Shown here: piece after piece, positions 1 to 64,000 of the stretch | Numbering within the stretch: position 1 is the first letter of the stretch | Layout: each line of letters starts with the position of its first letter | DNA from: Bacteroidota bacterium | GTDB lineage: Bacteria > Bacteroidota > Bacteroidia > B-17B0 > Aurantibacillaceae | DNA: 64,000 nucleotides | Reading direction: 5' to 3' | NCBI GenBank assembly: GCA_005787585.1 | Contig: SYAL01000032.1 | Coordinates: 1-64,000 of the forward strand | Program-made: the position numbers and the translations under genes | Notes under the pieces: model-generated | What the model saw: the letters and a program-made list of their open reading frames with translations, nothing else | The model's database searches: none | What the model was told of the DNA's origin: nothing

Positions 1-819
1 CTCCGTTTGGATTAATAGTAAAATTTTGTCCTGCACAGATTGCACCGCTGTTTACCGTGATGATTGGGTTGGGATTAACGATTAAGCTACTTGTGGCAAA
101 CGCTTGGGATACACAGCCTGCAGTACTTGTACCTGCTACTGTATAAATAGCATTGCTTGGTGGATTTACAACTGAGCTTCCGCCTTGTATGGTATAGGTA
201 TTTGCTCCGTTTGGATTAATCGTAAAGTTTTGTCCTACACAAATCGTTCCGTTGTTTACCGTAATGGTTGGGTTTGGATTAACCGTTAAGTTACTGGTTG
301 CAAAGGCTTGTGATAAGCATCCTGCACTGCTTGATCCTACTACTGAATAACTTGTATTAATAGATGGACTTACCACCGCATTACCTCCTTGTATGGTATA
401 AGTATTTGCTCCGCTTGGATTGATGGTGAAGTTTTGGCCTACACAAATAGCACCACTATTAACCGTGATGATTGGGTTAGGATTAACCGTTAAGTTACTG
501 GTTGCAAAAGCTTGTGATACACATCCTGCCGTGCTTGTTCCTGATACTGTATAAGAAGTGTTCGCTGCTGGACTAACCACTGCATTACCGCCTTGTATGG
601 TATAGGTATTTGCTCCGTTTGGATTAATCGTGAAGTTTTGTCCTGCACAAATTGCACCTGAGTTTACTGTGATTATTGGGTTTGCATTAACAATTAAATT
701 TGTTGTTGCTGAACCAATACAGCCAGCTGCTGTTCCTGTTAATGAATATGAGGTGTTTGATGCTGGTGATAAAGTTATACTTGATGCTGTAGATGCATTA
801 CTCCATGTATAAGTATTAG
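1..819 (-). repeat. Tandem 204-bp Ig-like repeat units inside the giant gene
   Basis: The string gctccgtttggattaat or a close variant recurs with its ctccg at 1, 205, 409 and 613, a period of exactly 204 bp (68 codons); a diverged copy follows 207 bp later at 820. Each unit encodes a domain with two spaced cysteines (ICxGQNFTINPNG and AGCVSQAFAT) and the linker NLTVNPNP. The first three full units are nearly identical at DNA level, so they are recent duplications. The array continues beyond base 1. Confidence 0.9.
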
Positions 820-3800
820 CTCCATTAGCAACTAATGTGGCTGTTTGGCCAACACAAATTGCACTTGAACCTGAGATGCTTACCACTGGTAATGGATTAA
901 CATTTACAGTTGCTAAAGTACTTGTTCCAATACAGCCCGCTGTGGTTGTAAATGCAACTGAATAACTTGTTGTTACTGTTGGGTTAATGGTTATACTTTG
1001 CGTATTTGCTCCGTTTGACCAAGTGTATGATGCAACTGAAATTGGTTGGTATCGTATAATTACAACACCTGAACCTCCATTTTTACCAACCCATTGAACT
1101 AAGCCTCCACCGCCGCCATTTCCTCTATTCGGAGCGCCATCCTGACCAACAGAAGAACCTCCAGTTGCTGGTGTACCATTAACTCCTCCAGATCTTGCTG
1201 ATCCTGGACCTCCAACTGCATAATAAACCGGGGCACCTGATATAGTTGATAATAATCCAGCGCCAGCATTACCTGCTGTGCCACCTGAATTAGCTGAAGC
1301 ATTTCCTCCAACACTTGTTGCACCGCCACCGCCACCACCGGGGTAACCTGGACCTGTATTGTTTCCAAAACCACCACTACTTCCTTGCCCTGCAACAAAA
1401 CTACTAGTTGGTGAAGCCGTTCCATAGCCATTTCCGCCACCAGAACCACCATTGGTTCCTAATGCAGAGTGCCTGCCCGTTCCACCACCAATAGCAACTA
1501 CGGAGTTAAATGAAGAATTTGCTCCATTTGATCCGCCTCCATCGCTTGATGATTCACCATTTCCGCCGGCACCCACTACAACTGCAAAAGTTCCAGAAAC
1601 ATTAGCTGAACCTAATATTGCGCCACCGGCACCGCCGCCGCCGCCAAAACCACCAGATCCGCCGCCACCAGCAACTACCAAATACTCAATATTTTGATTA
1701 GAAGGCGCGTTAAACGTTCCGTTCGAAGTAAATGTATGAATAGTGTAGCCATTTGAATAGGTAATTACACCTCCTGTTGCAGGAGTAGAAGAAATTGCCG
1801 TATTTAAAGTTACAGTAATACCTGCACAAACTGTGCTCATACCAGTAATTGGCGCTTGCAATTGAGTTACAGATAATGTAATTGGGCTAATTAATGGTGA
1901 TGAACATCCTGATGTGTTAGACAAAACCACTGAATAATTTGTATTTGTATTTGGTGTTACAACGATGCTAGAAGAATTTGCACCGCCATTTGACCAAGTA
2001 TATGTATAATTTTGAGAAGCTGGAATTAGATATTTAACAATAACAATACCTGAACCGCCACTACCTCCTGGATTACCAAGATTTCCTGTACCAGCGCCAC
2101 CTCCACCAGTATTTGGCGAACCATTTCTATTTCGGCCATCGGAAGGATTTGTTCCGCCCATGGCGCCACCACCTAAACCACCAGCACCAGCACTTGCCAT
2201 ACCACTGTATGAACCAGCACCACCACCACCACCATAGTAAGTAGCTGTTCCAGAAATTGCACTTTGTATTCCATTACCGCCAACACCTAATGTTCCGGCC
2301 GATCCATTTGTACCTGCTGCACCGGCTCCGCCGCCACCACCACCTGAGTAATGTGGACCTCCATCGTTAACGTTTGAACCACCAGCAAAACCTTGGCCTG
2401 CAGTTCCTGCTCCACCTAAACCGCTTCTTACTCCACCGCCGCCACTACCGCCGACGTTACCATTTCGAACGACTTGAGCTCCTTCACTTCCAGATCCGCC
2501 GCCACCCAAAGCGACAAGCGAAAAAGCAGAAGAATTTTGACCATTATTACCTGGGGTTGATAGGTTATTTGCAGGAGTTCCTGCACCACCGGCTCCAACA
2601 GTAATTGTATAAACTTGACCGCCCACTAAATTTGTAGTTCCGGTTAAAACACCGCCGCCGCCACCGCCTCCAGTTCCATTAGAAGTACCTGAACCACCGC
2701 CACCTGCAACGATTAAATATTCAACCGAAACTGCAGAAGGGGGAGTAAAAGTAGATGCACCTACATTAGTAAATGTATGAATTGCATAACCATTTAAAAT
2801 TGTCATAGAACCACCAGTACCTAAAATTGGGGCAGATGCTGTTAAAGTAGCAGATTGGCCATTGCAAATTAAAGAAGGTGATGCAGTAACTAAAATATTT
2901 AAAGGCGTAACAGATAAAGTAATTGGAGAACTATTTGCTGAACAACCCGCAGAATTTGTTAAGACTACTGAATAAGAAGTATTAACTGTTGGAGAAACCA
3001 CAATACTAGATGAGTTTGCGCCACCATTTGACCAAGTATAACTATAAGTTAGGTTGCTAACGCTAGGTAAATTATATTTAATGATTACAATACCTGAGCC
3101 TCCAGCGCCACTAGTTTGATTATCATGATTAGACCCGTTTCCTCCAGCACCAGTGTTATTTGGACAAGGGTCTTCTGCTGTTTGAGTAAGTTTTTTTACA
3201 GTTCCATTTCTTGTGAATGGTAAAGAGGAAGAAAAATTATTTGGAATGTCAAACCCACCTGCTCCACCACCACCAACATATCCGTTAACACCAATCGAAA
3301 ACCCGAATATAGCGCCAACGTTAAGACCTTCTCCTCCTGCACCAACATTTCCTGGGCTTGCATTGCCACCTGCACCACCTGCACCACCTCCGCCTCCGGC
3401 ATAACCTGATATTGCTGTTCCTCCGGCATATCCTTGACCAGAAATTGGTACTCCTGCTCCAACACTATTAACACCGCCATCACTTGTACTTTGACCAGCA
3501 CCAGATCCGCCAGTATATGTAGTAGAACCGGGAGGTAATGCGGTATTAACCCAACCTGTTCCTCCGCTTCCTCCTATTGCAGTTAGTCCAAAAGCTGAAC
3601 TGTTAACACCATTATTACCGGGACCATCATTAGAAGCTCCTAATCTTGCGGCCCCACCAGCACCTACATTTATACTATAAGTTTGACCTGGGGTTACAGA
3701 AATAGTTCCGGTTAAAACACCGCCCCCACCTCCACCACCGCCATTATCTACTCCGCCTGAACCTCCGCCAGCTACTATTAAATATTGTAAAGATGTAACG

Positions 3801-6800
3801 CCTGCAGGAACTGTAATTGAATTTGCTCCAACTTGTGTATAAGTTTGTATTGTTAGTGAACTTCCAAGTGCAATAGCAGTTAATGTAGCAGATGAACAAT
3901 TTGGTATGGTGCCAGGATTTAAAATTTGAATATTTAAAGGCGTAACAGATAAAGTAATTACGCTACTATTGCCTGAACAGCCCGTTGTATTTGTTAAAGT
4001 TACTGAATATGTAGTATTTATAGTTGGTGAAACAACAATGCTAGAAGAATTAGCACCATTAGACCAAGTATACGAGTAAGCTGGGTTAGCAGGCATTAAA
4101 TATTTTATTAATACGATACCTGAACCGCCATTACCGCCATTATTATTACTATTATAATGGGATCCGCCGCCGCCGCCGCCGCCAGTGTTTGCGCCAGCGT
4201 TACCTCCTGGCCTGTTTGTCTGTGAATTTTGGTTTCCACCGCCACCAGGTGATCCATTATTGAATCCAGCTCCACCAGTTGTTACTCCAACAGCACCGCC
4301 GCCGCCACCACCTATTCCACCATTACCTCCGTTTGAAACATAACCTGAACCGCCACCGCCTCCAGCCCAATAGAAAGGACTAATTGCGAGGTGTCTAATT
4401 CCAGGGCCACCAGTTGCCGGCTGGGTTAAACCGCCGCCACCAGCACCGCCGCCACCACCTGGATACCATGCCCATATTCCGAAAGAGCCATTATACCCTT
4501 GACCTACAGTCCCAACTCCAGCACTACCACCGCCGTATCCGCCGCCGCCGGTACTTCCACCGTTAGGAGCTTGAGCACCTCCTGATGCTCCGCCGCCACT
4601 TCCCCCATTTCCAGCAGGATTAGTAGATCCATCATGATTTGATGCGCCGCCGCCACCCCCAATAGCAGTAAAAGAAAATGCAGATGAATTTTGTCCATTA
4701 AAGCCTCTAACTTGGCCAACACCTGCAGGAGCTCCGTTACCACCTGCGCCAATTACAATATTATATGAACCAGTATTTACAACTAAATTAGGCGAATAAA
4801 TAACTCCGCCGCCGCCGCCGCCACCGCCCATATCGCTTCCGCCGCCGCCACCGCCTGCTACTATTAAAGCTTGTACCGCGCCAGTTAAAGGCATATTAAA
4901 TGTCCCTGTAGAAGTAAAGGTATGAATGACATAGCCGTTTGAGTAGGTGATAACTCCGCCAGAACCTATCATTGGAGCTGAAGCAGTTAATGTAGCGGAA
5001 GTACAATTAGGAATAGTACCCGGATTAATGATTGAAATAGTTGGCACAACATTTACGACCACTGTTCTAAATTCTGAAATAAAACAACCGTTAGGCGCAG
5101 TACCGATTACTGTATAAGTAGTTGTTATGGAAGGGGTAACCGAAATAGTCGCGTTATTACTTCCAGTGCTCCAAGTATAAGAACTTGCGCCACTTGCAGT
5201 TAAAACTACCGGGCCGCCACCAGGACAAATTGCACTAGGATTACTAATTGCTAAAGGTGGTGCCGAAACTAATACCGAAACAGGAGTAGCGCAACCGAAT
5301 TGATTTGATACGGTATAAGAAGCCGATGTTGTAGGCGTAAAAGGAACTCCGTTTGAAATACCACCAGACCAAGAATAAGAATGCAAAGAAAAATTTCTGT
5401 CGGCAGCAATTTGAGCTTGAGATCTGCTTGTATTCCAAACTTTTACCTCATCAATTTTACCACCAAATATATTACATTGGCAAGAATTTGGCTCTTGGCG
5501 ACCGATATTTATATTACCAGCATTAAAAGATAATGTATTGTTAATTGATATTTGATTAGAAAAAACACCATTAATATAAAATTTTAATATGCCATTTGTG
5601 CCATTATGTTCCCAAGTTACAGCCACATGCGACCAAACATTAATTGGCACAGAGGCTGTGCTATATTGCCAATTAGTATTTGGATTATAAAACCCTAAGC
5701 CCGGTTGTCCGTTTGCATGCGTTTGGAATAAAAAATTATAACTTGCTCTATCAATAATTGTGTTATTTGAATTATCGGTAGGGTAAACCCAAGCCTCGAT
5801 AGTTAATGAATTTTGAAGTGACGATAAAATTGGTGCATCGGCAATATTTACATAACTGTTTGAATTATTGTAAGTTAATGCATTACCTGCAGAAGGAAGA
5901 ATTGATGCAGTTGATGCGCCCCATACAGGAGTATTTACTAATGTACCAGTTAAATTATTTCCACTTAAATCTGCGGTATTAAGACCAGTTCCTTCGTCAA
6001 ATTTGTAATATGCAACTAAGTTAGGAATTGAGTTAGGAATTAAACCACCACCACTAGCAATTAAGGTTGCGGGAAAACCAGCGCACACAGTAGGCGTGTT
6101 TACTGTTAAAGTAGCTGTTTGTGGGTTAACCGTTAAATTTTGACTTGAACTTAAACCAGAGCAAGCTGCAGTAGAAGTAACCACAACTGTGTAACCAGAA
6201 GTTACAGTAGGAGAAACAACAATACTAGAAGTTGTTGCGCCAGTAGACCAACTAAAGGTAACCCCAGCTATTGGAGAAGGAATGCCTTGAAAAGCTATTG
6301 GAGTAGTTACCGGAGGAGCTGAAGTCATATTGAAACGAATTCTGCCATTTCCGCCAGCGCCACCATTACCGCCGCCATTACCAGTACCTAGCGCGCCACC
6401 AGAAACTGCTATGCTATTTCCTGCACCAGAAAACGTATTTAATCCTAATTCTATTGTGCCGCCTGAACCTCCTGCGCCGCCACCCATACCGCTTCCACTA
6501 CCACCACCAGCATTACTTCCATTACCACCATTTTCGCCATTACTATAAATATTTCCATTAATAGTTATTGAAACTGCAGAAATATAAATAATACCACCAC
6601 CATTTCCACCTTTTCCTGGGGAACCACCATCTTCATCTCCACCACCTTCGCCACCTGCTCCACCAAAATATAAACGTGTAACTCCAGGGTTGCTAATCGT
6701 ATCGCCTTTTCTACCTTTAAAATGACTACCCCAATCAGCTCCATCAGTACCTAAAGAGCCGTAAGAACCTCCTCCGCCACCAGCTGCATCACCAGTACCA

Positions 6801-7564
6801 GTGCCACCGCCACCGCCATTGCCATTTGGTAAATTCCAATACCCATTTGAGCCATTTGAATTACCGCCAATAAACCCTTGTCCATAAATACCTTCACCCT
6901 GAGCGCCATTTTTATTTCTCCATAAGGCAGCATGAGATAAACCTCTATATCCTTTAGCTGATGCAGAAATAATACCGCCAGAATTAACAGTTAAATTTCC
7001 GTTTGATCTAAAACACAAAACGCCACCTGTAGTTCCATCCCAGTTACTACAAGTTAAAAGACCACCATTATTAACAGTTACGTTAGAATAATTAGGCACC
7101 AAAATAACTTGATGCTTTGTAGCCGCATTTACTAAATAAGTATTTACTAAAGGCTGAGTAAACGTTAATGTGTTTGACGAAATAGCTGAAATAATTCTAA
7201 ACTCATATCTACCGGTAACGTTTGAATTACTTTTAGTAGAATCTTGCATGCTAATAATTAATACCTCGTTACCAATTGCAAAACCAGAAGCGCTTGCTAC
7301 TTGAATTGAGTTGCTGCCTACTACACCAATTGCACCAAAAACTGCAGAGCGTGTAGCATCTACCGAAGTGGTTCCACTAACTGTTAAGGCACCTTGGTTA
7401 CCGTTACCATAATTTGGTTGAACGGCAAGTGCAGTTAACGTTACTTGGTCGTTTGCACAAATTGATCCAGACCCAGATTTAAATGTATAAAGGGCGCATT
7501 GAGAATAAATGCTAGATAAGTTTAGTAAAAAAAATACTGCTAATAAAAGTTTGATTTTGTTCAT
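1..7564 (-). CDS. Giant secreted repeat protein with glycine-rich, LamG-like and Ig-like domains (C-terminus beyond window)
   Basis: The reading frame is open from the ATG at 7564 to base 1, about 2521 codons, and I read it in frame through every section. Residues 1-22 form a Sec signal peptide, probably cut before Gln in IYSQ. Next come a conserved N-terminal region and a first, irregular glycine-rich stretch (about 200-410). An Ig-like domain follows, then a LamG/concanavalin-like domain (about 505-725, YYKFDEGTG... IDEVKVWN). After that come four modules, each an Ig-like domain plus a glycine-rich domain that opens YLIVAGGG and closes GGSGIVIIKY, and finally Ig-like repeats of 68-69 residues. 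These features suggest a cell-surface adhesin. Export by type IX secretion is inferred from phylum and from PorT/PorE-like genes nearby; the C-terminal sorting domain that would prove it lies outside. Local GC is raised by glycine codons. Confidence 0.9.
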   Translation of the reverse strand, partial: MNKIKLLLAVFFLLNLSSIYSQCALYTFKSGSGSICANDQVTLTALAVQPNYGNGNQGALTVSGTTSVDATRSAVFGAIGVVGSNSIQVASASGFAIGNEVLIISMQDSTKSNSNVTGRYEFRIISAISSNTLTFTQPLVNTYLVNAATKHQVILVPNYSNVTVNNGGLLTCSNWDGTTGGVLCFRSNGNLTVNSGGIISASAKGYRGLSHAALWRNKNGAQGEGIYGQGFIGGNSNGSNGYWNLPNGNGGGGGTGTGDAAGGGGGSYGSLGTDGADWGSHFKGRKGDTISNPGVTRLYFGGAGGEGGGDEDGGSPGKGGNGGGIIYISAVSITINGNIYSNGENGGNGSNAGGGSGSGMGGGAGGSGGTIELGLNTFSGAGNSIAVSGGALGTGNGGGNGGAGGNGRIRFNMTSAPPVTTPIAFQGIPSPIAGVTFSWSTGATTSSIVVSPTVTSGYTVVVTSTAACSGLSSSQNLTVNPQTATLTVNTPTVCAGFPATLIASGGGLIPNSIPNLVAYYKFDEGTGLNTADLSGNNLTGTLVNTPVWGASTASILPSAGNALTYNNSNSYVNIADAPILSSLQNSLTIEAWVYPTDNSNNTIIDRASYNFLFQTHANGQPGLGFYNPNTNWQYSTASVPINVWSHVAVTWEHNGTNGILKFYINGVFSNQISINNTLSFNAGNINIGRQEPNSCQCNIFGGKIDEVKVWNTSRSQAQIAADRNFSLHSYSWSGGISNGVPFTPTTSASYTVSNQFGCATPVSVLVSAPPLAISNPSAICPGGGPVVLTASGASSYTWSTGSNNATISVTPSITTTYTVIGTAPNGCFISEFRTVVVNVVPTISIINPGTIPNCTSATLTASAPMIGSGGVITYSNGYVIHTFTSTGTFNMPLTGAVQALIVAGGGGGGSDMGGGGGGGGVIYSPNLVVNTGSYNIVIGAGGNGAPAGVGQVRGFNGQNSSAFSFTAIGGGGGASNHDGSTNPAGNGGSGGGASGGAQAPNGGSTGGGGYGGGSAGVGTVGQGYNGSFGIWAWYPGGGGGAGGGGLTQPATGGPGIRHLAISPFYWAGGGGGSGYVSNGGNGGIGGGGGGAVGVTTGGAGFNNGSPGGGGNQNSQTNRPGGNAGANTGGGGGGGSHYNSNNNGGNGGSGIVLIKYLMPANPAYSYTWSNGANSSSIVVSPTINTTYSVTLTNTTGCSGNSSVITLSVTPLNIQILNPGTIPNCSSATLTAIALGSSLTIQTYTQVGANSITVPAGVTSLQYLIVAGGGSGGVDNGGGGGGGGVLTGTISVTPGQTYSINVGAGGAARLGASNDGPGNNGVNSSAFGLTAIGGSGGTGWVNTALPPGSTTYTGGSGAGQSTSDGGVNSVGAGVPISGQGYAGGTAISGYAGGGGGAGGAGGNASPGNVGAGGEGLNVGAIFGFSIGVNGYVGGGGAGGFDIPNNFSSSLPFTRNGTVKKLTQTAEDPCPNNTGAGGNGSNHDNQTSGAGGSGIVIIKYNLPSVSNLTYSYTWSNGGANSSSIVVSPTVNTSYSVVLTNSAGCSANSSPITLSVTPLNILVTASPSLICNGQSATLTASAPILGTGGSMTILNGYAIHTFTNVGASTFTPPSAVSVEYLIVAGGGGSGTSNGTGGGGGGGVLTGTTNLVGGQVYTITVGAGGAGTPANNLSTPGNNGQNSSAFSLVALGGGGSGSEGAQVVRNGNVGGSGGGGVRSGLGGAGTAGQGFAGGSNVNDGGPHYSGGGGGGAGAAGTNGSAGTLGVGGNGIQSAISGTATYYGGGGGAGSYSGMASAGAGGLGGGAMGGTNPSDGRNRNGSPNTGGGGAGTGNLGNPGGSGGSGIVIVKYLIPASQNYTYTWSNGGANSSSIVVTPNTNTNYSVVLSNTSGCSSPLISPITLSVTQLQAPITGMSTVCAGITVTLNTAISSTPATGGVITYSNGYTIHTFTSNGTFNAPSNQNIEYLVVAGGGGSGGFGGGGGAGGAILGSANVSGTFAVVVGAGGNGESSSDGGGSNGANSSFNSVVAIGGGTGRHSALGTNGGSGGGNGYGTASPTSSFVAGQGSSGGFGNNTGPGYPGGGGGGATSVGGNASANSGGTAGNAGAGLLSTISGAPVYYAVGGPGSARSGGVNGTPATGGSSVGQDGAPNRGNGGGGGLVQWVGKNGGSGVVIIRYQPISVASYTWSNGANTQSITINPTVTTSYSVAFTTTAGCIGTSTLATVNVNPLPVVSISGSSAICVGQTATLVANGANTYTWSNASTASSITLSPASNTSYSLTGTAAGCIGSATTNLIVNANPIITVNSGAICAGQNFTINPNGANTYTIQGGNAVVSPAANTSYTVSGTSTAGCVSQAFATSNLTVNPNPIITVNSGAICVGQNFTINPSGANTYTIQGGNAVVSPSINTSYSVVGSSSAGCLSQAFATSNLTVNPNPTITVNNGTICVGQNFTINPNGANTYTIQGGSSVVNPPSNAIYTVAGTSTAGCVSQAFATSSLIVNPNPIITVNSGAICAGQNFTINPNG
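1041..4860 (-). repeat. Four ~1.03-1.09 kb Ig-like plus glycine-rich modules
   Basis: The DNA encoding the conserved YLIVAG start of each glycine-rich domain occurs at about 4857, 3771, 2706 and 1671. The spacings are 1086, 1065 and 1035 bp, all multiples of three. Each copy ends with a GGSGIVIIKY-like strand followed by YTWSNGANSSSIVV. The copies are clearly homologous but diverged. Several contain short CCG/GCC triplet runs encoding polyglycine, for example around 4163-4183 and 4808-4822. Confidence 0.85.
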
Positions 7565-7944
7565 TTTGGTTTTTTTAAAATTATTGATTATTAAAAATTA
7601 TGCGCGTTATTATAAAGTTAAGTTTAAGTTCTTTTAAATTAAAATTACAAATAAACACATATATAAATTGACATAAAAATTCTTTTTTTTTTACTGTATA
7701 AAAATAGTTTAATAAACGCTTGTTTTTTATCGGTTAAAGCCCTGTTTTTGTAAGCGAAATGGCTTTTGTAGAATAAATTAAAAACTGTTAGAATTGGCTG
7801 AATTATAAACTAATTAAATTAAAGTCTTGTGAATTAGTTTTTGTTTTAGCACAAATTAAACTGATTTTTATAAGATGAGTATGAAATAAATTATACTTGT
7901 ACATTCGCCCGATCAATTGTAAGTTTGTAAAATTAAAAATTAAA
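7565..7944. other. 380-bp divergent intergenic region
   Basis: This gap separates the divergent giant gene (minus) and the SDR gene (plus) and must hold both promoters. It is very AT-rich with poly-T and poly-A tracts. For the minus direction there is a near match to the Bacteroidota -7 element (TTTATTTG, one base off TAnnTTTG) around 7649-7656. No RNA gene or convincing small ORF is visible. Confidence 0.5.
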
Positions 7945-8718
7945 ATGAAAACAGCATTAATAACAGGCGCATCAAATGGTATTGGCCTAGCACTTGCGAA
8001 AGTGCATGCATCAAAAGGAGATAGTTTAGTTTTAGTAGCAAGAAATAAATCTAAGTTGGATGAAATAAAACTTGAGTTTGAAAAAAATTATAAAATTTTG
8101 GTTTATGTAATTGGATTAGATTTGTCCATAAAAAATGCGGCTCAATTAGTTTATGATGAAACCACTCGAAATAATATTCAAATCGACTATTTGATAAACA
8201 ATGCCGGCTTTGGTGATTATGGCATGTTTTGCGAAACCAATTGGGATAAGGAATCTCAAATGATAGATTTAAATATAACTGCACTTACTAATTTTACAAA
8301 ATTGTATTTAAAAGATATGATTAAACGAAAACAAGGAAAGATTATGAATGTTGCATCTACAGCGGCATTTCAATCGGGGCCTTTGATGGCAGTTTACTTT
8401 GCTACCAAAGCATATGTTTTAAGTTTTTCGGAGGCGGTTGATAGTGAAGTTCGGGCATTCGGAATTAGTGTTACAGCTTTATGTCCTGGAGCCACAGAAA
8501 GTGGATTTAAAGAAAATGCAGATATGGGAGAAAGCAAATTATTTAAAAGTAAAAGAATACCTAGTTCGCTGCATGTAGCTGAATTTGGATATAAAGCAAT
8601 GATGAAAGGCAAAACAGTTGCAATACATGGCTTAATAAATTTAATTATGGTGCATGCTATTCGATTTACCCCTCGAGCCCTTGTTGTTAAAATAACAAGA
8701 AGTTTATTAAATAAATAA
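7945..8718 (+). CDS. Short-chain dehydrogenase/reductase
   Basis: A classical SDR of 257 residues. From the chosen ATG it begins MKTALITGASNGIG, with the TGxxxGxG dinucleotide-binding loop at residues 6-14. NNAG lies near 85, the catalytic serine in NVAST at 138, and the YxxxK pair at Tyr151/Lys155. The frame stays open upstream to a TTG at 7897, but those 16 residues precede the universal SDR start and are likely untranslated. It resembles the DltE/YqjQ-like SDRs that reduce small carbonyl substrates, but the substrate cannot be deduced. It is probably monocistronic; the next gene starts 95 bp later behind its own promoter-like element. Confidence 0.92.
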   Translation: MKTALITGASNGIGLALAKVHASKGDSLVLVARNKSKLDEIKLEFEKNYKILVYVIGLDLSIKNAAQLVYDETTRNNIQIDYLINNAGFGDYGMFCETNWDKESQMIDLNITALTNFTKLYLKDMIKRKQGKIMNVASTAAFQSGPLMAVYFATKAYVLSFSEAVDSEVRAFGISVTALCPGATESGFKENADMGESKLFKSKRIPSSLHVAEFGYKAMMKGKTVAIHGLINLIMVHAIRFTPRALVVKITRSLLNK

Positions 8719-8782
8719 TAATTTTTATAGTTAGACGAATTGAAAAATTGTAAATTATACTAATTTATTTCAAATTCAATGT

Positions 8783-8790
8783 TATTTTTG
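8783..8790 (+). promoter_or_regulatory. TAnnTTTG -7 element upstream of the S46 peptidase
   Basis: TATTTTTG matches the Bacteroidota -7 consensus TAnnTTTG and ends 23 bases before the ATG at 8814. No good TTTG lies at the usual -33 spacing, so this is a candidate only. Confidence 0.35.
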
Positions 8791-8813
8791 TTAAGTAATT
8801 AATTTCTATACAT

Positions 8814-10985
8814 ATGAAAAAAATAAGTGCCCTTTTAATTTTAAGCATTTCGCTTAGTTTAAATAACGTAAAAGCAGACGAAGGAATGTTTTTGATACAT
8901 TTAATTGGCGAAAAAACATATGCAGATATGGTAAAGCGCGGACTTAAACTCAGCAAAGACCAATTATATAGCATTAATAAAAATAGCATTAAAGATGCCA
9001 TTGTTTTATTTGGTGGCGGTTGCACAGCTGAATTAGTTAGTAAAGAAGGGTTATTGTTTACCAACCATCATTGCGGTTATGATAATATTGCTTCCTCAAG
9101 TTCTGTTTCTCATAACTATTTAAGAGATGGCTTTTGGGCAAAATCTAAGCAAGAAGAAATTGTTTGCCCGGGATTAAGTGTACAATTTTTAATTAAAATA
9201 GAAGATGTAACAGAGTCTGTAACTGCTAAATTAAAACTTGTAGCCCAGAATGAGATTACAACTAAATTGCCTGCCATTTTAATGGAAATGTCGAATAAAG
9301 CGTCAGAAGGTACTGGATTTGAAGTTCGCGTTAGTAGCTTTTTTAAAGGCAATCAATTTTTGCAATTTACCTACCAACGTTACAAAGATGTCCGTTTAGT
9401 AGGCGCTCCACCAGAGAGTATAGGTAAATTTGGAGGCGATACCGATAATTGGGAATGGCCTCGACACACTGGCGACTTTTCTATTTTTAGAGTGTATATG
9501 GATTCGACAGGAAAAGCATCAACAGAATATAAAGCAAGCAATTTGCCATACCAACCAAAGCATTTTTTACCAGTATCGATAAAAGGATTAAATGATGGAG
9601 ACTATGCCATGATATATGGATATCCTGGTGGAACAAATCGTTACGAAACATCTTTCGGCATTAAACTTAAAAACGATATTGATAATCCAAGTTTAGTTAA
9701 ATTGCGTGAAGCCCGATTAAAATTTATGTTAGCAGAAATGGTAAAAGACCCAGCTGTTAAAATTAAGTTAGCAAGTTCTTATGCTGGCATTGCTAATTAC
9801 TGGAAATTTTTTGATGGAGAAACTAAACAATTAATAAAGCACAATGTAATTGGTCTTAAACAAAAAGAAGAAGCCGCTTTCGTCAATTGGGCAAAAGACA
9901 AACCAAAATATAATAATTTATTTGATAGTATAAAAGCAAATTACGATGCCTGGACGCCTTATGCAAAAAGTAAAGTTTATTTTTCTGAAGGGATAATGGG
10001 CTCGCCTATACTGGCATTTGCTTCAAGTTTAAAAACATTAGAAGCTGCATTAACTAGTACAGCAAATTCACAAGAAGCAATTAATAAAGCTATAGTTTCG
10101 ACAAAATCAAATTACGATCGATTTATTAAAGGAGAAAATATAGCTTCAGATAAAAATATTTTAGCACACGTATTAAAAGCTTTTGTAATGGAAGTTGAAG
10201 GCACTCAAATACCATTTGATGATTTTTACAAAAGAATAAAAACTAATTATGGCAGTATAAATGAAGAGCTAACTTATAAGCGTTTTTCTGAAGCTCTTTT
10301 TGAAAATAGTTTTATTTTAAACGAATCCAAATGGAATGCCTTTATTGCCAAACCAGATACTGGAATTTTAAAAAGAGACATTGCATATATTACAGCTCGA
10401 GCTTTTGCTGATAATTATAATAATAAATGTTTACCAAAATTTAATGAGTTTAATGCAAAAAATTATGGGTTTCAAAACCTTTATCTTAAAGGGATTTTAG
10501 ATATGAAGAAAGGGAGCGTACTTTATCCTGATGCAAATCAAACTATGCGTGTTTCATTTGGAAATGTAAAATCATACTCACCTAAAGATGGTGTTAAATA
10601 TAGCGAGGTTTGCACACTAAGCGGGGTGATGGAAAAATATGTTCCTGGAGATTATGAATTTGATGCCCCTGCTAAATTAATAGAATTAATTAATACCAAA
10701 GATTATGGGCAATATGTTGACACAAAAACAAATGACATTGTAGTTTCTTTTATTACAACAAATGATATTACAGGAGGGAATTCAGGTTCTCCTGTGCTTA
10801 ACTCAAAAGGCGAATTAATTGGCTTAGCCTTTGATGGAAACTACGAGGCGTTGAGTCACAAAATTGCATTTGATGGTGAATTAAATCGAACTATTTGTTT
10901 GGATGTTCGCTATTTATTATTTATAGTAGATAAATTGGGGGGAGCAAAAAATATTATTGATGAATTGATTCTTTCGAAAAAATAA
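8814..10985 (+). CDS. S46 family dipeptidyl-peptidase, DPP7-like
   Basis: A 723-residue exported serine exopeptidase that releases dipeptides from peptide N-termini in the periplasm. A Sec signal peptide occupies about residues 1-21. The chymotrypsin-type triad is visible: His86 in TNHHCGYDNI, Asp221 in RHTGDF, and Ser657 in GGNSGSPV. The residue that separates family members lies after the serine. This protein has Gly675 (GLAFDGNYEA), as in DPP7, which prefers hydrophobic P1 residues, whereas DPP11 has Arg there for Asp/Glu. That specificity is inferred from this one site. Length and motifs are normal for the family. It fits a peptide-consuming lifestyle with hutU, hmgA and tdh/kbl. The gene converges on the next one with 6 bp between stops. 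Confidence 0.95.
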   Translation: MKKISALLILSISLSLNNVKADEGMFLIHLIGEKTYADMVKRGLKLSKDQLYSINKNSIKDAIVLFGGGCTAELVSKEGLLFTNHHCGYDNIASSSSVSHNYLRDGFWAKSKQEEIVCPGLSVQFLIKIEDVTESVTAKLKLVAQNEITTKLPAILMEMSNKASEGTGFEVRVSSFFKGNQFLQFTYQRYKDVRLVGAPPESIGKFGGDTDNWEWPRHTGDFSIFRVYMDSTGKASTEYKASNLPYQPKHFLPVSIKGLNDGDYAMIYGYPGGTNRYETSFGIKLKNDIDNPSLVKLREARLKFMLAEMVKDPAVKIKLASSYAGIANYWKFFDGETKQLIKHNVIGLKQKEEAAFVNWAKDKPKYNNLFDSIKANYDAWTPYAKSKVYFSEGIMGSPILAFASSLKTLEAALTSTANSQEAINKAIVSTKSNYDRFIKGENIASDKNILAHVLKAFVMEVEGTQIPFDDFYKRIKTNYGSINEELTYKRFSEALFENSFILNESKWNAFIAKPDTGILKRDIAYITARAFADNYNNKCLPKFNEFNAKNYGFQNLYLKGILDMKKGSVLYPDANQTMRVSFGNVKSYSPKDGVKYSEVCTLSGVMEKYVPGDYEFDAPAKLIELINTKDYGQYVDTKTNDIVVSFITTNDITGGNSGSPVLNSKGELIGLAFDGNYEALSHKIAFDGELNRTICLDVRYLLFIVDKLGGAKNIIDELILSKK

Positions 10986-10991
10986 TTTTTT

Positions 10992-11891
10992 TTAATATAA
11001 AAAAGGAATTGCATCTAAATAATGTTTGCTTCTTTCGGGGCTTGGATTTGCTTGATAAAAATAAATTAAATTAGAATTTAAATTATCAACAATTGCAGCA
11101 AATTTTTGGTAAGCAAACATTTTAGGAATGACCAACCTAATTAAATTATTATTAATTAAATAACTTTCCTTATCATTTAAAGCTCTGGGTCTATCGATAT
11201 GGTAAGGGATAAGCTTGCCGTAATAATTAACATAAACAACAGGGTCAATTTTGGGGCTAAACTTTAAATCAGAATAATAGGGAAAAGGCTGCTTTAATTG
11301 ATGGCCATATTTATTTTTAATTACAATGGGAAATTCAATGCCAGAAGGTGATCCTTTTTCTATTTGAAAGCCTGCATTTTCTTCTTTAACAAAACCAATA
11401 GAAGAATTATAGACCTTGTCTGTTTCGGCTAATAAATAAAATTTTTCATTTAATCTGATGGTTTGATCTATTGCTAAATTCGTATCTAAAAAAAAACCAG
11501 CTCTTGCCCCTTTTAATAATGTATCGGTAAAATTACTATAGATAAAATAAACTTTACTAAAATTATATAAATGATAATACGCTCTGACAATATTTAAATT
11601 GACACCTAATATCTCTAATCGCTTTTGCTCGGCTAATTGAATATTATTACTTTTTATTAAAGCATCTATTAAAGCTTGATTAGTTTTTAATCTAACCACC
11701 AAAGCCCCATTCTTTAATTGATTAATTTGCCAAGCCGAAACAACATTTCTTCTTCTATAAAATCTTTCATGCTGAGCTCTGTCTTTATATTCTTTATCGC
11801 CAACGCGATCGTTATTTTGTGCTAAAATTCCATTAATCAATACACAAAAAAATAAAGATGCGACCAAATATTTATTTAATCGTTGAGCCAT
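10992..11891 (-). CDS. Secreted protein of unknown function downstream of metG
   Basis: I do not recognise this family. From the ATG at 11891 the 299-residue product has a clear signal peptide (basic MAQRLNK, hydrophobic core to about 24, then AQNN) and no later membrane span. The mature part is mixed alpha/beta with several aromatic-rich strands and no cysteine cluster. The frame is open a further 10 codons upstream, but those would spoil the signal peptide. The start overlaps the metG stop by 20 bases, so translation is probably coupled to metG. Nothing in the sequence links its function to methionyl-tRNA synthesis. Confidence 0.7.
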
Positions 11892-13914
11892 TTGAAACAT
11901 TTGATTTAACTGGAGAAACAAAACTTAATTCGCCATCTATGTTTTCAGACATTAATATCATGCCTTTACTTTCAATCCCTTTAATTATTCTTGGGCTTAA
12001 ATTTGCTAATAAACACACTTGTTGTCCGATAATATCTTTAGGATTATAATATTTTGCAATGCCGCTAACCACTGTTCTTTTATCAATACCTGTATCAAGA
12101 AGTAACTTTAATAATTTATCTGTTTTAGGAACTACTTCCGCTTCTATAATAGTAGCTGTTCTAATATCCATTTTTGAAAATTCATCAAAAGAAGTTTCGG
12201 TTTTAATAGCTTGTGCGTCTTTAACATTCTCGTTCATAATTTTACTTTTTTGTAACTTTTGTAGCTGAAATTCAATTTCTGAATCTTCTATTTTAGAAAA
12301 TAATAATTCATCTTTATTAATTAAATGAGGATGCGGAATATTATTAGTTTGCTTTGCTTGATTCCAGTTGATTGGCTTAATGTTTAATAAATAAAATAAT
12401 TTAATAGAAGTAAAAGGCAAAAAAGGCTCAGATAAAATTGCTAGATTGCATGAGATTTGTAATGCAATATTCATAATCGTTTTTACTCGCTCTTCGTCTG
12501 TTTTTATTAATTTCCAAGGCTCTGTTTCTGCTAAATATTTATTTCCTATTCGGGCTAAATTCATCCATTCAGTAATTGCTTCTCTGAATTTAAATTGTTG
12601 TATTGCTGCTGAAATTTTATCAGGTGCTTCTGCTAAAGATTTTAATACTTCTAAATCGAGTGCAGAAAATGTTTTGGCTTCAGGTACATTTCCATTATAA
12701 AACTTATGCGTTAATACCAAGGTACGATTAATAAAATTTCCAAAAATTGCTACTAACTCTGAATTATTTTTAGTTTGAAAATCTTTCCAAGTAAAGTCGT
12801 TATCTTTTGTTTCAGGGGCGTTAGCACATAAAGAATATCTTAAGGCATCTTGTTTATCTTTAAATTCTTCTAAGTATTCGTGAAGCCATACTGCCCAGTT
12901 GCGGGAAGTAGAAATTTTTTCGCCTTCTAAATTTAAAAATTCATTTGCTGGCACGTTTTCTGCTAAAATAAAATCACCGTGTTCCATAAGCATTGCAGGA
13001 AAAATAATACAATGAAAAACGATGTTGTCTTTTCCTATAAAATGTATTAAGCGCGTATCGTCTTTTTTCCAATAGTCTTGCCAGGTGTCGGGCAATAATT
13101 CTTTTGTTGCAGAAATGTATCCTATTGGCGCATCAAACCAAACGTATAATACTTTTCCATCAGCCCCTTTTATTGGAACCGGAACTCCCCAATTTAAATC
13201 TCGAGTCATCGCTCTAGGCTGAAGTCCATCGCCAGTATCTAACCAACTTTTACATTGGCCATAAACATTTGATTTCCAATCGCTATGTTTTTCTATATAA
13301 TCTTTTATTTTTGGCTGTAACTTGTCTAAAGGTAAAAACCAATTTTTAGTTTGTTTTAAAACGGGTTCGGCTCCTGATAAAGTAGACTTAGGATTTATCA
13401 AATCGGTTGGACTTAAGGTTGAGCCGCATTGTTCGCATTGATCGCCATATGCATTTATATTTGAACATTTGGGACAGGTGCCTATAATATATCTATCTGC
13501 TAAAAACTGTTGCGCGGCCTCGTCATAGTATTGTTCGGTAACTTGCTCAGTAAAACTATTTTTTTCGTATAAAACTTTAAAAAAATCAGAAGCCGTTTGA
13601 TGGTGAATTTTTGAACTTGTTCGCGAATAAATATCAAAAGAAATTCCAAAGCTTTGAAAAGAATCGCCCATTATTTTATGATATTTATCAACAACGGCTT
13701 GCGGACTTATATTTTCTTTTTTTGCTTTAATTGTTATTGGTACTCCATGCTCATCGCTTCCACAAATAAACTTCACGTTGTGACCAATACTTCTTAAATA
13801 TCTCACATAAATATCTGAAGGCAAATAACAGCCAGCCAGATGGCCAATGTGAACAGGTCCATTTGCATATGGAAGTGCTGCTGTTACTATAGTTCGTTTA
13901 AATTTAATATTCAT
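11872..13914 (-). CDS. metG: Methionine--tRNA ligase
   Basis: A class I cytoplasmic synthetase of 680 residues. It has an exact HIGH motif at 22-25 ([11 protein letters not shown]), a zinc knuckle with Cys147, Cys150, Cys160 and Cys163, and the KMSKS equivalent KISTS at 333-337. The C-terminal 110 residues form an EMAP-II/Arc1p-like tRNA-binding domain ([11 protein letters not shown]... GIESKGMIL), the usual dimerising appendage of bacterial MetG. It attaches methionine to initiator and elongator tRNAs. It is transcribed divergently from the NUMOD4/HNH gene, and a TAnnTTTG element lies 86 bases upstream of the ATG. Confidence 0.98.
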
Positions 13915-13999
13915 TTCGCTGGTTATACAATATAGTCGCGTTGTAATTTATGTGCCTATGTTTTTTTTATTTACTTTTACAATAATAAAATTCCATATA

Positions 14000-14007
14000 C
14001 AAAGGTA
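14000..14007 (-). promoter_or_regulatory. Candidate metG promoter -7 element
   Basis: Read on the minus strand this is TACCTTTG, an exact TAnnTTTG match. A TTG lies 22 bases further upstream, close to the -33 spacing of Bacteroidota promoters. The element sits between divergent metG and the plus-strand gene at 14034. Confidence 0.4.
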
Positions 14008-14033
14008 AGTATATCTATTAAACAAAATTCAAT

Positions 14034-14753
14034 ATGAATAATAAAAAAGAGATTTGGAAACCAATAATGATTAATGGTAAAAAACCAAGTGTTGCCTACA
14101 TGATTTCTAATCATGGTCGATTTGGCGTTTTAAAAAACAATAAAGGACTGATAGAGAAGAGGTCTTTTTTGCCAACTGGTGGATATTATAGGTTCAATAC
14201 AAGACAAAAAGGAAAAAGTAGAGCTCTTTTTTTATTTAAAGAAGTGGCTAAGGCTTTTTTAAAAAAGCCATCATCAAAACACAATTCAGTAATACATAAA
14301 GATCATAATTATTTAAATGATCATGTTGATAATTTAATTTGGGTAACAAAACAAGCCCACCGTAGTCATGTTACAAATAGCCCTAACTCTATCTTAGCAA
14401 GAAAAAGAAAAGCAATTTTAAAAAGTGTTCATTCCCTAAAATTAAACGAAAAAAGTATTATTGAACTTAAAAAAATGGTTTGGGATCCAAAGCGCAAATT
14501 ATCATTAAAAAAAATAGCCGAAAAATTTGGGGTTTCCGAAATGCAGATTTATCGAATTAAAACTGGCCAATTTTGGTTTCATGTTCGTGTTGAAAATGAA
14601 CCACTTCATCCTAAGTATAAACAAAACTTAAAGAATATTTTATTTCATTCAAAAAAAGCAGAAAAAGAAAAATTAAATTCCTTAAAAAAAAATTTAAAAA
14701 AAACGAAAATAAAATCTTCGACTCGTAAACTAAAAATGAGTCAAAAAAAATAA
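14034..14753 (+). CDS. NUMOD4/HNH-type DNA-binding protein
   Basis: 239 residues, basic, especially the lysine-rich tail (last ~45 residues). Residues about 5-35 (EIWKPIMING... YMISNHGRFGV) match the NUMOD4 motif found with homing endonucleases. Residues about 85-105 (VIHKDHNYLNDHVDNLIWVT) match the second half of an HNH_3 nuclease motif (HxDxNxxN...NLxW). Residues about 140-180 (LSLKKIAEKFGVSEMQIYRI) form a helix-turn-helix. The family is usually carried by phages, introns and mobile elements, but no intron, integrase or repeats flank it here. It may be a domesticated nuclease or regulator; activity cannot be judged. It is followed after 1 bp by the LD-carboxypeptidase gene, which suggests cotranscription. 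Confidence 0.75.
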   Translation: MNNKKEIWKPIMINGKKPSVAYMISNHGRFGVLKNNKGLIEKRSFLPTGGYYRFNTRQKGKSRALFLFKEVAKAFLKKPSSKHNSVIHKDHNYLNDHVDNLIWVTKQAHRSHVTNSPNSILARKRKAILKSVHSLKLNEKSIIELKKMVWDPKRKLSLKKIAEKFGVSEMQIYRIKTGQFWFHVRVENEPLHPKYKQNLKNILFHSKKAEKEKLNSLKKNLKKTKIKSSTRKLKMSQKK

Positions 14754-14754
14754 T

Positions 14755-15651
14755 ATGGTAATTATTCCTCCATATTTAATTAAAGGCGATACTATATTAA
14801 TTATTGCTACTGCACGCGCAAGAAATTTAGAAGCTATTCGGCCTGCCATTACTATTTTAGAGAGTTGGGGATTAAACGTTGAATTAGGAGAAAATATTTT
14901 TAAAACTCATCATCAATTTGCTGGTACGGATGAAGAAAGGGCTAAAGATTTGCAATGGGCCCTTCAGCACAAAAAAGCAAAAGCTATTCTTATTGCAGGT
15001 GGAGGCTATGGCACAATGCGGATAATGGATGTAGTTAATTTTAAACCATTATTAAAATATCCAAAATGGTTAATAGGATACAGCGATTCGACTATTCTTC
15101 ACAACAGATTTTGTCAACTAAAAATTTCTTCTATTCACGGCACTATGGCTTTTCAGTTTACCAAAAATGATACTGCTACTGATTCTATTAAACAGCTGTT
15201 GTTCGGAAAAAAAATCAATTATACAATTCCAACAAATTCATTAAATCGAATTGGTTATGCTGAAGCAGAAATTGTTGGTGGAAATTTATCTTTGTTGTAT
15301 GCTGCTAGCGGAAGTTTTGATAACATTTCAACTAAAAACAAATTACTTTTTATTGAAGATATAGATGAGCAGCTTTATCATCTTGATAGAATGATACTAC
15401 AATTGAAGAGAAGCAATAAACTGAGCCAATTAAAGGGTTTAATTGTTGGAGCGATGAGCGATATGAAAGACAATACAATACCTTTCGGAAAAGCTGCTAA
15501 TGAAATTATTTTAGACGCTGTAAAAGAATATAATTATCCGGTATGTTTTAATTTTCCGGCAGGACATGTTGACCGAAATATGGCTATTTATTTTAATAAA
15601 AAAGCTAAACTAAAAGTGACGAAACAAAAAGTAAGTCTTAGTTATTTTTAA
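14755..15651 (+). CDS. Muramoyltetrapeptide (LD-)carboxypeptidase, S66 family
   Basis: 298 residues with the S66 catalytic triad: nucleophile Ser110 in IGYSDST, Glu201 in FIEDIDEQ, and His271 in PAGHVDRN. The glycine-rich AGGGYGTMRI near 81-90 is also typical. Family members cut the terminal D-Ala from tetrapeptide stems during murein recycling in the cytoplasm. Some relatives instead give microcin C immunity, which the sequence cannot exclude. It starts 1 bp after the NUMOD4/HNH gene and converges with bshB1. Confidence 0.92.
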   Translation: MVIIPPYLIKGDTILIIATARARNLEAIRPAITILESWGLNVELGENIFKTHHQFAGTDEERAKDLQWALQHKKAKAILIAGGGYGTMRIMDVVNFKPLLKYPKWLIGYSDSTILHNRFCQLKISSIHGTMAFQFTKNDTATDSIKQLLFGKKINYTIPTNSLNRIGYAEAEIVGGNLSLLYAASGSFDNISTKNKLLFIEDIDEQLYHLDRMILQLKRSNKLSQLKGLIVGAMSDMKDNTIPFGKAANEIILDAVKEYNYPVCFNFPAGHVDRNMAIYFNKKAKLKVTKQKVSLSYF

Positions 15652-15680
15652 TTTTTTGGTCAAATACAAAAGATTTTAAA

Positions 15681-16397
15681 TTATAATAAATCGAACAAAC
15701 TATTTACACCAGGATAACGATTTACGGTAAATCCTTCAGCAAATTTAACTCCAATATCTCTTCCTAAAATTGACATTTTACTATTGATGGTTTCGATAAA
15801 ATGTTTACTAGAAATTGGCGTTTCTGGCTCGTTAGATGATGGATTATAAAATTGTGATGAATAGGCCATGATGGCTTTATGTTTTATGTCGATAAAGTCG
15901 CTGATGTCAATTACAAAGTCTGGATGAATATACTGGTCTTGTATATAATGATAAACTGCCTTTGGCCGCCAAGCTTGTTGAATTTTATTATCTGAATGGG
16001 TTTCTATTTTTTTTAATCCACTATAAAAAGAAGCGTCGGAAACTAATTTTGAAGCGCGTCCATGATCAGGGTGCCTGTCGCTAATGGCATTACACAAAAT
16101 AATTTCGGGTTGATGCTTACGAATAATTTCTATTATTTTTTTTTGATGTGCTTCATTGTTTTCAAAAAAACAATCTTTTAGATTTAATTGCGTTCGAAAA
16201 GAAACGCCTAGTATGTTTGCAGCTTTATTAGCTTCTATTGATCTTAACTCGGCATTGCCTCTCGTGCCTAATTCTCCGAGACTAAGATCTAAAATCCCTA
16301 CTTTTTTTCCTAATGCAATATGCTTAGCAATAGTACCACTACAACTTAATTCAACATCGTCTGGATGAATACCAATTGCTAAAATATCTACTTTCAT
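15681..16397 (-). CDS. bshB1: Bacillithiol biosynthesis deacetylase BshB1
   Basis: A 238-residue LmbE/PIG-L family zinc deacetylase. The metal motif HPDD lies at residues 11-14 and a second His motif is in [17 protein letters not shown] and the overall length match BshB1, which removes acetyl from GlcNAc-malate in bacillithiol synthesis. BshB1 is standard in Bacteroidota. The start overlaps the lpxD stop in an ATGA, so the two are translationally coupled although the pathways differ. Confidence 0.93.
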
Positions 16398-17431
16398 TTT
16401 GGATTTATTTTTTTTGTTAAATCAGATACTTTATCATTTAACTTTGTTAGGCCTCTAAAAATAACATAGCTTCTTTTAAATTCTCCTATATTAAAAGCAG
16501 GTGAGCCTTGTAAAATCTCACCTTCTTTATCAATACTTGATCCTAATCCAGATTGTCCAGCAATTTTAACTCCATTTGCAATTCTTAAGTGACCCGCAAT
16601 ACCAACCTGAGCGCCAATCATACAATTTTTTCCAACTTTAGTAGAGCCAGCGACACCAGATAAGCCAGCGATAACAGTATTTTCTCCAATCTCAACATTG
16701 TGAGCAATTTGAACTAAATTATCTAATTTAACTCCTTTTCTTAAAATTGTAGAACCTAAGGTTGCTCTGTCTATAGAGGAATTTGATCCTATTTCAACAT
16801 CATCTTCAATTATAACATTGCCAATTTGAGGCACTTTGGTAAAAACATGGCCTTCATTATTTGGTGCAAACCCAAAACCATCGCTTCCAACCACGGTGCT
16901 GGCATGGATGGTGCAATTCTTTCCTACCTTGCAATTATGATAAATTTTTACTCCAGAAAATAAGGTTGTATTATTTTCTATTGTACAATTATCGCCAATA
17001 TATACATGAGGATAAATTTTTACATTATTTCCGATTGATACATTTTGACCTATGTAAGCAAATGCGCCAACATAACAGTTGTTACCCATAATTGAATTTG
17101 GCGAAATAAAACTAGGTTGTTCTATCCCATCTTTTTCAGTACTTATTTGATTATATAATTCTAATAATTTAGCAAAAGATTCATAGGCATTCTCAACTCT
17201 AATTAATGTACATGATGACTTAACCGGATTTTCAAGAATAAAAGTTTTATTCACTATAACAATACTAGCATCGGTAGAATATATATAATTTGTGTAAGCC
17301 GGATTTGCTAAAAAAGACAATGTGCCTTTCGTTCCCTCTTCAATTTTTGAAAGATTTGAAACGATAATATTTTCATCGCCTTCTACTACTCCACTTAAAA
17401 TTTGAGCTATTTGTTTTGCTGAAAATTCCAT
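16394..17431 (-). CDS. lpxD: UDP-3-O-(acyl)glucosamine N-acyltransferase
   Basis: 345 residues: an N-terminal uridine-binding domain ([12 protein letters not shown]... [12 protein letters not shown]), then about ten hexapeptide repeats from residue 110 forming a left-handed beta helix. The catalytic His244 sits in [16 protein letters not shown], and the C-terminal helix carries the expected FRG signature ([10 protein letters not shown]). It adds the second acyl chain in lipid A synthesis at the cytoplasmic membrane. The other lpx genes usually found with it are absent here. It lies downstream of a glycosyltransferase on the same strand (58 bp gap) and overlaps bshB1 by 4 bp. Confidence 0.97.
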
Positions 17432-17489
17432 AAAATTATATAATATAAAGTTACATTATTTATTGATATTCTCTTTTGAAAAATAAGGT

Positions 17490-18611
17490 CTATATATTCT
17501 TAATTATCGTTAAAAGTTTTTCCTTTTCAGATTTCCATGTAATTTCTTTCTTTGCAATAGCCAAATATTTTTTATAGCTACTCAATTGCTTAGAATACAA
17601 CATTTCGTTTAATTTATTAGCGATGGTTTTGGGATTGTGATTGTCAATAAAATCGCCTATTTTATAATGCAAAATAACTCTCTCAATTTCAGGCAAACGG
17701 CTAGCCAATATAGGAATTTCGGCTTGAATATAGTCAAATATTTTATTGGGTAAACTATATAAATAATTTAAATTAGTATTTTTATCTATGCTTAACCCTA
17801 TATCTGCATTAAAGGTGTAATGTATTAATTCAGACTTTGGCAACTTGTTAATCAACATCACTTTATTATGAAAACCCTTAGAAGAAACTTTTTGTTTTAA
17901 TACCTCCCACACATCACCACTACCAATGATTAATAAAATGGCATTTTGAACAAACTCCATCGCATCTATTAATTCTTCTGCACCCCTATCAATATTTATT
18001 CCTGTACCTTGTAACAAAATTATTTTTTTATCATTAGGTATATTTAATTCTGATCTCGATTTGGGTACAAAAAATTGGTCAAAATCTGATATATTTTTAA
18101 CAATAAAAAAAGGAACATTGTATTTCTCTTCATAAATTTTAGCAATACTATCGTTTACCGTAATACAAGTTTTTAATTTTGGAATAATGCGCCTTTCTAA
18201 TTTTTGCCAAATAACTTTTTTAATTCTACTATCTTTTAATTCAGGAACTTCACAAAATAACTCATGACTGTCATAAATTAATGGCTTTTTCTTTAATTTA
18301 GACAACAAAAACAATGGTGCAAGCGTGTCTAAATCGTTAGCGTAAAATAAATCAGTTTTTTTTATTAGCCCAACAAAAAATAATCGAAAATTAAAAAAAA
18401 AATAAAAAGCCGGTCCTTTTTTAAAAATCATTTTTAATCGAATAGTTTTAAAAGGCCAGTTAGGTATGGGTAAGGAATTTGATAATTGTCGCCCAACTAA
18501 TAAAACATCGTAATCGCATTCAATGAGTGACATACAGGTTTTATTTACTCGATTATCTGTAACTAAATCGTTAATAACAGATACAAAAGCTATTTTTTTG
18601 GTTGTAAACAA
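17490..18611 (-). CDS. Glycosyltransferase (GT-B, family 4-like)
   Basis: 373 residues with two Rossmann-like lobes. The N-terminal half carries DLFYANDLDTLAPL and PLIYDSHELF, typical of GT4-like enzymes. The C-terminal half carries LLQGTGINIDRGAEELIDAM and a donor-site region around NKIFDYIQAEIPILAS. The start is TTG at 18611: no ATG lies between it and the upstream stop, and the first strand (KKIAFVSVI) begins five residues later. Sugar donor and acceptor are unknown. Its position before lpxD suggests an envelope polysaccharide or lipopolysaccharide role. Confidence 0.85.
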   Translation of the reverse strand: MFTTKKIAFVSVINDLVTDNRVNKTCMSLIECDYDVLLVGRQLSNSLPIPNWPFKTIRLKMIFKKGPAFYFFFNFRLFFVGLIKKTDLFYANDLDTLAPLFLLSKLKKKPLIYDSHELFCEVPELKDSRIKKVIWQKLERRIIPKLKTCITVNDSIAKIYEEKYNVPFFIVKNISDFDQFFVPKSRSELNIPNDKKIILLQGTGINIDRGAEELIDAMEFVQNAILLIIGSGDVWEVLKQKVSSKGFHNKVMLINKLPKSELIHYTFNADIGLSIDKNTNLNYLYSLPNKIFDYIQAEIPILASRLPEIERVILHYKIGDFIDNHNPKTIANKLNEMLYSKQLSSYKKYLAIAKKEITWKSEKEKLLTIIKNI

Positions 18612-18664
18612 ATACTTTGTTGATATTGGGTTAAAGATAGAAAATATACACGTATTTTATTAAT

Positions 18665-18672
18665 TATTTTTG
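18665..18672 (+). promoter_or_regulatory. TAnnTTTG -7 element upstream of murB
   Basis: TATTTTTG lies only 7 bases before the murB ATG, implying a very short or absent leader if used. No matching -33 TTTG is evident. Confidence 0.35.
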
Positions 18673-18679
18673 TACAAAT

Positions 18680-19693
18680 ATGATTAAGAAAAATATAAAT
18701 CTAAAAAAACTTAACACCTTCGGTATAGATGTTTTTTGTGATTTTTTTGTAGAAATAAATTCTATTTCAGAATTTTTTAATTTAATAAAAGAGCCAAACT
18801 ATCAGTCCAATCAAAAATTAATTATTGGAGGAGGGAGTAACTTATTATTTACGAAAGACTTTAAGGGTATTGTTATAAAAAATAATCTAAAAGGAATAAA
18901 TTTAGTTTCGGAAAATAACGCTGAGGTTGTTGTAAAAGTTGGAGCAGGTGAAAATTGGCATGATTTTGTGATGTGGTGTTTAAATAAAAATTATAGTGGT
19001 TTAGAAAATTTATCCTTAATCCCCGGATGTGTTGGAGCAAGCCCCATGCAGAATATTGGTGCATATGGGGTAGAGATTAAGGATGTCTTCGAAAATTTAG
19101 AGGCATATTCAATAAACGATGGAACCACGAAAATATTTAATAAAAATGAATGTGAATTTGGTTATCGAGATAGTATTTTTAAACGCGAACTAAAAAATAA
19201 ATTTTTAATCGCCTCGGTAAATTTTAGATTAAAAAAACAGGGTATTCTTAATACGAGTTATGGAGCCATAAATTTAGAATTAGCCGAAATGAAAATAATA
19301 AATCCAACTATTAAAGATGTGTCAAATGCTGTAATTCGAATTCGAAAAAGTAAGCTTCCCGATCCAAATGAAATAGGTAATGCCGGAAGTTTTTTTAAAA
19401 ATCCAGAAATTTCTAAAGAAAAACATGAAGATCTAAAAAAAATATTTAACGATTTAGTTTCTTACAGTTTGCCTAACGGTAATTTTAAATTAGCTGCTGG
19501 TTGGCTAATTGAACAATGTGGCTTAAAAGGTTACGAAATAAATGATGCCGCAGTTCATACTAAACAAGCCTTAGTTATTGTAAATAAAAAAAACTGTAAA
19601 GGGATTGACGTATTTAATTTATCAAATTATGTCCTTAATCAAGTGGCTCAGAAATTTGGTGTAATTTTAGAAATAGAAGTAAATATTGTTTAA
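18680..19693 (+). CDS. murB: UDP-N-acetylenolpyruvoylglucosamine reductase
   Basis: 337 residues, type I MurB. The FAD-binding segment is IIGGGSNLLFT (about 47-58), and GCVGASPMQNIGAYGVEI (about 116-134) is diagnostic. GYRDSIFK and the catalytic serine in NAGSFFKNP are present, as is the C-terminal AAGWLIEQCGLKG. It reduces enolpyruvyl-UDP-GlcNAc to UDP-MurNAc in the cytoplasm for peptidoglycan synthesis. Its TAA shares its last base with the ATG of the following glycosyltransferase, so murB leads a plus-strand glycan cluster. Confidence 0.97.
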   Translation: MIKKNINLKKLNTFGIDVFCDFFVEINSISEFFNLIKEPNYQSNQKLIIGGGSNLLFTKDFKGIVIKNNLKGINLVSENNAEVVVKVGAGENWHDFVMWCLNKNYSGLENLSLIPGCVGASPMQNIGAYGVEIKDVFENLEAYSINDGTTKIFNKNECEFGYRDSIFKRELKNKFLIASVNFRLKKQGILNTSYGAINLELAEMKIINPTIKDVSNAVIRIRKSKLPDPNEIGNAGSFFKNPEISKEKHEDLKKIFNDLVSYSLPNGNFKLAAGWLIEQCGLKGYEINDAAVHTKQALVIVNKKNCKGIDVFNLSNYVLNQVAQKFGVILEIEVNIV

Positions 19694-20739
19694 TGAGAGC
19701 GCTATTTCTATATTCTGAAATTGCAGTTTACTTTTTAAAGTGTTGCGAAGAACTTGCAAAAAATAATGAAGTTCATATTATTAGATGGCCTTTAAATAAA
19801 GAGGCGCCTTTTGAATTTAATTATCCTAAAACAATAAATATTTACGAAAAAAAGAGTTATAATCGAAAAGAATTATCTCTGCATATAAAAAATATTAATC
19901 CTGATATTATTATTTGCAGTGGTTGGATGGATAAAGATTATCTAAAAATTACAAAGTTATATTTTAAAAAAATACCTACCGTACTTTCTTGCGATACGCA
20001 ATGGAGAGGAAATCTAAAACAACATTTGGCAATTGCATTAAGTCCTTTTTTTTTATTAAATACATTTTCTCATGGATGGGTTGCCGGTGACAGACAAGCT
20101 GAATATTTAAATAAACTTGGATTTAATAAAAATAAAATTAAAGAAAATTTTTATAGTTGTGATTTAGACTTATATAACAAAATTTATAAAAATAATATTG
20201 CAATTAAAATAAATAAATTTCCTAAAAGATTTTTATTTATTGGGCGGTATTATGATTTTAAAGGGGTTACAGACCTTTGGAATGCATTTATTGATTTACA
20301 AAACGAAACGCCAAATGACTGGGAACTATGGTGCTTAGGCCTTGGTAATATTAAACCAATATTACATCCTAAAATAAAACATTTTGGATTTACTCAAGTT
20401 AATGATATTGAGCGAATATTAGCGCAATGTAGTGTATTTATTTTACCTAGTCGATTTGAGCCTTGGGGTGTAGTTGTTCATGAAATTGCTGCAGCAGGGC
20501 TGGCTTTGATATTGAGTGATTCAATTGGCTCTAAAGATTATTTTTTAGTTGAATCTGAAAATGGATACTCCTTTAAATCAAAAGATATTATAGGCTTAAA
20601 AAACACATTAAAAAAAATAATAAATTTAAGTCCTGAAAAACTTTTAAAAATGGGTGCTTTAAGCCATCAATTGGCTCAAAATATTAATAAAGAAAAATGG
20701 ATAAACAACTTATTTGAAATTTATACTGATGCTTATTAA
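19693..20739 (+). CDS. Glycosyltransferase, family 4-like
   Basis: 348 residues, GT-B fold. Visible signatures are RFLFIGRYYDFKGVTDLW at the start of the C-terminal lobe (about 177-195) and the donor-site stretch FILPSRFEPWGVVVHEIAAAG with the conserved E-x7-E arrangement. Its ATG overlaps the murB stop by one base. Context (murB, asnB-type synthase, another GT, WcaF-like acyltransferase) points to assembly of a surface glycan; the sugar is not predictable. Confidence 0.88.
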   Translation: MRALFLYSEIAVYFLKCCEELAKNNEVHIIRWPLNKEAPFEFNYPKTINIYEKKSYNRKELSLHIKNINPDIIICSGWMDKDYLKITKLYFKKIPTVLSCDTQWRGNLKQHLAIALSPFFLLNTFSHGWVAGDRQAEYLNKLGFNKNKIKENFYSCDLDLYNKIYKNNIAIKINKFPKRFLFIGRYYDFKGVTDLWNAFIDLQNETPNDWELWCLGLGNIKPILHPKIKHFGFTQVNDIERILAQCSVFILPSRFEPWGVVVHEIAAAGLALILSDSIGSKDYFLVESENGYSFKSKDIIGLKNTLKKIINLSPEKLLKMGALSHQLAQNINKEKWINNLFEIYTDAY

Positions 20740-20810
20740 CCAATCCAATTTTATGTCTCTTTTTTTATTGCAATTTTAAATTTATTTAATTATACTTTTT
20801 TTGATTAATT

Positions 20811-22700
20811 ATGTGTGGTATTAATGGGTTTATTTCTAAAACATTTCCTATCGATAAAATAGAATCTGTCATTAAAAAAATGAATGGCATAATTGCACAT
20901 CGTGGGCCAGATAATGAGGGGCTATGGAAAAATGAGGGGATTTGTTTAGGTCATAGAAGACTATCTATTATTGACTTAAGTATAGAAAGTAATCAGCCTT
21001 TTTTTTCGCAAGATCTTCGCTATGTAATTATTTATAATGGTGAGCTTTATAATTTTCGAGAATTAAAACTAGATTTACAGCGCTCAGGACATAAAAAAAA
21101 TGAAAATCCATATTTTTTTAAAACTACTTCAGATACAGAGGTGATTTTAGCTGCATATATCCGTTGGGGAAATAAATGTCTTGAACTTTTTAATGGCATG
21201 TTTGCATTTGCCATTTATGATATACAAGAGAAAAAATTGTTTATGGCCCGAGATCGGATGGGTGTAAAACCTTTTTATTATTATTTTGGTGAAGAGGGTT
21301 TTATTTTTTCTAGTGAAATACGTGCAATTATTCATTCGGGGATTAAATCATTTTCGCTCAACAAAGACCTTATCGGAGAATATTCACTATATCAAACTGT
21401 ATTTGCTCCAAATACAATAATTAAAGGCATCAAAATATTAATGCCAGGATATTATGCTGAGTACTGTAATGATAAAGCCACATTATCTTCTTACTATTCG
21501 CCATCAAAAAAAAATAATGTAACTCAAGAAATGTCGTATAAAGAAATATGTGATAAAACAAATGAATTATTAACGCTTTCCGTTCAAAGGAGAATGATTG
21601 CCGATGTACCTTTTGGTGCGTTTTTATCTGGAGGTATTGACTCAAGTGCTGTTGTTGGGCTAATGAGTAAAATAAGCGAAAAAAAAATAAAAACATTTAC
21701 GATTGGTTTTGATGAAAGTGAATTTTCTGAATCAAAATATGCAAAAATTATTGCAACTAAGTTTAATACCGACCACTCCGATATTAATTTAAGTTCGATT
21801 GATTTTTTAAATGAAATCCCTGCTGCATTATCATCAATTGACCATCCAAGCGGAGATGGTATTAATACATATATAGTATCTAAAGTAACAAAAAAAACAG
21901 GAGTTACAGTGGCCTTAAGTGGTATTGGTGGAGATGAATTATTTGCCGGATATGATATTTTTAAAAGAATGATAGAGTTGCAGAAAAAATCATGGATAAA
22001 TTCTATACCTTTATTCTTTAGGAAATCTACAGGCTATTTAATTCAAAAAAGTAAAAATTCAGTTGCTAGAAATAAAATAGAGGAGCTTTTAAACCAACAA
22101 ACCATAAACTTTAAATCTTCCTACCCCCTAAACAGAAGTATTTTTACTCAAAAGGAACTTGATAAACTTATTAATAATTCAGACCCTTTTAAACAAATTA
22201 ATTCTATCGTTTCTGAAGTGCCACAAATAGAAAAACATTTATTAAGTGCGGTTTCAGTTGCTGAAATAACTACTTATTTACAAAATATTTTACTTAGAGA
22301 TACCGATCAAATGAGTATGGCCCAGGCTCTTGAAATAAGAGAGCCTTTTTTAGATTATAAATTAATTGATTTTGTTTTAGGAATTAATGATGAAAAAAAA
22401 TATCCACATACGCCAAAAAAATTATTGGTTGATAGCTTAGGAAATTTATTGCCATCAGAAATAATTAACCGAAAAAAAATGGGGTTTACATTCCCTTGGC
22501 AAATTTGGTTAAAAAAAGACTTAAAATCTTTTTGTGAAAAAAATATCACTGAATTTTCAAATTATGATTTTTGTAATAAAGATGGGATTTTAAATTTATG
22601 GAAAGGGTTTTTAAATAATGACGATACTATAACTTGGAGTCGAATTTGGCATTTAGTAGTTTTAAATAATTGGATAAAAGAAAATAAAATTGATTACTAA
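20811..22700 (+). CDS. asnB: Asparagine synthase (glutamine-hydrolysing)
   Basis: 629 residues. Cys2 of MCGINGF is the class II glutaminase nucleophile, with IAHRGPD and YNGELYNF following. The synthetase half has the ATP pyrophosphatase loop SGGIDSSAV near residue 270 and ALSGIGGDELFAGY. Housekeeping AsnB makes asparagine from aspartate and glutamine. Paralogs inside polysaccharide loci are common and may amidate sugar acids, and the location here between glycosyltransferases favours that reading as much as the housekeeping one. Confidence 0.93.
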   Translation: MCGINGFISKTFPIDKIESVIKKMNGIIAHRGPDNEGLWKNEGICLGHRRLSIIDLSIESNQPFFSQDLRYVIIYNGELYNFRELKLDLQRSGHKKNENPYFFKTTSDTEVILAAYIRWGNKCLELFNGMFAFAIYDIQEKKLFMARDRMGVKPFYYYFGEEGFIFSSEIRAIIHSGIKSFSLNKDLIGEYSLYQTVFAPNTIIKGIKILMPGYYAEYCNDKATLSSYYSPSKKNNVTQEMSYKEICDKTNELLTLSVQRRMIADVPFGAFLSGGIDSSAVVGLMSKISEKKIKTFTIGFDESEFSESKYAKIIATKFNTDHSDINLSSIDFLNEIPAALSSIDHPSGDGINTYIVSKVTKKTGVTVALSGIGGDELFAGYDIFKRMIELQKKSWINSIPLFFRKSTGYLIQKSKNSVARNKIEELLNQQTINFKSSYPLNRSIFTQKELDKLINNSDPFKQINSIVSEVPQIEKHLLSAVSVAEITTYLQNILLRDTDQMSMAQALEIREPFLDYKLIDFVLGINDEKKYPHTPKKLLVDSLGNLLPSEIINRKKMGFTFPWQIWLKKDLKSFCEKNITEFSNYDFCNKDGILNLWKGFLNNDDTITWSRIWHLVVLNNWIKENKIDY

Positions 22701-23850
22701 GCCAACTATATTAATTTTTATCGATTGGTTTTGGCCGGGTTATATTGCTGGAGGGCCAATTCAATCTATTTTGTCTTTGGTAAATTCATTAAATGATACA
22801 TTTAACTTTAAAATAATTACAACTAATAAAGATTTAAATAGTGAAAAAAAATATGATAATATTGATCCTAATAAATGGATTAATTCTCCGCTAGGTTGCG
22901 AAATTTTTTATACTGATTCGAAAAAGCTAAATTATGCCGTGATAAAAAAAATAATTGATGGGGTGCATTTTGAAATAGTGTATATAAATAGTTTTTTTTC
23001 AAAATATTACTCCATAATTCCCTTAATAATTTTAAATACTAATTATAAAAACATTCCAATTATTTTAGCACCAAGAGGAATGCTTGGTGATGGTGCTCTT
23101 GCTTTAAAAAAGATAAAAAAGAAATTATTTATTTTATTTTCTAAAATAAGTGGGATTCACTCAAAAATAATTTGGCATGCAACTTCTTTACAAGAAAAAG
23201 AAGAAATAAAAAAAATATTTCATAAAAAAAACAATATAGTTACGATTTCAAATCTTCCAAAAAAACTAAAATCAAACCCAAAAAAGTCTAAGCAAATAAA
23301 TGTGCTAAAATTGTGTTTTATTGCCAGAATAAGTGAGAAAAAAAACTTAAAATTTGCTTTAAAAATACTGAGTAAAATTAAAGAAGTAGAGATTTTTTAT
23401 AATATTTATGGACCAAAAGAAGATCAAATTTATTGGGAAAAATGCAAGGATTTAATTTTAGAAATGCCAAGTAATATTATTATAAATTATAAAGGGATTT
23501 TTCATCCCAATGAGTTAGAAATTATTTTAGCAGAAGAGCAGATGATGTTTTTACCTACACTTTCCGAAAACTTTGGCCATTCTATTGTTGAAAGTCTATT
23601 ATGTGGTTGTCCAGTAATAACTAGTGACCAAACTCCTTGGGTTGATTTGGAAGAAAATAATGCTGGTTTTGCTATTCCTTTAAATAATACTCAGAAATTT
23701 ATAAATGTAATTACTAAAATGGCAAAATTAAATCAAGAAGACTATTTAGAAAAAAGTAATGCTGCAATTAAGTATATTAGTAGTAAGATAGAAATAGAAA
23801 AAAATATAAATTTATATAAAAAATTATTTAATGACTTTATTAAAAACTGA
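22690..23850 (+). CDS. Glycosyltransferase, family 4-like
   Basis: 386 residues. The N-terminal lobe contains GYIAGGPIQSILSL, the usual acceptor-side glycine loop of GT4 enzymes, and LAPRGMLGDGAL. The C-terminal lobe contains CFIARISEKKNLKFAL and the donor site LPTLSENFGHSIVESLLCGCPVI. The start is TTG at 22690, inside the end of asnB (11-bp overlap); no ATG occurs before the conserved N-terminal strand. It overlaps the acyltransferase downstream by 20 bp. Linkage specificity is unknown. Confidence 0.88.
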   Translation: MITKPTILIFIDWFWPGYIAGGPIQSILSLVNSLNDTFNFKIITTNKDLNSEKKYDNIDPNKWINSPLGCEIFYTDSKKLNYAVIKKIIDGVHFEIVYINSFFSKYYSIIPLIILNTNYKNIPIILAPRGMLGDGALALKKIKKKLFILFSKISGIHSKIIWHATSLQEKEEIKKIFHKKNNIVTISNLPKKLKSNPKKSKQINVLKLCFIARISEKKNLKFALKILSKIKEVEIFYNIYGPKEDQIYWEKCKDLILEMPSNIIINYKGIFHPNELEIILAEEQMMFLPTLSENFGHSIVESLLCGCPVITSDQTPWVDLEENNAGFAIPLNNTQKFINVITKMAKLNQEDYLEKSNAAIKYISSKIEIEKNINLYKKLFNDFIKN

Positions 23851-24388
23851 TTTGTCAAAATTTGATAAAGATTGGTATAAGCCTGGCAGGCCATTTCATA
23901 CAAGAGTAATTTGGTATTTGATTAATTATTTTTTTATTAAGTCGCCTTTCCCGTTTTATGGTATTAAACGTTTTTTATTGCGAGCTTTTGGTGCAAAAAT
24001 TGGTAAAGGCCTTATTATTAAACCTCACGTATCTATTAAATATCCATGGAACTTAGTTATTGGAAATCATGTTTGGATTGGAGAAGATGTTTGGATTGAT
24101 AATTTAGCTAAAGTCACCATAAAAGATAATGTTTGTATTTCTCAAGGTTGTCTTTTATTATGCGGCAACCATAATTATAAAAAAACAAGTTTTGATTTAA
24201 TTATTGAAGAAATAATATTTGAAGAAGGATCATGGGCTGGATCCAAAACAGTTATTTGTCCGGGAGTTAGATTAGGAAAAAATAGTTTGTTAACGGTAGG
24301 TAGTATAGCAACATCCTCTTTAGAAGAAAATTGGATTTATCAGGGTAATCCTGCAACAAAATTAAAATTAAGAGTAATAAAAGAATAA
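23831..24388 (+). CDS. WcaF-like sugar O-acetyltransferase
   Basis: 185 residues of the LbH hexapeptide-repeat class. Repeats run from about residue 58 (KIGKGLIIKPHVSIKYPWN) to 170. The catalytic-type histidine is in LLLCGNHNYKK, and the end has the family signature GNPATKLKLR. The N-terminal WYKPGRPFHTRVIWYLINY is typical of WcaF-type putative colanic acid acetyltransferases, which acetylate surface polysaccharide sugars with acetyl-CoA. It is the last gene of the plus-strand glycan run starting at murB and converges on the relA/spoT gene. Confidence 0.88.
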   Translation: MTLLKTDLSKFDKDWYKPGRPFHTRVIWYLINYFFIKSPFPFYGIKRFLLRAFGAKIGKGLIIKPHVSIKYPWNLVIGNHVWIGEDVWIDNLAKVTIKDNVCISQGCLLLCGNHNYKKTSFDLIIEEIIFEEGSWAGSKTVICPGVRLGKNSLLTVGSIATSSLEENWIYQGNPATKLKLRVIKE

Positions 24389-24419
24389 TTAATTATTATT
24401 AAACTTTAACTTGTTATCG

Positions 24420-26621
24420 CTAACTTTTCTCATCAATTCTTTCTACTCTATTAACCCCTTTTATTTTTTTAAGATTACTTTTTAAATGATTTAAATGTTT
24501 AGTGTCATGAACGTATACCATAATAGTACCCTCAAAAATTCCACCATCTGTATCAAAATTTATAGCCCGCATATTTATATGATTTTCACTTGAAATAATT
24601 TTAGTAATATTATTTACAATTCCTATTTCATCAGTACCTGTAATTTTTAATCCGGCTAAAAAAGAAATTAATTTATCGTTTACCCATTTAGCTCTAACTA
24701 CACGATATGCATAATTTGATAATAATTTAACTGCATTAGGGCAATTAACTCGATGTATTCTTATCCCTTCTAATTCCGTAACAAAGCCAAATACATCATC
24801 GCCCGGAATTGGGTTACAACATTGAGATAAATTATAATCTAATTTCTTTAAATCATCGCCAATCACCAACATATCAGATTTTCCTCTAGCACTTGTAACA
24901 AGCTGTTCTATTTTTGAAATTTCATTTTGCTTTCCTTTTTTTACTGGCGCTTCTTTAAACTTAATAAAATCTTTTATTTCTTGTGCATCAACATTACCTA
25001 AAGCGGCTCTATAAAACAACTCTTGTACAGATGGTAATTTTAAATAGTTACAAAATTCACTAATAAGCTGTTTTGAAAACTGTAAGTTTTGTTCTAAAAA
25101 TTTTCGTTCAGTAATCTCCTTCCCTTCCTTTGCTACTTTTTTTCTTTGATCTTTTAAAATATCTTTTATTTTAGATTTAGCTTTTGCTGTTATAACGTAA
25201 TTAAGCCAATCATCTTTTGGAGCTTGTTTACCACTAGTTAAAATTTCGACTTGATCTCCACTTTTTAATTCATAACTTAAAGGTACTAATTTGTGATTAA
25301 CTTTTGCGCCAATACACTGCTCGCCAACTTTTGAATGAATTTCGAAAGCAAAATCTAAAGCAGTGGAATTAATAGGCAATGTTTTCATATCTCCTTTTGG
25401 AGTAAAGACAAACATTTCGTCACTAAATAAATTTAACTTGAAATCATCTATAAATTCTAATGCATCAGGGTCAGGATTTTCTAACATTTCTCGAATACGT
25501 AAAAGCCAATTTTCTAATTTACTTTCTTTTTCACTAAAGCTATCTTTATATTTCCAATGTGATGCATATCCATTTTCTGCTAAGTCATTCATTCGATTGG
25601 TTCGAATTTGAACCTCCACCCATTTGCCTTCGGGGCCCATAACTGTTGTATGTAAACTTTCGTACCCATTAATTTTAGGAGAGCTTATCCAATCGCGCAA
25701 TCTTTCGGGGCTTGGATGATAAAAATCTGTGATAATTGAATAGACTCTCCAGCAATCTAACTTTTCTTTTTCAAGTGGAGAATCAATTACAATTCGAATT
25801 GCAAATAAATCATAAATTTCTTCGAATGTTACTTTTTTAGTTTTTATTTTATTATAAATACTATAAATAGATTTTGGTCTTCCAAATATTTTTAATTTAA
25901 ACCCTTGTTCTATTAAAATTTCTTTTAAGGGGTCGATAAATTTTTGAATAAATTTTTTACGCTCAGGCTCAGTCTCTTTTAATTTTTTTTCTATATCATT
26001 ATATGTTTCTAAATCAGTGTATTTTAATCCTAAATCTTCTAATTCGGTTTTAATTGCATTTAACCCTAAGCGATTTGCTAAAGGCGCATATAAAAATAAT
26101 GTTTCGCTGGCAATTTTAATTTGTTTTTCTCGCTTCATATGCTCTAGCGTTCGCATATTATGTAATCGATCAGCAAGTTTTATTAAAATTACGCGAATAT
26201 CTTCGCTCATTGTAAGTAAAACTTTCTTAAAATTTTCTGCTTGAATAGAAGTGGTATTATCAATTACTCCCGAAATTTTAGTTAAACCATTAATAATCTG
26301 TGAAACCTTTTCGCCAAATAATCCTTTAACATCATCTAGAGATAAATCAGTATCCTCAACAGTATCATGTAATAAGGCACAAACAATTCCAGTTGCTCCC
26401 AACCCAATTTCCTCGGCACATATTTGAGCTACTGTAATGGGATGATAAATATAGGGTTCGCCACTTTTACGACGCATTTCTTTGTGAGCTTCAACCGATA
26501 CCTCAAATGCTTTACGAATAATTTCTTTCTCACCTTTTTCTAATCGGCGTTTACATGCTTTAATTAATCGTTTATAACGATTTAAAATTTCTTTTCTTTC
26601 GGCTTCAATATCTATTTGCAT
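24420..26621 (-). CDS. Bifunctional (p)ppGpp synthetase/hydrolase (RelA/SpoT)
   Basis: 733 residues with full long-RSH architecture. The HD hydrolase is intact (YHPITVAQI; ALLHDTVEDT with His85-Asp86). The synthetase is also apparently intact (EIYDLFAIRIVIDS; PKINGYESLHTTV; VEVQIRT). A TGS domain lies near 400-465, followed by a helical/zinc-finger region with LSQCCNPIPGDDVFGF and a C-terminal ACT domain from about 655. Both activities are therefore expected, as in the single Rel of most non-proteobacterial genomes. It sets stringent-response alarmone levels. Confidence 0.96.
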   Translation of the reverse strand: MQIDIEAERKEILNRYKRLIKACKRRLEKGEKEIIRKAFEVSVEAHKEMRRKSGEPYIYHPITVAQICAEEIGLGATGIVCALLHDTVEDTDLSLDDVKGLFGEKVSQIINGLTKISGVIDNTTSIQAENFKKVLLTMSEDIRVILIKLADRLHNMRTLEHMKREKQIKIASETLFLYAPLANRLGLNAIKTELEDLGLKYTDLETYNDIEKKLKETEPERKKFIQKFIDPLKEILIEQGFKLKIFGRPKSIYSIYNKIKTKKVTFEEIYDLFAIRIVIDSPLEKEKLDCWRVYSIITDFYHPSPERLRDWISSPKINGYESLHTTVMGPEGKWVEVQIRTNRMNDLAENGYASHWKYKDSFSEKESKLENWLLRIREMLENPDPDALEFIDDFKLNLFSDEMFVFTPKGDMKTLPINSTALDFAFEIHSKVGEQCIGAKVNHKLVPLSYELKSGDQVEILTSGKQAPKDDWLNYVITAKAKSKIKDILKDQRKKVAKEGKEITERKFLEQNLQFSKQLISEFCNYLKLPSVQELFYRAALGNVDAQEIKDFIKFKEAPVKKGKQNEISKIEQLVTSARGKSDMLVIGDDLKKLDYNLSQCCNPIPGDDVFGFVTELEGIRIHRVNCPNAVKLLSNYAYRVVRAKWVNDKLISFLAGLKITGTDEIGIVNNITKIISSENHINMRAINFDTDGGIFEGTIMVYVHDTKHLNHLKSNLKKIKGVNRVERIDEKS

Positions 26622-26782
26622 AAAAAGTACTAATTTTTATAAATATTGTTATGAAGGTATTATATTTTGTCATAATAAAAAAAGCAAAACTTATACTATA
26701 AATCTTTAGCTTTTGAAATCATTTTGATTAAAAGTTTATTCAGATTAATATATAAAAATAATTATTAATTTAATTTTGTTAC

Positions 26783-27892
26783 CTAAATTAATTCGAAAAT
26801 TTTTCCTGGCTTACTTTTGATTAAATTACTAAACTCTAATTGTAATAATAATGAGGACACCAAACTAATTGGAAATTGGCTAAGTTGAGATATTTCGTCA
26901 ATCTTTAGAGTTTCTTTCGAAATAAATAAATTTATTATTAATTGTTCTTCAGCGGTTAAATTCAATTGTAATGGAATTTGTTTTGTTTTAGCGGCTTTTT
27001 TATCTTCTTCTTGCCAGCCCATTGCATATATTAAATCAGCTGCATTTTCAATCAAGACAGCTCTATTTTTTTTTATTAATCCATTTCCTCCTTCTGATAA
27101 TGAGTCGCCCGCTTTACCAGGATATGCAAATACATCTTTATTATAACTATTAGCAATTGTTGCGGTAATTAAACTTCCGCCTGTTCGTTTACTTTCAACT
27201 ACAACTAGTGCATCACATAATCCAGCAACAATTCGGTTTCTTTTTGGAAAATTAACTGCATCAGGATTTGTACCACTTCTAAAATCAGTTAATAATCCGC
27301 CTTGCTTTATCATTCGCTTTGCTATTTTATCGTGCAACTGAGGGTATATTCGATCTAATCCATGAGCCAAAACGCCAACTGTTTGAAGATTTACATCTAA
27401 AGCCGTTTTATGCGCCAATACGTCTACCCCATAAGCCAATCCGCTAATAATTAGCGCGCCTGTTTGACTTAATTCAGTTATTAATTCTTGTGTTTTTTCT
27501 TTTCCATAATGACTGGGTTTTCGAGTTCCTACCACCCCAATAATTTTTTGACAATTCAAATCTGCATTGCCTTTATAATATAATAATATCGGACTGTCAC
27601 TACAATATTTTAACCTATTTGGATAATTTTCATCTGTAAAAAATAAAGGCTCAATTTTATATTTTTCTATAAATCTTAGCTCTTTTTCTGCCTGCTCTAA
27701 AACAGATTTACTTTTTATAACAGATCTTGCTAAAATATATCCTATACCCGGAATTTTTTGAAGTTGCTCTTTTTTTTGGTTAAAAACTTCAGTTGCGTTA
27801 CCACAATAAGCTAATAAGTTTTTAGCATTTACATCCCCAATACCATCTATTAAGGTTAATCCTATTTGATATAAAAGTTCGGGTGCTGCCAT
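26783..27892 (-). CDS. dprA: DNA-processing protein DprA
   Basis: 369 residues. A helix-hairpin-helix-like N-terminus (QKIPGIGYILARSVI) precedes the Rossmann-like DprA core. Core motifs are VVGTRKPSHYG, IISGLAYGVDVLAHKTAL, PKRNRIVAGLCDALVVVES and GGSLITATIA. A winged-helix C-terminus follows. DprA loads RecA onto incoming single-stranded DNA during natural transformation. No other competence gene is nearby, although recA lies in the same window at 61.4 kb. Confidence 0.95.
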   Translation of the reverse strand: MAAPELLYQIGLTLIDGIGDVNAKNLLAYCGNATEVFNQKKEQLQKIPGIGYILARSVIKSKSVLEQAEKELRFIEKYKIEPLFFTDENYPNRLKYCSDSPILLYYKGNADLNCQKIIGVVGTRKPSHYGKEKTQELITELSQTGALIISGLAYGVDVLAHKTALDVNLQTVGVLAHGLDRIYPQLHDKIAKRMIKQGGLLTDFRSGTNPDAVNFPKRNRIVAGLCDALVVVESKRTGGSLITATIANSYNKDVFAYPGKAGDSLSEGGNGLIKKNRAVLIENAADLIYAMGWQEEDKKAAKTKQIPLQLNLTAEEQLIINLFISKETLKIDEISQLSQFPISLVSSLLLQLEFSNLIKSKPGKIFELI

Positions 27893-27900
27893 TTATACTG

Positions 27901-27908
27901 CAAATTTA
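27901..27908 (-). promoter_or_regulatory. TAnnTTTG -7 element upstream of dprA
   Basis: On the minus strand this reads TAAATTTG and lies 8 bases before the dprA ATG, so transcription would start at or next to the start codon. A matching -33 element is not obvious. Confidence 0.35.
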
Positions 27909-28160
27909 CAATCAAAACTATAAAATGATTGCTTTGTTTTATAGCATTCTTTTTAAAGCACTTAGATAATAATAATCATTAATTCACACTTATTTGAAAT
28001 TAATTTTTAGAAATTAAAAGTCCATTGTTTAGAAGATTATTTTTGAACTAAAGAATATCATTTCTATTTTTAGTAATTTTATAAGTAGGGCTATTTATTT
28101 TTAAAATAAAGCGTTTGCAAAAAATGTTTAAATTAATTGTTGTTATAAAATATTATAATA

Positions 28161-30287
28161 ATGCGGCTTAAAAATAAAACAAAAACTCTAATTTTTTTTC
28201 TCTTTTTTTGGCATAGTATCATAAGTCAAAACTATGAGTTTGAAGACCTAACATTTTCAAATAAAAAACATGATTTGAAGTGGGGATTAAAAAAACTTAA
28301 CGAGGGCACTATATTATTTGAAAATGGTCGGAAAGAATTTGATGATTTTAAACGAACATATATTAGCTTAAATAAATATTATCCAGTTAGTAGAAGAGAC
28401 TATAGAAAATCTGGATTTAAATTTTTAAAAGAAGCGCTTGGGCCATTATTAGAAGCAAGCCGAATCAATTCTAAAAACGCTAAATTAAACTATATGCTCG
28501 GATTTATATGGTTCACAATAGATCCACTAAAGCAAGAAACTATAAATGCATTTGAAACGGCTTACTCTTTAGATCCAAATGTAAATTCTGATTTAACTTA
28601 CTGGTTAGGATGGACATATCACTTAAATTCTCGCTGGGATGATGGTATTAAATATTATAACTTGTATTTAACCTTTTTGAAACAACATGAAAGAGCAAAT
28701 GTTTTTGCTATTGATGATGTTAAAAAAAAAATAATAGAATGTAATTTAGGAAAATCATATAGTAGTAAGCCAGAAAATGTTTATGTTACTAACTTGGGAC
28801 CTAAAATAAATAGTCCTTTTCCAGAATACAAGCCATCTATCTCTACCGACGAAGAAACTCTTTTTTTTACAGGTCGGAGGCCTGAATCAATTGGTGGTAA
28901 AAGAGCTGAAAATAATAATGGATTTTATGAGGATATTTATTCCGCCATAAAAATTGATGGAAAATGGGGGGCTGCCAAGCCTTTAAATAAAAATATAAAT
29001 ACAGAGTTTCATGACGCTACTGCTGGATTATCATTTGACGGAAATAAGCTCTTTATTTATAGAGCAAGAGGAGATGATGGAGGTGATTTATATGAAAGTA
29101 ACTTATTAGGTATAGATTGGGGTAATCCAAAAAAACTAAATAAAAATATTAACACAAAATATAACGAATCTTCTATTAGTTTAAGCTCTGATAGTAAACA
29201 ATTATTTTTTGTAAGATCAAAAGAAACTGGATTTGGTGGCGAAGATATATATTATAGCGAACTCGACTTAAAAGGCGAATGGGGGCCAGCAAAAAATATT
29301 GGACCAGAAATAAATACCAAATATAGCGAGGAAGGTGTATTTTTACATCCAGATGGCGTAACTCTTTATTATAGTGGAAAGGGATATAACTCAATGGGAG
29401 GTTATGATATTTTTAAATCAACTCTTGTAAACGGAAAATGGCAAACACCAGTTAATTTAGGTTACCCAATTAATGGGCCTGATGACGATGCTTTTTTTGT
29501 GGTTAGCGGAAGTGCAAATTGCGCTTATTTTGCTTCCGAAAAAATTGGTGGTTATGGCGAAAGCGATATTTATAAAATATCATTTTTAGCTCAAAAACAA
29601 GATTCAATTTCAAAACTTAATGATGAAGATACCAGTGCCTATGGATTTAAACTCAAATCCGCAAAATTAACAATCTTAAAAGGAATTATATCAGATGAAA
29701 AAACAAACGAACCAATAGAATCAAATATTGAGTTAATTGATAACGAAAAAAATACAGTAGTAACAACTTTTAAATCAAATAGTAATACAGGAAAATATTT
29801 AGTAGCCTTACCTAGTGGCAAAAACTATGGGGTAGCCGTAAAACGCGAAGGTTACTTATTTCACTCTGAAAACTTTATTATCTCTGAATCAAAAGAATTT
29901 CAAGAATTTATTTTAGATATTCGGCTTAAAAAATTAGATATCGGAAACAGTATTATTCTAAAAAATATTTTCTTTGATTTTGGTAAAGCTAATTTAAATC
30001 CAGAATCTACCGCTGAACTAGATCGTTTAATAATTCTTCTCAAAGAAAATCCTAAATTAAAAATTGAGTTGTCAAGCCATACAGATAATATAGGGGCACC
30101 TGAATATAATTTTAATTTAAGTGTTAATCGATCAAATTCTGTAATAGCTTATCTTATTAATAAAGGGCTTTCGGAAAAGAGACTTATTGCAAAGGGCTAC
30201 GGTGAAACTATATCAATTGCTAGTAACGATAGTGAGCTGGGCAGACAAATGAATAGGCGAATAGAATTTAAAATTTTAGAAAATTAA
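28161..30287 (+). CDS. OmpA-family protein with TPR, beta-propeller and CRD-like domains (PorE-like)
   Basis: 708 residues. A signal peptide (about 1-23, ending IISQ) is followed by TPR-like helices (about 30-200). A PD40/WD40-like propeller follows, with repeats such as ETLFFTGRRP, KLFIYRARGDD, KQLFFVRSKE and TLYYSGKGY (about 215-450). A carboxypeptidase-regulatory-like beta domain comes next (LKGIISDEKTNEPIESNIEL, about 515-590). The C-terminal OmpA peptidoglycan-binding domain has FFDFGKANLNPESTAELDRL and SSHTDNIG. This order matches PorE, the peptidoglycan-linked outer-membrane part of the type IX secretion system. Several Bacteroidota paralogs share the layout, so the assignment is probable, not certain. 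Its stop overlaps the convergent rfaE2 stop. Confidence 0.85.
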   Translation: MRLKNKTKTLIFFLFFWHSIISQNYEFEDLTFSNKKHDLKWGLKKLNEGTILFENGRKEFDDFKRTYISLNKYYPVSRRDYRKSGFKFLKEALGPLLEASRINSKNAKLNYMLGFIWFTIDPLKQETINAFETAYSLDPNVNSDLTYWLGWTYHLNSRWDDGIKYYNLYLTFLKQHERANVFAIDDVKKKIIECNLGKSYSSKPENVYVTNLGPKINSPFPEYKPSISTDEETLFFTGRRPESIGGKRAENNNGFYEDIYSAIKIDGKWGAAKPLNKNINTEFHDATAGLSFDGNKLFIYRARGDDGGDLYESNLLGIDWGNPKKLNKNINTKYNESSISLSSDSKQLFFVRSKETGFGGEDIYYSELDLKGEWGPAKNIGPEINTKYSEEGVFLHPDGVTLYYSGKGYNSMGGYDIFKSTLVNGKWQTPVNLGYPINGPDDDAFFVVSGSANCAYFASEKIGGYGESDIYKISFLAQKQDSISKLNDEDTSAYGFKLKSAKLTILKGIISDEKTNEPIESNIELIDNEKNTVVTTFKSNSNTGKYLVALPSGKNYGVAVKREGYLFHSENFIISESKEFQEFILDIRLKKLDIGNSIILKNIFFDFGKANLNPESTAELDRLIILLKENPKLKIELSSHTDNIGAPEYNFNLSVNRSNSVIAYLINKGLSEKRLIAKGYGETISIASNDSELGRQMNRRIEFKILEN

Positions 30288-30778
30288 CCTTCAATTATTT
30301 TTTTTATTAAACTAGTTGTTGAATACCCAACTAAAAATGGGATAGTAATAACTTTACCGCCATTTTCCTTCAAAATATCAACCCCTATAATTTTTTCAAG
30401 TTCATAGTCATTTCCTTTAACTAACACATTCGGCTGTAATAATTTAATAAGATTGTATGGTGTTTCTTCATCAAAAAAAACAATAAGATCAACGCTCGCT
30501 AATCCGGCCAAAACATAAGCACGAGATTTTTCATCATTAATAGGTCGATTTAACCCTTTATTTAATCGTTTTACTGATTGATCTGTATTTAATCCCAAAA
30601 CTAAAATATCGCCTAAATCCCTTGCTTGTGATAAATAATCTATATGACCGGAGTGTAGAATATCAAAACATCCGTTTGTAAAAACAATTTTTTTATTTTT
30701 TTCTCTATAGATTCTTAAAGCTTTTAAAGCTTGATCTTGAGATACTATTTTTTCTCTTAACTGATTATGAAATAACAT
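30284..30778 (-). CDS. rfaE2: D-glycero-beta-D-manno-heptose 1-phosphate adenylyltransferase-type nucleotidyltransferase
   Basis: 164 residues, matching the stand-alone C-terminal (RfaE domain II) half of HldE. The cytidylyltransferase signature is clear: TNGCFDILHSGHIDYL with the HxGH loop, VLGLNTDQSVKRL, RPINDEKSRAYVLAGL and VKGNDY. It activates heptose-1-phosphate with ATP for the lipopolysaccharide core. Its ATG lies 14 bp inside the end of the upstream flippase-like gene, so the two are cotranscribed. Confidence 0.9.
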   Translation of the reverse strand: MLFHNQLREKIVSQDQALKALRIYREKNKKIVFTNGCFDILHSGHIDYLSQARDLGDILVLGLNTDQSVKRLNKGLNRPINDEKSRAYVLAGLASVDLIVFFDEETPYNLIKLLQPNVLVKGNDYELEKIIGVDILKENGGKVITIPFLVGYSTTSLIKKIIEG

Positions 30779-31775
30779 TTTTTTTTCTGTTATAAATTGG
30801 CAAAAGAAATAAACTTAATAATCCAAAAAATAATATTAAAATAAATTGACTACTCCAAGATAACCAAGGAAGAGCAAAAGAAGACGCTTGATCGATATGA
30901 AAAGTATTTAATAAAATTCCACCAACAATAAAAGGATAAGCTCCTAACCCTCCAGGCGCAAAAATAACACCAAAAGTTCCAAATAATAGCAACGTTAAAC
31001 ATTCTTTTTGTCCCAATTGATAAGTTCCCTGCAAAGCAAAGAAACAAAAATATAGTGAATAAAAATAACAAGCCCATATCATTATACTTAATACAATAAA
31101 CTGAATTGGTTTTTCCATTTTGCGAACAGAGCTTATGCCTTCAATAATCCCTTTAAAAAATCTTCCTAGTTTCCCTTTTAAAATTTTGGTTGCTTTTTTT
31201 CTAAGAATAAAAATTAATGCTGCTATTCCAAAAATAACAATAATAATATATAAAATTTTTATAGGACTATTTATCCAATCAGAAAAATTAATTGATATTT
31301 TAAAAAAAATATATTTATTTACTAAACCTATTAATTCTTCAAACTGAAAAGCAAAGGTCAAAACAAAAATAAATAAAAATAAAATAAAATCAATAATCCG
31401 TTCAGTTATTACTGTTCCAAATGCAATATCAAATGGGATCTTGTCATATTTAGTTGCTAGAGTACATCTAGTTATTTCTCCCATTCTTGGGATACCATAA
31501 TTGGCAAAATAACCAACCAAAACATAAGCCGTTGAATTAAAAAGATTAGTTTTATAGCCAAGGGGCATTAATAAGAAGTTCCAGCGATAGGCTCTCAAAA
31601 AATGACTTAAAAAAGAAATAATTAAAGTAATTAGTACCCAAAAATAATTCGTATTATTAAATGCATCAAAAATCTTTTCTTTATACGGTGATACTTGTTT
31701 TAAAGATAAATAAATAAACAAAATTCCAATACTCAATAAAACAACAAACTGAATGATTGATTTGGTGTTTTTCAC
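30765..31775 (-). CDS. Lysylphosphatidylglycerol synthase-type transmembrane protein (UPF0104/YbhN-like)
   Basis: 336 residues, almost wholly hydrophobic, with about eight membrane spans and no catalytic aminoacyltransferase domain. SFLSHFLRAYRWNFLLMPLG and YVLVGYFANYGIPRMGEITRC near residues 57-107 are the recognisable family motifs. The family includes flippase domains of MprF; members lacking the soluble half are thought to move lipids or lipid-linked sugars. It sits between panD (8-bp gap) and rfaE2 (14-bp overlap), an order I associate with Bacteroidota. Confidence 0.88.
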   Translation of the reverse strand: MKNTKSIIQFVVLLSIGILFIYLSLKQVSPYKEKIFDAFNNTNYFWVLITLIISFLSHFLRAYRWNFLLMPLGYKTNLFNSTAYVLVGYFANYGIPRMGEITRCTLATKYDKIPFDIAFGTVITERIIDFILFLFIFVLTFAFQFEELIGLVNKYIFFKISINFSDWINSPIKILYIIIVIFGIAALIFILRKKATKILKGKLGRFFKGIIEGISSVRKMEKPIQFIVLSIMIWACYFYSLYFCFFALQGTYQLGQKECLTLLLFGTFGVIFAPGGLGAYPFIVGGILLNTFHIDQASSFALPWLSWSSQFILILFFGLLSLFLLPIYNRKKNVIS

Positions 31776-31783
31776 GATTAAAA

Positions 31784-32134
31784 TTATTTTAATTTATTTG
31801 TATTTGTATTAGGGAAAACGACCCAGGGTTTAAAAGTTTTAGCTTTTTCAAAATCCATAGAAGCGTATGATGCAATAATAATTATATCGCCCAAATTTAC
31901 TAAAAGTGCAGCCGGACCATTTAAACAAATAATGCCACTACTTCGCTTTCCCCTTAAAACATAAGTAACAAATCTTTGACCATTATTTTTATTTAATACA
32001 TGTACTTGCTCATTTTCTATCAAATTAGCGGCATCCATTAAGTCTTCGTCAATGGTTACGCTACCAATATAATCTATCTCTGACTGAGTTACAGTTACAC
32101 AATGTAATTTAGATTTTAAAACTTGAATATTCAT
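31784..32134 (-). CDS. panD: Aspartate 1-decarboxylase
   Basis: 116 residues, full length for PanD. The self-cleavage site is intact at Gly24-Ser25 in DYIGSVTID, which generates the pyruvoyl cofactor. [13 protein letters not shown] and [20 protein letters not shown] are the conserved remainder of the double-psi barrel. It makes beta-alanine for pantothenate and CoA in the cytoplasm. It is first in a minus-strand run with the flippase-like gene and rfaE2. Confidence 0.97.
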
Positions 32135-32141
32135 TGAGCTA

Positions 32142-32149
32142 CAAATTTA
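32142..32149 (-). promoter_or_regulatory. TAnnTTTG -7 element upstream of panD
   Basis: The minus strand reads TAAATTTG, 7 bases before the panD ATG, the same sequence and nearly the same spacing as before dprA. No convincing -33 element was seen. Confidence 0.35.
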
Positions 32150-32365
32150 AGATTTTTTATTCGTTTTAAACTCCTCTTTTGATCTAAATCTATGGTTTAA
32201 AATAAAAATGCGAGATTGTTAAAAAATTAAATTCGAATACACTTTAAAATTATATTGATTAATAAACAGTAATGAGTTAAATAATAATAAAAAATCTATT
32301 TAATTAAAAGCTTCAAAATAATATATTTATGCAATTAACTCAAAAAAAATACGTTATACATTTAA

Positions 32366-33121
32366 TTGAAAAAAACTGAACTAATAATTACTTATCTATT
32401 ATTTTCTTTAATTAGTCTTTCTCAAGAAAGTGATGGCTATGGAATTAATTTGCCGAAATTTTATGATAAAAAAATTCATTTTGGATTTACTATTGCTGGT
32501 AATAGTAGTGACTTTAGAATTAATCCAACCCCAAATTCACTCTTACCCGATACAATTATTACTTTCTCCCGCTATAAAATAAAAACAGTGTATTCTTCCT
32601 CTTCTCCTAATTTTGGAATAGGATTAGTGATTGATGCGAGACTTAAAAAATATATTCGCTTACGATTTACGCCTAGTTTAACTTTTGCCGAAAGAAAAAT
32701 AATTTATACTCTTTCTAATTCAAATAGAGATAGCATAAGGATTTTTGAAAAGTCTGTTGAATCAGTATTTCTTATATTTCCATTAGAAACAAAAATACAA
32801 TCTAAACGCTTGGGGAATTTTAGTGCATACGCTATAAGCGGTGGGGGCTATTCGCTCGACTTAAGTGCGCGTAAAAAAGCTGGGACTTCATCTGGAGGAG
32901 CAAATCAATTAGATAATAATGTTAAATTAAATCGTGATGATTTTTTTTTAAGTTCGGGTATTGGCACTGATTTTTATTTACAGTATTTTAAACTCGGTTT
33001 TGAAATAAAACTTCTTATTGGTACTAATAACTTAATTCTAAAAGAGAATAACGTTTGGACAAATAGTATAGATAAAGTACGTTCGAGAATGGTATTATTT
33101 ACTATTACATTTGAAGGATAA
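32366..33121 (+). CDS. PorT-like outer-membrane beta-barrel protein
   Basis: 251 residues with a signal peptide (MKKTELIITYLLFSLISLSQ) and alternating amphipathic strands ending in an aromatic-rich segment. IHFGFTIAGNSSDFRI, FGIGLVIDARLKKYIRLRFTP and LETKIQSKRLGNFSAY resemble PorT/SprT, an eight-stranded barrel needed for type IX secretion and gliding. The start is TTG at 32366; it gives a good signal peptide and no ATG precedes the barrel. A generic PorT-family barrel is the alternative. Confidence 0.78.
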   Translation: MKKTELIITYLLFSLISLSQESDGYGINLPKFYDKKIHFGFTIAGNSSDFRINPTPNSLLPDTIITFSRYKIKTVYSSSSPNFGIGLVIDARLKKYIRLRFTPSLTFAERKIIYTLSNSNRDSIRIFEKSVESVFLIFPLETKIQSKRLGNFSAYAISGGGYSLDLSARKKAGTSSGGANQLDNNVKLNRDDFFLSSGIGTDFYLQYFKLGFEIKLLIGTNNLILKENNVWTNSIDKVRSRMVLFTITFEG

Positions 33122-33192
33122 AAAAAAGTGATTTTTTATACCCTAATAGTGTTATAAAAATAAAATGAAGAATAAAAATCTTCCGAAATAAA

Positions 33193-34767
33193 ATGACAAG
33201 AATATTAAATTTACAACTAAGCCCACAAGAAGCCATAAATGAACAGGCTATAAAAAAAGAAGTAAGACACTGTCTAAATTTAAATGAGGATTCATCGCTT
33301 AGCATAAAAATTTTAAAACGTAGTATTGATGCTCGTAGAAAAAAAATTAAAATTAATTTAAATGTACTGATTGGTATAAATGAAAAATTACCCAATGATG
33401 AAATTCTTATTAATTACCATCATGTTTCTGATTCAAAAAAAACTTGTCATATTATTGGTGCGGGTCCCGCTGGAATATTTGCAGCATTGCGCTGTTTAGA
33501 ACTAGGCATTAAACCTATTTTAATTGATAGGGGTAAAGATGTTAAATCGCGTCGACGCGATCTAGCTAACATAAATAAAAATCATCTTGTTAATCCAGAA
33601 AGTAATTACTGTTTTGGAGAGGGTGGCGCTGGAACTTATAGCGATGGTAAATTATATACCCGATCAAATAAGCGTGGCAACATAAAAAAAATACTCCAAA
33701 CACTTGTTTATCATGGCGCAAATTCTGAGATTTTAATAGACGCTCATCCACACATTGGAACTAATAAACTTCCTCAGCTAATTGAAAATATTAGAGAGCG
33801 AATCCTCTTTTTTGGAGGTGAAGTTCGTTTTAATACAAAATTAATCGATTTTGAGGTAAAAGAAAATATTGTTTCAACAATTACTTTAAAAAATGAAGTA
33901 GCTGAAAACATTGAGTCTGTTCAATACATAATACTGGCTACGGGTCATTCAGCTAGAGATATTTACGAGCTTCTTAATTCTAAAAAAATTTTATTAGAAG
34001 CTAAGCCTTTTGCAATTGGCGTAAGGGCCGAACATCCACAATCATTAATTGATAGTGTTCAATATCATTGTGGTAATTTAAAAGACGTTATCTCTGCTCG
34101 CGAGTTTTTACCTGCGGCAAGTTATAGCATGGTTCATCAATCCAAAAATCATAGCGTTTACTCTTTTTGCATGTGCCCCGGTGGTATTATTGCCCCATGT
34201 GCTACAAATCAAGAAGAGGTGGTAACAAATGGCTGGAGCCCGAGTAAACGGAATAACCCTTATGCTAATAGCGGCATAGTAGTTGGGCTTGAATTAAAAG
34301 ATTTTGAATTATATAAAGAGCATGGTGCTCTCGCAGGTTTAGAATTTCAAAAACAAATAGAAAAACAAGCTTGGGTTTTTGGTGGTAAAACACAAAGTGC
34401 ACCAGCACAAAGATTATTAGATTTTACAAAAGATAAAGTGAGCACAAATCTCCCAAATTGTAGCTACCAACCTGGTTTAAAAAGCGTAAATATTCAAAAT
34501 GTTTTAGGAAAAATAATTGGCCCTGTATTAAAAGAAGGGATAAAAGCTTTTGGATCGAAAATGCGAGGTTATTTAACCAACGAAGCATTAATTTTAGGTG
34601 TTGAATCGAGAACTTCAACACCAGTAAGAATCCCAAGAGATAAAGATTTATTTTATCATCCTCAGCTGCATAATTTATACCCCTGTGGCGAAGGTGCTGG
34701 ATACGCAGGAGGCATCGTTAGTGCTGCAATGGATGGCGAAAGTTGTATCAATAGTATTAATTATTAA
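33193..34767 (+). CDS. FAD-dependent oxidoreductase (COG2509 type)
   Basis: 524 residues. An N-terminal region (about 1-85, with KRSIDARRKKIKINLNVLI) precedes a Rossmann FAD site HIIGAGPAGIFAALRCLELG at about 88-107. CFGEGGAGTYSDGKLYTR, ATGHSARDIYELL, FCMCPGGIIAPCATNQEEVVTNG and the closing GEGAGYAGGIVSAAMDG are diagnostic of COG2509-type uncharacterised FAD dehydrogenases. Substrate unknown. It is followed after 25 bp by trpS. Confidence 0.9.
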   Translation: MTRILNLQLSPQEAINEQAIKKEVRHCLNLNEDSSLSIKILKRSIDARRKKIKINLNVLIGINEKLPNDEILINYHHVSDSKKTCHIIGAGPAGIFAALRCLELGIKPILIDRGKDVKSRRRDLANINKNHLVNPESNYCFGEGGAGTYSDGKLYTRSNKRGNIKKILQTLVYHGANSEILIDAHPHIGTNKLPQLIENIRERILFFGGEVRFNTKLIDFEVKENIVSTITLKNEVAENIESVQYIILATGHSARDIYELLNSKKILLEAKPFAIGVRAEHPQSLIDSVQYHCGNLKDVISAREFLPAASYSMVHQSKNHSVYSFCMCPGGIIAPCATNQEEVVTNGWSPSKRNNPYANSGIVVGLELKDFELYKEHGALAGLEFQKQIEKQAWVFGGKTQSAPAQRLLDFTKDKVSTNLPNCSYQPGLKSVNIQNVLGKIIGPVLKEGIKAFGSKMRGYLTNEALILGVESRTSTPVRIPRDKDLFYHPQLHNLYPCGEGAGYAGGIVSAAMDGESCINSINY

Positions 34768-34773
34768 AAGTTG

Positions 34774-34781
34774 TACATTTG
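34774..34781 (+). promoter_or_regulatory. TAnnTTTG -7 element upstream of trpS
   Basis: TACATTTG lies in the 25-bp gap after the FAD oxidoreductase and ends 11 bases before the trpS ATG, so trpS may have its own promoter. A TTG 28 bases upstream is farther than the usual -33 spacing. Confidence 0.35.
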
Positions 34782-34792
34782 TATTATAAACT

Positions 34793-35764
34793 ATGAGTAG
34801 AATTTTAACTGGCATACAAAGTACTAATGTTCCTCACTTAGGTAATATTTTAGGTGCTATTTTGCCCGCTATAGAATTAAGTAAAAAAGACAATACAGAA
34901 AGCTTATTTTTTATTGCAGATTTTCATGCCTTAACTAGTTTAAAAAATCCTACGCTTATTAAAGAAAATACAATGGCTGTAGCAGCCGCTTGGTTAGCCT
35001 TTGGATTAGATTCGACTAAAACTATTTTTTATCGCCAAAGCAAAGTGCCTCAAGTGAGTGAATTAACTTGGTATTTAAATTGCTATACTCCTTATCCTAT
35101 GTTAGCGAATGCTCATTCATTTAAAGATAAAGGAGATCGTTTAAGCGATGTAAATGTCGGTTTATTTACTTATCCTGTTTTAATGGCAGCAGATATTTTA
35201 TTATACGATACTAATCTGGTTCCAGTTGGAAAAGATCAAATTCAACATATAGAAATTGCTGCCGATATCGCTAGATCTTTTAATTTTAAAGCTGGTAAAA
35301 ATCTTTTTGTTGTTCCTGAAGCTTTAATTAACGACAGAGGAATGTTAGTGCCGGGCATCGATGGTCAAAAAATGAGTAAATCTTATAATAATTTTATTAA
35401 TATTTTTCTACCAGAAAAAGAACTTAAAAAAATTGTGATGAGTATTGTTACTGATAGTAAAGGCATCGGAGATGCTAAAGACCCTTCAATGGATAATGTT
35501 TTTAAAATTTTTAAATTATTAGCAAACGAAACTCAAACCGAGGAGTTGCGCCAAAATTATATTAAGGGCGGCTTTGGTTATGGTCAAGCAAAAACTGCTT
35601 TATTACAATTGATATTAGATAACTATAAAGAGCAACGTATTAACTACAATAAATTTATGGCTAATATCTCTGCTCTTGAAAAAGAATTAGCGATTGGCGA
35701 GGTAAAGGCTTCAAAAATAGCTAACGAAAAATTAAAGCAAATTAGAGAAGTGCTTTACTTTTAA
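34793..35764 (+). CDS. trpS: Tryptophan--tRNA ligase
   Basis: 323 residues, class I synthetase. GIQSTNVPHLGNILGA (about 7-22) carries the HIGH equivalent (PHLGN), and GQKMSKSYNN holds an exact KMSKS at about 195. MAADILLYDTNLVPVGKDQIQHIE is the tryptophan-site region. Length is normal. Its TAA is immediately followed by the convergent hmgA stop with no spacer. Confidence 0.97.
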   Translation: MSRILTGIQSTNVPHLGNILGAILPAIELSKKDNTESLFFIADFHALTSLKNPTLIKENTMAVAAAWLAFGLDSTKTIFYRQSKVPQVSELTWYLNCYTPYPMLANAHSFKDKGDRLSDVNVGLFTYPVLMAADILLYDTNLVPVGKDQIQHIEIAADIARSFNFKAGKNLFVVPEALINDRGMLVPGIDGQKMSKSYNNFINIFLPEKELKKIVMSIVTDSKGIGDAKDPSMDNVFKIFKLLANETQTEELRQNYIKGGFGYGQAKTALLQLILDNYKEQRINYNKFMANISALEKELAIGEVKASKIANEKLKQIREVLYF

Positions 35765-36922
35765 TTAATCTACCCAACTTTTATAATACTTACCATCATC
35801 AATTGCTATGGCCTCTTCTGTTACCATTAAAGGCTTAAATGTATCAATCATAACGGCTAGCTCTTGTGTTTCTTTATGTCCAATACTTCGCTCCATGGCT
35901 CCAGGAGCAGGGCCATGAGGAATTCCTTTGGGATGAAGCGTAATGTGACCTTGTTTTATATTATTACGGCTCATAAAATCTCCTGCCACATAATACAAAA
36001 CCTCATCACTATCGATATTGCTATGATTATAAGGAGCAGGAATCGATAATGGATGATAATCATACATTCGAGGACAAAAACTGCAAACAACAAAATTTGC
36101 GGTTTCAAAAGTTTGATGAACTGGAGGAGGTTGGTGTAATCGGCCCGTAATGGGTTCGAAATTATGAATTGAAAATCCCCATGGAAAATTATAACCATCC
36201 CATCCTACGACATCAAAAGGATGAGTAGCATATAAAAACTCATGCATCATACCTTCTTTTTTAATTTTAATGACGAAATCTCCTTTTTCATCATACGTTT
36301 CTAATTGCGTTGGCAATTTATAATCTCGTTCGCAAAATGGCGAATGCTCTAAAAGTTGCCCTTGAGAATTCTTATAGCGTTTAGGGGTATAATATGGGGC
36401 ATGGCTTTCGCAAAATAATAATCGATTGTCACTTGATTCAAAATTTATTTGATAAATCATGCCACGAGGAATAATTAAATAATCTCCGTATTCAAATGGA
36501 ATGTTTCCCATAAATGTTTTTAAAACGCCTTTTCCTTTGTGTATAAAAAGTAATTCGTCGGCATCAGCATTTTTATAAAAATAATTAATTTGACTTTTTG
36601 TTGGTGCAGCTAACCCTATAGCACAATCAGAGTTAATCAATAATGTTTTTCTACTTTCTAAATAATCTTCATTAGGTTTTACTTCAAAGCCTTTTAATAA
36701 AAGAGATTTTATATTTTTATCGATAGATATTTTAGGGGCCACAGAATAACTTTTTAATATCTCTTTAACCTGCGTTGGCCTATGTGTATGGTATAAAAGG
36801 GAGTCCATGCCAATAAACCCCTCAGTACCAAATAATTGCTCATAATAAAAATTTCCATTTTTGCTTTTAAAAATAGTATGTCTTTTTTTAGGGATTTCAC
36901 CCAGTTTATGATAAATAGGCAT
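35765..36922 (-). CDS. hmgA: Homogentisate 1,2-dioxygenase
   Basis: 385 residues, bicupin. The C-terminal cupin has the iron ligand region: PYNHSNIDSDEVLYYVAG supplies a His and Glu, and HPKGIPHGPAPGAMERSIG supplies the second His. EPITGRLHQPPPVHQTFE and WDGYNFPWGFSIHNFEPI are also diagnostic. It opens the aromatic ring of homogentisate in tyrosine/phenylalanine breakdown. The partner enzymes are not adjacent. Upstream on the same strand is trhO (10-bp gap). Confidence 0.95.
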   Translation of the reverse strand: MPIYHKLGEIPKKRHTIFKSKNGNFYYEQLFGTEGFIGMDSLLYHTHRPTQVKEILKSYSVAPKISIDKNIKSLLLKGFEVKPNEDYLESRKTLLINSDCAIGLAAPTKSQINYFYKNADADELLFIHKGKGVLKTFMGNIPFEYGDYLIIPRGMIYQINFESSDNRLLFCESHAPYYTPKRYKNSQGQLLEHSPFCERDYKLPTQLETYDEKGDFVIKIKKEGMMHEFLYATHPFDVVGWDGYNFPWGFSIHNFEPITGRLHQPPPVHQTFETANFVVCSFCPRMYDYHPLSIPAPYNHSNIDSDEVLYYVAGDFMSRNNIKQGHITLHPKGIPHGPAPGAMERSIGHKETQELAVMIDTFKPLMVTEEAIAIDDGKYYKSWVD

Positions 36923-36932
36923 ATTAAAATTT

Positions 36933-37997
36933 TTATTTTAAAGGTAATGAATTTTTTAATATTTCTTTCAAATTAGGTCTAAGTCTACTCTTATATACTG
37001 ACAAGCATTCCGGACCATTTTTTACTCTACCTTTTCTAAGTTCTCTTTGTTGTTCAATTGGTAATGAAGCAACTTTATAACATTCTAAGGTGCAACAGCC
37101 GCTCATTTTTTTTGCACAAGTTACGCATTGAATAAATAATAAATGACAATCGTCGTTTTTACAATTCACATGGGTATCGCAGGGGTCATCGCATTGATGA
37201 CACTTAGATAAAATATCTTGTGTAATTCGTTCGCCTATCCTTTCATCAAAAACAAAATTTATTCCTCTAAACTTACTTTCTAAATTCTTCTCTTTTATTT
37301 CATTTGTATATTGAATAATTCCTCCTTGTAAATGATTTACGTCTTTAAATCCTTTGAATTTAAAATAAGCGCTTGCCTTTTCGCAACGAATACCTCCGGT
37401 ACAATACATAATTATTTTTTTGTCTTCCTGCCCTTTAAGATGACTAACAACTAAAGGAAGTTCTTCTCTAAAAGTATCTGCATCTGGACAAAAAGCTCTA
37501 TCAAAACGCCCCACTTCGCTTTCGTAATGATTTCGCATATCAATAACAATTGTATTATTATCCTCAATGGCTTTATTAAATTGTTCGGCATTTAAATAAT
37601 TTCCAGTTTTAGATGAATCAAAATCTAAGTCCTTAATTCCATCGGAAACAATTTTGATTTTAACTTTTACCACAAGCTTATAAAAAGATTTTCCGTTACC
37701 ATCAACAGCATGTTTAAATGAAATGTCTTTAAAATTAGGGAAAGCGAAAAGTTGTTTTACAAATTCATTCCAATTTTTTTCAGGAACACTCATTTGGGCA
37801 TTTATTCCTTCGTGGGCTAAATATACTCTTCCAAAACAGTTTAAATCTGACCACTTTCTGAATAAGGTATCGCGCAATTCATTGGGATTTGGGATATGAA
37901 CATACCTATAAAACGAAATAGTTTTTCGCTTAAGTTTTTCTTCTTTTAACCTTTGTTTTAAAATATTTTTATCTGTTCGGTTAATTAATAAAGCCAT
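36933..37997 (-). CDS. trhO: tRNA uridine(34) hydroxylase (rhodanese family)
   Basis: 354 residues, YceA/TrhO type. The N-terminal acylphosphatase-like domain (YRYVHIPNPNELRDTLFRKW... GRVYLAHEGINAQMS) is followed by a rhodanese domain with the active-site loop MYCTGGIRCEKASAYFKFKGF and QGGIIQY. The C-terminal tail is cysteine-rich (CHQCDDPCDTHVNC... CVTCAKKMSGCC) and probably binds metal. TrhO makes 5-hydroxyuridine at the wobble base of certain tRNAs. It may be cotranscribed with hmgA; no functional link is known to me. Confidence 0.93.
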   Translation of the reverse strand: MALLINRTDKNILKQRLKEEKLKRKTISFYRYVHIPNPNELRDTLFRKWSDLNCFGRVYLAHEGINAQMSVPEKNWNEFVKQLFAFPNFKDISFKHAVDGNGKSFYKLVVKVKIKIVSDGIKDLDFDSSKTGNYLNAEQFNKAIEDNNTIVIDMRNHYESEVGRFDRAFCPDADTFREELPLVVSHLKGQEDKKIIMYCTGGIRCEKASAYFKFKGFKDVNHLQGGIIQYTNEIKEKNLESKFRGINFVFDERIGERITQDILSKCHQCDDPCDTHVNCKNDDCHLLFIQCVTCAKKMSGCCTLECYKVASLPIEQQRELRKGRVKNGPECLSVYKSRLRPNLKEILKNSLPLK

Positions 37998-38149
37998 ATT
38001 ATGCTTATAATTTTAGATTATGTATTCTGATTTATTATTATAAAGTTTTAATATTCTACCCAATATTTCTTTTTTTCTTTTAAATGAAAGCATTTTTAAT
38101 TACGTTTGCGAAGTTACAAAATGTTTGCTAAAATTAATTGATTTGTATC

Positions 38150-39091
38150 ATGTCTAAACAAAACGAAAAAATTTTAATAATCGGCTCAAGTGGTCAAATT
38201 GGAATAGAATTAACAGAAACTCTTTCAAGTATCTATGGTAATGATCAAGTAATTTGTTCTGATCTTAACCCATCTTTTCAATTAACAAAAAACCCTTTCG
38301 AAAAGTTAGATGCTTTAGATAAAAACGCTGTTTTTGATTTGGTTAAAAAATATAGTATTACTCAGGTATTTCATCTAGCGGCAATGCTTTCTGCTACTGG
38401 CGAACAAAATCCAATGTTTGCCTGGAAATTAAATATGGAAAGCTTATTTCATCTTTTAGATTTAGCTAAAGAAAAACATATTAAAAAGCTATATTGGCCA
38501 AGCTCTATTGCAGTTTTTGGTCCAAGTACACCAGCTGAAAATACTCCACAATACACAGTAATGGAGCCGTCAACCATTTATGGTATAAGTAAACAGGCTG
38601 GTGAAAGATGGTGTGAATGGTATTTTAAAAAATATCAGGTTGATGTTAGAAGCTTAAGATATCCTGGATTAATCGGATGGAAAAGTTCGCCAGGCGGAGG
38701 AACAACAGATTATGCAGTGCATATTTTTCACGAAGCCTTAAAAAATAATCAATACGAATGTTTTTTAAGTGAATCTACTGCTTTACCTATGATGCATATG
38801 GAGGACGCCATAAGAGCGACTATCGAAATTATGCAAGCTCCAACAGAAAAAATTAAAATACGTAGTAGCTATAATTTATCTGGTATAAGTTTTACTCCTA
38901 AACAAATTGCCGAAGAAATAAAAAAATATATTCCTGATTTTAAAATAAGTTATAACCCTGATTACAGGCAAACTATTGCTGATAGTTGGCCTAAAAGCAT
39001 AAACGATGATGAAACAAAAAAAGATTGGGGTTGGAAACAAAAATACGATTTACCTAAACTAGTAAAAAACATGCTAGAAAACATAAAATAA
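38150..39091 (+). CDS. SDR-type NAD-dependent L-threonine 3-dehydrogenase
   Basis: From the ATG at 38150 the product has 313 residues. The extended-SDR site ILIIGSSGQIGIELTETL (about 8-25) binds NAD. AAMLSATGEQNPMFAWKLNM, the serine pair in YWPSSIAVFGP, and TIYGISKQAGERWCEWYF with the YxxxK motif match the epimerase-like threonine dehydrogenases known from Flavobacterium and Cupriavidus. RYPGLIGWKSSPGGGTTDYA is a strong family marker. A TTG 12 bases upstream is in frame but less likely. Together with kbl at 62.7 kb it forms the threonine to glycine plus acetyl-CoA route. Confidence 0.93.
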   Translation: MSKQNEKILIIGSSGQIGIELTETLSSIYGNDQVICSDLNPSFQLTKNPFEKLDALDKNAVFDLVKKYSITQVFHLAAMLSATGEQNPMFAWKLNMESLFHLLDLAKEKHIKKLYWPSSIAVFGPSTPAENTPQYTVMEPSTIYGISKQAGERWCEWYFKKYQVDVRSLRYPGLIGWKSSPGGGTTDYAVHIFHEALKNNQYECFLSESTALPMMHMEDAIRATIEIMQAPTEKIKIRSSYNLSGISFTPKQIAEEIKKYIPDFKISYNPDYRQTIADSWPKSINDDETKKDWGWKQKYDLPKLVKNMLENIK

Positions 39092-39099
39092 AACTTTAT

Positions 39100-40506
39100 T
39101 TATCTTGTATTAAATAACCACGCGCTAGGGTCCATAGTTTTTTGGCCCTTCCAAATTTGAAGATTCATTGATGTCTTTTCTTCCTCATTGTCATGCATTA
39201 TTACTCCAATAGCTTGTTTGAGTGTTACCTTTTGTCCGGTTTTTACAAATACCTCAGCTAAATTACAATACACGCTTAAATACTCGCCATGGCGAATAAT
39301 CACTAATTTTCCTCCTGTAGGAGAAACGGCAATACTTGTAACTTCTCCTTCAAAAACCGCACGTGCCTGCATTCCTTTAATGGCACAAATCTCTATACCA
39401 CTATTTAATATCATAAACCCTTTTATTGCTGGATGCTCATGTTCGCCATAAGGCTCGCAAATAATCCCTTTTGCCACTGGCCATGGTAATTTTCCGCGAT
39501 TACTTTCAAAATCAATACTTAAGGCTTCTGCCTCTTCTGTTAAAATAGGAACAAATAAATTACCCTTCTTTTCAGGTTTAATAATTTCTTTAGGTATACT
39601 TTCTATTTTATCAGATTTTGGTGCAGGAATGATTTTTGTTTCAGTGCTATTTAATTTTTTTTGTTCTTCGTTTATTTTTTTAATTGCATTAGTTTTTTGT
39701 TCAATTTGTTTAGCAAATTGTTTAGCCGCCTCTTCTGATTTTCTTCGAATCTCATCTTCTATTAATTTTTTTATTTCTAATTGTAATTGCAAAGCCGCCT
39801 GTTTCTTTTTTTGTAATTCAGATTTTAATTGTTTTTCTTTTTTTTGCAACTCGGTAAGAAATTGTTCCTGTTCTTTTTTTTCACTTTTTAATACTTTTTT
39901 TTCCTCTTCTTCACTTCCAAGCAAATGATTTTTTTGATTAAGATTTTCATTTAACTCGATTATATACTCCGAAATTTGCTTTTGAGTACTGATAATCTCT
40001 AAGGCTTGTTTCTTTCTGTATTCAGAATACTGTTGCATATACTTGAGTCGAGAATATGCCTGATTAAAATCTGAAGAAGCGAAAATAAACATAAGAGTGC
40101 TATAGGCATCTTTGTTTCGCTGAGCAAATATCAACATTCGAGCATACTCTTTTTTTAATTTAATTAGGTTATTTCTTAATTTAATTTGTTTATTCTCATT
40201 CTCAAAAATTTCTGATTCTAAATTTTTTAATTCTGCGCTTATTGTATTAATCAGATCTTGTCTTTTTTGTATTCTTAAATTAATCGTAACAAGATTGCCA
40301 ATAGAAGATTTTTTATTTGCCTTAGTTTTATTTAAGATTGAGTTAATTTCTTTAATCTCATCATTAATACGTTTCTTTTTATTCTCAAGTTCCTTTTTTG
40401 GATTTTTTAATGGATATTGGGCCAAAATGCTAAAACTTGAAAAAAAGAAAAAGGTTAAAAGAAAAAAAATTAAAACGCTATTTTTTTTGTGCAGTAATGG
40501 CGACAT
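39100..40506 (-). CDS. EnvC-like coiled-coil protein with degenerate LytM domain
   Basis: 468 residues: signal peptide or anchor (about 8-30), long coiled coil (about 35-285, EKKEQEQFLTELQKKEKQ and similar), then a LytM/M23 fold from about 340 (GKLPWPVAKGIICEPYGEHEHP). The zinc ligands appear lost: the usual H-x-GIDI is ILNSGIEI, VYAHL-like is VYCNL, and the final HxH strand is MNLQIW. Such proteins act as amidase activators in cell separation, as EnvC does for AmiA/B, not as peptidases. Its start lies 29 bp inside the DUF4292 gene, and it is last in a four-gene overlapping operon. Confidence 0.9.
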   Translation of the reverse strand: MSPLLHKKNSVLIFFLLTFFFFSSFSILAQYPLKNPKKELENKKKRINDEIKEINSILNKTKANKKSSIGNLVTINLRIQKRQDLINTISAELKNLESEIFENENKQIKLRNNLIKLKKEYARMLIFAQRNKDAYSTLMFIFASSDFNQAYSRLKYMQQYSEYRKKQALEIISTQKQISEYIIELNENLNQKNHLLGSEEEEKKVLKSEKKEQEQFLTELQKKEKQLKSELQKKKQAALQLQLEIKKLIEDEIRRKSEEAAKQFAKQIEQKTNAIKKINEEQKKLNSTETKIIPAPKSDKIESIPKEIIKPEKKGNLFVPILTEEAEALSIDFESNRGKLPWPVAKGIICEPYGEHEHPAIKGFMILNSGIEICAIKGMQARAVFEGEVTSIAVSPTGGKLVIIRHGEYLSVYCNLAEVFVKTGQKVTLKQAIGVIMHDNEEEKTSMNLQIWKGQKTMDPSAWLFNTR

Positions 40507-41368
40507 ACTTTTTTGGGATAATCAGTATTAATTTTTGCGCTAAGTTTTTCTCAATACGAACATAATCAATTTTTATACTTACTTTTTTCTCTGCAGTTAT
40601 ATCAATATCAACATGACGTGGTGCATAAACGCTATCTATTTGATTGAATTGACTATATTTTACCAGAAATTTTCGATTTGTCAGGGGATCAATAAATTCA
40701 TTTTGAATAATTTTATAATTTTCAGGATTTAATGAAAGGACCTGATATGAGTCTCTTACTTCAATCTTACCACTTTGTATTTTTTTTAATTTAAGTCTAC
40801 GAATAGTGCTTAATAAATAAATACAGTTTTGCCTATCGGTTACAGGCTTTAGTTTAGTTTCATCATCGGTATAAAAATCAGCACTATTACCAAATAACAA
40901 TGCCTGGATAATATCATAATCAACATCTGCGTTTAATAAATTATTAATATAATTAAAATCGCCAACAAAAAAACTTTTTTCAATATAGTTCACAAACTTA
41001 ACTGAATCTTTTGTAATTAAAATTTTTGCCACTTCAAGCCCTAAAACATATTGAATAGAAATTAATATGGCGCTATCTTTTCTTATTTTAATTTTAATAT
41101 CAAAACTTTCTTCGTTAAAATCAAATAAAGATGAAACATTTGCTTTAGCCGAAATCCATTCAAAATCAAATTCATTTTGTTTAGCAAGCTTACACAGATT
41201 TTTAGAGTTTTTATATTCTAATTTACATTTTTCGTTGTATAAGTCTAGGGGCGTTATAATTGCCTCTTTTGATTTCTGTGTTTTCTGTTTATACTTACAG
41301 CTAATAACAAAAAAGAGAAGTGTAATTAAAATAAAATTTTTAAAAAAAAGATGGTCTATTTTAATCAT
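40478..41368 (-). CDS. DUF4292 family lipoprotein
   Basis: 296 residues. A hydrophobic N-terminus ends in the lipobox VISC at about residue 23, so the product is probably a lipid-anchored envelope protein. The mature part is beta-rich (DIKIKIRKDSAILISIQYVLGLEVAKILITKDSV), the recognisable DUF4292 core, which resembles LolA/LolB-type lipid-binding beta sheets. Function unproven. It overlaps the TPR lipoprotein gene by 8 bp and the EnvC-like gene by 29 bp. The order TPR protein, DUF4292, M23/EnvC-like is one I associate with Bacteroidota. Confidence 0.85.
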   Translation of the reverse strand: MIKIDHLFFKNFILITLLFFVISCKYKQKTQKSKEAIITPLDLYNEKCKLEYKNSKNLCKLAKQNEFDFEWISAKANVSSLFDFNEESFDIKIKIRKDSAILISIQYVLGLEVAKILITKDSVKFVNYIEKSFFVGDFNYINNLLNADVDYDIIQALLFGNSADFYTDDETKLKPVTDRQNCIYLLSTIRRLKLKKIQSGKIEVRDSYQVLSLNPENYKIIQNEFIDPLTNRKFLVKYSQFNQIDSVYAPRHVDIDITAEKKVSIKIDYVRIEKNLAQKLILIIPKKYVAITAQKK

Positions 41369-43115
41369 TTAATTTTTTTTCTTTAATTTTTTTTTCTAAC
41401 CAATCTGAATTATTTCCGGCTTGTTTTGAATCAATCCATTTTTTCAAAGCTTCCTCTTTTTTATTTAATTTATATAAAACATCACCGTAATGCTCTAAAA
41501 TAGTAGCATTTTTTAATCCCATCTCAGATGATTTTGATAACCAAATTTCAGCTTCAGTATATTTTTTTTGTTGATATAAAATCCAGCCAAAAGTATCCAT
41601 ATAATTTCTGTCGTTTGGCTTCAACTCATTTGCTCGACTAGAATATTTTTCTGCAATTAATAAATTTTCATTTCTTAAAGAAAGATAATAAGCAAAATTA
41701 TTTAATACGTATGTATTGTCAGAATTAATTTTTAACGCTGCTTCAAATGCTTTATCAGAATTCGCATATTCTTTTAAATAATGATAAGTGTCGCCCAAAT
41801 TAGAATAAAAATCAATCTTTAAAGATTTATTGTCATAAACAAACTCTATCCCTTCGGTTAAAGATTTAACTGCTTTTAAATAATTTTTTAACTGATTGTT
41901 CGCAATACCATTAAAAAAATAGGCTGAAGCTACGGTTGGGAATAAATCAATGGCAATAGCACTATGATGCTCTAATGAATCATATTTAGCTAATTTATAA
42001 TCAGTAAGAAGTAATTTATCCCATGTGCTATAATTTCTTTTGTCTAAATTTGCCGCTTCGAATAAATAAAATTCTGCATTAGACAAACTATCTTTTAGCA
42101 TTAAAAAATTTGCAATTAATAAATTTGGTTCTGCTAATTTGGGATGACTAGTTAAAATTATTTTAGCTAACTTAATCCCCTGGTTTATAAAATCTGATTG
42201 CAAAAATTCTTCCGCCCTCTTATAATAAGAAGATAAAATGTTTGTCTTAGTATTTATATCTAAATCTGGATTTTGAAACGCCTTTATCAAACAATTAAAA
42301 GCCTCATTTTCTTCCCCTTTTAAATTATAATAATCATATAAAGCTAGATTAACATTAGGATTAACAGGTTCTAAAAGTAACATTTTATCATACATTTGTT
42401 TTGCTTTCTCTGGCTTATTTATATCAAAATAAAAATCGGCCAAATAGCCATAGTATTTTACCTCGTTGAGGTTTGATTGAGATAATTTCAATAATTCAAT
42501 TTCTATTTCTTTGACTTTATTTTGGCTCTTCAATAATTTAACTTTATTAATAGTTATATGATCACTGATTCCAAAATTCTTTTCAAGATCATTATATATT
42601 TTATAAGCATTTTCATGTTGCCCCATCACTGCGAATTCAATTGCTAAATCTTCTTTAAATTCAGTTTTATTTGGAAAATTTTTAATAAGTGCTTGTCTTA
42701 ATTTCAATGCTTGATCAAATTGTTTTTGTCCATTCAAACAATCAATAGCAAGCAATTGATACCACTCGTTTTTTATATCGAAATCAGCACAATACTTTGC
42801 TAGCTGTAAAGCCTCTTTATTATTACCTAATAATCTGTATATATTGGCCAATTCATAACTCACAGGGGCGCTAATGGGATCTATTCGCTTGCATTCCTTA
42901 AACATTATTAATGCCTCCTGTAAATTTCCTTTCATTCTTGCAGAGCAGGCGTCAACATATAAAGAAGCAAATTGCAACTCGTCTGTATTCGAATTTTCAG
43001 AGTTATTCTTTCGCTCTTCCGACAGTTTTTTTTGTAAATGACAAGAAAATAAAATCCAAACAAAAATGCAGGATATAAAAAAAATTAAACTATATTTTAT
43101 GAATTTACGAAACAA
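41361..43115 (-). CDS. TPR-repeat lipoprotein
   Basis: 584 residues. The membrane segment 8-24 ends in LFSC, an acceptable lipobox. The rest is about a dozen TPR-like helical hairpins, for example AYKIYNDLEKNFG, AKQMYDKMLLLEPVNPNVNL and NSDKAFEAALKINSDNTYVLNNFAYYL. TPR proteins scaffold complexes, and partners are probably the co-encoded DUF4292 and EnvC-like proteins. It overlaps the nucleotidyltransferase gene by 11 bp. Confidence 0.88.
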   Translation of the reverse strand: MFRKFIKYSLIFFISCIFVWILFSCHLQKKLSEERKNNSENSNTDELQFASLYVDACSARMKGNLQEALIMFKECKRIDPISAPVSYELANIYRLLGNNKEALQLAKYCADFDIKNEWYQLLAIDCLNGQKQFDQALKLRQALIKNFPNKTEFKEDLAIEFAVMGQHENAYKIYNDLEKNFGISDHITINKVKLLKSQNKVKEIEIELLKLSQSNLNEVKYYGYLADFYFDINKPEKAKQMYDKMLLLEPVNPNVNLALYDYYNLKGEENEAFNCLIKAFQNPDLDINTKTNILSSYYKRAEEFLQSDFINQGIKLAKIILTSHPKLAEPNLLIANFLMLKDSLSNAEFYLFEAANLDKRNYSTWDKLLLTDYKLAKYDSLEHHSAIAIDLFPTVASAYFFNGIANNQLKNYLKAVKSLTEGIEFVYDNKSLKIDFYSNLGDTYHYLKEYANSDKAFEAALKINSDNTYVLNNFAYYLSLRNENLLIAEKYSSRANELKPNDRNYMDTFGWILYQQKKYTEAEIWLSKSSEMGLKNATILEHYGDVLYKLNKKEEALKKWIDSKQAGNNSDWLEKKIKEKKLND

Positions 43116-44115
43116 TCTGAGAATAATCGCTAATACTTAAATCTGAAGATTTCCCCCTTACCTCTGCACCTATTCCGATAATACTATCAGATATATTTGC
43201 ATAAATAATAGTTGCGCTACTTTGTATAACTGAATTTTTTACAATGCTGTTTGTGATTTTTGTGTTATGCCCCATACTTACATATGGCCCAATAATTGAA
43301 TCGCTTATTTCAACATTGTTTCCAATATAACATGGCTCTATAATAATACTATTAGTGTTTTTTATTTTATTACCCTTAAGCTCTGGCTTGTTTTTATCAA
43401 ATTCTAATAATCTCTGATTGGTATATACGGCTGCATTTTTATTACCACAATCTAACCACTCCGAAACCTGACCGGGTATAAAATTTAAGCCTTTATCTTT
43501 CATGTTTTCTAAAGCGTTTGTTAATTGATACTCTCCTTTTTCGGTAATCTGATTATCTAATAAATATTGTAATTCGTTTTTTAGATTTTCGCCATTTTTA
43601 AAATAATAAATACCAATAATTGCTAAATCGCTAACAAACAAACTTGGTTTCTCAATAAAGTCTGTAATGACGCCTAACTCATTTATTTTAACAACTCCAA
43701 ATTGACTGGGGTCCTTAATTTTTTGGACCCAAATAACCCCTTCTTTCTCTGTATCCATAACAAAATCTGCTTTAAACAAAGTATCGGCAAATGCAATTAT
43801 TGTTTTACCTTTCATAGCCTCTTTTGCGCACATAATGGCATGCGCTGTTCCCAGGGCCTTATCTTGATAATAAATACTTCCCTTTGCTCCTTGACTTTCA
43901 GCTATTTGTAGTAAATTTTGTTCTACTTCTGACCCAAAATCTGGTCCAACTATAAAGGCAATCTCAGATACTTTTTCTCCACAAACCTTTGTGATATCCT
44001 CAACTAAGCGCTGAACAATTGGTTTTCCTCCAAGTGGAATTAAGGGCTTGGCAGTAGTTAATGTATGTGGGCGCATACGTTTTCCTTTGCCCGCCATTGG
44101 AATAATAATTTGCAT
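43105..44115 (-). CDS. Sugar-phosphate nucleotidyltransferase
   Basis: 336 residues. The N-terminal nucleotide-binding motif is MQIIIPMAGKGKRMRPHTLTTAKPLIPLGGKPI. Then come YQDKALGTAHAI, the metal Asp in IAFADTLF, and DFIEKP. A C-terminal left-handed beta-helix (IIEPCYIGNNVEISDSIIGPYV) follows the catalytic domain. It resembles the GalU/RmlA/mannose-1-phosphate guanylyltransferase superfamily, and the exact sugar and nucleotide are not decidable. It heads the overlapping operon with the TPR, DUF4292 and EnvC-like genes. Confidence 0.88.
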   Translation of the reverse strand: MQIIIPMAGKGKRMRPHTLTTAKPLIPLGGKPIVQRLVEDITKVCGEKVSEIAFIVGPDFGSEVEQNLLQIAESQGAKGSIYYQDKALGTAHAIMCAKEAMKGKTIIAFADTLFKADFVMDTEKEGVIWVQKIKDPSQFGVVKINELGVITDFIEKPSLFVSDLAIIGIYYFKNGENLKNELQYLLDNQITEKGEYQLTNALENMKDKGLNFIPGQVSEWLDCGNKNAAVYTNQRLLEFDKNKPELKGNKIKNTNSIIIEPCYIGNNVEISDSIIGPYVSMGHNTKITNSIVKNSVIQSSATIIYANISDSIIGIGAEVRGKSSDLSISDYSQIVS

Positions 44116-44170
44116 AATAATTATACTATTTGGTAAAAATAATATAATTTACCGAAGTTATTAAGTAAAT

Positions 44171-44719
44171 ATGCCTGTTAAAAAATACTTTATTGCGATT
44201 GTAATTCCGCAACCCTTATTCGATAAAATCGAAGCTATTAAAAACTTGCTGTTGATGTCGTATCAACTCAAGTGTGCCTTAAGAAGTCCGTCTCATATAA
44301 CTCTTCATAGGCCATTTGAATGGAAAGAAGAAAAAGAAAAAATATTAATAGAAATCCTCTCTGGCTTCAAATTTGAAGAAGATTTCAAAATTGCATTAAA
44401 AAATTATAACTTTTTTGACCCCAGAGTTATTTATGTTGATGTTTGTACAAATGATATTTTAAATAAGCTTCATTCAGAATTAACCCAATTTGCTAAACAA
44501 AAATTGAGATTATTTAATGATTTAGAAGATAAACGAAGATTTCATCCTCATGTCACCATTGCATTTAGGGATATCAAGAAAAATTTATTTCCCATTTTAA
44601 AAGAAAAATTTATTTCAGAAGAAATAAATGGAGAATTTAAATACCAGGGATTTAATCTATTAAAACTTAATAAAAAATGGGAAGAAGTCTTTTTTTTTAA
44701 AAATAAACAAATTCCATAA
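44171..44719 (+). CDS. 2'-5' RNA ligase family (2H phosphoesterase) protein
   Basis: 182 residues with two HxT-type motifs: HITL near residue 43 (SPSHITLHRPF) and HVTI near 127 (RFHPHVTIAFRD). These define the 2H phosphoesterase/LigT-ThpR fold. Family members ligate or hydrolyse 2',5' or 2',3'-cyclic phosphate bonds in RNA; the true substrate here is unknown. It is divergent from the sugar nucleotidyltransferase gene and separated from sdhC by 220 bp. Confidence 0.85.
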   Translation: MPVKKYFIAIVIPQPLFDKIEAIKNLLLMSYQLKCALRSPSHITLHRPFEWKEEKEKILIEILSGFKFEEDFKIALKNYNFFDPRVIYVDVCTNDILNKLHSELTQFAKQKLRLFNDLEDKRRFHPHVTIAFRDIKKNLFPILKEKFISEEINGEFKYQGFNLLKLNKKWEEVFFFKNKQIP

Positions 44720-44939
44720 AACAACCTTACCGTTTTAGATTTAAAAAATATAAATAAATTTAACATAAGTTAATAAAATTTAAAATGATTCTAAATAATC
44801 TTGGTCCCCTTATTTATCGAATGAAACGAGTCATTTTGAATATTTTTTAGAAATTTAATATAAAATCATTTAAACCTATACTTGATTATAATTGTTATCT
44901 GATTAACTTTAAAAATTAAATTATCAAGTTTTTAATATT

Positions 44940-45614
44940 ATGAGCGAAAAATCATTTTTTTTATCTTCTTCAATCGGAAAAAAAATAGCCATGGGTTTAA
45001 CTGGGTTGTTTTTAATTTCTTTTTTAATCGTTCACGTAAGCGTTAATTCTTGTATTTTTATAAATGATGGTGGAATAACATTTAATACTGCGGCTCACTT
45101 TATGGCAACAAATCCAATTATTCGCATTATAGAACTTGGTCTTTTTGCTGGATTAATTTTGCATATCATTTTTGCGCTTTTGCTTACTATTGAAAATAAA
45201 AAAGCTCGTCCTGTTGGATACCAAAAAATAAATGGTTCGGCAAATAGCAATTGGTATTCCCGTTCAATGGGTATATTAGGCTCCTTATTACTTATTTTTT
45301 TAGTCGTTCACTTAGCCCATTTTTGGATAGACACTAAAATTGCAGTTTTTACTGGAAAAGCTGATGAACATAATACTTTTAATGAAATGAAAAAAGTTTT
45401 TTCAGTTTGGTATATTGTGGCTCTTTATTTGATTGGAGTGGGTAGTTTACTTTTTCATATTTTACATGGCTTTCAATCGGCCTTTCAAACATTGGGTTTA
45501 AATCACAAAAAATATACCCCTATTATTAAGAAAACTGGACTTTGGTTCTCAATTATTGTTTGTCTATTATTCGCTTCAATGCCGGTGGCAATTTTTGCAG
45601 AATTAATCAAATAA
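44940..45614 (+). CDS. sdhC: Succinate dehydrogenase cytochrome b subunit
   Basis: 224 residues, five membrane spans, the single-subunit B-type anchor used by Bacteroidota. Histidines at 32, 75, 124, 127, 173 and 176 include the expected ligands for two b hemes. [20 protein letters not shown] opens the family signature. It anchors SdhAB and passes electrons to (mena)quinone. It is first gene of sdhCAB, 19 bp ahead of sdhA. The 220-bp upstream gap presumably holds the operon promoter, though I found no exact TAnnTTTG there. Confidence 0.95.
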
Positions 45615-45633
45615 ACTTTATTATTTAAATATT

Positions 45634-47622
45634 ATGGCTTCATCATCTAAATTAAATGCAAAAATTCCTGAAGGAACATTAGAACAAAAATGGACTAAAT
45701 ATCGATCAAATGTTCACTTAGTAAACCCCGCTAATAAGCGAAGTTTAGAAATTATTGTGGTTGGATCTGGGCTTGCTGGCTCTTCTGCAGCTGCTTCTTT
45801 GGCAGAAATGGGATACAAAGTAAAGGTATTTTGCTTTCAAGATTCTCCACGAAGAGCTCACAGCATAGCTGCACAAGGCGGGATAAATGCGGCAAAAAAT
45901 TATCAAAACGATGGAGATAGTGTATATCGTTTATTTTACGATACAATTAAAGGAGGTGATTATCGAGCGCGGGAAGCTAATGTTCATCGCCTAGCAGAAA
46001 TATCCGGTAGTATTATTGATCAATGTGGTGCTCAAGGAGTTCCTTTTGCCCGTGAATATGGCGGTACATTGAGCAACCGTAGTTTTGGCGGAACTCAGGT
46101 TCAACGAACTTTTTACGCGGCTGGTCAAACTGGACAGCAATTATTGTTAGGAGCATACTCTGCTCTTCAGCGACAAATTGGAATGGGGGCGGTTAAATTA
46201 TTCGCTCGCCACGAAATGATGGAAGTGGTTAAAATAGATGGAAAAGCCAGAGGAATTATTGCCCGCGATTTAATTACTGGAAAATTAGAGCGTCATTTTG
46301 GTCATGCTGTTTTATTGTGTACTGGCGGTTATGGTAATGTTTTTTATTTATCAACCAACGCTATGGGTTGTAATGTCACAGCCGCATGGAAAGCCCATAA
46401 AAACGGAGCGTTTTTCGGAAATCCTTGTTACACGCAAATCCATCCAACTTGCATTCCAGTTTCAGGAGACCATCAGTCTAAACTAACATTAATGTCAGAG
46501 TCCTTAAGAAACGATGGTAGAATTTGGACTTCAAAAATACAAAATGATGCCCGAAAGCCAAACGATATACCTGATGAAGAAAGAGATTATTTCCTAGAAC
46601 GTCGATATCCAGCCTTTGGTAATTTAGTTCCGCGCGATGTAGCAAGCAGAGCGGCTAAAGAAAGGTGTGATGCTGGCTTTGGCTCAGGAGCCAGTAAAAT
46701 GGCGGTATATCTTGATTTTGCTGCTAATACAGAGCGTTATGGAAAAATTGAAACGACTAAACATAATTTACATAATCCTAGTAAAGAAGAAATTATTCGA
46801 CTTGGAAAAGCTGTTATTAAAGAAAAATATGGGAATTTGTTCGACATGTATAAACAAATTACTGGCGAAGATCCTTACGAAGTTCCGATGCGAATATACC
46901 CAGCGGTTCACTATACTATGGGTGGACTTTGGGTTGATTACAATTTGATGACCACCGTGCCAGGATTGTTTGCTTTGGGCGAAGCTAATTTTAGTGACCA
47001 TGGTGCCAACCGATTAGGCGCATCAGCTTTGATGCAAGGCTTAGCCGACGGTTACTTTGTAATCCCCTATACAATTGGAGATTATTTATCAGAAGAAATT
47101 AGAACTAAAACTATTTCTACCGATAATGAAGCATTTTTAATAGCAGAAGCCAAAGTTCAAGATCATATCCATAAGTTAATGAACATAAAAGGCAGTAAGC
47201 CTGTAGATCATTTTCATAAGCGATTAGGAAAAATTATGTGGGAAAAATGTGGTATGGCTCGAAATAAAGAAGGATTAAATTGGGCTATTTCTGAAATTAC
47301 CTCTTTGAGAAAAGAATTTTGGAGCGATGTGTGCGTTCCAGGAGAAGCAAATGAATTTAATCCTGAGCTAGAAAAAGCATCTCGAGTTGCAGATTTTTTA
47401 GAACTAGGAGAGCTGATGTGTATTGATGCATTAGATAGAAAAGAAAGCTGCGGCGGTCATTTTAGAGAAGAATATCAAACCGAAGAAGGCGAGGCTTTAA
47501 GAGATGATAAAAATTACGCTTATGTTGCGGCATGGGAATATAAAAATGAAAGCGATTTTAAACTACACAAAGAAGAATTAAATTACGAAAATATTAAAAT
47601 TGCACAACGATCATACAAATAA
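45634..47622 (+). CDS. sdhA: Succinate dehydrogenase flavoprotein subunit
   Basis: 662 residues. FAD site [20 protein letters not shown] (about 42-61). The flavin-attachment histidine is in [15 protein letters not shown]. Catalytic and substrate regions are [17 protein letters not shown] and [15 protein letters not shown], with [17 protein letters not shown] closing the FAD domain. The extended length and [13 protein letters not shown] match Bacteroidota/epsilon-type B SdhA. It oxidises succinate to fumarate, or the reverse under anaerobiosis. It is 5 bp upstream of sdhB. Confidence 0.97.
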
Positions 47623-47627
47623 TAATT

Positions 47628-48383
47628 ATGAGTCAAGGAAATATGAACCTCACTTTAAAAGTGTGGAAACAAAAAAATAAAAACGAAAAAGGTCGTTTTG
47701 AAACTTTCGATGCAAAAGGCATTTCGCCTGATATGAGTTTTTTAGAAATGTTCGACGTTGTAAACGAAAGATTAATTAGTTCAGGTAAAGAACCTATCGC
47801 ATTTGATCACGATTGTCGAGAAGGTATTTGTGGTATGTGTAGCATGTATATAAATGGCAGGCCACATGGCCCAAAACAAGGCGTTACAACTTGTCAACTT
47901 CATATGCGAAGCTTTAAAGATGGAGATACCATTGTAGTTGAACCATGGAGAAGTGCGGCATTTCCTGTAATAAAAGATTTAGCCGTAAATCGTTCTTCGT
48001 TTGATAGAATTATAGCTTCAGGGGGGTTTGTTTCCGTAAATACTGGTAACGCTAAAGATGCTAATAATATTTTAATTCCAAAACATGATGCTGATGATGC
48101 ATTTAATGCTGCGGCTTGTATTGGTTGTGGTGCATGTGTAGCGGCCTGTAAAAATAGCAGTGCGATGCTATTTGTTTCGGCAAAAGTTTCTCAATTAGCT
48201 TTATTGCCTCAAGGCCAATTTGAAAAGAAAGAACGTGTTTTAAACATGGTAAAACAAATGGATGAAGAAGGCTTTGGTAATTGTACTAATACTGGAGCCT
48301 GCGAAGCCGAATGTCCAAAAAGCATTTCTCTCGAAAATATTGCTAGAATGAACAGAGAATATTTAAAAGCGAGCTTTTCTTAA
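47628..48383 (+). CDS. sdhB: Succinate dehydrogenase iron-sulfur subunit
   Basis: 251 residues with all three cluster motifs. The 2Fe-2S region is [17 protein letters not shown] with a later Cys in TTCQLH; the 4Fe-4S motif is [15 protein letters not shown]; the 3Fe-4S region is [15 protein letters not shown]. It carries electrons from SdhA to the SdhC hemes and quinone. It is last in sdhCAB; 41 bp separate its stop from that of the convergent kinase gene. Confidence 0.97.
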
Positions 48384-48424
48384 ATTGCTATAAAATCTTT
48401 TTTTCTTATTTCTTCTAAAAAAAA

Positions 48425-49939
48425 TTAGTTTTTTATTTCTATTCTAAAGGTTGTGCCTTTACTAATTTCACTTTGTATTACATGTATTTTTCCATGATGA
48501 TACGATTCGATTATTCTTTTAGTTAAACTTAATCCTAGACCCCATCCTCTTTTTTTGGTGGTATACCCAGGTTCAAATATTGTTTTAAACTTTGATTTTG
48601 GAATACCTTTTCCTGTATCAATAATATCAATAAAAATCCCTTCTGAAAAATCCGTCAAATTAATAATAATAGCCCCTTTGCCCTCCATTGCATCAACTGC
48701 ATTTTTACACAAATTTTCGATTACCCATTCAAATAAAGGTGCGCATAAATTTATATTTACTTGTTTTTTAGGTAAATTTAAAGTGTAAATAACGTTTCGC
48801 GAAGTTCGTTTCTTTAAATAATCTACCGCATTTATTAGTAACAGATTAATATTTTCTGAAGATAAAGTTGGTTGAGATCCGATTTTGCTAAAACGATCAG
48901 TAATAGTATTTAATCGTTTCACATCTTGGTTCATTTCAGCAACAATGGCCTCGTCAACTCCTAAAGTAATCAAGTGTTCATTCCATGCCATAAGCGACGA
49001 AAGTGGGGTCCCTAATTGATGCGCGGTTTCTTTACTCATACCCACCCAAACCTGATCTTGCTCAGCTTTTCGGGCTGTACTAAATAAAATATATGCAATA
49101 ATTAAAAATAAACCAATTACACCAAATTGAATATATGGATAATACTTTAGCCTTGTTATTAATTCAGATGAAGCATAAAAAATATAGTCCTTTGATCCAT
49201 CCCCTAAATCAATTTCAATTGGAGTATTTTGTGCAGCTAAATTATTTAAAGTTAATTGTAATTTATCGGGAGTATTGACTTTGTTCTCATCAATTTTTCC
49301 AATAGCAATAATGGTATCTTTTAAATTATTTGTAAAAATAACAGGAACATCAGCAGAATTAATTACCACTTCGGTAATAAAGGATTTAATTAAACTGTCA
49401 AACACTAATTTAATATCGTTAAAAACACGGCTGTCTTTATGATAAAGCTTTTGCTTTATCCCTTTATAAATATTTATTTCAACAGGGTCATATAAATTTT
49501 TCATACTTTTTAATTCCTGATTTAGATAAACTGGATCGTTTTCTTTTAAAGAATCTAAATTGCGTTTAGATAAAATATTATCTGCTGCGTCGGTAAGAAT
49601 AACTGGAACAGTTGTGTTTTCTTGTAAAACTTTTAAAATAAAAGAGATGTCTTGATTATTGGTTAAATCTGAGCCTTTACTTAATTCTTTAGTTGCTTCG
49701 GCAAAAAGCTCAGCTTTTTTGGATTCACCTAATTTAATTTTTTCAAAAAGTTTTTTTGTAAATTTAACTAAACTTGCTTTTTTTTGAACTGCCTTAGCCC
49801 ATAATTTCACTTTTTGTTTTTCGTTATTCGAAATATTTTTAACTAAATTATTGGTATACCAAAACGATGCAATCACAATAGAAAACGCCATGACGGAAAG
49901 CCCAAACTTCCATTGATTTTTTTTATCGTAAATATTCAA
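48425..49939 (-). CDS. Membrane sensor histidine kinase
   Basis: 504 residues. Membrane spans at about 11-30 and 270-290 enclose a ~240-residue extracytoplasmic sensor region of unrecognised type. The kinase core follows: H-box KETAHQLGTPLSSLMAWNEH, N-box ENLCKNAVDAMEG, G1 IDTGKGIP, F-box TIFEPGYTTKKRG and G2 GWGLGLSLTKRI. No HAMP domain is evident. No response regulator lies next to it, so it is an orphan here and its signal and target are unknown. Confidence 0.92.
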   Translation of the reverse strand: MNIYDKKNQWKFGLSVMAFSIVIASFWYTNNLVKNISNNEKQKVKLWAKAVQKKASLVKFTKKLFEKIKLGESKKAELFAEATKELSKGSDLTNNQDISFILKVLQENTTVPVILTDAADNILSKRNLDSLKENDPVYLNQELKSMKNLYDPVEINIYKGIKQKLYHKDSRVFNDIKLVFDSLIKSFITEVVINSADVPVIFTNNLKDTIIAIGKIDENKVNTPDKLQLTLNNLAAQNTPIEIDLGDGSKDYIFYASSELITRLKYYPYIQFGVIGLFLIIAYILFSTARKAEQDQVWVGMSKETAHQLGTPLSSLMAWNEHLITLGVDEAIVAEMNQDVKRLNTITDRFSKIGSQPTLSSENINLLLINAVDYLKKRTSRNVIYTLNLPKKQVNINLCAPLFEWVIENLCKNAVDAMEGKGAIIINLTDFSEGIFIDIIDTGKGIPKSKFKTIFEPGYTTKKRGWGLGLSLTKRIIESYHHGKIHVIQSEISKGTTFRIEIKN

Positions 49940-50016
49940 ATTAACTATATTAAGATTTATAAAGATAATGATAAAAAAAACAAACTGAACCTAATAATTC
50001 TAAGCTCTAAATTTCT

Positions 50017-51852
50017 CTAAAAGTCATCATCATCTTCAGTTTTCTTTTTTAATTCTAATGTTGGCTTTAACGAATTATTTTTAGGTTTTTCTAATTCGAA
50101 TTTATTTTGTGTTGCTTTATTTCTTTTATCTAAGGTATCTTTTTTGATTAAGCCAATATCTTGTTTAAATTGTTCTTTTAAATCTTTCCAGTTTTGCTTT
50201 TCTTTTATAATATCTTCTTTAATTTTAGATTTCAGTCCCTTAAAATCATATTCTATTTTTGGGTTATCAATATTTCCTTTCATTCTTATAAAAATTGTTC
50301 GTTTATCTTCTATGTCCATCTCTATGTCGCCAAATTCTTCTTGTTTTGATTTTTTTCTTTTTTCTTTTAACTCTGAAATCAATAGTCTTATATGATAATC
50401 AATTATATTATCAAAATTATGTGTCCCCTCCAACTCTAAATTTAATACTGAGTTTTTAATTGCAGTTTTTGGAAAATTAATTGTCAACTCTTTAATCTCG
50501 ATCTTACTTTCTAGAGTCGAAAATCTTATATGCATTAAATCTTCTATTTTTAAATATTTTGAAAGGCTCATAAGCGGCTTAAAATTAATTAATTCACCTT
50601 TCTCAATACTAATATTACCTGAAGCCTTTATAGATTTTAGATCAGATTCAAGCCTATTATTCCATTTACCTGATAAGTTAATATTTGCATGTCCAAGCCC
50701 TTTTATTTGTTCATCTATAATTATACTTTGCCCAAAATTATTAAACGATTTAAATAACTGTTTGATATTTACCCCATTAATTTTACTACTTAAATCTATT
50801 ATCAAATTATCTCCAATATTGTTAGCAATTATTTCAATTTGCGCCTCGCCATCCATAGTTTTAAGTGTTATGTCGCTAATCATTGCCTTTTGATTTTTGA
50901 TGTCGATTTGCCCTGAAATATTTTCAGCTAAAAATTTGGAATATGATAGTTTCTTTATTTCGGTCTTTAAAGCTAAATTTATATTTAAAGGAATAATTGC
51001 AGAATTTTGTTTTTCAGAAACTATTTGTTTTGGTATAAAATCTTCAAACTTGATGTAATTTGAAAATAAACTTCCCTCCATAAATAATGGAGATTTACTA
51101 TCTATAATATAATTAAAAATTCCTGGTAATTTACCATTCAATTCAAAATCAGAATCGCCTTTTTTTAATTTTAAGTCCTTTACTTCAATTTCTCTATCTT
51201 TAGCTAAAATCAAACAATTTTCTAAAACAAAAGAAGACTCGTCGCCTTTAAACAAAACTTCAATATTATTTAATTTAGCTTCTAATTTTAACTTAACAAG
51301 TTTTGAAAATGTTTTGCTCTTTAAATCGCTAATCAATCCTTCCAAATTAGAATAAATGCTAATTTCTCCTTTGGCTAATTTAATTGTGTCTATTGGATAA
51401 AATGACTGTAAATTTTCAAGGTGAACTTTTGCTTGTGTAATTAATTTCAAATAAGGCGCTTTAAAATCTTTAATTATGCATGAACCCTCAATTTCATCAT
51501 TATTTAATTTTAAATTCACATTCTTTAAATTTAAGCCCGAAGCTAGTTTACTATAATTAAAATCTCCCTCTAGATTAATGCTAGTTAATTTAGTAGATTT
51601 TGGCTTATAGGTAACCTCTCCGTTCTTAATGCCAAAAGCGGTTTTAATATTCCACTCTTTTTTTAATGAATAATTAAGCCCGCCTATCGCATAAAAATTT
51701 CCTGTACTTTTATAGTCATCAATATTAGTTAATATTGTTTTTGGTAATAAAGAAATTACAGAAGCAATATCCATATCGGGGGCTGTAAAATTTATCTCTA
51801 AATTTTCAAGACTATCTTTATAAATTCCTTTTCCATTAAAATCAAGAGCCAT
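50017..51852 (-). CDS. AsmA-like protein, C-terminal part (split from upstream part by in-frame TGA)
   Basis: 611 residues counted from the first ATG after the interruption, with the AsmA C-terminal beta-rich repeat region (LEGEKG-like strands such as GNISIEKGELINFKPLMSLSKYLKIEDL). The reading frame is the same as that of 52024-52620: removing the TGA at 52024-52026 gives one 868-codon ORF, a usual AsmA length. The intervening 57 codons (NFTEKDSEISTKVDLFVDL...) read as AsmA sequence, so the true gene spans the stop. AsmA proteins are thought to bridge inner and outer membranes in lipid transport. As drawn it has no signal or anchor and would be non-functional unless the stop is read through. 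Confidence 0.75.
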   Translation of the reverse strand: MALDFNGKGIYKDSLENLEINFTAPDMDIASVISLLPKTILTNIDDYKSTGNFYAIGGLNYSLKKEWNIKTAFGIKNGEVTYKPKSTKLTSINLEGDFNYSKLASGLNLKNVNLKLNNDEIEGSCIIKDFKAPYLKLITQAKVHLENLQSFYPIDTIKLAKGEISIYSNLEGLISDLKSKTFSKLVKLKLEAKLNNIEVLFKGDESSFVLENCLILAKDREIEVKDLKLKKGDSDFELNGKLPGIFNYIIDSKSPLFMEGSLFSNYIKFEDFIPKQIVSEKQNSAIIPLNINLALKTEIKKLSYSKFLAENISGQIDIKNQKAMISDITLKTMDGEAQIEIIANNIGDNLIIDLSSKINGVNIKQLFKSFNNFGQSIIIDEQIKGLGHANINLSGKWNNRLESDLKSIKASGNISIEKGELINFKPLMSLSKYLKIEDLMHIRFSTLESKIEIKELTINFPKTAIKNSVLNLELEGTHNFDNIIDYHIRLLISELKEKRKKSKQEEFGDIEMDIEDKRTIFIRMKGNIDNPKIEYDFKGLKSKIKEDIIKEKQNWKDLKEQFKQDIGLIKKDTLDKRNKATQNKFELEKPKNNSLKPTLELKKKTEDDDDF

Positions 51853-52023
51853 CTTATTTAAATTAATTCTTAACTCATTAAAAGAAAAAGCATCTCCTTG
51901 TATTTTTAAATCAACCGAAAAATTAATTGCTTTTTTCTTTAAATTAATTGTGTTATTTATTGCTATTAAATCAACAAAAAGATCAACCTTTGTAGAAATT
52001 TCGGAGTCTTTTTCCGTAAAATT

Positions 52024-52620
52024 TCATTTTAAATCAAGTTCATTTATGGCCATTTCGGTTCTAAATTCTTGTTGTTTATTTTTATAAATCAAAATACTGT
52101 TTTTAATGGTTATTAAATTAAGTTTAAAACTTAAAGTGTCATTTGTTTTTATATTTTGATTATTTAATTTTTTCCAAAAAATATAGTTTGAAATGCCATT
52201 TTCTGATACCGCCATTTTTACTTTAGCCCGATCAATTTTTATTTTTTTAATACTATATTTTTTGTTCCATAAATCTATTATATTGAAATATAAATTAATT
52301 TGTTTGGCAAATAAAAGTGTGTCTCTTTTTTTTATTTGAATAGCCTCCATCATAAGCGCGTTCTTAAATTCAATCGAACAATCAGGAAAAGATTTTAAAA
52401 TAGTGATATTTATGTCCCTAGGGTTAATTTTAACCTCTGCGTTAAGCTGCGAATTTAACTTAGAAAGAATGGATGATTTTACCTCGTCTTCAAAAATAAA
52501 TAATAATCCGACTAATGATAAAATAGTCAGTAACATAAATAAAAAAACATAAAAAATAATTTTCCCAACTTGTTTTAATCGAGATTTTTTTTTCTGTTCT
52601 TCTAAAATATTTTCTTCCAC
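52024..52620 (-). CDS. AsmA-like protein, N-terminal part ending at in-frame TGA
   Basis: 198 residues. One strong membrane span (about 23-47, VFLFMLLTILSLVGLLFIF) follows a basic cytoplasmic stretch. Then comes the AsmA N-terminal domain (LNAEVKINPRDINITILKSFPDCSIEFKNAL). The start is GTG at 52620; no ATG lies before the upstream stop. The ORF ends NELDLK then TGA, followed in the same frame by NFTEKD. Relatives that I recall have a glycine at this position, so GGA to TGA is the simplest single change. It could be a real nonsense mutation, a sequencing or assembly error, or read-through. Confidence 0.75.
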   Translation of the reverse strand: MEENILEEQKKKSRLKQVGKIIFYVFLFMLLTILSLVGLLFIFEDEVKSSILSKLNSQLNAEVKINPRDINITILKSFPDCSIEFKNALMMEAIQIKKRDTLLFAKQINLYFNIIDLWNKKYSIKKIKIDRAKVKMAVSENGISNYIFWKKLNNQNIKTNDTLSFKLNLITIKNSILIYKNKQQEFRTEMAINELDLK

Positions 52621-52710
52621 ATTATAAATTTCTTAAATATCTCCCCAAGATTTACATAAGTGCAGAAAAAAAATAAACAATTGGTTTTTTATAAAGTAAA
52701 CTGTAAATTA

Positions 52711-52735
52711 ATTTTATAGTAATTAACTATAAAAT
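52711..52735. repeat. Perfect inverted repeat between asmA-like gene and redoxin gene
   Basis: Arms ATTTTATAGT and ACTATAAAAT are perfectly complementary (10 bp) around AATTA. It lies in the divergent promoter region and could be an operator for either gene. Being wholly AT-rich, it may also be chance. Confidence 0.5.
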
Positions 52736-52773
52736 AAAATTAAAAAACCATCTTTTTCTGAACTATAATAACT

Positions 52774-52781
52774 TAAATTTG
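52774..52781 (+). promoter_or_regulatory. TAnnTTTG -7 element upstream of the redoxin gene
   Basis: TAAATTTG, within ACTTAAATTTGTT, lies 20 bases before the ATG. The same 13-base string occurs before the gene at 58651. No clear -33 element was seen. Confidence 0.35.
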
Positions 52782-52801
52782 TTACGTTTTAAATTAAATT
52801 T

Positions 52802-53419
52802 ATGAAAATCAAAATCTCATTATTTTTTATAGTCACTATTATTAACACTATTTCGATCGCATTTATAAATAAAATTGAAATAGATGAATTGCCTATAAAT
52901 GCCGCGTTACCAAAAAATGATTATCTAATGAAAGATGTTTCAGGAAAAATGACTTCTTTAAACGAATTAAAAACCAGCAAAGGACTTTTGGTTATATTTA
53001 GTTGTAACACTTGTCCTTATGTAGTAAAAAGTGAAGGCCGCATAAAAACAATAACCGACTTTTGTTTAGCAAATAGTGTTGGTTGCGCCATAATTAATAG
53101 CAACGAAGCTCAACGTAATGAAGAAGATAGTTTTGAAGAAATGATAAAATACTATAATAATCAAAAACTAAAGTGTGCTTATTTGATTGACGAAAAAAGC
53201 CAATTAGCTAACGCCTTTGGTGCTTTAAAAACTCCGCACTGCTTTTTATTTAATAACAAGGGTTTAATATATAAAGGCGCTATAGATGACAATATTAAAG
53301 ATCCTTCGGCAGTTAATACTTTTTATTTAAAAGACGCCCTTTCTTCATTACTTAAAAATGAAATACCTAAAAGGCAAGAAACTAAATCTATTGGCTGCTC
53401 AATTAAACGCTTAGAATAA
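52802..53419 (+). CDS. Exported redoxin/thioredoxin-fold protein
   Basis: 205 residues with an N-terminal signal or anchor (about 1-23) and a thioredoxin-like fold. The CxxC motif is SCNTCPYVVKSEGRI (about 75-89). GALKTPHCFLFNNKGLIYKGAIDDN contains the cis-proline region TPH and is typical of AhpC/TSA-like single-domain redoxins. Probably a periplasmic thiol oxidoreductase or peroxidase; partner unknown. DUF5522 and hutU follow on the same strand. Confidence 0.88.
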   Translation: MKIKISLFFIVTIINTISIAFINKIEIDELPINAALPKNDYLMKDVSGKMTSLNELKTSKGLLVIFSCNTCPYVVKSEGRIKTITDFCLANSVGCAIINSNEAQRNEEDSFEEMIKYYNNQKLKCAYLIDEKSQLANAFGALKTPHCFLFNNKGLIYKGAIDDNIKDPSAVNTFYLKDALSSLLKNEIPKRQETKSIGCSIKRLE

Positions 53420-53457
53420 TTTTAATTACCTTTTTTAGTTCTTAATTTTAACCCATC

Positions 53458-53634
53458 ATGTTTGATAAAGAGTTAAATTCTGAAGATTTTTATTATAGCC
53501 CTGAAGGATTTATTATTTTTACTGAAAAATATCACTTAAAACGAGGCTATTGTTGTAAAAGTGGGTGTAAACATTGTCCTTTTAACTACAATAAAAATAA
53601 TGACTCTTTTGATAAAAAAAAACATAAAAAATAA
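53458..53634 (+). CDS. Small DUF5522 protein
   Basis: 58 residues from the ATG at 53458. FYYSPEGFIIFTEKYHLKRG is followed by YCCKSGCKHCPFNY, four cysteines and a histidine, the hallmark of DUF5522. The tail is lysine-rich. The Cys cluster suggests zinc or iron-sulfur binding; no function is known to me. It lies 38 bp after the redoxin gene and 24 bp before hutU, so all three may be one transcript. Confidence 0.85.
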   Translation: MFDKELNSEDFYYSPEGFIIFTEKYHLKRGYCCKSGCKHCPFNYNKNNDSFDKKKHKK

Positions 53635-53658
53635 CACTTACTCTTTTAGTATTTATAT

Positions 53659-55668
53659 ATGACGTTGCGCGATTTTAAAGATATTATTTCACAGGGCATT
53701 CCAAAAGAATTGCCTAATCAAAAACTTTATGAACCTAATATTAATCATGCCCCCAAACGAAAAGATATTCTTTCATTAGATGAAAAAAAATTAGCCCTTA
53801 AAAACGCCTTACGTTATTTTGATAAAAAACATCATGCTGTTTTAGCAAAAGAATTCGCCGAAGAATTAAAAAAATATGGTCGAATTTATATGTATCGATT
53901 TCGCCCTGATTATAAAATTTATGCCCGTCCAGTTTCAGATTATCCACATAAAAGTATACATGCAGCAGCAATTATGCACATGTTAAGCAATAATTTAGAT
54001 AACGATATTGCTCAACATCCTCATGAATTAATTACCTATGGTGGTAATGGTTCGGTTTTTCAAAACTGGGCGCAATACTTAATAACGATGAGCTACTTAG
54101 CAAATATGACCGATGAGCAAACTCTTGTAATATATAGTGGTCATCCTGCTGGCTTGTTCCCATCGACTAAAGACGCTCCTCGACTTGTAGTAACTAATGG
54201 AATGATGATCCCTAATTACAGCAAACCTGATGACTTGGAAAAGTTTAATGCGCTAGGAGTAACTCAATACGGGCAAATGACGGCTGGTAGCTTTATGTAT
54301 ATAGGTCCGCAAGGTATTGTACACGGCACAACGATAACTGTTATGAATGCTGCTCGAAAAAAATTTAAAACTCATGAAGATTGTAAAGGAAAATTATTTG
54401 TAACCTGTGGTTTAGGAGGAATGAGCGGCGCCCAACCAAAAGCAGCAAAAATTGCCGGCTTAGTTTCTATCACCTCCGAAATTAATCCCAAAGCGGTACA
54501 AACAAGATTAGCCCAAGGTTGGATAGATGAAGTTTATACCGATTTAAACCCATTAATAAATCGAACAAAACAAGCTCAAATTAATAAAGAAGCTATTAGT
54601 TTAGCATATCAAGGCAATGTAGTTGATTTATGGGAAATCCTTTTGAAAGAAAATATACAAGTAGACATCGGAACAGATCAATCGTCCTTACATAATCCAT
54701 GGGCAGGAGGATATTACCCTTGTGGTTACTCTCTAGAAGAAAGTAATACCATGATGGCTGAAAATCCAAACAAATTTAAAGAAGAAATTCAAAAAACTTT
54801 GCGAAGGCATGCCAATTGCATAAATAAATTTTCAGAAAAAGGCATGTACTTTTTTGACTATGGGAATGCATTTTTATTAGAAGCTGGTAGAGCGGGTGCC
54901 GATATTTTAAAAAGTAATGGCGACTTTAAATATAAAAGTTATATACAAGATATTTTAGGGCCCATGTGTTTTGATTATGGCTTTGGTCCATTTCGATGGG
55001 TTTGCTCCTCAGCAAAAATTGAAGATTTAGAAATTACCGATAAATTAGCCGAAGAAGTTCTTTCTTCAATCTATCAAAATGCTCCCGAAGAAATTAAACA
55101 ACAACTTTATGACAACATCGTTTGGATTAAAGATGCTAAAAAAAATAACTTAGTAGTTGGGTCTCAAGCGCGAATTTTATACGCTGACAGCGAAGGTAGA
55201 ATTAAAATTGCTAAAGCTCTCAATCGAGCCATAAAAACTGGTCTTATTTCAGCCCCAATAGTAATAGGTCGCGACCATCATGATGTAAGCGGCACTGATT
55301 CGCCTTACAGAGAAACCTCCAACATTTATGATGGCAGTAAATTTACCGCTGATATGGCTGTACAAAATTTTGTAGGAGATGCTTTTAGAGGTGCTACTTG
55401 GGTCAGCCTCCATAACGGGGGTGGGGTTGGATGGGGGGAAGTAATTAATGGCGGATTTGGATTAGTGCTGGACGGAAGTGTTGATGCCGAAAAAAAACTT
55501 GAGCAAATGTTGTTCTGGGATGTTAACAATGGCATTTCTCGAAGAGCCTGGGCCAGAAACGAAGAAGCTTTATTTGCTATTAAACGCGAAATGGACAGAA
55601 CTCCTAATTTATTGGTTACTATTCCAAATATTGTAAACGACTCCGATATTGAAAATATTGTGTTTTAA
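53659..55668 (+). CDS. hutU: Urocanate hydratase
   Basis: 669 residues, the long form found in Bacteroidota (proteobacterial enzymes are nearer 555). NAD-binding and catalytic segments are obvious: YGGNGSVFQNWAQYLITM, YSGHPAGLFPS, AGSFMYIGPQGIVHGT, VTCGLGGMSGAQPKAAKIAG and WVSLHNGGGVGWGEVINGGFG. It hydrates urocanate to imidazolonepropionate in histidine breakdown in the cytoplasm. No hutH or hutI lies beside it. It is probably cotranscribed with the DUF5522 gene. Confidence 0.96.
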   Translation: MTLRDFKDIISQGIPKELPNQKLYEPNINHAPKRKDILSLDEKKLALKNALRYFDKKHHAVLAKEFAEELKKYGRIYMYRFRPDYKIYARPVSDYPHKSIHAAAIMHMLSNNLDNDIAQHPHELITYGGNGSVFQNWAQYLITMSYLANMTDEQTLVIYSGHPAGLFPSTKDAPRLVVTNGMMIPNYSKPDDLEKFNALGVTQYGQMTAGSFMYIGPQGIVHGTTITVMNAARKKFKTHEDCKGKLFVTCGLGGMSGAQPKAAKIAGLVSITSEINPKAVQTRLAQGWIDEVYTDLNPLINRTKQAQINKEAISLAYQGNVVDLWEILLKENIQVDIGTDQSSLHNPWAGGYYPCGYSLEESNTMMAENPNKFKEEIQKTLRRHANCINKFSEKGMYFFDYGNAFLLEAGRAGADILKSNGDFKYKSYIQDILGPMCFDYGFGPFRWVCSSAKIEDLEITDKLAEEVLSSIYQNAPEEIKQQLYDNIVWIKDAKKNNLVVGSQARILYADSEGRIKIAKALNRAIKTGLISAPIVIGRDHHDVSGTDSPYRETSNIYDGSKFTADMAVQNFVGDAFRGATWVSLHNGGGVGWGEVINGGFGLVLDGSVDAEKKLEQMLFWDVNNGISRRAWARNEEALFAIKREMDRTPNLLVTIPNIVNDSDIENIVF

Positions 55669-55699
55669 ATAATTTTCAATAAATAACACAAAAATCGTA

Positions 55700-56002
55700 T
55701 TATTTTAAATCACAAGTAGTAGATACGTTCGAGGATAAGCCAAAACCCGGTGGAAAATAAGTCTTAATGGCATTTTCTTCTGTTGTTTTTATAGATTCAG
55801 CTTCGTGGTCACAAGCTGATTTTGCTTGAGTCTCTGTCATCTTTTCACTGTAAGGTACTATTTTAGATTTTGAATATACTGAATCAACAGAGCCCATAAA
55901 AGATATTACAGTGTTGGTTTCACAATCACAAGTATATGTTTTTTTACAAGAAATAATTGCAATTACAACTATAGAAATTAAAAATAAATGAGAATTTTTC
56001 AT
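55700..56002 (-). CDS. Small cysteine-bearing lipoprotein, paralog 2
   Basis: 100 residues. Lipoprotein signal with IISC at about 16-19, then KKTYTCDCETN. Five cysteines in all; SEKMTETQAKSACDHEAESI and a final TTCDLK align with the neighbouring gene at 56020-56325. I do not recognise the family. After lipidation of the first Cys four remain, which could form two disulfides. It lies 17 bp behind its paralog and is presumably cotranscribed and surface- or periplasm-facing. Confidence 0.75.
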   Translation of the reverse strand: MKNSHLFLISIVVIAIISCKKTYTCDCETNTVISFMGSVDSVYSKSKIVPYSEKMTETQAKSACDHEAESIKTTEENAIKTYFPPGFGLSSNVSTTCDLK

Positions 56003-56019
56003 GTTTAAATTTTTATATT

Positions 56020-56325
56020 TTATTTTATTTTACAATCTGTGGTAACAACAACATTCGGATCAGGAGTGTTTTTGCCGTTATCCGTCATTAGTGCATCAAA
56101 ATTTGATTGAATGCCAATTTCTTCATGATCACAAGCTGATAAGGCCTGAGCTTCTGTCATCTTCTCGCTATAAACAGATGTGTTATTTTTATAAACAAAG
56201 GTTTCGACAACTCCAGTTGAATCATCAGTTATTTTTTCAGTAACCGTGCAATCGCAAGTATAGGCTTTTTTGCAAGAAGGAAAAAACGTTACAATAAATA
56301 AGAAAAGTAAGATAATTTTTTTCAT
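56020..56325 (-). CDS. Small cysteine-bearing lipoprotein, paralog 1
   Basis: 101 residues. Signal segment MKKIILLFLFIVTFFPSC ends in a lipobox-like FPSC, then KKAYTCDCTVTEK. Shared blocks with the downstream paralog are K-YTCDC, SEKMTEAQALSACDHEE and the terminal TTDC. The middle region is diverged, so the duplication is not very recent. No known domain. Divergent from the carotenoid/retinal fusion gene with 88 bp between. Confidence 0.75.
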   Translation of the reverse strand: MKKIILLFLFIVTFFPSCKKAYTCDCTVTEKITDDSTGVVETFVYKNNTSVYSEKMTEAQALSACDHEEIGIQSNFDALMTDNGKNTPDPNVVVTTDCKIK

Positions 56326-56413
56326 AATTTTAATTTATCAAATATATATATTTTAATTTAATCTACTCTGTTTATTTATATTATTATTATAATTTACCTT
56401 TAACTAATTATTT

Positions 56414-58474
56414 ATGAATAAAACAAAATCATCCACTGCTTATATTAACAATGAAACGGTTTATGATTTCCTTTTTATAGGTCTTGGCGCAGGCAATAGT
56501 TTAATTTTTTTATCTTTATTAAAAAGAGGCTTGGTTTCAAATAAAAAAATCGCATTTGTTGAGCCAATAAAAAAGAATACAAATGATAAAACATATTGCT
56601 TCTGGGCCTTACCAAATGATTCAATTGTTAATGATCTTAAGCCTATAATAAGTCATTTTTATACAGCCATTGAAGTAAACGGCTCTCCTTCACAAAATAT
56701 TGAAAAACAACCCTATTATTTTATTAAAAGTATAGATTTATATGAGTATCTAATAGATAAACTGATAAATGAAGATATTCCTATCTTAAACTTTTATGCA
56801 GATACAATAATTTCTGATGATGAAATTTATCATTTAAATACTTCAGGTGGGACATTAAAATCCAAATTAATATTTGATAGTAGAACCCCCCCATATTCTC
56901 AAATTAATTCTAATGAAATATACTTAAATCAATCATTTTATGGATTACACATTAAATGTGAAAAAGCTGTTTTTTTTGAAGATTCTTTTGAAATGATGAA
57001 CTTTAATGTAGACCAAAGTGATTTTACTCAATTTGTTTATACACTCCCCTTCTCTTCAAAAGAATCATTAATTGAATTAACCCGATTTGGATCAGAAAAA
57101 ATTGATTTGGATTACGCTAAGAAAATTTTAGATAAAAAAATAAAAGCTGAATATGGCAGCTATGAAATTGTTGCTGAAGAATCTGGTTGTATTCCAATGA
57201 CAAGCTATCAACATCCTAAAAACGATTTTCAAGGCGTTTTAAATACTGGCGCTAAAGCAAATTTAATTAAGCCGAGCACAGGATATGGATTTAAAAACAT
57301 GTATAATTTTGCTTCAATAGTTTCTGATAATATTTACAACGAAACCTTTAAACATTTTAATCAAATATCACTCCATAAAAAAAGTCGTTTCCGGTTTTAC
57401 GATATTCTTTTGCTTACTATACTTCTTAAATGGCCTAAAAAAGGAAAAAAGATTTTTACGAACTTGTTTAAAAGCCAAAATATATATACTATCTTTTTAT
57501 TTTTAGATGAAAAAACATCTTTTGGTCAAGAAATTAAAATATTTGCCTCTTTGCCCATATTTACTTTTATAAAATCTTTATTTATACATTTAAAAAAAAT
57601 AAATGCTTTGCGTTATTTATTTTCGTTTGTTGGTGTTTTAATTTATTTTATTTTGCAATATTTCAATAACGTTATATCACTTAATTTCGGGTATTTCTTA
57701 ATAATTATCGGCTTATTATTATTTGGAATCCCTCATGGAGCAGTTGATCACTTGCTGAAAGCTCAAAATAAAAGACCATTGTTTGAATTTATTTTTAGGT
57801 ATTTAATAATAATTATATCCTATTTTATATTTTGGCGCTACTTTCCATTATTTTCGATTATACTATTTATACTATATTCTTCTTTTCATTTTGGTGAATC
57901 CGAATTAGAGGAAATGGGAGTCCACTTGAATAATATTAAAATCTATATAAGGGGTTTTCTAATAGGATCATCTGTTTTATTCTTTATTATTTTTACCCAT
58001 TTGAATGAATCAATTGAAGTTATCTCAAAAATTAGAGGCTTAGATAATATCAAATTATACACAAATGAATTAATAATGTATAAATTTCCTCTGTCTCTGA
58101 TTAGCGTGGTTTATCTTTTATGTGAATTTTTATTATTTAAAAAAGCTGGCTTTTTAATGCTGATTTTAATGCTTATTACGGGCTGTAAAATGCCATTAAT
58201 TTTGGCTTTTTCTCTATATTTTATTTGCCAGCACAGTTTAAATGCTTGGGGGCATTTAAAACTTAAATTAAATATCAATTCTATCCAATTGTATAAAAGT
58301 GCGCTGCCTTATTTAATTGGCGCCTCCTTTCTTTTCTTATCTTTATTTATTTTTGATTTCACTGGTCTTTTAAATTTATATCGTTTGCAAGCAGATGGCT
58401 TTATTTTTTTAGCATGCATAAGCCTGCCCCACTTCTTACTTATGCATCAATTTTATAAAAAAATTATTACTTAA
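56414..58474 (+). CDS. Fused lycopene cyclase (CrtY) and beta-carotene 15,15'-dioxygenase (Brp/Blh)
   Basis: 686 residues in one uninterrupted frame. Residues 1-395 are a CrtY-type cyclase: FIGLGAGNSLI (21-31) for the dinucleotide, YCFW (61-64), FDSR (154-157), TQFVYTLPFS (205-214), EESGCIPMT (255-263), and GAKANLIKPSTGYGF (279-293). Residues about 398-686 are a multi-span Brp/Blh domain with its histidine motifs GIPHGAVDH (438-446), FHFGE (491-495), QHSLNAWGH (606-614) and LPHFLLMH (671-678). CrtY makes beta-carotene from lycopene, and Blh cleaves it to two retinals. Both halves look complete, so the fusion could channel lycopene to the chromophore of the rhodopsin at 60601. Upstream carotenoid genes (crtEBI) are not in the window. 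Confidence 0.93.
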   Translation: MNKTKSSTAYINNETVYDFLFIGLGAGNSLIFLSLLKRGLVSNKKIAFVEPIKKNTNDKTYCFWALPNDSIVNDLKPIISHFYTAIEVNGSPSQNIEKQPYYFIKSIDLYEYLIDKLINEDIPILNFYADTIISDDEIYHLNTSGGTLKSKLIFDSRTPPYSQINSNEIYLNQSFYGLHIKCEKAVFFEDSFEMMNFNVDQSDFTQFVYTLPFSSKESLIELTRFGSEKIDLDYAKKILDKKIKAEYGSYEIVAEESGCIPMTSYQHPKNDFQGVLNTGAKANLIKPSTGYGFKNMYNFASIVSDNIYNETFKHFNQISLHKKSRFRFYDILLLTILLKWPKKGKKIFTNLFKSQNIYTIFLFLDEKTSFGQEIKIFASLPIFTFIKSLFIHLKKINALRYLFSFVGVLIYFILQYFNNVISLNFGYFLIIIGLLLFGIPHGAVDHLLKAQNKRPLFEFIFRYLIIIISYFIFWRYFPLFSIILFILYSSFHFGESELEEMGVHLNNIKIYIRGFLIGSSVLFFIIFTHLNESIEVISKIRGLDNIKLYTNELIMYKFPLSLISVVYLLCEFLLFKKAGFLMLILMLITGCKMPLILAFSLYFICQHSLNAWGHLKLKLNINSIQLYKSALPYLIGASFLFLSLFIFDFTGLLNLYRLQADGFIFLACISLPHFLLMHQFYKKIIT

Positions 58475-58512
58475 ATATTAATTTAATTTAAAAAATTGTT
58501 ACAATCTAAATA

Positions 58513-58543
58513 TTTATTATTTAAATGATAAATAAATAATAAA
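58513..58543. repeat. AT-only inverted repeat after the crtY-blh fusion
   Basis: Arms TTTATTATTTA (58513-58523) and TAAATAATAAA (58533-58543) pair perfectly around 9 bases. It lies 38 bp past the fusion stop and could mark a transcript 3' end, but it has no T-tract on the plus strand and is entirely A/T. Confidence 0.35.
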
Positions 58544-58603
58544 AAATAAAATACAAACTTAATATATACAGATATTTTAACGAAATTTAAAACTTTACAA
58601 ACT

Positions 58604-58611
58604 TAAATTTG
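58604..58611 (+). promoter_or_regulatory. TAnnTTTG -7 element upstream of the unknown membrane protein gene
   Basis: TAAATTTG within ACTTAAATTTGTT, 39 bases before the ATG at 58651 and identical to the element before 52802. It suggests the downstream membrane genes can be transcribed separately from the fusion gene. Confidence 0.35.
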
Positions 58612-58650
58612 TTGCTTGATTAAAAATTAATATAAATTATAATTACACTA

Positions 58651-59571
58651 ATGAATAAATTTAAGCATCTATATCAATACCTTCTTTCAGATAAAACTAA
58701 AAAAAGAAGTGAACAAATTATTTTATTAATAGCCATTGCCAGCTTTATTGTGCATTTAATAATTATTTGCCTTGTTGACTTTGGTATTATTTCGTTAGTA
58801 AATCCATCAGATCTTCTTAAAAATCCTATAGCAGCTATTTATACCCCTTTTTCATTTATTCTTATTTATGAGGTATACTTATTAATTCATTATCTCCCAA
58901 AATCTATTACAACATATATCAGCAAGCAATATGAAATCATTACACTTATTATTATCCGACGATTATTTAAAGATCTTTCCAACTTATCGCTCTCATCTGA
59001 CTGGTTTAAAATAAAATATGATTTACAGTTTACATATGATTTAGTGGCCTCCGTTCTGCTTTTTTTACTTATTTTCCTATTTTATAAACAAAGTAAAAAA
59101 AGATACCGAAATAATGATTTAGAAGATTCTCAAATTGAAGGGACTATTAAATTTATAAAAATTAAAAAAGTAGTTGCTGCATCTTTAGTTCCCGTTCTGT
59201 TTTTTGTTGCTATATATTCATTTGTTATTTGGTTTTTAAGTTCTACTAAACTTAGTTCAGATGCAGAGGTCTCATTTAAAAATATCAATAATATTTTCTT
59301 TGAACAGTTTTTTACTATTTTAATTATTGCAGATGTTGTTTTATTATTGTTTTCTTTTTTCTATACCGTTGAATTTCATAAGGTCATTAGAAATTCTGGA
59401 TTTATAATTTCTACCATCTTAATTAGGATATCTTTTTCTGTTACAGGATTATTAAACACATTACTAATTTTGACTGCTATTATTTTTGGTTTACTTATAC
59501 TTGTTATTCATAATAAATTTGAGAAAGAAATTGCACTTGAAAAATTAAAAATTAAAAATTTAAATAATTAA
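58651..59571 (+). CDS. Multi-span membrane protein of unknown function in the rhodopsin locus
   Basis: 306 residues; I do not recognise the family. Hydrophobic spans lie near 22-43, 62-82, 130-147, 173-194, 219-243 and 250-290 (one or two spans), giving 6-7 helices. An interfacial stretch near 84-112 (LPKSITTYISKQYEIITLIIIRRLF) contains regularly spaced basic residues and resembles channel-type linkers. A basic loop (KQSKKRYRNND, about 147-157) and a basic C-terminal tail suggest cytoplasmic sides. No catalytic motif is visible. Its place between the retinal-forming fusion and the rhodopsin suggests a role in light physiology, ion flow or membrane assembly, but that is inference only. Confidence 0.7.
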   Translation: MNKFKHLYQYLLSDKTKKRSEQIILLIAIASFIVHLIIICLVDFGIISLVNPSDLLKNPIAAIYTPFSFILIYEVYLLIHYLPKSITTYISKQYEIITLIIIRRLFKDLSNLSLSSDWFKIKYDLQFTYDLVASVLLFLLIFLFYKQSKKRYRNNDLEDSQIEGTIKFIKIKKVVAASLVPVLFFVAIYSFVIWFLSSTKLSSDAEVSFKNINNIFFEQFFTILIIADVVLLLFSFFYTVEFHKVIRNSGFIISTILIRISFSVTGLLNTLLILTAIIFGLLILVIHNKFEKEIALEKLKIKNLNN

Positions 59572-59658
59572 TTAAAATCATATTTGAAACTAAAGTTTAA
59601 ACACAATTTAATTGCTCTTGCAAATATTTAATAATCTAAATAATATAAAAATAAATAA

Positions 59659-60003
59659 ATGGAATATATTATAAAATTAACACAAGTAACTATAGCAATA
59701 TCTGTAGCTTATGTATGGATTTTTAGGTTTGAAAACGTGCTTAAAGAGTTTAAGCAATTCGGGCTTAGCGATATAACTCGAAATTTTGTAGGAGCAACAA
59801 AAATTTGTTTAGCAACTTTGCTTTTAGTGGGTATTTGGTTTTCATCATTTGTATTTATTACCTCAATTCTTATGGGCTTTTTCATGATAGCAGCTCAATA
59901 TTTTCATTTTAAAATAAAAAATTTTTTTATAAAACATTTGCCTTCTCTTATTCTTTTGATTTTATGTGCTTTTTTAGCAATTACATCAAAACCCCCTCTA
60001 TGA
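59659..60003 (+). CDS. Small DoxX-like membrane protein
   Basis: 114 residues, four predicted spans. RFENVLKEFKQFGLS followed by FVGATKICLATLLLVGIW fits the DoxX-like pattern of a first helix, amphipathic loop and glycine-bearing second helix. Its TGA overlaps the next ATG (ATGA at 60000-60003). DoxX-like proteins are linked in some bacteria to quinone or redox functions; nothing specific can be read here. Confidence 0.7.
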   Translation: MEYIIKLTQVTIAISVAYVWIFRFENVLKEFKQFGLSDITRNFVGATKICLATLLLVGIWFSSFVFITSILMGFFMIAAQYFHFKIKNFFIKHLPSLILLILCAFLAITSKPPL

Positions 60004-60338
60004 ATATAGAAAAAATTTGTATTCTATTGTCAAGCATTTCTTTCTTTGCTTATGTTGCTTCGTATTTTTTATACCCCCATATGAAAAACGAATTCAAAAG
60101 ATTTAATATAGATAAACTCGGACTTTTAATCATAATATTAGAACTTTTCGGGGCCATGGGTCTATTAATCGGACTAAAATTTAATCTAATTTTAATAATA
60201 TCGTCTGTAGGCCTTGCCCTACTTATGTTATCAGGCTTAGTTATAAGAATAAAATCAAAAGATAGCTTCTGGATATCATTCCCTGCCTTATTTTATTTGT
60301 GCTTAAATGCATATATTTTTTTGGGGGCAATAAAATAA
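60000..60338 (+). CDS. Small DoxX-like membrane protein, second copy
   Basis: 112 residues from the ATG at 60000, which overlaps the previous stop by 4 bp; the frame is open upstream but this start gives the expected MNIEKICILLSS first helix. Four spans. LYPHMKNEFKRFNIDKLGLLIIILELFGAMGLLIGL is the DoxX-like block, matching the first copy's KEFKQFGLS...VGATKICLATLLLVG. The pair is probably a diverged duplication that may form a heteromer. Confidence 0.7.
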   Translation: MNIEKICILLSSISFFAYVASYFLYPHMKNEFKRFNIDKLGLLIIILELFGAMGLLIGLKFNLILIISSVGLALLMLSGLVIRIKSKDSFWISFPALFYLCLNAYIFLGAIK

Positions 60339-60600
60339 TTTCATTATTAATGTACTTTTGAACTAATAAATCTCATTAAAATCTGTAAAATAGAATTTCT
60401 ACCGATAAAAACTAGATTCTACCGAATATTTTTTGAAATTTAAAATTCATTCTTGATAATTGTTAAATATAAATTAACATAAATAAACGTTTTTTAAATT
60501 TATTTGTTTAATATTGCGATTGCTAGAGCTGCTAAACTAATAAAAACAGGGAGTAACTGAAAATCCTAAGAGTAAGATAATATTAACTTTATTAATTAAA
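60339..60600 (+). promoter_or_regulatory. Rhodopsin upstream region with paired TTCTACCGA sites
   Basis: This 262-bp gap should hold the rhodopsin promoter. A TAnnTTTG match (TACTTTTG) sits at 60353-60360, and a one-mismatch version (TTTATTTG) at 60498-60505. Between them, TTCTACCGA occurs at 60397-60405 and 60417-60425, 20 bp apart, about two helical turns. Each copy is preceded by TAGA. The pair looks like a regulator-binding site, though its position relative to the start of transcription is unclear. Confidence 0.45.
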
Positions 60601-61305
60601 ATGGAACATTCTTTAGAAATTGCAACAGACAATTACGTAGCTTTTACGTTTTTTATCGGAACCATGGCCATGATGGCCGCATCAGTTTTCTTCTTTTTTG
60701 AACTTGGAAACACAAAAACTGAATGGAGAACATCTATTCTCGTTTCTGGTTTAATAACTTTCATCGCAGCAGTTCACTATTACTACATGAGAGATTATAA
60801 TCTTAGCACTGGAAAATCTCCAATTTTTTTCCGTTATGTTGATTGGATTCTTACTGTTCCGTTAATGTGTGTTGAGTTTTATTTAATCACCAAAAAAGCT
60901 GGTGCTAAAATAGGTTTGTTATGGAAGTTAATTTTCGCTTCAGTAATTATGTTAGTAACAGGTTATTTTGGAGAAGCTGTTTACAAAGGCAATGCAGCAA
61001 TGTGGGGTTTAATTTCAGGTTTAGCTTATTTCTATATTGTATATGAAGTTTGGATGGGTGATGTTGCAAAACTATCTAAATCAAGTTCCCCTTCTGTACA
61101 AAAAGCTGTAAATTCATTACTAAAATTTGTAGTTATTGGATGGGCTATTTATCCAATTGGATATATGATTGGAACTGCTGATGGTCAGTGGTATTCTTTC
61201 ATGAAAGATAGGGCAAGTATGGACATTGTTTACAATATCGGCGATGCTGTAAACAAAATTGGTTTTGGACTTGTAATTTATGCATTAAGTAGAAGCGAAG
61301 ACTAA
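60601..61305 (+). CDS. Proton-pumping rhodopsin (proteorhodopsin/xanthorhodopsin-like)
   Basis: 234 residues, seven helices. Helix C reads RYVDWILTVPLMCVEFYLI: Asp81 (proton acceptor), Thr85 and Glu92 (donor) form the DTE set of outward proton pumps. Met89 is at the spectral-tuning site (Leu in green, Gln in blue proteorhodopsin), so green absorption is likely. His59 (AAVHYYYMR) matches the proton-acceptor partner His75, and Lys219 in GDAVNKIGFG binds retinal. Helix E has WGLISGLAYF; aligning it to bacteriorhodopsin puts Gly136 at Trp138, the site that is Gly in carotenoid-binding xanthorhodopsin. No ion-pump NDQ or NTQ motif. The gene has its own upstream region and terminator. Confidence 0.97.
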   Translation: MEHSLEIATDNYVAFTFFIGTMAMMAASVFFFFELGNTKTEWRTSILVSGLITFIAAVHYYYMRDYNLSTGKSPIFFRYVDWILTVPLMCVEFYLITKKAGAKIGLLWKLIFASVIMLVTGYFGEAVYKGNAAMWGLISGLAYFYIVYEVWMGDVAKLSKSSSPSVQKAVNSLLKFVVIGWAIYPIGYMIGTADGQWYSFMKDRASMDIVYNIGDAVNKIGFGLVIYALSRSED

Positions 61306-61355
61306 TTTTTTATACTTCTAAAAAGTTTCAAAAAGTTTTTATATTATAAAACTAT

Positions 61356-61387
61356 AAAAGCCATTCTTTTCAGAATGGCTTTTTTTT
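61356..61387 (+). terminator. Rho-independent terminator of the rhodopsin gene
   Basis: AAAAGCCATTCT pairs perfectly with AGAATGGCTTTT across a TTTC loop and runs into a T-tract to 61387, 50 bp after the rhodopsin stop. On the minus strand only a short T-tract follows, so it mainly serves the plus strand, insulating the convergent recA. Confidence 0.92.
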
Positions 61388-61411
61388 AACAAATTTCTCA
61401 AACAAGTTTTT

Positions 61412-62467
61412 TTATTCAACTGGGGCAATTTCAGTAGCCAAAGCTTCTTTAATTTTAAATTCTATTTCTTCAGCTAAATCAGGATTTTCATTAAATAAAG
61501 ATTTTACGGCATCCCTTCCTTGCCCTAATTTTGTTTCATCATAACTAAACCAAGAGCCCGCTTTTTTTATAATCCCTTTTTCTACGCCAATATCAATAAT
61601 CTCTCCAACTCTACTTATTCCTTCTCCGAAAACGATATCAAATTCGGCCATTCGAAAAGGTGGTGCTAATTTATTTTTAACCACTTTTACTCTTGCTCTA
61701 TTTCCAGAAACAATATCCCCTTCTTTTATTTGGCTTATTCTTCTAATATCCAATCTTATAGATGCATAAAATTTTAAAGCATTACCACCAGTTGTGGTCT
61801 CTGGATTTCCAAACATAATACCAATTTTTTCGCGCAACTGATTAATAAAAATGCAACAACAACCTGTTCTATTAATAGAACCAGTTAGTTTTCTCAAGGC
61901 CTGACTCATTAATCTAGCCTGTAACCCCATGCGGCTATCACCCATTTCACCTTCAATTTCGGCTTTTGGCGTGAGGGCAGCAACAGAGTCAATAACTACT
62001 AAATCTACAGCACCGCTTCGAATTAAATTATCAGCAATTTCCAATGCCTGCTCGCCATTATCTGGCTGAGATATTAATAAATTTCCTGTATCCACTCCTA
62101 ATTTTTCAGCATAAAATCTATCAAATGCGTGTTCTGCATCAATAAAAGCAGCAATACCTCCGGTTTTTTGAACATTGGCAATAGCATGAATGGCCAAAGT
62201 GGTTTTACCTGAAGACTCTGGTCCATAAATTTCTACTACACGCCCCTTTGGTAATCCTCCAACGCCTAAAGCAATGTCTAATCCCAATGATCCGGTAGAA
62301 ATAACTTCCATAGCTTCAATTTTACTATCGCCAAGTTTCATTACAGTTCCTTTACCGTATGTTTTTTCTAATTTATCCAAGGTTAATTGGAGCGCCTTAA
62401 GTTTTTCTGAGTTCATTGTCTTTTTTTCAACTAGCTCCATTAACTCTTCTGCATTTTTCTTTGCCAT
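61412..62467 (-). CDS. recA: Recombinase RecA
   Basis: 351 residues. Walker [10 protein letters not shown] at 82-90, Walker B region [11 protein letters not shown], and the L1/L2 region with [23 protein letters not shown]. The C-terminus is acidic as usual ([19 protein letters not shown]). RecA forms filaments on single-stranded DNA for recombination and SOS induction. It is convergent with the rhodopsin gene. No LexA-type palindrome was recognised upstream. Confidence 0.98.
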
Positions 62468-62663
62468 GATATATATTTTAATTGATTACAATATAAAATT
62501 CGCTTATTAAATATATTATTTCGATTTAAATAAACGATTTACTTAATGTTTACACAAAAGTATAAGGAAAGATAGCAGCCTCTTGCTATGAATTATAGTA
62601 TTTTGAAAAATTACAATAATAATAGAGCTTCCGACCTCAAAATAATGTTAAAAAACCAAGCCC

Positions 62664-63851
62664 CTATTTAATAACCCCCAAATCTCTGCCCACTTTCTCA
62701 AAGGCCGCAATGGCTTTATCTAAATGTTCTTTTTCGTGGGCAGCACTTAATTGAACCCTGATGCGCGCTTTATCTTTTGGAACTACTGGGTAAAAAAATC
62801 CAATAACATAAATACCTTCTTGCAACAATTTTTCGGCAAAAGATTGAGCTATTTTAGCGTCATATAACATTACAGGAACAATAGCGCTGTCTCCATCTTT
62901 TATTTCAAGCCCAGTTTCTTTAATCCCTTTTTTAAAATAATTTATATTCCACTCTAATTTATCTCGCAAACTTGTAGTTTCAGTTAATAAATCAAATACT
63001 GCAATACTTGCTCCAACAATATTTGGCGCCAACGAATTACTAAATAAATAAGGCCTAGAACGCTGACGTAGTAATTCTATAATTTCTTTACGGCCACTTG
63101 TAAATCCACCCATAGCTCCACCCAATGCCTTTCCGAGAGTGCCAGTTATTATATCTACTCTACCAATTACATTTTTCGCCTCAATTGTTCCTCTTCCGGT
63201 TTTTCCGAGAAAGCCACTTGCATGGCATTCGTCTACCATCACTAAAGCATTATATTTATCTGCTAAGTCGCATATTTTATCTAAAGGCGCAACAAAGCCA
63301 TCCATACTAAAAACACCGTCAGTTACAATAATTCGATGTCGTTGAGCTTGCGAAGCTTTTAATTGTTCTTCCAAATCAGCTATGTCGCAATTTTTATATC
63401 TATATCGTTTGGCTTTACATAAGCGTACGCCATCGATAATGCTCGCATGATTTAATTCGTCGCTAATAATTGCATCATTTTCATCAAATAAAGGCTCAAA
63501 TACCCCGCCATTTGCATCAAAAGCGGCTGCATATAAAATTGTATCTTCTGTCCCTAAAAATTGCGCTATTTTTTCTTCAAGTTGTTTATGAATATCTTGG
63601 GTTCCACAAATAAAGCGAACGCTGCTCATACCAAATCCATGGGTATTTAATGCATTTTTTGCTCCCTCAATCACTTTTGGATGACTAGAAAGGCCTAAGT
63701 AATTATTCCCACAAAAAACTAAAACATCATTTCCGTTTACTTTTACAACTGCGTCCATTGGCGAAGTAATAATTCGTTCGCGCTTAAACAATCCGTTTTT
63801 TTCAATGTCGCTTAAAGTAGTTTGTAATTGAAGTTTTAAATGACCGTACAT
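62664..63851 (-). CDS. kbl: Glycine C-acetyltransferase (2-amino-3-ketobutyrate CoA ligase)
   Basis: 395 residues from the ATG at 63851. An in-frame start 135 bp upstream would add a non-conserved leader that overlaps the divergent gene, so it is rejected. A PLP-dependent alpha-oxoamine synthase: FCGNNYLGLSSHPKV, SDELNHASIIDGVRLCKA, VDECHASGFLGKTGRGT, and the PLP lysine in GTLGKALGGAMGG. RSRPYLFSNSLAP and FFYPVVPKDKARIRVQLSAAH are diagnostic for Kbl. It splits 2-amino-3-ketobutyrate with CoA to glycine and acetyl-CoA, downstream of the threonine dehydrogenase at 38150. Confidence 0.96.
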   Translation of the reverse strand: MYGHLKLQLQTTLSDIEKNGLFKRERIITSPMDAVVKVNGNDVLVFCGNNYLGLSSHPKVIEGAKNALNTHGFGMSSVRFICGTQDIHKQLEEKIAQFLGTEDTILYAAAFDANGGVFEPLFDENDAIISDELNHASIIDGVRLCKAKRYRYKNCDIADLEEQLKASQAQRHRIIVTDGVFSMDGFVAPLDKICDLADKYNALVMVDECHASGFLGKTGRGTIEAKNVIGRVDIITGTLGKALGGAMGGFTSGRKEIIELLRQRSRPYLFSNSLAPNIVGASIAVFDLLTETTSLRDKLEWNINYFKKGIKETGLEIKDGDSAIVPVMLYDAKIAQSFAEKLLQEGIYVIGFFYPVVPKDKARIRVQLSAAHEKEHLDKAIAAFEKVGRDLGVIK

Positions 63852-63902
63852 AATTTTAGTATTTTTACAGTGTAAATTTACCAAAAGTTTTATTACAAGA
63901 AG

Positions 63903-64000
63903 ATGAACAATTATATTATTTCTGGCATTCAACAAATTGGCATTGGAGTTTCTAATGTAACTGAAGGATTTAAATGGTACAACCAAAATTTTGGAATGGA
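63903..64000 (+). CDS. Glyoxalase/VOC-fold protein, N-terminal fragment
   Basis: Only the first 32 codons lie in the window. ISGIQQIGIGVSNVTEGFKW followed by YNQNFGM is the first beta-alpha unit of the vicinal oxygen chelate superfamily. The specific enzyme (dioxygenase, epimerase, glyoxalase) cannot be told. It is divergent from kbl with 51 bp between start codons. Confidence 0.7.
   Translation, partial: MNNYIISGIQQIGIGVSNVTEGFKWYNQNFGM

Follow-up and report, generated by a model that had tools for sequence, protein, structure and literature searches.

A single gene joining a CrtY-type lycopene cyclase to a Brp/Blh dioxygenase in aquatic Bacteroidota, and its possible role as a branch dedicated to retinal

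In proteorhodopsin photosystem cassettes, crtE, crtB, crtI, crtY and blh are separate genes, and one crtY serves the whole pathway. In the window (the whole stretch of 64,000 nucleotides analysed here), however, crtY and blh occupied one open reading frame. This raised the question of whether the frame is a real gene or an artefact, and of whether its product could be a bifunctional enzyme committed to retinal. In the proposed mechanism, the N-terminal flavoprotein CrtY half would cyclise the two ends of lycopene, yielding beta-carotene. The C-terminal multi-helix Blh half would then split this product at its 15,15' bond, and the two retinal molecules so formed would supply the neighbouring proteorhodopsin. 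The gene and its two domains were located as follows.

56414..58474, + strand: crtY::blh fusion gene of 686 aa, a putative bifunctional lycopene beta-cyclase / beta-carotene 15,15'-dioxygenase with full-length single-frame homologues
56465..57571, + strand: CrtY-type lycopene cyclase domain, residues 18-386 (PF05834, E 9e-35; flavoprotein fold match)
57710..58453, + strand: Brp/Blh beta-carotene 15,15'-dioxygenase domain, residues 433-680 (PF15461, TIGR03753; multi-helix membrane domain)

The gene started with ATG and ran for 686 codons in a single stop-free frame. The Pfam scan of the protein gave two domains only, Lycopene_cycl and BCD, both far over the cut-off. PF05834 scored 120.9 bits (cut-off 23.4) and covered profile positions 1-376 of 380, and PF15461 scored 109.2 bits (cut-off 28; E 3.5e-31). 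In addition, the NCBI Blh model TIGR03753 scored 117.4 bits, over its cut-off of 95.25. The NCBI CrtY models matched the fusion below their cut-offs (TIGR01790, 87.9 against 209.5 bits; TIGR01789, 51.9 against 215.2 bits). The standalone CrtY encoded elsewhere in the same genome was likewise under both cut-offs, with 68.6 and 57.0 bits, respectively, which indicates that these cut-offs do not discriminate in Bacteroidota, and the CrtY half was therefore assigned at the level of the Pfam family only. Both Pfam domains were complete in all 38 fusions scanned, in agreement with the preliminary description, in which CrtY and Blh were joined in one membrane protein. The same description held that neither a stop nor a start lies between the halves; there was indeed no stop and no ATG, but an in-frame TTG was present at 57608-57610. 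Thus, the fused gene is confirmed as real, with a complete CrtY-type cyclase and a complete Brp/Blh dioxygenase.

The region between the domains was the place where an error could have created the fusion.

57572..57709, + strand: interdomain junction, residues 387-432; its length is kept (42-49 aa between aligned ends) and a near-continuous helix is predicted
57592..57599, + strand: run of eight A at the junction, where an indel would split the gene; also found in G004, with different bases after it

With one A fewer in this run, CrtY would end at a TAA. The stretch that had been singled out as suspect beforehand (57590-57620) was well chosen, since the run sits exactly at the junction. An assembly or frameshift artefact at these eight A that joined two separate genes is nevertheless extremely improbable. 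The congeneric G004 (88% identical) had the same run followed by different bases and its frame was still fused, dozens of further relatives were fused without any such run at the junction, and length and reading frame were conserved jointly. As a general explanation, an artefact at the run was refuted by these relatives. Chance joining was also excluded, because the gene was conserved over its full length at 34-88% identity. The point that speaks for an artefact, besides the eight A themselves, is the 63%-identical locus L163:380-2481, in which crtY and blh formed two frames with an ATGA overlap of four bases at the fusion junction. This split lay beside a run of six A, and it reflects either a fusion that was split again or an indel introduced by sequencing. 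Relatives had been proposed as the check for a stop or frameshift near residue 395; such breaks were few, and among the 347 relatives in the named genome collection, 73 of the best 80 loci carried an uninterrupted fusion. L164 and L088 were fusions broken by frameshifts. Programmed slippage at the junction was considered as well and rejected: runs of at least seven A occurred at 10 of 100 junctions, compared with 10.9% of other stretches of these genes, and so were no commoner there than elsewhere.

Among 60 related genomes, full-length fusions in a single frame were found in G004, G046 (52% identity), G049 (37%), G027 (36%) and G055 (34%). The Blh-family search of 395 Bacteroidia genomes gave a match in 72. 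When the retrieved loci were read with profiles made from the two domains of the window's protein, 34 single-frame fusions of 634-702 aa were collected, mainly from these genomes, the window and G004 included. Three more genomes with the fusion, all from a different class, came from a sample of 395 genomes across the phylum. The named hosts were all Bacteroidota, except for one short contig in a Parcubacteria bin; the contig of this fusion (L135), 4.5 kb long and assigned to Candidatus Parcubacteria, is probably a misbinned piece of a Bacteroidota genome. The virus contigs searched held no relatives. A 958-aa open frame around the Blh match of G605 was a spurious frame in GC-rich DNA and was discarded as a further fusion. 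The fused form is widespread in water-living Bacteroidota.

A tree was built from 73 Blh domains, and in it the 34 fused forms grouped with five others in one clade (SH-aLRT 99). Among the five, L089 and L090 were cut by contig ends, L088 was frameshifted, and L087 and L112 were separate Blh. The clade persisted when the three genomes of the other class were added, with support falling to 90.8. Excluding L087 and L112 from it was rejected (p = 2e-11). These two genes (L087:5348-6406 in G019 and L112:2239-3087 in G256) had no CrtY half, and each of their genomes carried only one lycopene cyclase, of the ordinary kind. Their nested position suggests that the CrtY half was apparently lost secondarily. 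For CrtY, a single clade of all fused forms was not rejected (p = 0.62, with L088 treated as a frameshifted fusion and not as unfused). Since all fused Blh fell in one clade, a single origin of the fusion fits. Within the window's genus, the fusions of G000/G004 and of G027 belonged to different sub-clades, which points to horizontal transfer. These trees would be best explained by a fusion that happened once and was then transferred, spreading patchily and splitting again in rare cases. Furthermore, the fusion genome G098 held a second, short Blh beside its rhodopsin (L086:5411-6181). The first histidine motif of this Blh, GxPHGxxD, was degenerate (LEQSIT), and the gene may be the decaying remnant of an earlier Blh whose place the fusion took.

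The residues expected to take part in catalysis were compared across fused and unfused forms.

57074..57076, + strand: Glu221 in LIELTRF, putative catalytic acid of the cyclase, conserved across CrtY
57734..57736, + strand: His441 in GIPHGAVD, candidate iron ligand; H in 34/34 fused
57887..57889, + strand: His492 in FHFG, candidate iron ligand; H in 34/34 fused and 34/34 other
58232..58234, + strand: His607 in QHS, candidate iron ligand; H in 34/34 fused and 34/34 other
58430..58432, + strand: His673 in LPH, candidate iron ligand; H in 34/34 fused and 33/34 other

Glu221, which we take to be the catalytic Glu from knowledge of the CrtY/LCYB family, was present in all fused (35/35), linked (8/8) and standalone (13/13) CrtY. 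The flavin-site glycines G23/G25 were found in every fusion that covered these positions, and the CFW motif, K286, TGY and D330 were retained in all or nearly all fusions. The residue following the putative catalytic Glu was mostly L or V in the fusions, compared with Y in standalone CrtY. In the Blh half, Asp445 was invariant (34/34 fused). Several positions set fused Blh apart from separate ones, among them W612 and H529, which were invariant in the fused forms, and position 606, which was mostly Q in them. A review reports that the 66A03 Blh depends on four histidines, His21, 78, 188 and 192 (PMC9227343); by motif and spacing, H441, H492 and H607 fit the first three of these. A His four residues after the third was absent from all 73 aligned Bacteroidia Blh, fused or separate alike, and its absence would thus be a trait of the phylum's enzymes and not a defect of the fusion. 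H673, invariant among the fused Blh, is a candidate alternative to it.

Between the window and G004, dN/dS was 0.18 (Nei-Gojobori) and 0.14 (Yang-Nielsen) for the CrtY half, and 0.27 and 0.41, respectively, for the Blh half. Both halves are under purifying selection, with dN/dS below 1 in each. The AlphaFold joint model from 38 fusions reached a mean pLDDT of 88.6 and a pTM of 0.82, and the junction in it was an almost unbroken helix of good confidence. The CrtY half was modelled with the fold of the geranylgeranyl reductase group of flavoproteins (3oz2, Z 24.7, rmsd 3.9 over 349 residues). The Blh half alone gave an all-helical model (pLDDT 90.8), and its long hydrophobic helices by hydropathy are those expected of a multi-pass membrane protein. 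A PDB sequence search gave no relative of the whole fusion or of the Blh half, and a fold search with the Blh half gave nothing at E <= 0.001 (best Z 7.2 over 99 residues); the absence of a PDB match does not show that the fold is new.

A CrtY half that served as a carrier or docking module, delivering carotene to Blh while a separate cyclase makes beta-carotene, could account for the substituted residue after the Glu, for the scores under the NCBI CrtY cut-offs and for the second cyclase found in nearly every fusion genome (see below). This is quite improbable, as the flavin-site glycines, the CFW motif, the Glu, K286, TGY and D330 were kept, dN/dS of the CrtY half was low, and the standalone CrtY of the same genome scored under the same cut-offs. 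A working cyclase half is the preferred reading.

The presumed user of retinal was encoded near the fusion.

60601..61305, + strand: proteorhodopsin, 234 aa (PF01036, E 1.2e-41)

This protein had D81/T85/E92, a DTE-type motif suggestive of a proton pump, and a Lys in the last helix, and it was the only rhodopsin found in its genome. Of the 35 fusion genomes, 34 had a rhodopsin gene, and none of these had more than one; the exception was a genome 84% complete. Among the best 80 named loci, 47 of the 51 with both genes had the rhodopsin directly upstream on the same strand, at 28-154 nt. The gene order in the window was the fusion, a 306-aa gene, two DoxX-like genes and the proteorhodopsin. The 306-aa gene had no Pfam match and occupied, with the two consecutive DoxX-like genes, positions 58651-60338; G004 shared this gene and the adjoining DoxX gene. 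On the other side, at 55700-56325 (- strand), two tandem paralogous lipoprotein-like genes of about 100 aa each had a common CKK-YTCDC start and were also found in G004. The invariant Glu and His residues, the selective constraint on each half and the association with rhodopsin lend indirect support to the suggestion, made from the sequence beforehand, that the protein may have both activities.

Whether the fusion is dedicated to retinal was approached through the other cyclases of its hosts. A second, separate lycopene cyclase was found in 33 of 35 fusion genomes, as CrtYcd in 25 and as a standalone CrtY in 8. The genomes with adjacent but separate crtY and blh also had one (7/7), giving 40 of 42 for fused and adjacent forms pooled, compared with only 1 of the 27 genomes with blh alone. 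Fisher's exact test for fused against lone blh gave p = 5e-14 by genome and 5e-9 by genus; because the sampled genomes share ancestry, both values serve as guides rather than as exact probabilities, and the one by genome overstates independence. The fusion genomes without a second cyclase were G318 (77% complete) and G379 (92%), and G320, a congener of G379, carried a second CrtY. The single lone-blh genome with two cyclases had two CrtYcd genes (G399:C2 and G399:C8), a case that neither fusion nor adjacency accounts for. Most simply, the pattern would mean that whichever cyclase is linked to Blh, by fusion or adjacency, is the extra one and serves retinal. The idea of a commitment of carotenoid to retinal, already put forward for this gene, thus gains support from the genome comparison.

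Two working enzymes might also have been fused for co-expression and a fixed ratio only; the cyclase would then feed the general beta-carotene pool, and retinal synthesis would be neither dedicated nor insulated. Some genomes evidently manage with crtY and blh as unfused pairs, whether separate, overlapping or adjacent (L091, L094, L103, L104, L105, L108 and L116), and the CrtY half was lost in two lineages that still keep Blh; both observations suit such an arrangement. It would, however, make the second cyclase redundant, yet this enzyme accompanied nearly all fusions and every pair and was almost absent beside lone blh, and we consider the explanation unlikely.

The ordinary carotenoid pathway of the window's genome lay on another contig, where crtB, crtI, crtD, cruF, a crtZ-like hydroxylase gene and the standalone crtY were clustered. 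This crtB-crtI-crtD-cruF-crtZ cluster is typical of monocyclic xanthophylls, and its CruF, CrtD and CrtZ are expected to convert lycopene and gamma-carotene into such pigments. It was close to the Nonlabens set for monocyclic myxol. In E. coli, the Nonlabens CrtY alone gave beta-carotene, and CrtY together with CruF gave mainly 1'-hydroxy-gamma-carotene (PMC11855829), indicating that CruF diverts the substrate: the hydratase acts on the second end before a ring can close there. Linking a cyclase to the cleaving enzyme would shield the retinal supply from such competition. CruF was present in 33 of 35 fusion genomes, compared with 26 of 34 genomes with unfused Blh. As a cause of the second cyclase, the presence of CruF was rejected, being common in both groups and without discrimination. 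Because CruF is nearly as common with unfused Blh, competition by CruF does not force the fused arrangement, and retinal can in principle be made beside a monocyclic pathway even where no cyclase is set apart for it.

In the reading preferred here, the fusion would form a private retinal branch beside an ordinary carotenoid pathway that has its own separate cyclase. One polypeptide would hold the cyclase and the cleaving enzyme at one place and in one ratio, so that the beta-carotene meant for retinal might be less exposed to the hydratase and the hydroxylase. We infer both activities, the dedication to retinal and the insulation from xanthophyll synthesis. The protein is probably a bifunctional, membrane-anchored lycopene-to-retinal enzyme forming a private branch insulated from xanthophyll synthesis. 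More tentatively, and with rather less than even probability, it may be an insulated synthase that channels its substrate from lycopene to retinal, with beta-carotene moving within the membrane or along it from the flavoprotein half directly to the Blh site, having arisen once and spread in aquatic Bacteroidota as a portable two-gene phototrophy cassette of rhodopsin and fusion. In the present data, such a direct transfer, as suggested beforehand, would look the same as simple co-location or co-expression.

Fused forms accounted for 34 of the 73 Blh in the tree, or roughly half of the sampled Bacteroidia Blh genes. Surveys that look for separate blh and crtY, or that count cyclases, may therefore misinterpret the pathway. 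The occurrence of second cyclases suggests how a cell could draw on one lycopene supply for both retinal and monocyclic xanthophylls, by means of a private, tied cyclase. Moreover, vitamin A production needs the cyclase and the dioxygenase combined, for which the natural CrtY-Blh fusion is a possible design. The fusion unites two known enzymes, is widespread and apparently arose once, and the genomic evidence is consistent with a retinal-dedicated branch.

No description of a bacterial CrtY-Blh fusion was found in open-access full texts, which cover few subscription journals; domain databases may list the architecture. The closest described system found was a four-domain CrtI-CrtB-CrtYc/d-Blh protein of Thecamonas trahens, read as serving retinal production (PMC10016063). 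As in the window's fusion, one polypeptide there contains a lycopene cyclase and carries Blh at its C-terminus. It belongs, however, to a eukaryotic protist and has an unrelated membrane CrtYc/d cyclase plus CrtI and CrtB, whereas the fusion is bacterial, uses a flavoprotein CrtY and covers the last two steps only; Pfam gave PF05834 and PF15461 alone, and CrtYc/d, CrtI and CrtB domains were absent. The fungal and thraustochytrid proteins CrtYB and CrtIBY likewise fuse successive carotenoid steps, but these are different steps with a different cyclase family, and they are not directed to retinal.

The N-terminal half resembled known CrtY-type cyclases (PF05834) in its whole domain, motifs and predicted fold. 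Known CrtY cyclases are single-domain proteins, generally in bulk carotenoid clusters, whereas that of the fusion carries Blh and forms its own lineage, near crtY genes adjoining blh. The C-terminal half was like Brp/Blh proteins, e.g., 66A03, in its whole domain, membrane helices and rhodopsin neighbour, and, by motif and spacing, in three of the four histidine positions tested in 66A03. Known Brp/Blh proteins have about 250-350 aa, and the fused Blh made up a separate clade. Compared with the proteorhodopsin cassettes, the window had the same pathway and the same clustering with rhodopsin, but the last two steps were carried by one gene and a second cyclase was encoded elsewhere in the genome.
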